Assembly (NCBI GenBank): GCA_017413105.1
Contig: JAFPVA010000037.1
Span: 1-32,879, forward strand
From: Butyrivibrio sp.
GTDB taxonomy: Bacteria; Bacillota; Clostridia; Lachnospirales; Lachnospiraceae
Reading direction: 5' to 3'
DNA: 32,879 bases
Shown here: piece by piece, positions 1 through 32,879 of the stretch
Position numbering within the stretch: position 1 is the stretch's first letter
How the letters are laid out: the number at the start of each line of letters is the position of its first letter
Position numbers and translations under genes: made by a program
Notes under the pieces: generated by a model
Seen by the model: only the letters and a program-made list of their open reading frames with translations
Database searches by the model: none
Told to the model about the DNA's origin: nothing

Positions 1-1503
1 GGTATCCTTACAGTTCGTGGTGGTATGACATCACACGCTGCCGTAGTTGCTCGTGGAATGGGTGAGTGCTGCGTATCAGGTTGTGGCGACATCAACATGG
101 ACGAGGAAAACAAGAAGTTCACTCTTGCTGGAAAAGAGTTCCACGAGGGAGACTTCATTTCAATTGATGGTACAACAGGTAACATCTATGATGGTCAGAT
201 CGCAACAGTTGACGCTCAGATCGCTGGTGAGTTCGGACGTATCATGGATTGGGCTGACAGCTTCAGAAAGCTTAAGGTTCGTACAAACGCTGATACACCT
301 GCTGACGCTAAGAAGGCTAGAGAGCTTGGTGCTGAGGGTATTGGTCTTTGCCGTACAGAGCACATGTTCTTCGAGGAAGACAGAATTGCTGCTTTCCGTG
401 AGATGATCTGCTCAGATACAGTAGAAGAGAGAGAAGCTGCTCTTGAGAAGATTCTTCCTTATCAGCAGAACGACTTCAAGGCTCTTTACGAGGCTCTTGA
501 GGGATGCCCTGTTACAATCAGATTCCTTGATCCACCACTTCACGAGTTCGTTCCTACAACTGAGGATGAGATCAAGAAGCTTGCTGATGCAAAGAATAAG
601 AGCGTAGACGAGATCAAGGCTATCATCAACTCACTTCACGAGTTCAACCCTATGATGGGTCACAGAGGATGCCGTCTTGCTGTTACATATCCTGAAATCG
701 CTAAGATGCAGACTAAGGCTGTTATCCGTGCTGCTCTTGAAGTTCAGAAGGCACACGCTGACTGGAATGTTAAGCCTGAAATCATGATTCCTCTTGTATG
801 TGAGGTTAAGGAGCTTAAGTATGTTAAGCAGGTAGTTGTTGAGACAGCTGATGCTGAGATCGCTGCTGCAGGCGCTAAGCTTGAGTATGAAGTTGGTACA
901 ATGATCGAGATCCCAAGAGCTGCTCTTACAGCTGATGAGATCGCTAAGGAAGCTGATTTCTTCTGCTTCGGTACAAACGACCTTACACAGATGACATTCG
1001 GATTCTCTCGTGATGATGCTGGTAAGTTCCTCAATGCTTACTATGACACAAAGATCTTCGAGAACGATCCATTTGCTAAGCTTGACCAGACAGGTGTTGG
1101 TAAGCTTATGGAGATGTCACTTAAGCTTGGTAAGCCAGTAAATCCTAAGCTTCATGTTGGTATCTGCGGCGAGCACGGTGGAGATCCTTCATCAGTTGAG
1201 TTCTGCCACAAGATCGGACTTGACTATGTATCATGCTCACCATTCCGTGTACCTGTTGCTAGACTTGCTGCTGCACAGGCTGCTATCGCAGATAAGAGCG
1301 CAAAGGCTTCTTCATCAGATGCAACAAAGTCAGTAATCGATGATGAGACAAAGGAAAAGCTTAAAGAGGCTGCTGACAAGGCTCAGGAAATCGCTAAGGA
1401 GCTCGCAGAGCAGTCAGCTGATGTGGCTAAGGCTGGTCTTGAGGGACTTAAGGCTGGTTTCGAGGCTGCTGTTAAGGCTTACAAGGACAACAGAAATAAA
1501 TAA
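1..1503 (+). CDS. ppdK: Pyruvate, phosphate dikinase, C-terminal part (5' end outside window)
   Basis: PPDK interconverts pyruvate + ATP + Pi and PEP + AMP + PPi. The frame is open from base 1, so the ATP-grasp nucleotide-binding part lies upstream. The fragment begins with the phosphohistidine swivel-domain signature GGMTSHAAVVARGMG (His at bases 34-36). It continues into the PEP/pyruvate TIM barrel with GTNDLTQMTFGFSRDD and the catalytic-Cys motif GICGEHGGDP. The family normally ends shortly after the RLAAAQAAI helix. Here about 70 further residues (bases 1291-1500) follow, rich in Ala, Lys and Glu and predicted helical. Codon use is strongly biased (CTT, GCT, AAG), as in ilvC, which suggests high expression. 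A strong terminator follows directly. The function is secure; the role of the tail is unknown. Confidence 0.96.
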   Translation, partial: GILTVRGGMTSHAAVVARGMGECCVSGCGDINMDEENKKFTLAGKEFHEGDFISIDGTTGNIYDGQIATVDAQIAGEFGRIMDWADSFRKLKVRTNADTPADAKKARELGAEGIGLCRTEHMFFEEDRIAAFREMICSDTVEEREAALEKILPYQQNDFKALYEALEGCPVTIRFLDPPLHEFVPTTEDEIKKLADAKNKSVDEIKAIINSLHEFNPMMGHRGCRLAVTYPEIAKMQTKAVIRAALEVQKAHADWNVKPEIMIPLVCEVKELKYVKQVVVETADAEIAAAGAKLEYEVGTMIEIPRAALTADEIAKEADFFCFGTNDLTQMTFGFSRDDAGKFLNAYYDTKIFENDPFAKLDQTGVGKLMEMSLKLGKPVNPKLHVGICGEHGGDPSSVEFCHKIGLDYVSCSPFRVPVARLAAAQAAIADKSAKASSSDATKSVIDDETKEKLKEAADKAQEIAKELAEQSADVAKAGLEGLKAGFEAAVKAYKDNRNK

Positions 1504-1518
1504 TTTGTTTTGAGCTGT

Positions 1519-1559
1519 ACAGGACTATCCCTTTTAACGGGGATGGTCCTGTTTTTTTT
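1519..1559 (+). terminator. Rho-independent terminator of ppdK
   Basis: A 13-bp stem, bases 1519-1531 pairing with 1540-1552 with one G-T wobble, is followed by a run of eight T. It lies 15 bases after the ppdK stop codon. Confidence 0.92.
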
Positions 1560-1603
1560 CTTAAAATTTTAGAATTCAAAGACTTTCTTTCGACAGTATT
1601 GCG

Positions 1604-1632
1604 TTGAGCGGTGAATGCTTTAGTGATAAAAT
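1604..1632 (+). promoter_or_regulatory. Candidate sigma-A promoter for the FapA-like gene
   Basis: A -35 box TTGAGC (1604-1609) and a -10 box TAAAAT (1627-1632) are separated by 17 bp. They lie between the ppdK terminator and the start at 1675, which has TGGAGA upstream as ribosome binding site. Only sequence match supports this. Confidence 0.6.
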
Positions 1633-1674
1633 TAATATGATATTATGTGACCATTCCCTAATCCTGGAGATTTT

Positions 1675-4227
1675 ATGGCAGTTGATGAAAAGGAATTGAT
1701 CAATGAACTGAATGTATATACCGGCCTTGATTCCTTTAACAGTTCTGAAGGTGAAAAAGAGCTGGAATTATGCGGAAAACTGGGAGCTGATGTTGAAAAA
1801 CTGAGAGCTTTTAATTTTAATGCCCTTCAGCTGGCAGAGATAAGAAAAGGTCTTGAAAATGATAAGGTTGATGTCAAAAAGTATCTGAATCCTAAATATT
1901 CCTGGACGGACATGGAGGAAATGCGTCTTGAAATGTCCCAGGGTATTGATATGACAAAGTACAGGGAGGAAGGTTTTGATAATCAGCAGCTTTATCAGAT
2001 AAGGGCCGGCCTTGTGGAGGGAATAGACGTCTCTATCTATGCCAGGAGAGAATATCTGGCAGATCAGATGAGAGAGTTAAGGAAGGGACTTTCAAAAAAC
2101 AATGGTGTGCCCATTATCTTTTTCCAGGATCCCCAGTTTGATTCGCTGCAGATGCGAGAGATAAGAAAAGGACTTCAGGCTGGTATAGATATCTCAAATT
2201 ATGCACTTTTGAATGTACCATATATGAAAATGCGTGCCATCAGGGAAAGCGCTGAGGATGGACTTTATTTTGATGATACAGAAATAGGAAAATATAATGC
2301 AGGCGTCCTTGACCAGATTCACAAGGCTTATCTGGACAAGGTTGATATCAGCGGCTATGTTCGAAGAAGATTTGATGCTGAGCAACTGGAGCAGATAAGA
2401 GTTGCGCTTAAAAAGAATCTTCATATAGAGAAGTATATCTCTCTGGATATGCGTGGAGATGCTATTAAGGAGATAAGGATAGGCCTCGAGGATGGCCTTG
2501 ATGTTGGCAGATATGCAGATGCTTCCTATGGTTGGCAGCAAATGTATGAGATGAGAATAGGCCTAGAGCATCAGATAGACATACTTCCTTACAGCAAACC
2601 TTTATACCGTGCTGATCAAATGAGGGAAATAAGGCTTGGTATCGAGGAAGGCGTTGATATATCCCGGTTTTCTTCCATGATGTACACGGCAAGGGATATG
2701 AAGCGCATCAGGGAAAAGCTTCTTTCCGGCGAGCTTCAGTCTGTTATTCTTGAGGATGGAAATGTTACTACCATAAGCGGCTCCGGGACCGGAATTGAAG
2801 GGTCAGTTCTTGACAGAACCGGTGGTGTTTCGGACCAGAGTATTCTTCTTTCTGACATGATACAGAACAGAGACGATTATTTATCTGTTTCTCAGAATCA
2901 GATGAAATGCTGGATAAAGCTTCCGCTTAGAAAGGATGGGATAAGCTATACCGAGGATATTATCCTGACTTTCCTTTTTAAAACGAAGATAGTAAAAGGA
3001 ATAGATAAAAATGCCATAAAAAAGATGCTCAGTAACCCTGATCCCACATTGAAATATCTTGTGGCTTCCGGAAAAGAAGTTGTGGATGGAGAAGATGGAC
3101 ATTACGAATACTTCTTTGACACAGATTATAAGAGCGAATTCAGTTATTTGCCGGATGGAAGTCTTGATTTTTCCAATATGAATATGATCCAGCAGGTAAA
3201 AGTTGGAGACAAGCTGGCTCTTTATCATAAAGCAACTAAGGGTGAGGATGGTTATAACGTTCATGGCGAGATAATCCGTGCAAAGAATGGAAAAGAAATC
3301 CCGATCTTAAAGGGCGACGGATTTATGATAATGAGTGACAGGGTAACTTATGTCGCAAAAGTGACCGGTGCCATCAGCATGGAAGATGGCATGATTAATG
3401 TCAAAAAGATCATGATTGTGCCTGAAGTTAAGATGACGGATAAAAAGATAAACTATGATGGTGTGGTTTTTGTCCGGGGAGATGTCAATTCCGGCAGTGA
3501 GATAACTGCAACGGGAGATATCGTAATTGGCGGGCACCTGGAGAGTTCAACCATCGAAAGCAGAGGAAATGTCATCATAGCCGGAGGTGCTACCTGCCCG
3601 GTAAGCGGAACAATCACGGCGGACGGAGATGTAACTGCCAAATTCTTTGAGGGAGTTACGATAAAAGGTAAGAACATATCGGCAAACTATTTTATTGACT
3701 GTAATATTGAGGCTAAGGGACTTGTAAAGACCTACGGCAGGAAGGGAATAATCTACGGAGGTGTATGTCAGAGCCTTGAGGGCCTTGAAACAGCAAATGT
3801 AGGCAATAAGACCGGTGTAAAGACTATTGTTACCCTGGGAGTCAGCGGAGCCCTTCTGACTGAGTTCAGCAAGATCCAGAAGGAACTCAGCAGAGAGGTT
3901 GAAAGTTTAAAGACGCTGGCTATTGAGAAGCAAAAGCTTGCCGAGATAGGATCTGGCGACAGGCAGATCATGCAGTGGAAGATAAAGGTCAACGCTGCCA
4001 TAGCTGCCAAGACCCAGACCATCAGAAAACTTGAGGCAAGGAAAAAGACCTTCGACGTGGAAATCCAGAAGGGAAACAGGGCAAAAGCCGTTATCGGGGA
4101 AACAGCCTATGCCGGTACCATTATCGTAATAGAAGGAGTGGCCTATAGGATTCCTGAGGACCGGCGTACTTTTGACAAGATGATCTTTAAGATCGATGCA
4201 AACAAAGAAAAGATCATAATGCTGTAA
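1675..4227 (+). CDS. FapA-like DUF342 protein with about 12 N-terminal 26-residue repeats
   Basis: 850 residues. Residues about 45-360 are a tandem array of roughly twelve units of about 26 residues. The common pattern is F/Y-x-x-x-Q-M/L-x-x-I-R-x-G-L-x-x-G-I-D-I/V-S-x-Y, for example QMREIRKGLQAGIDISNYA. Residues about 395-850 resemble DUF342/FapA: an N-terminal domain, then short Gly/Ile/Val turns typical of a beta-helix (GDIVIGGHLESSTIESRGN), a long coiled coil at about 725-800, and a short beta tail. There is no signal peptide or membrane segment, so it is probably cytoplasmic. FapA homologues have been linked to polar flagella or surface control in some bacteria, but the biochemical role is unsettled. 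It stands alone between two terminators with its own promoter. The domain call is firm; the function is not known. Confidence 0.85.
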   Translation: MAVDEKELINELNVYTGLDSFNSSEGEKELELCGKLGADVEKLRAFNFNALQLAEIRKGLENDKVDVKKYLNPKYSWTDMEEMRLEMSQGIDMTKYREEGFDNQQLYQIRAGLVEGIDVSIYARREYLADQMRELRKGLSKNNGVPIIFFQDPQFDSLQMREIRKGLQAGIDISNYALLNVPYMKMRAIRESAEDGLYFDDTEIGKYNAGVLDQIHKAYLDKVDISGYVRRRFDAEQLEQIRVALKKNLHIEKYISLDMRGDAIKEIRIGLEDGLDVGRYADASYGWQQMYEMRIGLEHQIDILPYSKPLYRADQMREIRLGIEEGVDISRFSSMMYTARDMKRIREKLLSGELQSVILEDGNVTTISGSGTGIEGSVLDRTGGVSDQSILLSDMIQNRDDYLSVSQNQMKCWIKLPLRKDGISYTEDIILTFLFKTKIVKGIDKNAIKKMLSNPDPTLKYLVASGKEVVDGEDGHYEYFFDTDYKSEFSYLPDGSLDFSNMNMIQQVKVGDKLALYHKATKGEDGYNVHGEIIRAKNGKEIPILKGDGFMIMSDRVTYVAKVTGAISMEDGMINVKKIMIVPEVKMTDKKINYDGVVFVRGDVNSGSEITATGDIVIGGHLESSTIESRGNVIIAGGATCPVSGTITADGDVTAKFFEGVTIKGKNISANYFIDCNIEAKGLVKTYGRKGIIYGGVCQSLEGLETANVGNKTGVKTIVTLGVSGALLTEFSKIQKELSREVESLKTLAIEKQKLAEIGSGDRQIMQWKIKVNAAIAAKTQTIRKLEARKKTFDVEIQKGNRAKAVIGETAYAGTIIVIEGVAYRIPEDRRTFDKMIFKIDANKEKIIML

Positions 4228-4242
4228 GAATGACATAAGATG

Positions 4243-4274
4243 CAAAGAGTTGCAAAGCAACTCTTTGTTTTTTT
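4243..4274 (+). terminator. Rho-independent terminator after the FapA-like gene
   Basis: A perfect 11-bp stem CAAAGAGTTGC (4243-4253) / GCAACTCTTTG (4257-4267) with an AAA loop is followed by seven T. Confidence 0.93.
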
Positions 4275-4275
4275 G

Positions 4276-4304
4276 TTGCACAATAACTATCAATTTTCTA
4301 TAAT
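4276..4304 (+). promoter_or_regulatory. Promoter of the ATP synthase operon
   Basis: TTGCAC (4276-4281), a 17-bp spacer and a perfect TATAAT (4299-4304), 27 bp before the atpB start. It begins immediately after the T-run of the preceding terminator. A GGGGG ribosome binding site lies at 4321-4325. Confidence 0.8.
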
Positions 4305-4331
4305 AGAATATGATGTTTTTGGGGGTAGCGT

Positions 4332-5021
4332 ATGAATATAAAGGAACTTCTTAACGAGATTCTTCTTAAGGATAAGGCGCTTATTCATTTGCCATTTGGG
4401 GATGGCAAGTTTGACATCTACGAGTCTGTTGTGGTCACCTGGATCATAATAGCTATAATATTTGTCCTTCTCTTATTTCTTACCCGTGATTTTAAACTGC
4501 ATAATATTTCCAAAAGACAGGCTGCGGTAGAGGGCTTTGTTTTGTGGGTCAGAGGAATAGTGGACGGTATGCTTGGAGAAGAGGCTTCGAGGTATACTGA
4601 CTACATTTTTACGGTACTCATATACATAGCATTTGCCAATATGGTTGGTCTCTTTGGCTTTATTCCGCCAACAATGGATATCAATGTGACGGTGGCTCTT
4701 TCTCTTATGAGTATTATTCTTGTGGAGGCTGCGGGCATTCGCAAAAAAGGTGTCGGGAAGTGGCTTAAGGGCTTTGCCGAGCCTATGGCTGTAATTGCTC
4801 CCATGAATATCCTCGAGCTAGCCATAAGACCTCTTTCATTGTGCATGCGACTTTTTGGAAATATTATAGGCGCAACGGTTATCATGGAGCTAATAAAGCA
4901 TGTGCTTCCGGTCTTCTTGCCGGTTCCGTTCTGCCTGTATTTTGATATATTTGACGGTCTGATCCAGGCCTATGTATTTGTATTTTTAACATCGCTTTAC
5001 ATAAAAGAAGCGGTAGAGTAA
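4332..5021 (+). CDS. atpB: ATP synthase Fo subunit a
   Basis: 229-residue integral membrane subunit that forms the two ion half-channels against the c-ring. Several hydrophobic segments are visible (about residues 33-51, 90-112, 118-135, 175-225). The family signature SLCMRLFGNI contains the essential Arg (residue 173), which faces the c-ring carboxylate. It is the first gene of the operon; no atpI is seen upstream. Length is typical for the family, and the gene is followed closely by atpE. Confidence 0.96.
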   Translation: MNIKELLNEILLKDKALIHLPFGDGKFDIYESVVVTWIIIAIIFVLLLFLTRDFKLHNISKRQAAVEGFVLWVRGIVDGMLGEEASRYTDYIFTVLIYIAFANMVGLFGFIPPTMDINVTVALSLMSIILVEAAGIRKKGVGKWLKGFAEPMAVIAPMNILELAIRPLSLCMRLFGNIIGATVIMELIKHVLPVFLPVPFCLYFDIFDGLIQAYVFVFLTSLYIKEAVE

Positions 5022-5049
5022 TCGTAAATATTTTAAGGAGGAACAGATA

Positions 5050-5265
5050 ATGGATTTAACAGCTATTGGAGCAGCAATCGCAGTATTTACCGGTTTGGGA
5101 GCAGGTGTTGGTATCGGTATCGCTACATCAAAGGCTACTGATGCAGTTGCAAGACAGCCTGAAGCCGACAATAAGATCATGAAGCTTCTTATTCTTGGAT
5201 GTGCTCTTGCCGAGGCAACTGCCATCTACGGCTTTGTTGTGGCAATCATGATCCTGTTTACATGA
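5050..5265 (+). CDS. atpE: ATP synthase Fo subunit c
   Basis: 71 residues, two transmembrane helices joined by the polar loop ARQPEA. The ion-binding carboxylate is Glu55 in ALAEATAIYG. The position occupied by Gln32 in the Na+-binding Ilyobacter c subunit is Ile22 here, and the residue after the Glu is Ala rather than Ser. By family knowledge this argues for H+ rather than Na+ coupling. A strong AAGGAGG site precedes the ATG. The gene lies between atpB and atpF. Confidence 0.97.
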   Translation: MDLTAIGAAIAVFTGLGAGVGIGIATSKATDAVARQPEADNKIMKLLILGCALAEATAIYGFVVAIMILFT

Positions 5266-5287
5266 TTTGTGAAGGAAGGTACCTGAA

Positions 5288-5779
5288 GTGTTAGATTTTA
5301 GTCCAATAAATATTATATGTACTGTAGCCAATATACTTATTCTCTTTTTGGTCTTCAGGATTTTTCTTTTTAAACGTGTGGATGCAATCCTGCTCAAGAG
5401 AAAAGAAGAAGTCGATGAAGCTACGAAGGCAGCTGATCAGGCTATGGCTAAGGCGGTTGAGACCAAAAAGGAATACGAGAATAGAATTGCCCTCGCTGAT
5501 GAGGAGAAGGAACAGATTCTCGCGGACATTAAGAAACAGGGCTATGATGAGTACGAGCGTATCGTGAGTGACGCCAAAAAGAAGGGCGAGCAGATCATCA
5601 CCGAGGCTAAGCATAATGCTGAGGTTGAGAATGAGAGAGCAAAAGAGGTATATGCTGCAGAACTTACGGATATGGTTGTTAATGCGGCCTCTAAGATTGC
5701 TGCCACCAAGCATAGCACGGAGGAAGACAGGCAGCTCTATGACAAATTCATAAGCGAAGCTGGAGTTGATAATGAGTGA
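5288..5779 (+). CDS. atpF: ATP synthase Fo subunit b
   Basis: 163 residues, GTG start, preceded by AAGGAAGG. One N-terminal membrane helix (about residues 5-27) is followed by a long charged helix with coiled-coil character ([20 protein letters not shown]), as in the peripheral stalk. The length is normal for b, so it is not a b-delta fusion of the mycobacterial kind. The last 8 bases overlap atpA. In most bacteria atpH (delta) comes next; here there is none, and a delta-like piece sits at the start of AtpA. Confidence 0.93.
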
Positions 5780-7559
5780 AAAGTTAAAAGCAATCCTGCG
5801 TTATGCAAATACTGCGCCCAGTCCTGAGCAGATTTGCAAGATAAAAACTGTGCTTTCCAATAAATTTGACACCACTGAGATTGAACTGGAGGTTCATGAA
5901 GACAGTTCTATCGGTGGTGGTTTTATAGTATCCTGCGGTAATTTTGAATATGACTGGAGTGACCTTGGAAGAGCAAGACAGCTTCGGTCTGAACTCAGTA
6001 AGCATGGCCGTAAGAGCGGAGATAATGCTACCGACAGGATAATCGGCATGCTCAAAAATAAGGTAGAGAACTTTACTCTGGAGGTAAGCGACAGGGAAGT
6101 AGGAACCGTTGAGTGGGTCGGTGATGGTATCGCCAATGTTAAGGGAATTGAGCACACTTTTTATGGCGAGATCATAGAATTTGAAGACGGAACCAGAGGA
6201 ATGGCTCAGGATATCAGAGAGGATCATATTGGATGTATCCTTTTTGGCAATGACACCGGAATCAGACAGGGAACAAGGGCTGTAAGAACCTATAAGGAAG
6301 CCGGAATCCCTGTAGGAGAAGCTTTCATCGGAAGAGTAATTGATGCCCTTGGAGCACCTATTGATGGACTTGGGGATATCAAAGAATCCGGTTACAGAGC
6401 TGCTAATGAGCCTGCTCCCGGTATTATTGAGAGACAATCAGTAAATGAACCAATGGAAACGGGTATCCTTTCTATTGATACCATGTTCCCTATAGGAAGA
6501 GGTCAGAGAGAGCTTATAATTGGCGACAGACAGACAGGAAAAACGTCTATTGCCATTGATACCATAATCAATCAGAAGGGCAAGGATGTTATCTGCATAT
6601 ATGTTGCAATAGGTCAGAAGGCCTCCACCGTTGCCAAGATTGTACAGACTCTTAAAAAGACAGGGGCTATGGACTACTCTATAGTGGTATGTTCCACAGC
6701 TTCAGATAGAGCGCCTCTTCAGTACATTGCACCTTATTCGGGAACTGCCATGGCTGAGTATTTCATGCATCAGGGCAAAGCAGTTCTGATAGTATATGAT
6801 GATCTTTCAAAGCATGCGGTGGCTTACAGAGCTCTGTCGCTTCTATTGGAGAGATCTCCCGGAAGAGAGGCTTATCCCGGAGATGTATTCTATCTGCACT
6901 CAAGGCTTTTAGAGAGATCAAGTAAGCTTTCTTCAGAACTTGGGGGAGGATCCATTACAGCCCTTCCTATTATTGAAACTCAGGCAGGAGATGTATCTTC
7001 CTATATCCCTACTAATGTCATTTCCATTACTGACGGTCAGATATTCCTTGAGAGTGATCTGTTCTTTGAGGGTATGAGACCTGCGGTCAATGTTGGTCTT
7101 TCAGTATCAAGAGTAGGAAGTGCTGCTCAGACAAAGGCTATGAAGAAGGCTGCCGGAAGTATAAGGGTTGATCTTGCCCAGTATCGTGAAATGGCTGTCT
7201 TTACCCAGTTTAGCTCTGATCTTGATGAAACTACCAAGAAACAGCTGGCCCATGGAACTGTACTTATGGAACTTTTGAAGCAGCCCTTAGAGCATCCTAT
7301 CGCCATGCATGAGCAGGTAATCATCCTGGTGGCAGTTGGATCCGGAAGACTTGACATGATCCCTGTAGGGCAGATAAAGAGCTATAAGGAGAGACTTCTT
7401 GCATATTTCAATACGGAGCAGGGAGAAATCTGTCAGGAGCTCATAAAGAGCAGGGATTTGTCTGAACAGCTAAGACACAAGATAATAGAAGCGGTTGACA
7501 GCTTTAATGATCTGGAAAACAAAAAGCTCAAGGAAGAAATTGAGCATATGAAGAATTAA
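5772..7559 (+). CDS. atpA: ATP synthase F1 subunit alpha with N-terminal delta (OSCP) C-terminal-like domain
   Basis: 595 residues from the ATG at 5772, which overlaps the atpF stop; a TTG at 5766 is also in frame. Residues about 1-78 match the C-terminal domain of the delta subunit: [19 protein letters not shown], then [15 protein letters not shown] and a final helix [11 protein letters not shown]. This parallels the usual LS-x-EQ, D-x-S-x-x-GG-x-x-x-x-x-G-D and R-x-x-L-x-x-L features. From about residue 85 it is an ordinary alpha subunit ([33 protein letters not shown], Walker [10 protein letters not shown]) of about 510 residues. The six-helix N-terminal domain of delta is missing, and no separate atpH lies in the operon. 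Alpha is certain; the delta-like domain assignment is by eye but strong. Confidence 0.93.
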
Positions 7560-7591
7560 CAATAACAGTAATTTTCAGGAAGGCAGATTAA

Positions 7592-8518
7592 GTGGCAACA
7601 ATTAAGGAAATTCGCGATCGAATAAACAGCGTGAATGATACCAGAAAAATTACAAATGCCATGTACCTCATTTCCTCGACAAAGCTCCGGAAAGCAAAAA
7701 AAATGCTTATGGATACAGAGCCGTTTTTCTTTTCTACTCAGGCAATGATATCCAGGGTTGTAAGGCATCTTCCTCCGGAAGTTGAGAACATCTTTTTGGA
7801 GACAAGACGAGATATTCCCGAGAGCAGAAGGCGAAGGGGGTATATCATTTTTACTGATGATAAGGGACTTGCAGGTGCCTACAATCATAATGTCCTTAAA
7901 GTGGCAGAGGAGCATATAAATGCTGATGGAGACAGGTGGAAGCTTTTTGTCATTGGTGAAGTGGGGCGCTTTCACTTTATTTCCAAGAATGTGCCCATTG
8001 AGGAATCATTTATGTTTACTTCGCAGAATCCAACCCTTCACAGGGCAAGGAAGATTGCTGCGGAGATACTAGAATATTACTACGATAGAAAAATAGACGA
8101 ATTTTATATTGTATATACGACAGTTCACGGCACTACCTGTGAGACGAGATTTGAAAAGCTCCTTCCTTTGGAGATTATTACTGATATTCAGCACGAAAAG
8201 GAGACACAAGGGTTCAAACGGGAAGAGTTTAATATGGAACCTAGTCCGTCAAAAGTCCTTGATAATATAGTTCCTAACTATATAACAGGATATATTTACG
8301 GGGCACTGGTGGAATCCTTTTGCAGTGTGCAGAATGCCAGGATGATGGCAATGGATTCGGCTAACAAAAATGCCACAAAGATGATTGAAGCTTTGCAACG
8401 TACTTACAACAGGCAGAGACAGGCTATGATAACTCAGGAGATAACAGAGGTTGTAAGTGGTGCAAAGGCTCTTAGGAGAAGCAAGGAACAAAAGCAGAAG
8501 CAAAGAGCAAAGAGTTAA
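7592..8518 (+). CDS. atpG: ATP synthase F1 subunit gamma
   Basis: 308 residues, GTG start with AGGAAGG 8 bases upstream. The N-terminus IKEIRDRINSVNDTRKITNA is the classic gamma start, and the C-terminal helix ENARMMAMDSANKNATKMI-like segment (SVQNARMMAMDSANKNATKM) is present. This is the rotor shaft inside the alpha3beta3 ring. It is about 20 residues longer than usual, with a basic polar tail (RRSKEQKQKQRAKS). The next gene, atpD, begins 15 bases later. Confidence 0.96.
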   Translation: MATIKEIRDRINSVNDTRKITNAMYLISSTKLRKAKKMLMDTEPFFFSTQAMISRVVRHLPPEVENIFLETRRDIPESRRRRGYIIFTDDKGLAGAYNHNVLKVAEEHINADGDRWKLFVIGEVGRFHFISKNVPIEESFMFTSQNPTLHRARKIAAEILEYYYDRKIDEFYIVYTTVHGTTCETRFEKLLPLEIITDIQHEKETQGFKREEFNMEPSPSKVLDNIVPNYITGYIYGALVESFCSVQNARMMAMDSANKNATKMIEALQRTYNRQRQAMITQEITEVVSGAKALRRSKEQKQKQRAKS

Positions 8519-9925
<1,407 letters not shown>

Positions 9926-9928
9926 GGT

Positions 9929-10360
9929 ATGAGTGATCAAAATATGAAGCCCTTTGGACTTCAGGTTATTTCAGTAAACGGTGTATTTTATGATGGCAAG
10001 GCTCTCGAGATAATTCTTCCCCTTGAGGATGGAGAGATGGCAATCCTGGCTGATCATGAGGAGATGATCCTGGCTATTTCCGATGGCGTTATAAAGATAA
10101 AGAAGCCTGACGGAGAATGGCTTATTGGTGTTGTGAGCCTTGGGTCTGTTCAATTTGCAAATAAGAGATGTATTGTCATTGTTAATACTGTTGAGAAACC
10201 TGAGGATATCGATAAGAGAAGGGCTCAGGAGGCCTATACTTTTGCGATGGAGCACATGCAGCAGAAACAGTCCATCAAGGAATTCAAGAAATCTCAGGCA
10301 GGACTTGCAAGGGCTCTTACGAGACTAAAGGCTGCATCAAAGTATTCAGGCTTGAAATAA
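9929..10360 (+). CDS. atpC: ATP synthase F1 subunit epsilon
   Basis: 143 residues. The N-terminal beta-sandwich has the family features (FGLQVISVNGVFYDGKALEI, PLEDGEMAILADHEEMI), followed by a two-helix C-terminal region (RRAQEAYTFAMEHMQQKQS, LARALTRLKAASKYS). Known roles are rotor contact with gamma and c-ring and, in many bacteria, inhibition of ATP hydrolysis. It is the last recognised ATP synthase gene; a lipoprotein gene follows 31 bases later without a visible terminator. Confidence 0.93.
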   Translation: MSDQNMKPFGLQVISVNGVFYDGKALEIILPLEDGEMAILADHEEMILAISDGVIKIKKPDGEWLIGVVSLGSVQFANKRCIVIVNTVEKPEDIDKRRAQEAYTFAMEHMQQKQSIKEFKKSQAGLARALTRLKAASKYSGLK

Positions 10361-10391
10361 TAACTAAAATATTTAGATTAGGAATTGAAAT

Positions 10392-10937
10392 ATGTTTATT
10401 AAGAATTTTAAAAGATTGTTGATTTCTACTGTCGCAGCCTTTTGCGGCATTGCGTTATGTTGCGGATGTGGAAATAAGTTAGACGAAGGACTTGAGAATT
10501 ACAAGGAGAGTATGACAGAGTTTTACAATAAGCTTTCCTACTATGATGCATCAATGAACGGAATTGATGCTTCATCAGAGGATGCCAAGCTTCAGCTTCT
10601 TGGCTATCTGGATGAGATGAACGATACCTATAAGACAATGGCGGCTCTTACAATTCCTGAGGAGTTCGACGGCATTTCAGACATAGCGGTTGAAGCTGCT
10701 GACTATATGCAGATGGCCAATGAATGTTATCATCTGGCCTATGACGGAGCATTTGATGAAGACAACGAATATCTGGCCAGCCAGTATTATCAGAGGGCAA
10801 ACAGCAGAGCAAGGGTAATGCTTCAGGTATTACACGGAGAGGTGCCTACCGGTGAAGGGGTTACAGTTACCACTGTGGAAGCAGGTCAGTTTGATACTAT
10901 AGGAGATGAGAGTGACGGCAATCAGCAGGAAGAGTAG
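10392..10937 (+). CDS. Predicted lipoprotein of unknown function
   Basis: 181 residues. Basic residues and a hydrophobic stretch (FKRLLISTVAAFCGIALCCGC) form a lipoprotein-type signal, with a Cys-rich lipobox-like ALCCGCGN near residue 27. The mature part is acidic and predicted all-helical (DEGLENYKESMTEFYNKLSY), ending in a Glu/Asp/Thr-rich tail. I do not recognise a family. There is no terminator between atpC and this gene, so it may be co-transcribed with the ATP synthase operon. The 3' end overlaps the degraded acyltransferase by 32 bases. Confidence 0.7.
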   Translation: MFIKNFKRLLISTVAAFCGIALCCGCGNKLDEGLENYKESMTEFYNKLSYYDASMNGIDASSEDAKLQLLGYLDEMNDTYKTMAALTIPEEFDGISDIAVEAADYMQMANECYHLAYDGAFDEDNEYLASQYYQRANSRARVMLQVLHGEVPTGEGVTVTTVEAGQFDTIGDESDGNQQEE

Positions 10938-11329
10938 AAGGGATAATTATTTCTTATATGCGGTAAGGTGCATAGCAGCTCTTTTTGTTATTGTGATACA
11001 TACAAGATTTCCGGGAAAGGCAGGTGAAATCCTAGACGCTTTGGCGAGGTTTGCTGTGCCTTTCTTTTTTGCGTTATCAGGAAGATTCCTTCTTGATATT
11101 GAGGATAAAGCACCTGTTGATATCCGCAAAAAGGCAGGAAACAGCCTGAAAAAAATACTTGCGGTAACGGCAAAAGTATATAATTGTTGAAAACAGTATC
11201 TGGGGCAAAAAAGAAGTCTACATAGGATCTCTTCCGATGTGGTTAAAACCGCTGGTTGTAATGGCTGTATGTCTCTTTCTGTTTTATGCTGTTCCTGAAA
11301 TAATTAAGTCAAAAAGAGGAAAAGAATAA
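10906..11329 (+). pseudogene. Remnant of an acyltransferase-3-like membrane protein
   Basis: Bases 10906-11190 code for 94 residues resembling the start of acyltransferase 3 (Acyl_transf_3) enzymes: NYFLYAVRCIAALFVIVIHT with the characteristic His after the first membrane helix, then RFAVPFFFALSGRFLL. The frame stops at 11188-11190. In another frame, bases 11189-11329 give 46 codons with one membrane helix (MWLKPLVVMAVCLFLFYAV) and a basic tail, which could be the C-terminal end of the same type of protein. Intact family members have around 330-380 residues, so most of the middle is missing. I read it as an internally deleted, frameshifted remnant. A short expressed protein cannot be excluded. 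Confidence 0.6.
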
Positions 11330-11397
11330 TTTTCTCTCTAGCAATTTAATGTAATAAAGCATATAGTAATTCTCAAAGCATTTTTTTGGAGCCATTT

Positions 11398-13869
11398 ATG
11401 AAAAGAGAAGAATTTAAAAAATTTTGCGAAAATAGGGTCATTTTTCTCGATGGAGCTACCGGAACCAATCTGATGAAAGCGGGAATGCCTGCCGGGGTAT
11501 GCCCTGAAGCTTGGATTCTTGAGCACAGACAGGTAATGATAGATCTTCAGAGTGAATATGCCAAAGCCGGTTCAAACATAGTTTATGCGCCAACTTTCAC
11601 CGGAAACAGGATAAAGCTTGCTGATTATGGTCTTGCGGACAAGATTCAGGAAATTAACACCGAGCTTGTAAAGCTTACAAAGGAAGCGGTGGGAGAAAAC
11701 GTTCTTGTGGCCGGGGACATTACCATGACCGGAAGACAGTTAAAGCCCATCGGTGATCTTGATTTTGAAGAGCTGATAGATGTCTATAAAGAGCAGATAC
11801 AGATACTGGAGGAGGCCGGATGTGATGTCCTGGTGGTAGAGACTATGATGAGCCTTCAGGAGTGCAGGGCAGCACTTATTGCTGCAAAAGAGGTCTCTGA
11901 TCTGCCGGTTATGGTCACTCTTACCTTCGAGGCTGACGGAAGAACTCTTTACGGTTCTGATGCCATGGCCAGTGCCATAACACTTGAGGCCCTCGGAGCC
12001 AGCGCTATAGGAGCTAACTGTTCAACGGGCCCTGATAAGATGGAAGAGATCATTAGGAATATGGCTTCTGTTACGAGGATCCCTGTAATAGCCAAGCCCA
12101 ATGCAGGATTACCTTCAGTAGACGAAAACGGAAATACTGAGTATGACATGGACTGCGATACTTTTTGCGCAGAAATGAAGAGGCTTGTAAAAGCCGGTGC
12201 TTCAATCATAGGAGGGTGTTGCGGAACTACCCCCGCTTATATTAAAGCTCTCAATGAAAAGTACGGAAGCCTTAATCCTTCTAAGATAACGGATGCTGAA
12301 GGAAACAGTATTCCAAGAAAGATATGCGGAAGAAGATATCTTTCTTCAGAAAGAAATGCTCTTTCCTTTGGGCTTGACGATCTGTTCATGGTTGTGGGAG
12401 AGAGAATCAACCCCACCGGTAAAAAGAAGCTTCAGGAGCAGCTCCGAGAGGGTAATCTTGATATGGTCAGCGATTTTGCAAAGAGCCAGGAAGATGATGG
12501 AGCTTCAATTCTTGATATCAATGTGGGTATGAGCGGTATCGATGAGAAGGAAATGATGCTCACAGTCATGGAAGAAGTAATGACGATAACAGATCTGCCC
12601 CTTTGCATAGACACCAGTAGCAGCGAGGTCATGGAAGCTGCTCTCAGGTTATACCCCGGGCGAGCTTTGATGAATTCTATTTCTCTGGAAAAAGGTAAGG
12701 CAGAGAAGTTCTTGCCTCTGGCTAAAAAGTATGGCGCTATGTTCATTCTTTTGCCCTTAAGCCCTGACGGACTTCCCAAGAATGCAAAGGAAAAGCATGA
12801 GAATATCGAGGAACTGTCAAAGAAGGCTTTTGACCTTGGAATGACTAAGGAGGATATTGTAGTTGATGGTCTTGTTGCGACGGTTGGCGCTGATCCTGCT
12901 GCGGCATTAAGTACTCTTAATACAATTGAATACTGCCACGAAAACGGATTTGCAACAATATGCGGCCTTTCAAATATTTCTTTTGGACTTCCTCAGAGAA
13001 TGAATGTCAACACCGCATTCCTGACCATGGCAATAGAGAGAGGCCTTACAATGGCTATAGCAAATCCTTCCCAGGAAATGCTCATAAATGCTGCTTTTGC
13101 TTCGGACCTTCTAAAGAAAAAAGATGGGTCAGACATAAGATATATTCAGAGAATGCAGCGTTATGCCGATACTGCAGCCGGTAAAGATAATGTCAACCCT
13201 GCGGCAAAAACAGATACAGTTGGCAGTGGTGACAATATTCTTGATATAATAAAAAGAGATGTCTTAAATGGTTCCAAGAGAACCATTGTGAAAAATACAG
13301 AAAAGGCCGTTGAAAGCGGCATTGAGCCAAGAGTAATCCTTGATGAAGTTCTGATGCCTGCAATCAATGAAGTCGGAGATCTTTTTGACAAGGGAAAGTT
13401 TTTCCTGCCGCAGCTGATTGCCGGTGCAGAAGCCATGAAGCTTTCCATAGGATACCTTGAGCCATATCTTCAGAAGGATGCTGATTCAGGGAAAAAGCTT
13501 CCAACTATCGTGATTGCCACCGTTCACGGCGATATCCATGATATTGGCAAAAATCTTGTGGCTCTGATGCTAAAGAACTATGGCTTTAATGTCATTGATC
13601 TTGGAAAGGATGTTCCAAGAGAACAGATAATCAAGACGGCCAAAGAGAACAATGCCAGTGTTATAGCTCTTTCAGCCCTTATGACTACTACGATGAAGGA
13701 GATGAAAAATGTGGTGGATCTGGCACATCAGGAGAATCTTGATTCGAAGATAATCATCGGCGGAGCTGTAGTGACTCAGGATTATGCTGATGAGATCGGT
13801 GCAGACGGCTATTCTTCAGATGCTGCAGATGCAGTGAGAGTTGTTAAAAAACTTCTCGATATTGAGTAA
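11398..13869 (+). CDS. metH: Cobalamin-dependent methionine synthase (MetH-like, without reactivation domain)
   Basis: 823 residues from the ATG at 11398, chosen because GGAG lies 6 bases upstream; an in-frame TTG at 11386 is less likely. Residues 1-295 are a homocysteine S-methyltransferase domain with Zn-ligand cysteines Cys208 (ANCSTGPD) and Cys274/Cys275 (GGCCGTTP). About 320-570 is a pterin (methyl-THF) binding domain (VVGERINPTGKKK). About 600-820 are the cap and B12 domains with GDIHDIGKN, where His714 is the lower cobalt ligand. The SAM-binding reactivation domain of full-length MetH (about 1,200 residues) is missing, as in many Firmicutes, so a separate reactivase is expected. The gene runs into ilvB after 21 bases, suggesting co-transcription. 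Confidence 0.9.
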   Translation: MKREEFKKFCENRVIFLDGATGTNLMKAGMPAGVCPEAWILEHRQVMIDLQSEYAKAGSNIVYAPTFTGNRIKLADYGLADKIQEINTELVKLTKEAVGENVLVAGDITMTGRQLKPIGDLDFEELIDVYKEQIQILEEAGCDVLVVETMMSLQECRAALIAAKEVSDLPVMVTLTFEADGRTLYGSDAMASAITLEALGASAIGANCSTGPDKMEEIIRNMASVTRIPVIAKPNAGLPSVDENGNTEYDMDCDTFCAEMKRLVKAGASIIGGCCGTTPAYIKALNEKYGSLNPSKITDAEGNSIPRKICGRRYLSSERNALSFGLDDLFMVVGERINPTGKKKLQEQLREGNLDMVSDFAKSQEDDGASILDINVGMSGIDEKEMMLTVMEEVMTITDLPLCIDTSSSEVMEAALRLYPGRALMNSISLEKGKAEKFLPLAKKYGAMFILLPLSPDGLPKNAKEKHENIEELSKKAFDLGMTKEDIVVDGLVATVGADPAAALSTLNTIEYCHENGFATICGLSNISFGLPQRMNVNTAFLTMAIERGLTMAIANPSQEMLINAAFASDLLKKKDGSDIRYIQRMQRYADTAAGKDNVNPAAKTDTVGSGDNILDIIKRDVLNGSKRTIVKNTEKAVESGIEPRVILDEVLMPAINEVGDLFDKGKFFLPQLIAGAEAMKLSIGYLEPYLQKDADSGKKLPTIVIATVHGDIHDIGKNLVALMLKNYGFNVIDLGKDVPREQIIKTAKENNASVIALSALMTTTMKEMKNVVDLAHQENLDSKIIIGGAVVTQDYADEIGADGYSSDAADAVRVVKKLLDIE

Positions 13870-13890
13870 GAAAATGGAAGGATTGACAGC

Positions 13891-15519
13891 ATGACAGGTG
13901 CAGAAGTAATTGTAAAATGCCTTGAAAAAGAAAATGTGGAGCTTATTTACGGATATTCAGGAGTGGCAATTGATCCCTTCTGGAATAAGATATTGAGCTC
14001 TGATATTAAACAGGTTTTGGTGAGAACAGAGCAGAATGCCGCGCATCTTGCCAGCGGATATGCCAGGATCAGTGGAAAAGTAGGAGTGTGTGCTGTTACT
14101 TCAGGCCCCGGTGCAACCAATCTTATTACGGGTATCGCAACAGCCTATGCTGACAGTATTTCTCTTGTAGCTATTACGGGTCAGGTCAACAGCGATATGA
14201 TCGGCAGCGATGTATTTCAGGAAGCCGATATTACCGGTGCTGTAGAGTCTTTTGTCAAGTACAGTTATCTTGTAAGGGATGTGGCTGATCTGCCAAGGAT
14301 TATCAAGGAGGCATTTTACATCGCCGGAACAGGAAGAAGAGGCCCTGTTCTTATTGATATTCCTTTTGATGTGCAGAATTCGGAATTTCCGGGAAAGTTT
14401 TCCTATCCGGAAACGATTTCCATGAGGAGCTATAAGCCTACAGTTAAGGGAAATATTGTTCAGATAAGGAAAGTTATAAAGGAGGTTGAGGAAGCAAAAA
14501 GACCTATCATCTGTGTTGGCGGAGGCGTTCATTTAAGCGGAGCCACAGAGCAGATAAGGAAATTTGCAGAGCTCAACAATGTCCCTGTAGTTTCCACCAT
14601 GATGGGAATCGGAGTTATGCCTTCAGAGCACCCTCTGTACTTTGGCATGGTGGGCAATAATGGTCAGCCCTTTGCCAACAGAGCCATGAATGAATCCGAC
14701 CTTCTGCTTATGGTTGGAGCAAGGGTGGCTGACAGGGCGGTTAACAGACCGGACCTTATCACAGAAAACAAAATCATGGTGCACATTGATGTTGACCCTG
14801 CGGAAATTGGCAAAAATGTAGGACCTACGATTCCGCTTGTTGGTGACATAAAGAATATTTTCGAGGATTTCCTTGAACAGGATGATCACGCTGATGATCA
14901 TGAAGAATGGCTTAAGACATTAAATACCTATAAAAAAGAGATGGCATCGGACAGAAAGCCTTATGAAGGAAGCTTTGTGGAACCCAAGGACTTTATAACA
15001 AAGCTTTCAAATGCCATGAAGGATGATGCCATATATGTAGCTGATGTGGGACAAAATCAGATCTGGTCCTGCGCTTATCACATTGTAAAGAACGGCAGAT
15101 TCCTTACATCCGGTGGAATGGGAACCATGGGCTATTCAATTCCTGCGGCTATGGGAGCGAAGATGGCAGCTCCCACAAAGCAGGTCGTGGCAGTTATTGG
15201 AGATGGTGCTTTCCAGATGTCCATGATGGAACTTGCTACCATGAGACAGTATGGAGTGAACATCAAGATAGTTGTCATGAAGAATGGCTTTTTGGGCATG
15301 GTGAGAGAGCATCAGCATTATGCTTATAATGATCACTACTGTATGGTGGAACTTAAAGGAGATCCGGATCTTTCACTTATAGCAGCTGCCTACGGAATGG
15401 GATACCTTAAGGTTGACGGCAGATGCGATGCGGATGAGAAGCTTTCCGAGTTCCTTTCAGATGACAGCTCATGCATCCTGGAAGTCATGGTGGATCCTAT
15501 GGAGCTTGTCAAATACTGA
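13891..15519 (+). CDS. ilvB: Acetolactate synthase large subunit (ThDP enzyme)
   Basis: 542 residues. It condenses two pyruvates, or pyruvate and 2-oxobutyrate, in valine/leucine/isoleucine synthesis. Three ThDP-family domains are visible. The PYR domain has the catalytic Glu47 (VRTEQNAAHLASGYAR) and TSGPGATNLITGIATAYADS. The middle domain begins near residue 190. The PP domain carries the GDG motif GDGAFQMSMMELATMRQYGV with the Mg/ThDP-binding segment ending in KNG. The next gene, 16 bases downstream, encodes the regulatory small subunit, which supports AHAS over other ThDP decarboxylases. The N-terminus (GYSGVAIDPFWNKIL) differs somewhat from the usual GGAILP-type segment. Confidence 0.9.
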   Translation: MTGAEVIVKCLEKENVELIYGYSGVAIDPFWNKILSSDIKQVLVRTEQNAAHLASGYARISGKVGVCAVTSGPGATNLITGIATAYADSISLVAITGQVNSDMIGSDVFQEADITGAVESFVKYSYLVRDVADLPRIIKEAFYIAGTGRRGPVLIDIPFDVQNSEFPGKFSYPETISMRSYKPTVKGNIVQIRKVIKEVEEAKRPIICVGGGVHLSGATEQIRKFAELNNVPVVSTMMGIGVMPSEHPLYFGMVGNNGQPFANRAMNESDLLLMVGARVADRAVNRPDLITENKIMVHIDVDPAEIGKNVGPTIPLVGDIKNIFEDFLEQDDHADDHEEWLKTLNTYKKEMASDRKPYEGSFVEPKDFITKLSNAMKDDAIYVADVGQNQIWSCAYHIVKNGRFLTSGGMGTMGYSIPAAMGAKMAAPTKQVVAVIGDGAFQMSMMELATMRQYGVNIKIVVMKNGFLGMVREHQHYAYNDHYCMVELKGDPDLSLIAAAYGMGYLKVDGRCDADEKLSEFLSDDSSCILEVMVDPMELVKY

Positions 15520-15535
15520 TTTTAGGGGATAAATT

Positions 15536-16018
15536 ATGAAAAGGATTTATTCAGTTCTTGTAGAAAACAGAGCAGGTGTGCTCTCAAAGGTTGCAGGTCT
15601 TTTCTCCAGAAGAAACTTTAATATTGATTCTCTTGTGGTTGGCGAGACTGCTGATAAAAGTGTGTCCTGTATGACCATAGTATCTTCGGGAGATGAGAGG
15701 ACCATTGAGCAGATTGAGAAACAGCTCAATAAAAAGATTGATGTCATCAAGGTCAAGACCTTTAAGGAGAGTATGAGTATCAACAGAGAACTCATGCTCA
15801 TCAAGGTTAAGTACAACAAGGAAAACCGCCGTGACATCATGGAAAACTGTGAGATCATGGATGCGAAAATTGTAGATATGTCCAAGAATCTCATGGTCAT
15901 TCAGATCTGCGACACATCGGACAGGATTGAGCTCTTTATTGAGATGTTAAAGAGCGTAAGTATTGTTGAGATTGCCAGAACCGGAACAGTTGCCCTTACA
16001 AAGTGCAGGGAACAGTAA
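15536..16018 (+). CDS. ilvN: Acetolactate synthase small (regulatory) subunit
   Basis: 160 residues. The N-terminal ACT domain (YSVLVENRAGVLSKVAGLFS, RRNFNIDSL) is followed by the C-terminal AHAS-small domain (INRELMLIKVKYN to IVEIARTGTVAL). It binds and regulates the catalytic subunit, usually giving valine feedback. It lies directly after ilvB with AGGGG near the start, so it is probably that enzyme's partner. A second, more canonical paralogue starts at 16650. Confidence 0.92.
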   Translation: MKRIYSVLVENRAGVLSKVAGLFSRRNFNIDSLVVGETADKSVSCMTIVSSGDERTIEQIEKQLNKKIDVIKVKTFKESMSINRELMLIKVKYNKENRRDIMENCEIMDAKIVDMSKNLMVIQICDTSDRIELFIEMLKSVSIVEIARTGTVALTKCREQ

Positions 16019-16138
16019 AAAATAGAAAAAAATAAATTTTCTATGCCACATGCCAAAATGGTTCGTATAAATATTTGAAAGATGATAAAATATCATTAAA
16101 CCGTTGTTGATTATTATAAAGCAAAGGGGATGAACATT
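16019..16138 (+). other. AT-rich intergenic region before the GG-leader peptide
   Basis: 120 bases, very AT-rich. It contains a weak AT hairpin (ATAGAAAA...TTTTCTAT, about 16022-16042) that has no T-run and is not a convincing terminator. It also has a perfect dyad ATGATA-AAA-TATCAT (16082-16096). A -10-like TATAAA appears at 16066-16071, but I find no matching -35 box. Whether the peptide gene has its own promoter is therefore unresolved. Confidence 0.4.
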
Positions 16139-16357
16139 ATGAGCATGGAAAATAAGAATCTTGAAAACGCAGCACTGGATGATGATGTACTTGATCAGGT
16201 TACCGGTGGAAAGAAGAAGGTTGAAACTCTGTTGTACAAGAAGACAACAAGTGAAGTTGCTGCAAAAACTATTTATAAGGGAGAGGCTAAAAAAGCAGAT
16301 AACCTCCTGTACAAGGACGATGATAGAATTAAATTAGATGGACCAAGGTATTGCTGA
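16139..16357 (+). CDS. Orphan double-glycine-leader peptide precursor, Tyr-Lys periodic core
   Basis: 72 residues from the ATG at 16139, which has AAGGGG 9 bases upstream; the in-frame ATG at 16130 overlaps that site. Residues 1-24 fit a double-glycine secretion leader: Leu13 (-12), Leu18 (-7), Val21 (-4) and Gly23-Gly24 (-2, -1) in LDDDVLDQVTGG. Cleavage would release a 48-residue, Lys-rich core. Its Tyr residues are spaced 12-13 apart (33, 46, 58, 71); three lie in LLYK, TIYK and LLYK, and the last in PRYC, ending in the only Cys. By leader type this suggests a bacteriocin, RiPP or signalling precursor exported by a peptidase-containing ABC transporter. No transporter or modifying enzyme is nearby. 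A strong terminator follows. The leader is well supported; activity and modification are unknown. Confidence 0.72.
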   Translation: MSMENKNLENAALDDDVLDQVTGGKKKVETLLYKKTTSEVAAKTIYKGEAKKADNLLYKDDDRIKLDGPRYC

Positions 16358-16380
16358 GGTCAAATATTTGAATTAAGGAT

Positions 16381-16415
16381 AGGCCGGTGGAACTAAAAAA
16401 GTCACTGGCCTTTTT
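16381..16415 (+). terminator. Rho-independent terminator after the peptide gene
   Basis: A 9-bp stem AGGCCGGTG (16381-16389) / CACTGGCCT (16403-16411), one G-T wobble, with T-run 16411-16415. It separates the peptide gene from the second ilvN. Confidence 0.85.
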
Positions 16416-16476
16416 GGCAGAGATGATACTTTATTACGTTAAAAATATGCAAGTTTAAAGCGTAAAATATTTTTTG

Positions 16477-16504
16477 TTGACTTATTCTATAATGGTGCTA
16501 TAAT
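16477..16504 (+). promoter_or_regulatory. Strong promoter of the second ilvN (and perhaps ilvC)
   Basis: TTGACT (16477-16482), a 16-bp spacer and a perfect TATAAT (16499-16504). Transcription would start near 16511, leaving an untranslated leader of about 140 nt. Confidence 0.78.
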
Positions 16505-16532
16505 TTTCTTTAATTGATGCAAAACATATTAA

Positions 16533-16646
16533 AAATCTACCGAAATAATAGCAATAAGTCGTGTGATAAAGCAGCATGCAATTTTACACTTTAAAGCGCA
16601 AAAGTTGCCTGACGAGCACTGGCTTAGCGGTAGATTTAAGGAGAGG
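16533..16646 (+). promoter_or_regulatory. Structured 5' leader with ribosome-binding-site-proximal stem (candidate cis-regulatory RNA)
   Basis: A perfect 10-bp inverted repeat AAATCTACCG (16533-16542) / CGGTAGATTT (16628-16637) encloses 85 nt. Inside is a hairpin, GCAATTTT (16578-16585) pairing with AAAGTTGC (16601-16608) with one wobble. The 3' arm of the outer stem directly abuts the ribosome binding site AAGGAGAGG (16638-16646). This is the geometry of translation-controlling leaders. I see no T-box consensus and no terminator in it, and do not recognise a named riboswitch. Confidence 0.5.
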
Positions 16647-16649
16647 AAA

Positions 16650-17153
16650 ATGCAGAAAAAAGTATTTCAGCTTTTAGTTGATAATACTTCCGGTGTTCTT
16701 TCCAGAATATCAGGCCTTTTTTCAAGACGAGGATACAACATCGAGAGTATTACAGCGGGTGTAACGGCAGATCCGAGGTTTACCAGAATAACAATTGTGG
16801 CTTCCGGAGATGATGTTATTCTCGAACAGATTGAGAAACAGGTTGCCAAGCTTGTTGATGTAAGGGATATTCACGAACTGAAGCCTGAGGACAGCGTTTA
16901 CAGAGAGCTGGCAATGGTCAAGGTCAGAGCTGCAGCAGATGACAGACAGAGTATTCTGGCTACAGCCAATATTTTCAGAGGCAACATAGTAGATGTAAGC
17001 CCTGATTCACTTATTATCGAGATTACAGGTAGTCAGTCAAAGGTTGATGCATTCTTAAGGCTTTTGGAAGGCAGAGAGATTCTGGAACTTGCAAGAACAG
17101 GTATTGCCGGACTTGGAAGAGGAACTGACAACATCATTTATCTCGACGAATGA
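16650..17153 (+). CDS. ilvN: Acetolactate synthase small subunit, second copy
   Basis: 167 residues from the ATG at 16650, fixed by AAGGAGAGG 3 bases upstream; the frame stays open further upstream to 16563 but that part is leader RNA. It has an ACT domain (LLVDNTSGVLSRISGLFSRR, GYNIESITAGVTADPRFTRI) and a C-terminal domain (YRELAMVKVRAAADDRQS to ILELARTGIAGLGRG). It resembles canonical IlvN/IlvH more closely than the copy at 15536. It lies 90 bases upstream of ilvC. It could regulate IlvB from this window or another large subunit elsewhere. It is separated from ilvBN by the GG-leader peptide, a terminator and its own promoter. Confidence 0.92.
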   Translation: MQKKVFQLLVDNTSGVLSRISGLFSRRGYNIESITAGVTADPRFTRITIVASGDDVILEQIEKQVAKLVDVRDIHELKPEDSVYRELAMVKVRAAADDRQSILATANIFRGNIVDVSPDSLIIEITGSQSKVDAFLRLLEGREILELARTGIAGLGRGTDNIIYLDE

Positions 17154-18272
<1,119 letters not shown>

Positions 18273-18340
18273 AGGACGGCTTCACGGAAGAATATGTAAC
18301 TGTGTTCGCTTCTCCGCGTCGTGATTTGCTAAAATATTAA

Positions 18341-18397
18341 AACAGGAAAATGTCTCATTTCGTGCTACTCATGGAAATCGACATTTTCCTGTTTTTC
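18341..18397 (+). terminator. Rho-independent terminator after ilvC
   Basis: A perfect 14-bp stem, 18341-18354 pairing with 18380-18393 (core CAGGAAAATGTC), with an inner 5-bp ATTTC/GAAAT extension. It is followed by T residues through 18397. It begins 69 bases after the ilvC stop. Confidence 0.9.
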
Positions 18398-18622
18398 TAT
18401 TTTGCAAATCATCTTCCTTGTGCGAATGACTCGCACATTTACATATTTTCTTACTTAAAGCCTGTTCGTTCTAAATATTTAATTAAAAATGCTTTTTTGA
18501 TGAAGAGTGATTGTCAGAATAGGTTGTTCAACTCCTCTTTGAGGAAGAGATAGTGAGAGTATTGCGAAAATAGAGAGGAGGGAAAGTAAAGAGAGTTTAG
18601 AGAGAAGAGATAGGGGTATAAG

Positions 18623-18652
18623 TTGGTTTTGGGTGCGTATTAGTGTTAGAAT
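18623..18652 (+). promoter_or_regulatory. Candidate promoter of the YfhO-family gene
   Basis: TTGGTT (18623-18628), an 18-bp spacer and TAGAAT (18647-18652). The -35 box is a poor match and the -10 good. A palindrome follows immediately downstream. Confidence 0.4.
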
Positions 18653-18670
18653 ATTATTATGCATAATAAT
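18653..18670. promoter_or_regulatory. Perfect 18-bp palindrome, operator-like
   Basis: ATTATTATGCATAATAAT reads the same on both strands. It begins directly after the candidate -10 box, over the expected transcription start, as repressor operators often do. No regulator gene is adjacent. A chance AT-rich dyad is possible, but perfect 18-bp symmetry is unusual. Confidence 0.45.
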
Positions 18671-18705
18671 CTCAGTCATAAGATTTGTTGAAGGGGAGTA
18701 ACGAC

Positions 18706-21180
18706 TTGTCTGATAAGAGCGTTTCATACAGTAAATCTGAGAAGAATTGGTATGTACCGGTCATAATGTTGGCCAGTTCTTTTTTGATGTATGTACTGGC
18801 GGTTTTGCCGATTTTTATAAAGAGGGGACTGCCTTTCTTTTATTATGGGGACTACAATGTACAGCAGATACCATTTTACATTGTGGCCCACAGGGCAGTC
18901 AGAAGCGGAGAGTTCTTCTGGAACTGGAATGTTGACCTTGGTGGAACAATGGCGGGAGATTTTTCGTTTTACTTGTGGGGAAGTCCTTTTTTCTGGATCA
19001 CGACTCTTTTCCCTGAAAATGCTATTCCCTATCTGATGCCGTTTCTTATGGCGCTTAAATATGGATGCTGCGCCTGCTGTGCATATCTCTATATAAAGCG
19101 CTATGTCAAAAAATATACTTATGCCATGATAGGTGGTTATCTCTATGCTTTTTCCGGATTTAATGCCTGCAATATCGTGTTTAACCATTTCACGGATGCA
19201 GTGGCATTTTTTCCGCTGTTTCTGATTGCTTTCGAAAACCTTATGTCTGTTGACGATGGCAAAAGGAAAACAAAGTTTGTTCCTGCCGGGAAAAAGCTTA
19301 TAGTATTTAGCGTTATGACGGCCGTTATGGCAATCATTAATTATTATTTCTTTTTTGGGCAGGTAATCTTTTTAATCCTTTATTTTGCCATCAGATATGC
19401 AAGGAATAATAATCTCACAAACAATTTAAGGATGTTTAACAGAGCGCTTTTTGGGGGCGTACTTGGCATTTTTATCGCAGGCTTTTTTGTGATGCAAGCC
19501 TTTGCCGGAATAAAGGGCAATTCTCGCCTTGAGAATGTTATAAATGGCTACAATATGCTTATTTATCCAAGCGAGAAGCTTCTGTGGGATATAGTAAAGA
19601 GTGTATCCATGCTTCCGGATATTATCGGAAAGGGTACGCTTTTTTACACCGGAACTGTAAAGAATGCATCTTTAGCGGCATATCTTCCTATGTTTGGTAT
19701 GTCCGGTGTCATTGCCTATTTCCTTCTTAACAGGAAAAAGAAAAACTGGGAGAAGTCAATTCTTGTTTCCTGTTTTGTGATTGCATTCATTCCGGTTTTG
19801 AATTCTGCTTTCTCCATGTTTAATTCATCCTACTATGCAAGATGGTTTTACATGCCAATACTTATTATGAGCCTCATGACAGCCCAGGCACTTGAGAGGG
19901 GAAAAACTCCTCAGCTGAAAAAAGGCGCTATAGCCGCGGCCTTGATGTTCTTGTTTTTCCTTTTAGTGTACTTCTTACCATCAAAAGACGAGAGCGGAGA
20001 TCTGGTTTTCCTTGAGATGACTGAAAATAACACGATTTTTTTACGGGATGTCCTGGGAACGGGAATCCTTTGTATTATGCTTCTTTTGTTGGTATTTGTC
20101 CTTCCGAGGAACTTTGGCTTTTCCTTAATTGAGGGTGATAAAAGACCAAGAGCAAAGACAGGGCTCAGGGATGTGATCTTTCTTTTCTCCGTAATAGTTG
20201 CCTGCATAATTGCCACTTTTGTGCCGATTCGAAACGGAAGCGGGATCATCAGCGAGAGAGGCAAAAAAATGTGGCAGGAGCAGATGCTTGCTAACAAGGT
20301 TAGTGTTGATCAGAGCATTTTTTGCAGGGGTGAGGTTGATTCCACATCCACCAATTATGATATGGTCTGGGGAATACCTTCTATTCATTGCTTTTTAAGC
20401 ACAGTTCCTTCCGAGATATTCGATTTTCTGAAGGGAAGCTGCGGCATTACAAGAACGGTTGAGACAAATCTTCCTACTTCAAGGGCAGGGGCCAGGGCGA
20501 TTCTTTCCGGAAAGTATTTTTTTGAGAATGCGGAGATAAGCAAGACTCGGGCATACGCCAATAACGAAGGAACACAGGGCTATTTTTTTCTAAAGAACGA
20601 GAATGGTTTTGACGTATTTGAAAACCTCAATTTTATTCCCATGGGCTTTACTTTTGATTATTACATTACAGAATCCGAGTGGGAGGATCTTAATGCGGAG
20701 GAGCATGATTACGAACTGGTAAAGGTCCTTATCATACCGGATGAGGCAGCGGACAGATTGGGCGATAAGCTTATGATGGAGGAGCTTACAGCGGAGGATA
20801 TTCTGGATAATGGTACAAATTATCTGGAGTTTACCATGGAATGTGAAAAGAGGGCAGCAACTGCCTGCACAGCTTTTGAGACAGATACTAATGGTTTTTT
20901 TGCAAAAACATCCATGCTAAGGGACAATACTCTGGTATTTTTCTCGGTCCCTGCTACAGAGGGTTTTTCCTGCACTGTTGATGGGAAAAATACGGAGATA
21001 ATAAAGGCAGATTACGGACTTATGGCGATTCCTGTGTCGGGAGGAGTTCATGAGATCAGAGTGGACTATAAGCCGGAAGGACTATTGACCGGCGTATGTA
21101 TGAGTGTAATAGGCATTATTGTTGCAGTGGGTTATCTGATTCTTACAAAAAGATTAAAAAACATCAATAAAAACGATTAA
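18706..21180 (+). CDS. YfhO-family multi-pass membrane protein
   Basis: 824 residues from a TTG at 18706, chosen because AGGGGAG lies 7 bases upstream; an in-frame TTG at 18685 would include that site in the protein. The N-terminal half has many hydrophobic helices with the family segments YYGDYNVQQIPFYI and WNWNVDLGGTMAGDFSFYLW. A large extracytoplasmic region follows at about 510-790. It ends in a beta domain typical of YfhO (VPATEGFSCTVDGKN ... HEIRVDYKPEGLLTG) and a last membrane helix. YfhO proteins resemble GT-C glycosyltransferases and are linked to glycosylation of cell-surface polymers. The substrate here is unknown. Confidence 0.85.
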   Translation: MSDKSVSYSKSEKNWYVPVIMLASSFLMYVLAVLPIFIKRGLPFFYYGDYNVQQIPFYIVAHRAVRSGEFFWNWNVDLGGTMAGDFSFYLWGSPFFWITTLFPENAIPYLMPFLMALKYGCCACCAYLYIKRYVKKYTYAMIGGYLYAFSGFNACNIVFNHFTDAVAFFPLFLIAFENLMSVDDGKRKTKFVPAGKKLIVFSVMTAVMAIINYYFFFGQVIFLILYFAIRYARNNNLTNNLRMFNRALFGGVLGIFIAGFFVMQAFAGIKGNSRLENVINGYNMLIYPSEKLLWDIVKSVSMLPDIIGKGTLFYTGTVKNASLAAYLPMFGMSGVIAYFLLNRKKKNWEKSILVSCFVIAFIPVLNSAFSMFNSSYYARWFYMPILIMSLMTAQALERGKTPQLKKGAIAAALMFLFFLLVYFLPSKDESGDLVFLEMTENNTIFLRDVLGTGILCIMLLLLVFVLPRNFGFSLIEGDKRPRAKTGLRDVIFLFSVIVACIIATFVPIRNGSGIISERGKKMWQEQMLANKVSVDQSIFCRGEVDSTSTNYDMVWGIPSIHCFLSTVPSEIFDFLKGSCGITRTVETNLPTSRAGARAILSGKYFFENAEISKTRAYANNEGTQGYFFLKNENGFDVFENLNFIPMGFTFDYYITESEWEDLNAEEHDYELVKVLIIPDEAADRLGDKLMMEELTAEDILDNGTNYLEFTMECEKRAATACTAFETDTNGFFAKTSMLRDNTLVFFSVPATEGFSCTVDGKNTEIIKADYGLMAIPVSGGVHEIRVDYKPEGLLTGVCMSVIGIIVAVGYLILTKRLKNINKND

Positions 21181-21258
21181 ATTTGTTATGTTCTTTTAAT
21201 TCAAAGGCTATGTTATATTTGCTATTAGAATTTTGATTAAAATTAAGGAGATGATTGT

Positions 21259-22530
21259 ATGAGCGGTATGACCATGAGCCAAAAAATTTTGGCATTTCAC
21301 TCGGGACTTGAAAAGGTAGAGGCTGGACAGCTTATCGAGGCTGATCTGGACCTGGTTCTTGGCAATGATATTACCAGCCCTGTTGCTATTGCTGAGCTGA
21401 AGAAGTTCACAAAAGAGGGCGTGTTTGATAAGGACAAGATTGCGCTTGTGCCTGACCACTTTGTTCCCAACAAGGATATTAAGTCAGCTGAGAACTGCAA
21501 ATGTGTCAGAGAATTTGCGTTAAGGAACAACATCACAAACTATTTTGAAGTTGGAAAAATGGGCATAGAGCACGCTCTTTTACCTGAGCAGGGACTGACT
21601 GTGGCAGGTGATCTTATCATAGGTGCCGATTCTCATACTTGTACCTACGGAGCGCTTGGAGCTTTGTCAACCGGTATCGGCTCAACTGACATGGCCGCTG
21701 GAATGGCAACCGGAAAGGCCTGGTTTAAAGTTCCGTCAGCTATAAAATTTAATATCATCGGCAAGCCTTCAAAGTGGGTAAGCGGAAAGGATGTTATTCT
21801 TCACATTATCGGAATGATCGGTGTGGATGGAGCTCTTTATAAATCTATGGAATTTGTAGGAGAGGGTATAAAGAACCTTTCTATGGATGACAGATTTACC
21901 ATTGCTAACATGGCAATCGAAGCCGGTGGAAAGAATGGCATTTTCCCGGTTGATGACCTGGCAATCGCTTATATGAAGGAGCATGCTCCAAATAGAAAAT
22001 ATGTTGTATACGAGGCCGACGAGGATGCTGAGTATGACGCAGAGTACACCATTGACCTTGGAGCACTTACACCTACCGTTGCGTTCCCGCACCTTCCTGA
22101 GAATACACATACCTTTGATGATATCGATGAGATAAAGATTGATCAGGTGGTTATCGGATCCTGTACCAACGGACGAATCGATGACCTTAGGATTGCGGCT
22201 GAAGTTCTTATGGATCACCATGTGGCTGAGGGTGTTCGTTGTATTGTCATTCCTGCTACGCAGAAGATTTATCTTCAGGCTATGGAAGAGGGACTAATTA
22301 AGACCTTCATTGAGGCAGGAGCCATTGTTTCAACACCTACCTGTGGACCATGTCTTGGAGGATATATGGGCGTTCTGGCTTCAAAGGAGAGATGCGTTTC
22401 AACCACCAACAGAAACTTTGTTGGCAGAATGGGAGCTGTGGATTCTGAGATATATCTGGCATCACCTGCAGTTGCTGCGGCAAGTGCTGTTACTGGAAAG
22501 CTTTCACAGCCATCAGAGCTGGGACTTTGA
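21259..22530 (+). CDS. leuC: 3-Isopropylmalate dehydratase, large subunit
   Basis: 423 residues, the shorter LeuC/HacA-type aconitase-family subunit. It isomerises 2- to 3-isopropylmalate with a [4Fe-4S] cluster. The cluster cysteines are in GSCTNGR and in [28 protein letters not shown] is also characteristic. The start has AAGGAG 9 bases upstream; an alternative ATG three codons on (MTMSQKIL) is possible. It is paired with leuD 57 bases downstream. The small-substrate specificity loop lies in LeuD, and together they fit leucine synthesis. Confidence 0.95.
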
Positions 22531-22587
22531 TCATGATCAAATTATTAGTGATTTGAAAATAGCTTCGTAGAAGAGGAGAAATATACA

Positions 22588-23079
22588 ATGAAAAGCGCAA
22601 AGGGAACCGTTTTTAGATATGGAGATAACGTTGATACAGATGTAATCATCCCTGCAAGATATTTAAACAGCACTGATCCCAAGGAACTGGCAAAACACTG
22701 CATGGAAGACATCGATAAAGAGTTTGTTTCAAAGGTAAAGGATGGAGACATCATTGTGGCCGATAAGAACTTTGGCTGCGGCTCCTCCAGAGAGCATGCG
22801 CCAATAGCTATCAAGGCTGCCGGCGTAAGCTGCGTAATAGCCAAGAGCTTTGCGAGGATTTTTTACCGCAACAGCATAAATATCGGGCTTCCGATTATCG
22901 AATGTGAGGAAGCTGCAGATGCTATAAAGGCCGGAGATATAGTGAGCATCAATTTTGATACCGGAATAATAACTGACGAAACGACAGGCAAATCTTTTAA
23001 GGGACAGGCGTTCCCACCGTTTATGCAGAAGATTATTGATTCTGAAGGACTTATAAATTATATAAACTCAGAAAAATAA
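22588..23079 (+). CDS. leuD: 3-Isopropylmalate dehydratase, small subunit
   Basis: 163 residues, the swivel domain partner of LeuC. Visible motifs are [20 protein letters not shown], where the segment after ARYL sets substrate choice, and the conserved [18 protein letters not shown]. The ribosome binding site is AGAGGAG. It probably forms one operon with leuC and ends at a terminator. leuA and leuB are not in the window. Confidence 0.95.
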
Positions 23080-23086
23080 AGGTTGG

Positions 23087-23116
23087 ATGGCAGTGCGTAA
23101 GGTGCTGCCATTTTTT
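23087..23116 (+). terminator. Rho-independent terminator after leuD
   Basis: Stem ATGGCAGTGC (23087-23096) / GTGCTGCCAT (23102-23111) with wobble pairs near the loop, then a run of T (23111-23116). Confidence 0.85.
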
Positions 23117-23198
23117 ATTTCTTCCTTCAGAGCTTATGGCGCTATCACTTAAAATGTATTATTATAGTGGAGTATGAAAGAGTTATTGGAGGAACGTT

Positions 23199-24182
23199 AT
23201 GGAAAGGCTTTTTTGTGTCATTCCCTGCTATAACGAACAGGAAGTTTTACCTGAAACTTCAAAGAGACTTAAGGATAAGATTGAGAATCTGGTATCGGAA
23301 GGCAAGATCTCTCCGGATAGCAGAATTCTTTTTGTAAATGACGGATCTAAGGATAATACCTGGACGATGATTTCCGAGCTACATGCCGGGGATCCGCTTT
23401 TTCAGGGAATTAATCTTTCAAAGAATATGGGACATCAAAATGCGCTTCTTGCGGGCCTTATGACAGCTAAGGACCTTTGTGATGTGACCATTTCAATGGA
23501 TGCAGACCTTCAGGATGATATAAATGCAATCGATGCAATGCTTGAGAAATATCATGAGGGCTGCGACGTAGTATATGGAGTTCGTTCCAAAAGAGCTACA
23601 GATACTTTCTTTAAGAAATTTACCGCTGAGAGTTTTTATAAACTGATGAATGGTCTTGGTGCCAATACGGTCTATAATCATGCTGATTACAGGCTTATGT
23701 CCAGACGTGCTCTTTTGGGACTGGCTGAATTTGGCGAAGTGAACCTCTTTTTGCGTGGAATTGTTCCTATGGTTGGCTACAAGGCAGATGTGGTCTACTA
23801 CGAGAGAGCGGAGCGCTTTGCCGGGGAGAGCAAGTACCCCTTAAAGAAGATGCTTTCCTTTGCAGTTGAAGGAGTCACGAGCCTTAGTACCAAGCCCATA
23901 AAGCTGATCACCGGGCTGGGATTTTTCATTTTCTTCGTAAGTATCCTGGTTTTTATCTATTCCCTGGTGCGCCACTTTACGGGACATACAATTCCGGGTT
24001 GGACAACCACGGTCCTGTCTGTATGGGCTATTGGCGGACTTATGATGATATCCCTTGGGGTAATAGGTGAATATATTGGCAAAATATATCTTGAGACCAA
24101 AAACAGGCCAAGATTTATTATTGAATCCTACATTGCAGATGATGAGGATAAGACTGTGTTTGATAAGTCAGAACACAGATAA
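23199..24182 (+). CDS. Family 2 glycosyltransferase, DPM1/GtrB-like
   Basis: 327 residues. The N-terminal GT-A fold has VIPCYNEQEVLPET, FVNDGSKDNTW and the DxD-containing SMDADLQDD, with the later YERAERFAGESKYPLKKM acceptor region. Two membrane helices follow at about 235-260 and 270-295. This layout matches undecaprenyl- or dolichyl-phosphate sugar transferases that load a lipid carrier for surface glycosylation, with GtrB and ArnC as relatives. It could supply lipid-linked sugar to a GT-C enzyme such as the YfhO protein, but that link is only inferred from function. The start follows TTGGAGGAA. Confidence 0.88.
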   Translation: MERLFCVIPCYNEQEVLPETSKRLKDKIENLVSEGKISPDSRILFVNDGSKDNTWTMISELHAGDPLFQGINLSKNMGHQNALLAGLMTAKDLCDVTISMDADLQDDINAIDAMLEKYHEGCDVVYGVRSKRATDTFFKKFTAESFYKLMNGLGANTVYNHADYRLMSRRALLGLAEFGEVNLFLRGIVPMVGYKADVVYYERAERFAGESKYPLKKMLSFAVEGVTSLSTKPIKLITGLGFFIFFVSILVFIYSLVRHFTGHTIPGWTTTVLSVWAIGGLMMISLGVIGEYIGKIYLETKNRPRFIIESYIADDEDKTVFDKSEHR

Positions 24183-24210
24183 AATATTAAGTATAGGAGA
24201 TTTAGTAGTT

Positions 24211-25032
24211 ATGGCAAACGGTCATGGAAAAAAACCGGAGGATTTTAAAAAGCAGATGGAGGAGAACTTCAGAGCACCTCTGAATGAGCATTCCCATGTG
24301 AAAAAAGTGATTGGAATAGTAAGTGGAAAGGGCGGCGTTGGTAAGAGCCTTGTTACCGGTCTTTCAGCTATAACAATGAATAAAAAAGGCTTTAAGACAG
24401 CCATTATGGATGCAGATATTACAGGACCTTCTATTCCTAAGATGTTTGGAATCGGTAAGGAAAACTATGCGGATGAGAACGGTCTTATTCCGGCAGTGAC
24501 TAAGGGCGGTATCAAGGCTATGTCACTTAATATGCTCATGGACAATGAGACAGATCCTGTAATCTGGAGAGGTCCAGTTATCGCCGGAATAGTAAAGCAG
24601 TTCTGGACTGATGTTAACTGGGGTGATGTGGACTTTATGTTCGTTGATATGCCTCCGGGAACAGGGGATGTTCCTCTTACAGTATTCCAGTCTCTTCCTG
24701 TTGATGGCATTGTAGTTGTGGCTACACCGCAGGAACTGGTGGGCATGATAGTTGAAAAGGCCATCAATATGGCGAATATGATGAATGTTCCGGTAATTGG
24801 AATTGTAGAAAATATGAGCTATATGACTTGCCCTCATTGTGGTGAACCTATAAGCATTTTTGGAGAGAGCAGGATTGAGCAGTATGCTGCCTCCAATGGG
24901 CTTAATGTTCTTGGTAAGCTTCCACTGGATCCTAAGATTGCCAGCCTTTGCGATGCAGGAAAAGCGGAGGATATAGAGGGAGACTATCTTGAATCCCTTG
25001 CTTACGTGCTTAACGGCATGATACAGGAATAA
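24211..25032 (+). CDS. Mrp/NBP35-family P-loop ATPase, iron-sulfur carrier
   Basis: 273 residues from the ATG at 24211, preceded by AGGAGAT; an in-frame extension upstream overlaps the glycosyltransferase and is rejected. The deviant Walker A is GIVSGKGGVGKSLV, with DADITGPSIPKMFG and VDMPPGTGDVPLTV following. The C-terminal CxxC (MTCPHCG) binds a bridging [4Fe-4S] cluster between two subunits. Such proteins deliver Fe-S clusters to apo-enzymes; LeuCD nearby is one possible client. The stop codon touches an interspersed palindromic repeat. Confidence 0.92.
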   Translation: MANGHGKKPEDFKKQMEENFRAPLNEHSHVKKVIGIVSGKGGVGKSLVTGLSAITMNKKGFKTAIMDADITGPSIPKMFGIGKENYADENGLIPAVTKGGIKAMSLNMLMDNETDPVIWRGPVIAGIVKQFWTDVNWGDVDFMFVDMPPGTGDVPLTVFQSLPVDGIVVVATPQELVGMIVEKAINMANMMNVPVIGIVENMSYMTCPHCGEPISIFGESRIEQYAASNGLNVLGKLPLDPKIASLCDAGKAEDIEGDYLESLAYVLNGMIQE

Positions 25033-25099
25033 ATTGTTACTGTTCAGACAGAAATGCGCACTCTGCTGCGCATTTCGTGAGAAAGTGAACAGTAACAAT
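25033..25099. repeat. Interspersed palindromic repeat, copy 1 (minimal form)
   Basis: A 67-bp element. Perfect 14-bp outer arms (25033-25046 / 25086-25099, core TTGTTACTGTTCA / TGAACAGTAACAA) surround a perfect 10-bp hairpin GAAATGCGCA (25051-25060) / TGCGCATTTC (25067-25076). Bases 25035-25083 are identical to 49 bases of copy 2. If the ends are taken as TTGTT/AACAA, TAAA flanks both sides, a possible target duplication. Confidence 0.85.
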
Positions 25100-25163
25100 A
25101 AATTGAAATTTTACTGCGGTTTTCGCAAGATATGATTCGATTGGGAACGGATGGTGCTTTATT

Positions 25164-26528
25164 ATGAAGATGAAGCCGGAAAAAAATCAGGTAACCTGGG
25201 CAGTCACAGCTTTTTTCCTCTGTGTTGCCCTTATGCTTGCATATTATGTGATATTTGACGGGAAAACTATCGTAGATGCCCTGTCAAAACTTGTTGATTC
25301 CTTATCCGGAATCATTATTGGCGTGGTTTTTGCCTATATTCTTATTCCTTTAATGGAAGGAATTGAAAAGAAGATTCTAACGCCAATCTACAAGAAAAAA
25401 GGTATTGATGTTTCTATTTCTGCGGAAGCTGATCAGAAGAAAAGAAAGCAGATGAGAAAAATATCCATAACACTGACAATGCTTTTTGCCATTGTTGTAA
25501 TATACAGCTTGTTTAGTATCATCCTGCCACAGCTGATAAGCAGTATAAGAGAAATTGTAAATTCTTTGCCCGTATATATAAAGCAGCTTGATGATTATTC
25601 CAATCTGTTTCTTGCTAATAATCCTGACCTTCAGCAGATCATAGATTCCCAGCTGGACAGTTATTATGAGACATTAAGTGTCTATGTTACCAAAAAGCTT
25701 TTGCCTCTTTTGCCAAGTAATGCCAACACTATTTTTAAAGTAGCTTCAAAGAGCGTTGTCTCTATTATTCAGGTGTTATTTGATTTCATAGTAGGCTTTA
25801 TTGTTGCAATCTATGTTCTGGATTCCAAGGAGAGATTCACTACAAAGGGTAAAAAGATAGCTTATGCAGTCTTTAAAGAAGACTGGGCAAATGAGATAAT
25901 AAGTGGCTTTCGATTTGTTAATTACACATTTGAAGGCTTTATCGGCGGAAAGCTTCTTGATTCGCTTATTATCGGTGTGATCTGCTACATTGGCTGTAAG
26001 ATCATGGATATTCCTTATCCTGTGCTGATTTCGGTTATAGTTGGTGTGACCAATATAATTCCTTTCTTTGGTCCTTATATCGGAGGGTGCGTTGGTGGAC
26101 TTATCCTTGTTCTCATCAACCCCATCAAGGCTTTGGCTTTCATTATTTTTGTAATTATTCTTCAGCAGTTTGACGGAAATATCCTGGGGCCCACAATCCT
26201 TGGAAACTCTACAGGACTTTCAAGCTTTTGGGTTATCTTTTCAATCACCCTGTTTGGCGGATTGTGGGGAATAGTAGGATGGCTTGTTGGTGTTCCGATC
26301 TTTGCAGTTTTTTATGCCCTTGTATCGAGAGCCGTAAATGTTCTGCTTATTAAGAAGGGACTAAGTACCAATACCGAAAAATATATGGATCTTGCATATA
26401 TTGAAAGCGGAGAGTATAAGCTTTTGACCGACGAAGCAAATACCAAGCACAACGCGAGAAAAACAACATCCATGTTTAAAAAGCTCTTTAAGAAAAAGAG
26501 TGTTCCTACACAGAACGACAAGAAATAA
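25164..26528 (+). CDS. AI-2E-family (PerM-like) membrane transporter
   Basis: 454 residues. The layout is typical of the AI-2 exporter-like superfamily: two or three N-terminal helices (about 10-70), one helix near 100-120, a large soluble segment (about 120-200), then a cluster of C-terminal helices. The conserved PF-x-GPYIGG-like segment (IIPFFGPYIGGCVGG) and the QQFDGNILGPTILGN motif are present. The C-terminal tail is basic and polar. Members have been tied to AI-2 export, cation/proton exchange or peptidoglycan-related roles; the substrate cannot be told from sequence. It lies alone between repeat copy 1 and ilvE. Confidence 0.86.
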   Translation: MKMKPEKNQVTWAVTAFFLCVALMLAYYVIFDGKTIVDALSKLVDSLSGIIIGVVFAYILIPLMEGIEKKILTPIYKKKGIDVSISAEADQKKRKQMRKISITLTMLFAIVVIYSLFSIILPQLISSIREIVNSLPVYIKQLDDYSNLFLANNPDLQQIIDSQLDSYYETLSVYVTKKLLPLLPSNANTIFKVASKSVVSIIQVLFDFIVGFIVAIYVLDSKERFTTKGKKIAYAVFKEDWANEIISGFRFVNYTFEGFIGGKLLDSLIIGVICYIGCKIMDIPYPVLISVIVGVTNIIPFFGPYIGGCVGGLILVLINPIKALAFIIFVIILQQFDGNILGPTILGNSTGLSSFWVIFSITLFGGLWGIVGWLVGVPIFAVFYALVSRAVNVLLIKKGLSTNTEKYMDLAYIESGEYKLLTDEANTKHNARKTTSMFKKLFKKKSVPTQNDKK

Positions 26529-26559
26529 AAATGTAGTTTTTTTTACACTGATTTTGTGC

Positions 26560-26587
26560 TTGACTGCTGAAATTTAAGGGTTATAAT
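26560..26587 (+). promoter_or_regulatory. Strong promoter of ilvE
   Basis: TTGACT (26560-26565), a 16-bp spacer and a perfect TATAAT (26582-26587). A small hairpin, TTAGTACG (26596-26603) / CGTGCTAA (26608-26615) with a TCAA loop, would form near the 5' end of the transcript. Confidence 0.8.
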
Positions 26588-26649
26588 GGTATTTATTAGT
26601 ACGTCAACGTGCTAAAGTATAAATTATAATTAGAAGGGATGAGGAGATT

Positions 26650-27681
26650 ATGAGCAAAAAGAATCTTGATTGGGCTAATATCGGCTTTTCCTATATGGTA
26701 GCTGACAAAAGATATGTTTCCAATTATAAGGATGGCAAGTGGGATGATGGTGTGATCACAGAGAACAGCATGATCACATTAAGCGAGGATGCCGGAGTTC
26801 TTCATTATGCACAGGAGTGTTTCGAGGGACTCAAGGCTTATGAGACAGAGGATGGCAAAATCGTTACTTTCAGACCAGACCTTAATGCAAAGAGAATGGT
26901 AGATTCTGCTGAGCGCCTTGAGATGCCTCCTTTCCCTGAAGATAGATTTATTAAGGCTGTAGAAGAGGTTGTTGCAGCAAATGCTGACTGGGTTCCACCT
27001 TATGGCAGCGGCGCAACACTTTATATCAGACCGGTTATGTTTGCAACAGGAAATGTTATCGGAGTTAAGCCGGCTGATGAGTATCAGTTCAGAATTTTCG
27101 TAACTCCTGTCGGACCGTACTTTAAGGGCGGTGCAAAGCCAATCGTTGTAAAGATCAGTGATTTTGACAGAGCAGCACCTCACGGAACAGGTAATATCAA
27201 GGCAGGTCTTAACTATGCAATGAGTCTTCATGCAATTGTTACTGCACATGAGGAGGGATTTGCTGAGAATGTTTACCTTGATGCAGAGAGCAGAACCTAC
27301 ATTGAGGAGACCGGTGGAGCAAACATCATCTTTGTAACAAAAGAAGGCGGACTGGTAGTTCCTAAGTCACATACAGATTCAATCCTTCCTTCAATCACAA
27401 GAAGATCAATTGTTTATGTAGCAAAAGAGATTCTTGGAATGAACGTAGAAGAGAGACCGGTTAAGCTTTCTGAGGTTGAGAATTTCGTTGAGATGGGTCT
27501 TTGCGGAACAGCAGCAGTAATAAGCCCTGTTGGCAAGATTAACGACCACGGCAGAGAAATCTGCTTCGAGAATGGCATGGACGAGATGGGACCTGTTATC
27601 AAGAAGCTCTATGATACTCTCACTGGTATACAAATGGGCACAGTAGAAGCTCCTGAGGGATGGATCCACGTGATCAAATAA
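26650..27681 (+). CDS. ilvE: Branched-chain amino acid aminotransferase
   Basis: 343 residues, fold-type IV PLP enzyme, the last step of Val/Leu/Ile synthesis and the first of their breakdown. Visible features are YAQECFEGLKAYETEDG, the PLP-lysine segment TGNIKAGLNYAMS, and SRTYIEETGGANIIFV followed by PSITRRSIV, all typical of the eukaryote-like IlvE group of about 340-360 residues. The ribosome binding site is GATGAGGAG. It is monocistronic, with a strong promoter before it and a terminator after it. Confidence 0.95.
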   Translation: MSKKNLDWANIGFSYMVADKRYVSNYKDGKWDDGVITENSMITLSEDAGVLHYAQECFEGLKAYETEDGKIVTFRPDLNAKRMVDSAERLEMPPFPEDRFIKAVEEVVAANADWVPPYGSGATLYIRPVMFATGNVIGVKPADEYQFRIFVTPVGPYFKGGAKPIVVKISDFDRAAPHGTGNIKAGLNYAMSLHAIVTAHEEGFAENVYLDAESRTYIEETGGANIIFVTKEGGLVVPKSHTDSILPSITRRSIVYVAKEILGMNVEERPVKLSEVENFVEMGLCGTAAVISPVGKINDHGREICFENGMDEMGPVIKKLYDTLTGIQMGTVEAPEGWIHVIK

Positions 27682-27700
27682 TTTGATGAGAAATATATAA

Positions 27701-27744
27701 GGGGTAAGTCAGACAATTTATTGATTCTGACTTACCCCTGTTTT
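27701..27744. terminator. Terminator between ilvE and the convergent phosphatase gene
   Basis: A perfect 13-bp stem GGGGTAAGTCAGA (27701-27713) / TCTGACTTACCCC (27726-27738) followed by TGTTTT. It lies between convergent genes; the T-rich tail suits the plus strand best, but the stem could also stop minus-strand transcription. Confidence 0.88.
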
Positions 27745-27776
27745 CATGGCGTTATTATCGTAATTTACGTGATATG

Positions 27777-28559
27777 TCAGTGCCTTTCATCTTCGTTTTC
27801 GTACATCTCGCAGTAGCGGGCAGAAAAAGAAGGCTTTTCGCCGGCAATATTCAGGTGCGAGATGTCACCAATCCGAAGGGTTCGGAAAGTGACAACACCT
27901 TTTTCGCGTTCTTCTGTAACGACTTCCGTGACAGAAGTTGGAGCCATGGCAAGGAATTGCATCGGCATAAAGGGCGAAACGTGCCACAACATGGACAATA
28001 GTACTGAAGTTATGCCAAAGTGGCAGAAAAATGCAAGAGTCTTGTCGTTTCCTTTTTCTGCTTTGAAAATATCGCCGTCTTTTTCATAGCCGTAGCTTTT
28101 TAGAAATTCATAAAAAGACTTTTCGATATAGTCATAGACTTCAAGGGTGTTGCTGCATTTTACGAGCTCTGATTCCCTCCATTTGTATCTGTCAAAAAGC
28201 TCCGGGTGATTTCCGTAATACGAAGGAAGGATATCCCATACAATTCTTTTTTCATATTTACCGCTTATAGGGTCTTTTCTAAGTTCATTGGAATAGGCCA
28301 TTCTTGCTGTATCAGACAAATTCGGGTCAAAAAGAGCAGGGAATTCTTTTAGCCAGTCCAGAGTCGTAACTTCTTTTCCCAGAACCTTTAATGAGTATTC
28401 TGCAGTTGCTTTGGCACGGCCAAGGGGCGATTGATACACCTCATCGATATCAAAGGTTTCTATGATATCTGAAAGGAGTTTTGCCTCTATTTTTCCCTTT
28501 TCTGTAAGATTATCAATGGAATAGTCGGGATCACCGTGTCTGAAAAATAATAGTCTCAT
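27777..28559 (-). CDS. Histidine phosphatase superfamily protein
   Basis: 260 residues. The N-terminal RHG motif (LLFFRHGDPDYS, catalytic His8) and the SPLGRAKATAEYSL segment are typical of the phosphoglycerate-mutase-like branch; FFCHFGITSVLL holds the second catalytic His. The substrate is not evident. It starts 3 bases after the stop of cinA on the same strand, so the two are probably translated from one transcript. Confidence 0.86.
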   Translation of the reverse strand: MRLLFFRHGDPDYSIDNLTEKGKIEAKLLSDIIETFDIDEVYQSPLGRAKATAEYSLKVLGKEVTTLDWLKEFPALFDPNLSDTARMAYSNELRKDPISGKYEKRIVWDILPSYYGNHPELFDRYKWRESELVKCSNTLEVYDYIEKSFYEFLKSYGYEKDGDIFKAEKGNDKTLAFFCHFGITSVLLSMLWHVSPFMPMQFLAMAPTSVTEVVTEEREKGVVTFRTLRIGDISHLNIAGEKPSFSARYCEMYENEDERH

Positions 28560-28562
28560 AAA

Positions 28563-29060
28563 TTAGCAAAGTCCTTTCTCTGAAAGTGTATCAAAAAGCT
28601 TATCTGCAACAAGCTCTGCAGCGTAAAGCTTGTAGTCATGGCGGGATGGCTGGGATGGAATGGATTGATGAAATGCTTTTTCGTCATCACCAAATGAAAT
28701 GGAAAAATAGATTTCTCCGGGCACCGAGTCCGGATTATTAGGGTCCACATTGCCAAAGCTTCCTGTGATACCGATTCCAATATCTGCTTCATATTTATTC
28801 TTACAGGCTTTTGACATTGCCAGCGCTGTTTCTTTTGAATAAACCCCGAAATTATCTATGATTTCCTTAGTAACTCCGTCCATTACCTTAGCCTCATTGG
28901 AATAGGTGATACAGGCACCCTTCATTATAGCTGAAGCTCCCTCAGTATCAGTTATCAGAGAGGCAATAAGTCCTGAGGTGCAGCTTTCCATGGTGGTAAT
29001 GGATAAATCATTTTTGATAAGAAGTCTGGTCAATTGTTCGTATTTTTGTCTGACGTCCAT
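28563..29060 (-). CDS. CinA C-terminal domain protein (nicotinamide-nucleotide amidase type)
   Basis: 165 residues from the ATG at 29060. It is the stand-alone C-terminal domain of CinA, as in PncC, which deamidates NMN in pyridine-nucleotide salvage. Family segments are TTMESCTSGLIASLITDTEGAS-like (TMESCTSGLIASLITDTEG), GACITYSNEAKV and ADIGIGITGSFG. The frame is open to 29264, but the extension reads through palindromic repeat copy 2, so a start before 29060 is unlikely. An AGGAG lies 15 bases upstream, an unusually long spacing. It heads a two-gene operon with the histidine phosphatase. Confidence 0.85.
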   Translation of the reverse strand: MDVRQKYEQLTRLLIKNDLSITTMESCTSGLIASLITDTEGASAIMKGACITYSNEAKVMDGVTKEIIDNFGVYSKETALAMSKACKNKYEADIGIGITGSFGNVDPNNPDSVPGEIYFSISFGDDEKAFHQSIPSQPSRHDYKLYAAELVADKLFDTLSEKGLC

Positions 29061-29083
29061 GTTTACTCTGTTTTGCTCCTTTT

Positions 29084-29230
29084 TGTTACTATACATTCTT
29101 GGATATAAAATCCAAGAATGTATCAACCAAGCCATTTGAAGGTGACTAACGTCGCAGGGCTTGGTTGACTCTTGAATCATGTTCTCACGAAATGCGCAGC
29201 AGAGTGCGCATTTCTGTCTGAACAGTAACA
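29084..29230 (-). repeat. Interspersed palindromic repeat, copy 2 (long modular form)
   Basis: About 147 bp, read in reverse relative to copies 1 and 3. Bases 29182-29230 are the reverse complement of 25035-25083, identical over 49 bp, including the GAAATGCGCA hairpin (29189-29198 / 29205-29214). The additional interior holds a 14-bp perfect hairpin (29091-29104 / 29110-29123, ATACATTCTTGGAT) and an 11-bp stem TCAACCAAGCC (29123-29133) / GGCTTGGTTGA (29158-29168). Short outer arms TGTTACT (29084-29090) / AGTAACA (29224-29230) close it. It fills the space upstream of cinA. Confidence 0.82.
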
Positions 29231-29263
29231 GTATAACATCAATAGTATCTTTTAGCTCTTTCA

Positions 29264-29292
29264 TTGACGCATCTGTGGCTGGGTTTTATTAT
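29264..29292 (+). promoter_or_regulatory. Promoter of corA
   Basis: TTGACG (29264-29269), a 17-bp spacer and TATTAT (29287-29292), 39 bases before the corA ATG. The ribosome binding site is TTGGAGG. Confidence 0.72.
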
Positions 29293-29331
29293 TAATATTT
29301 GAAGGGAAAATAGATTTGTTGGAGGTTTTCT

Positions 29332-30249
29332 ATGTATTATCTAATTCGAAATTCTCTGGAAGAATGCAGTGCGGAGCAGTGTCACGATGCAGGCTCGCCC
29401 TATGTTGCTGTACTTACTCCGGAGCAGTGGATGGAACAGAACGAAAACTTTGATATGGGTATTGATACCGATATGGGAGCTGAGGATTTTTTTACTACAA
29501 AAGCTGAAGTTAACTACGACTCCCTGACAGGTACATTTTGTATTCCTGTGCAGTCATCTCTCACAGGAGAAGAGCAGAGATTTGCATTCGCTCTCGATGA
29601 GACCGGAATTGTATTTATAGATGCCGGCAAAAGCGCTCTTGCTCTGGTAAAAAGGATTCAGAGAAATAAAAAATGGAGAAAGCCTTCTTTAGAGAGATTT
29701 CTCTATGACTTTTTAGAAACCATTGTACATAATGACCTTCGTATACTGCAGCGATATGAGCGCGAGCTTGAAGGCATAGAGAAAGAGATCATGGAAGATG
29801 CCGAAGACGCTCGCATACAACGCAATAACGAAATTCGAAGCGACATAAGAGACCTTCGTATCCATTACGAGCAGCTTCTTGATCTTGGACAGGAGCTTGA
29901 GGAAAACGAGAACGGCTTCTTTGAAGAGGACAATATCAGATATTTTCATATGTTCTCAAGCCGTGTAGACAGGCTATACAACGCAGCCACACACCTTCGT
30001 GACTATACTATTCAGCTAAACGACTTGTATCAGTCACAGCTTGATGTAAAACAGAACCGTATCATGACAGTGCTTACTGTGGTTACAACCATTTTTATGC
30101 CTCTTACACTGATTGTTGGCTGGTACGGTATGAACTTCAAGTACATGCCGGAGCTGGAGTCAAGGGCCGGATATCCTGTGGTGATTGTGCTAAGTCTGCT
30201 TATTATAGCGGGAAGCCTTACCTTCTTTAAGATAAAAAAGATTATCTGA
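29332..30249 (+). CDS. corA: CorA-family divalent cation (Mg2+/Co2+) channel
   Basis: 305 residues. A soluble N-terminal domain is followed by long charged helices (LERFLYDFLETIVHNDLRIL to LYQSQLDVKQNRIMTVLTVV) that form the funnel of the pentamer. Two C-terminal membrane helices flank the family signature YGMNF (GWYGMNFKYMPE), which is the selectivity filter. It ends in a basic tail. The gene is monocistronic with a clear promoter. CorA imports Mg2+ and sometimes Co2+ or Ni2+. Confidence 0.93.
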   Translation: MYYLIRNSLEECSAEQCHDAGSPYVAVLTPEQWMEQNENFDMGIDTDMGAEDFFTTKAEVNYDSLTGTFCIPVQSSLTGEEQRFAFALDETGIVFIDAGKSALALVKRIQRNKKWRKPSLERFLYDFLETIVHNDLRILQRYERELEGIEKEIMEDAEDARIQRNNEIRSDIRDLRIHYEQLLDLGQELEENENGFFEEDNIRYFHMFSSRVDRLYNAATHLRDYTIQLNDLYQSQLDVKQNRIMTVLTVVTTIFMPLTLIVGWYGMNFKYMPELESRAGYPVVIVLSLLIIAGSLTFFKIKKII

Positions 30250-30435
30250 ATAATCGTTTATTTCTCTCTTCGGGTGAATTACAGTTCTTTTAGTTGCAAT
30301 GCTGAATGTATATTGTGTGGAGAAACAAATATATACTTGTCTTATCAACAAGAAAACATATTGTTGAGGGAAAGCAGTGGTAGCAGGAAGCACTTGCTGC
30401 TGACTGCGAAGCATGTATGAAAGGAGAATATAGTT
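30250..30435 (+). other. corA-DUF4342 intergenic region
   Basis: 186 bases. The visible structure is an imperfect hairpin at about 30376-30409 (GCAGT/ACTGC closing, AGCAG/CTGCT inside), which would lie in the leader of the next gene. A clear promoter or terminator was not found. GAAAGGAG gives a strong ribosome binding site before 30436. Confidence 0.4.
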
Positions 30436-30825
30436 ATGGAGATTACATTAGAAGCTGTTGAAAAGGTTATGGAGCAGACCGGAGTTGAATTCAAGGCTGC
30501 GAAAGAAGCTCTGACAAAGACAAACGGCAATGTTGATGAAGCAATAAAGCTTATCCGTCCTGATACAATCGACATCGGGGAGGAAGCAAAGGCAGCCGTT
30601 GAGAAGCTCAAGAAGAAAGTTGAAGAGGGAAACGTAGACAGAATTCAGATTCGTAAAGGGGAAGAAGTAGTTCTGAGCGTCCCGGTAAATGTTGGAATTG
30701 TTGGAGGAATCATTGGACTTGCAGCAGCACCTTGGGCACTGATCGCCGGATCCGTTGCAGCTTTCGGCCTTGGTTGCAAGCTCGAAGTTGTTAAAAAAGA
30801 CGGTTCAACAGATGAAATTGACTAA
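30436..30825 (+). CDS. UBA-like/DUF4342 small protein
   Basis: 129 residues. Residues 1-40 form a UBA/EF-Ts-like three-helix domain (VEKVMEQTGVEFKAAKEALTKTNGNVDEAI-type pattern). Residues about 55-127 match DUF4342: charged helix, then IQIRKGEEVVLSVPVNVG, a hydrophobic stretch (IVGGIIGLAAAPWALIAGSV) and a short beta end. The hydrophobic part might touch the membrane. The function is unknown; UBA-like domains occur in translation factors such as EF-Ts and NAC. It stands alone with a terminator downstream. Confidence 0.78.
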   Translation: MEITLEAVEKVMEQTGVEFKAAKEALTKTNGNVDEAIKLIRPDTIDIGEEAKAAVEKLKKKVEEGNVDRIQIRKGEEVVLSVPVNVGIVGGIIGLAAAPWALIAGSVAAFGLGCKLEVVKKDGSTDEID

Positions 30826-30849
30826 ACAGTAACTCGGCAAACAATAGAG

Positions 30850-30886
30850 CCGATGCACTTACATTCTGTAAATGCGTCGGTTTTTT
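30850..30886 (+). terminator. Rho-independent terminator after the DUF4342 gene
   Basis: Stem 30850-30862 / 30868-30880 (CCGATGCA pairing with TGCGTCGG, one wobble, plus TTAC/GTAA), followed by six T. Confidence 0.88.
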
Positions 30887-30963
30887 GTTGATTGTTGCAG
30901 TTTATTTATGAAAGTGCTCTTCCCTATAGCTTTATGTTTGTGATAGAATAATCTTGTTTGAAT

Positions 30964-30977
30964 CGAACAAACATTTG
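30964..30977. promoter_or_regulatory. Candidate LexA (SOS) box before ruvA
   Basis: CGAACAAACATTTG fits the Gram-positive LexA/DinR pattern CGAAC-N4-GTTYG at nine of the ten fixed positions. It lies 15 bases downstream of a TAGAAT -10-like box (30944-30949) and 26 bases before the ruvA start. RuvAB genes are SOS-regulated in many bacteria, which supports the call; the -35 box is weak. Confidence 0.5.
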
Positions 30978-31002
30978 ATTTTGATAATGGGGAGAGAGAA
31001 TT

Positions 31003-31623
31003 TTGATAGCGTATGTAAATGGTATTTTGGAGAGTATAGAAGAGGGAATTGCAGTGGTAGACGTTAATGGCTTTGGTATTAACGTCTTTATTTCGGGCTC
31101 CACCATGGACAGGATGCCGGGTATTGGTGAGAATGTAAAGCTCTATACCTACACCAATGTCAAGGAGGATGCCTTCACACTTTTTGGCTTTTTATCAAGG
31201 GATGAGCTGAATCTTTTTAAAATGCTTATTACGGTAAATGGTATAGGACCTAAGGGGGGACTTTCAATTCTTTCGGTAATGTCTCCTGATGATCTCAGGT
31301 TTGCCATTATGGCGGGAGACAGCAAGTCTATTTCGAAGGCTCCCGGAATTGGCAAAAAGACAGCAGAAAGGATTACACTGGAACTTCGGGACAAGATTAA
31401 GGTTTCGGAAGACGATATGCTTGGCGGAAGCTCTATTGGTGCTTTAGACATAGCAATTGATGGAGCATATCCTGCAAGAGATGAGACTGTGGCTGCTCTG
31501 GTGGCTCTCGGATATAATTCGGCTGCGGCTATGAAGGCTGTCCGAAAGGTACTTACAGAGAATCCGGAAGCTTCTGAAAATACGGAGAAGCTGTTAAAGC
31601 TTGCGCTTAAAGAAATGTTTTGA
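31003..31623 (+). CDS. ruvA: Holliday junction branch migration protein RuvA
   Basis: 206 residues. The start is TTG at 31003, preceded by GGGGAGAGAG, giving the family N-terminus MIAYVNGILESI. An OB-fold (residues 1-62) is followed by tandem helix-hairpin-helix motifs (LLITVNGIGPKGGLSIL-type; APGIGKKTAERITLELRDK) and, after a flexible linker, the C-terminal domain (EtvaALVALGYNSAAAMKAV) that touches RuvB. It forms a tetramer that holds the four-way junction. ruvB follows after 50 bases. Confidence 0.96.
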   Translation: MIAYVNGILESIEEGIAVVDVNGFGINVFISGSTMDRMPGIGENVKLYTYTNVKEDAFTLFGFLSRDELNLFKMLITVNGIGPKGGLSILSVMSPDDLRFAIMAGDSKSISKAPGIGKKTAERITLELRDKIKVSEDDMLGGSSIGALDIAIDGAYPARDETVAALVALGYNSAAAMKAVRKVLTENPEASENTEKLLKLALKEMF

Positions 31624-31673
31624 AGTGATGGATATGATAAAAAAGCATTTAGAATATAAAATGTGAGTGGAGT

Positions 31674-32705
31674 ATGGAAAAAAGAAAGATAAACACAACA
31701 GCCCGTGGGGTAGATACTCAGGCAAATGTAGAGGATGCAAGGATAGAAGGGTCCCTTCGTCCCAAGTCATTGGATAATTACATCGGGCAAAAGAAGATAA
31801 AGGAAAGCCTTAAGATTTACATTGAGGCTGCACAAAAAAGGGGAGACAGCCTTGATCATCTGCTTTTTTATGGCCCGCCCGGACTTGGTAAGACCACACT
31901 CGCCGGTATCATTGCCAATGAGATGGGGGTAAATATCAAGATTACCAGCGGACCTGCCATAGAGAAGCCCGGAGATATGGCAGCTATACTTAACAATCTT
32001 CAGGCAGGGGATGTTCTCTTTGTGGATGAGATACATCGTCTGAACAGACAGGTGGAGGAAGTTCTTTACCCTGCGATGGAGGATTTTGCCATTGATATCA
32101 TGATCGGAAAGGGGCCAACAGCAAGATCTATAAGACTTGACCTGCCTAAGTTTACTTTGATCGGTGCTACTACCAGAGCCGGTATGCTTTCAGCACCACT
32201 TCGTGACAGATTTGGAATGATTCACAGGATGGAATTTTATGATGTGGATGAGCTCTGCAGCATCATCATGCAGTCTGCAACTGTTCTTGGAGTTGAGGTT
32301 GATGAAAAGGGCGCTGTGGAAATGGCAAGAAGGAGTAGAGGAACGCCAAGGCTTGCCAACAGAATCCTCAAAAGGGTCAGAGACTTTGCAGAGGTCAAAT
32401 ATGATGGCGTTATAACTGAAGAAGTTGCAGTTACAGCTTTGGACCTTATGGATGTGGACAAAATGGGTCTTGATCATACGGACAGAAACCTTCTTATGAC
32501 TATGATTGGAAAGTTTGGTGGTGGCCCGGTGGGACTTGATACTCTGGCTGCGGCAATCGGAGAGGACTCGGGAACTATTGAAGATGTCTATGAGCCGTAC
32601 CTTATTAAAAACGGATTCATCAACAGGACTCCCAGAGGCCGTGTGGTTACGATGGAGGCTTATCATCATTTGGGACTAGAAGCCCCTGCATCTGATGAGG
32701 AATAA
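31674..32705 (+). CDS. ruvB: Holliday junction DNA helicase RuvB
   Basis: 343 residues. An AAA+ ATPase with Walker [20 protein letters not shown], Walker [21 protein letters not shown], sensor segment [20 protein letters not shown] and the C-terminal winged helix ([35 protein letters not shown]). It drives branch migration together with RuvA. The start follows GAGTGGAG. A palindromic repeat starts 34 bases after the stop. Confidence 0.97.
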
Positions 32706-32739
32706 TCACAGCATATTACTGAATGTATTATGAATGTGG

Positions 32740-32879
32740 GTTACTGTTCAGACAGAAATGCGCACTAAGCTGCGCATTTCGTGAGAACTTGATGCAGGAG
32801 TGAGCGCATTCCTTCGACGAAGTCGATATGGAATGAATGCGCGAATTGGTTACTGGAGCGAGCTGCATGCGAGTGAACA
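32740..32879. repeat. Interspersed palindromic repeat, copy 3 (long form, cut by the window end)
   Basis: Bases 32740-32787 match copy 1 (25036-25083) at 46 of 48 positions; the two differences are both in the loop (CTAAGC for CTCTGC), so the GAAATGCGCA / TGCGCATTTC stem is intact. After GAGAA it resembles copy 2 for about 19 bases, then carries its own module with arms GCGCATTC (32804-32811) / GAATGCGC (32835-32842). The window ends in TGAACA, complementary to TGTTCA at 32745-32750, so the far arm probably lies just past the edge. Confidence 0.78.

Follow-up and report, generated by a model that had tools for sequence, protein, structure and literature searches.

A delta C-terminal domain fused to ATP synthase subunit alpha in Butyrivibrio, and its possible bearing on peripheral-stalk number

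The closest described counterpart of the enzyme considered here was made in the laboratory. In an engineered Bacillus PS3 FoF1 (Nat Commun 2025; PMC12229609), delta residues 105-178 were joined to the N-terminus of alpha, and the delta N-terminal domain and the separate delta subunit were removed. According to the parts of that report on which we draw, each fused domain binds b2, and cryo-EM revealed particles with single, double and triple stalks, the triple ones being rare; subunit a was raised 2.2 times and subunit b 1.8 times, the H+/ATP ratio was 5.8 as compared with 3.0, and activity was lower. The authors state that all ATP synthases known so far have one a subunit per complex, and the delta N-terminal domain is thought to limit stalk number by breaking the three-fold symmetry. 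They also guess that nature may use extra stalks, naming one species and two database entries (Acidaminococcus fermentans; UniProt G4Q3K6 and A0A1I2C5T3) with a delta-alpha fusion that lacks the delta N-terminal domain, so this kind of fusion is already in print (PMC12229609). A phrase from the title of the paper recurs in PMC12018189 as a reference entry.

Two other systems invite comparison. The mycobacterial b-delta fusion is likewise a covalent change of the peripheral stalk that involves delta (PMC5709465), but in that case b is the partner of delta, and alpha remains a chain of its own. N-ATPases are encoded in F-type operons without a delta gene that lie beside a main ATP synthase, and differ in having a longer b (PMC5706428). 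For the butyrivibrios themselves, Hackmann and Firkins recorded all ATP synthase subunits in 62 of 62 genomes, and the available part of their text mentions no fusion (PMC4478896). Among titles and the starts of abstracts in the open-licence literature, we found no report of a full-length delta-alpha fusion, of a triple fusion, of repeated domain loss or of the Butyrivibrio distribution described below, which leaves their absence unproven.

A delta domain at the head of AtpA

The window, by which we mean the whole stretch of 32,879 nucleotides that was analysed, comes from a draft Butyrivibrio assembly and carries a complete F-type operon in the order a-c-b-alpha-gamma-beta-epsilon, with atpH absent and atpF overlapping atpA by 8 nt, ATGAGTGA (Table 1). 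An earlier note on this DNA had described the same gene order and overlap, and had proposed that the first 78 residues of AtpA are the C-terminal half of delta (OSCP) and that the six-helix N-terminal half is missing; the operon coordinates bear out the former, and the profile search of the AtpA N-terminus that it suggested supports the latter. In the whole protein the match to PF00213 scores 27.4 bits; residues 1-86 scanned alone score 29.8 bits (E 7.4e-7, cut-off 22.3), and the OSCP/delta family is their only match in Pfam at E <= 10. The same residues match eight NCBIfam families, all below their own cut-offs, of which seven are delta models matched C-terminally and the eighth is unrelated and weak (E 0.18). 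The 12-residue delta core that the earlier note had pointed out corresponds to residues 46-57. A profile of separate deltas from the same operon type (16 of 20 loci, with L103, L114, L117 and L118 left out) matches the window at delta positions 97-169 of 170 with 56 bits, and because this match starts at position 97 the N-terminal half of delta is absent from the window's AtpA. The remainder is an F-type alpha, as TIGR00962 is matched from residue 88 onwards with 751.3 bits against a cut-off of 484.45, and PF02874, PF00006 and PF00306 are all above cut-off. AtpA therefore has an in-frame delta C-terminal domain at the alpha N-terminus, in the absence of both the delta N-terminal domain and a separate delta in the operon, which is the plan termed deltaDeltaN-alpha.

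Table 1. Features of the ATP synthase operon in the window
Feature	Coordinates	Strand	Evidence and remarks
atpB, subunit a, 229 aa	4332..5021	+	PF00119 E 6e-44; MRLFGN segment, arginine present
atpE, subunit c, 71 aa	5050..5265	+	PF00137; without side-chain Na+ ligands at positions 32 and 66
atpF, subunit b, 163 aa, sole b gene of the operon	5288..5779	+	PF00430 E 1e-11
atpA, deltaCTD-alpha fusion, 595 aa	5772..7559	+	ATG start, GGAG before start
delta/OSCP C-terminal domain match	5820..5996	+	AtpA residues 17-75 match PF00213 positions 114-172 of 172; 9jc1_I aligns across the junction
Linker, delta domain to alpha N-terminal helix, about residues 79-86, limits approximate	6006..6029	+	Start of TIGR00962 match; 9jc1_I alignment
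Alpha proper, starting near residue 87, with an intact Walker A GDRQTGKT	6030..7556	+	TIGR00962 751.3 bits, residues 88-579
atpG, gamma, 308 aa	7592..8518	+	PF00231 E 4e-86
atpD, beta, 463 aa	8534..9925	+	PF00006 E 1e-74
atpC, epsilon, 143 aa	9929..10360	+	PF02823 and PF00401

Comparison with known structures leads to the engineered enzyme. The best PDB match of a profile of the natural domain, linker and alpha helix is 9jc1_I, an engineered delta-alpha fusion (E 3e-10), and the alignment runs across the junction (7-102 of the chain paired with 9-105, with one two-residue and one single-residue gap); the PS3 delta 6n2y_I (E 1.5e-7) and the delta 5t4o_L (E 1e-6) rank lower, and 9vkp_d, named 'subunit b-delta', is a weak match (E 0.02). 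When the whole AtpA of the window is compared with the PDB, 9jc1_I comes third by E-value, after two plain alphas, and among the 60 chains listed it alone covers the extension, in one stretch (11-574 to 9-571). From the molecule names of the chain and its three copies, we infer that 9jc1 is the structure of the engineered PS3 enzyme. The window's enzyme and the engineered one thus share the deltaDeltaN-alpha plan and are collinear over nearly the whole protein. They differ in that the latter is man-made and has had its epsilon C-terminal domain removed, whereas the former has its own linker, an intact epsilon and a longer gamma (308 aa, whereas gamma has 279-287 aa in the 12 canonical operons that contain all of it). 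Membership of the N-ATPases was considered and rejected: the window's alpha scores 596.1 bits against TIGR03324, 'alternate F1F0 ATPase', which we take to stand for that group and which has a cut-off of 750.5.

In 20 copies from the genus (of 22 available, with the near-copy L020 and L031, which the motif search missed, left out), 75 columns align without a gap and 15 are invariant, which argues that the extension is not a chance similarity. As judged from comparisons of the delta domain with the window in 18 of the 48 truncated-fusion loci in named records, those with at least 83% protein identity to the window, omega is 0.10-0.21 in 14 loci and saturated in the other four, and by this measure the fused domain is under purifying selection. 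The delta-alpha fusion in the window is real.

Three neighbouring genes are recorded here for completeness. Directly 3' of atpC (10392-10937) lies a lipoprotein-like gene of 181 aa that matches nothing in Pfam at E <= 0.1. By tblastn it is matched in all 33 of the loci L121-L156 that reach an epsilon gene and in no full-fusion locus among those searched, some of these stopping shortly past epsilon; it is possibly an extra component, possibly a mere neighbour. Upstream of atpB, at 1675-4227, is a FapA-domain protein of 850 aa (PF20250, PF03961), the N-terminal 400 or so residues of which consist of short repeats of the type QMREIRxGLxxGIDVSxYA. Positions 1-1503 encode the C-terminal portion of a PEP-utilising enzyme (PF00391, PF02896), which continues beyond the Pfam domain in an additional lysine/alanine-rich tail of about 70 residues.

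The fusion in Butyrivibrio, its family and its phylum

The genomes surveyed are drafts of mixed quality, and the window's own assembly is 94.9% complete with 7.3% contamination. A PF00213 search of that assembly at E <= 10 found no separate atpH; its two matches both head fused alpha frames of about 600 aa. The second of them, on contig C60, shares 95.7% identity with Butyrivibrio sp. Su6, whereas the best-scoring match of the window's copy, among the best six matches of the loci fetched, is 77.0% identical, and the operon on C60 is therefore probably a contaminant of the bin.

Homologous loci in named records, isolates included, carry Butyrivibrio titles. Among 79 genomes of the genus, 74 have a PF00213 match at E <= 1 (71 of them above cut-off) and 71 have atpA at E <= 1e-100. 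We defined a high-quality set as at least 90% complete and at most 5% contaminated (47 genomes, 44 with atpA), and every one of these 44 encodes a fused alpha of about 600 aa. Forty additionally encode a canonical alpha of about 510 aa and a full delta of about 180 aa; the remaining four (G030, G053, G055 and G059; 95-99% complete) have the fused atpA only and no full delta. The delta match of the fused alpha is below cut-off in one genome (G005). In another (G014, 99% complete) the fused alpha match contains an in-frame TGA (C6:216358-218064), either a sequencing error or a broken copy. The 13 canonical operons fetched from the genus have the order a-c-b-delta-alpha-gamma-beta-epsilon with a separate delta, although one (L048) is cut inside gamma. 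A full-length atpH elsewhere in the genome, which the earlier note had named as a refutation, is absent from the window's assembly, while most relatives do have one, in a second, canonical operon. The picture in the earlier note needs correction in that the design is not isolated; it occurs throughout the Butyrivibrio with an F-type alpha that were searched and in many other Lachnospiraceae.

We surveyed the family in 299 genomes, about one per genus. The extension profile has matches in 139 of these; since matches were listed to about E 4e-4, the figures by frame length are lower bounds. Fused alphas of 576-647 aa occur in at least 39 genomes, of 669-758 aa in at least 21 and of 787 aa in at least one, so that the survey of AtpA lengths proposed in the earlier note gives fused-size alphas in at least 61 of the 299; the remaining matches listed are mostly separate deltas. 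In a set of 398 genomes from the phylum, 61 match the extension profile at E <= 1e-4, and outside Lachnospiraceae a fused-size frame was found only in two (G627 and G635).

To describe the loci we distinguished four states: a separate delta (S), a full-length delta-alpha fusion (F), a deltaCTD-alpha fusion (T) and a b-deltaCTD-alpha fusion (B). The 60 loci fetched comprise 40 of fused size (24 T, 15 F and 1 B) and 20 in state S. The 15 F loci contain the whole delta (from profile position 1-16 to 166-169), and in the 20 S loci the genes follow the same order; L103 breaks off within alpha, and two c genes are present in L115 and L117. Two T loci, L078 and L079, come from families other than Lachnospiraceae. 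A second collection, of named records, holds the best 80 of 235 loci, pre-selected by the motif EYDWSxxGR[AIL] and used for states, naming, selection and start sites and not for the tree; it comprises 48 T, 31 F and one fusion cut by a contig end (L148). With B. fibrisolvens 16/4 set aside, the 36 loci titled Butyrivibrio are 35 T and the cut fusion, and state F is found in B. fibrisolvens 16/4 and in all 10 loci titled Pseudobutyrivibrio, including P. ruminis DSM 9787.

Fusion, domain loss and a triple fusion

A tree was inferred from the alpha core and beta, with the delta part excluded (83 rows, 960 columns; IQ-TREE, LG+G4, lnL -53931.4), and was rooted on the canonical rows together with two rows from other families. 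A quick tree of 84 rows had left out the near-copies L017, L020 and L025, the cut locus L103, and seven of the 13 canonical loci (L037, L039, L040, L042, L046, L047 and L048); L079 was additionally left out of the IQ-TREE set for its long branch. The separate-delta enzymes form a basal grade, followed by the full fusions, and the truncated ones lie among these in 11 places. One separate-delta locus, L101, is placed beside a full fusion, a position that would need a split or a second fusion. If the N-terminal domain was never regained, the best tree requires 11 losses of it, and at least four when only branches with an ultrafast bootstrap of at least 95 are considered. Forcing all truncated rows (plus B) into one clade gave a tree 344 lnL units worse, which was rejected (AU p 1.8e-68), whereas forcing all fused rows together cost 11 lnL units and was not rejected (AU p 0.36). 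The constrained searches were shorter than the free search; the quick tree led to the same conclusions, with p 0.0005 for the truncated rows and 0.944 for the fused ones. The backbone has low bootstrap values (29-48), and we read the tree as suggesting that a complete delta was fused to alpha in an ancestor and that the N-terminal domain was then lost repeatedly. On the quick tree L079 sits on a long branch apart from the fused group of Lachnospiraceae, which suggests an independent origin for its fusion; in both genomes of its family, alphas of about 605 aa and of 533-556 aa occur together.

The single B locus goes one step further. In a 96% complete draft genome, the sole one of its genus in the survey (G138), one frame of 778 aa (L095:2058-4391) consists of ATP-synt_B at residues 9-137 and OSCP at 131-249, followed by the alpha domains. 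The junction is open in one frame and has stops in the other two, and G138 has no other PF00430 match above cut-off, seven weaker matches falling below it. As this is a single draft genome, an indel at the junction is possible. By stoichiometry, such a b-deltaCTD-alpha protein would put a b chain on every alpha, with b:alpha at 1:1.

Coupling ion and stalk number

The ligands of Na+ in the c ring of F. nucleatum are Glu32, the carbonyl of Val63, Glu65, Ser66 and one water (PMC3692424). At positions 32 and 66 the window's c has I and A, as against E and T in the four canonical-operon c subunits aligned; in other aligned c subunits of the window's operon type, whether fused or with a separate delta, position 32 is I or L and position 66 is A, with the exceptions of a group with long c subunits (M/T) and the distant L079 (D/A). 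Because side-chain Na+ ligands at position 32 (Q/E) and position 66 (S/T) are absent from the window's c and present in the canonical ones, we predict, on this motif argument only, that the window's enzyme uses H+ and the canonical enzyme of the genus Na+. A 2020 study of Pseudobutyrivibrio ruminis reportedly argued for separate Na+ and H+ circuits.

We asked whether either enzyme follows an ion pump. RnfC is encoded in 77 of the 79 genus genomes and in 47 of 47 of high quality; as these include the four fused-only genomes, the idea that the canonical Na+-type enzyme tracks Rnf is ruled out. With the PF00346 subunit as a proxy for Ech (64 of 79 genomes; 44 of 47 of high quality), presence of the fused alpha and of the proxy agree in 45 of 47 (43 with both, two with neither, and one discordant genome each way, G020 and G039). 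We treat the association as weak; its one-sided hypergeometric value is 0.008, uncorrected for kinship.

Two groups of unusual c subunits came to light in the survey. In a divergent group of T loci (L074, L075, L077, L078 and L096-L099), subunit c is 120-142 aa long, carries an N-terminal extension that resembles a signal peptide and contains the motif F(I/V)ET(A/V)(I/V)IY. In L117, from another family, a c-type protein of 185 aa, apparently two tandem c hairpins, adjoins a single-hairpin c gene.

We favour, with a probability of roughly 0.55, the reading that the window encodes an alternative, probably proton-coupled F-type enzyme in which only the b-binding C-terminal domain of delta is left, attached to the N-terminus of alpha, an arrangement that would allow several stalks. 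The earlier note's three delta C-terminal domains on each F1 are supported by stoichiometry, and each of the three alphas would then offer its own b2 docking site. In ordinary enzymes the delta N-terminal domain sits on the three-fold axis atop F1 and disrupts the symmetry; in its absence two or more b2 stalks could assemble on one F1, each with an a subunit of its own. Several stalks would mean more protons per ATP, and ATP could be made at low proton-motive force. We infer the step from architecture to stalk number: given the engineered enzyme and the match to 9jc1_I, most probably every alpha provides a dock for b2, and stalks beyond the first can be added. In support are the four genomes whose only F-type alpha is the fused one, with no full delta, and the existence of separate delta, full fusion and C-terminal domain alone as states within one operon type.

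The strongest alternative, though we think it somewhat doubtful, is that b2 and a engage just one of the three fused delta domains and leave two empty; the fusion would then do no more than hold the stalk on F1 and render the N-terminal domain dispensable. The fused operons examined have a single a gene and a single b gene, and perhaps no more than one stalk is built. Delta-alpha fusions of full length occur widely, in Pseudobutyrivibrio and others, and keep the N-terminal domain; fusion in itself therefore implies no multiple stalks, and a fused single-stalk state was probably the evolutionary starting point. Even in the engineered enzyme, single- and double-stalk particles accompany the rare triple ones; on the other side, that enzyme, of the same plan, does take up extra stalks (PMC12229609), and repeated loss of exactly the symmetry-breaking domain, together with b-deltaCTD-alpha, would fit several stalks better. 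The relative divergence of the alpha N-terminal helix is higher where delta is fused than where it is separate (truncated 2.59, full 2.68, separate 2.00; Butyrivibrio alone 3.21), and truncated fusions as a whole do not exceed full ones.

It is improbable that plain alpha is made too, from an internal start near Met93 or by proteolysis, leaving only one or two fused copies per F1. Met93 is found in 33 of 49 aligned truncated-fusion alphas, and in the window AGGA precedes it. Yet it is not invariant, and a start there would delete part of the alpha N-terminal helix. The median computed ribosome-site strength of the internal Met (-3.5, for the 35 loci out of 49 that have one in range) resembles that of control codons (-3.15) and is weaker than that of the gene start (-6.0, a value favoured by being the best of several candidate starts). 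With Met not invariant and a site strength like that of control codons, we set the internal start aside.

Very improbable, in turn, is that the full delta of the canonical operon serves the fused enzyme in trans and the fused domain is vestigial: although 40 of the 44 high-quality genomes with atpA have both operons, the other four have no full delta, and the fused domain is under purifying selection, with its core residues conserved in two sets, the second of which was itself pre-selected by EYDWSxxGR. A frameshift, misassembly or chance similarity, which the contaminated draft origin of the window might suggest, has a negligible chance of being the explanation and is refuted by independent genomes, with a fused alpha in 44 of 44 high-quality genomes that have atpA and in named isolate records.

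Returning to an enzyme with more than one stalk, a broader proposal can be offered tentatively, as something a little short of an even bet: that Butyrivibrio and many Lachnospiraceae have a natural H+ ATP synthase in which each F1 bears two or three b2 stalks and likewise two or three a subunits; that it evolved repeatedly by fusion followed by domain loss; that most Butyrivibrio cells run it alongside a conventional Na+-type enzyme with a single stalk; and that one lineage also fused b, giving each alpha its own membrane anchor. If this is true, multi-stalk ATP synthases are not solely a product of engineering. The survey adds many genera of one family, cultivated rumen bacteria included, with the apparent steps preserved in living species, and the existence of natural multi-stalk ATP synthases becomes directly testable on purified enzymes with built-in controls. 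It would also bear on the ATP yield that butyrate-forming rumen bacteria obtain from a weak proton gradient.
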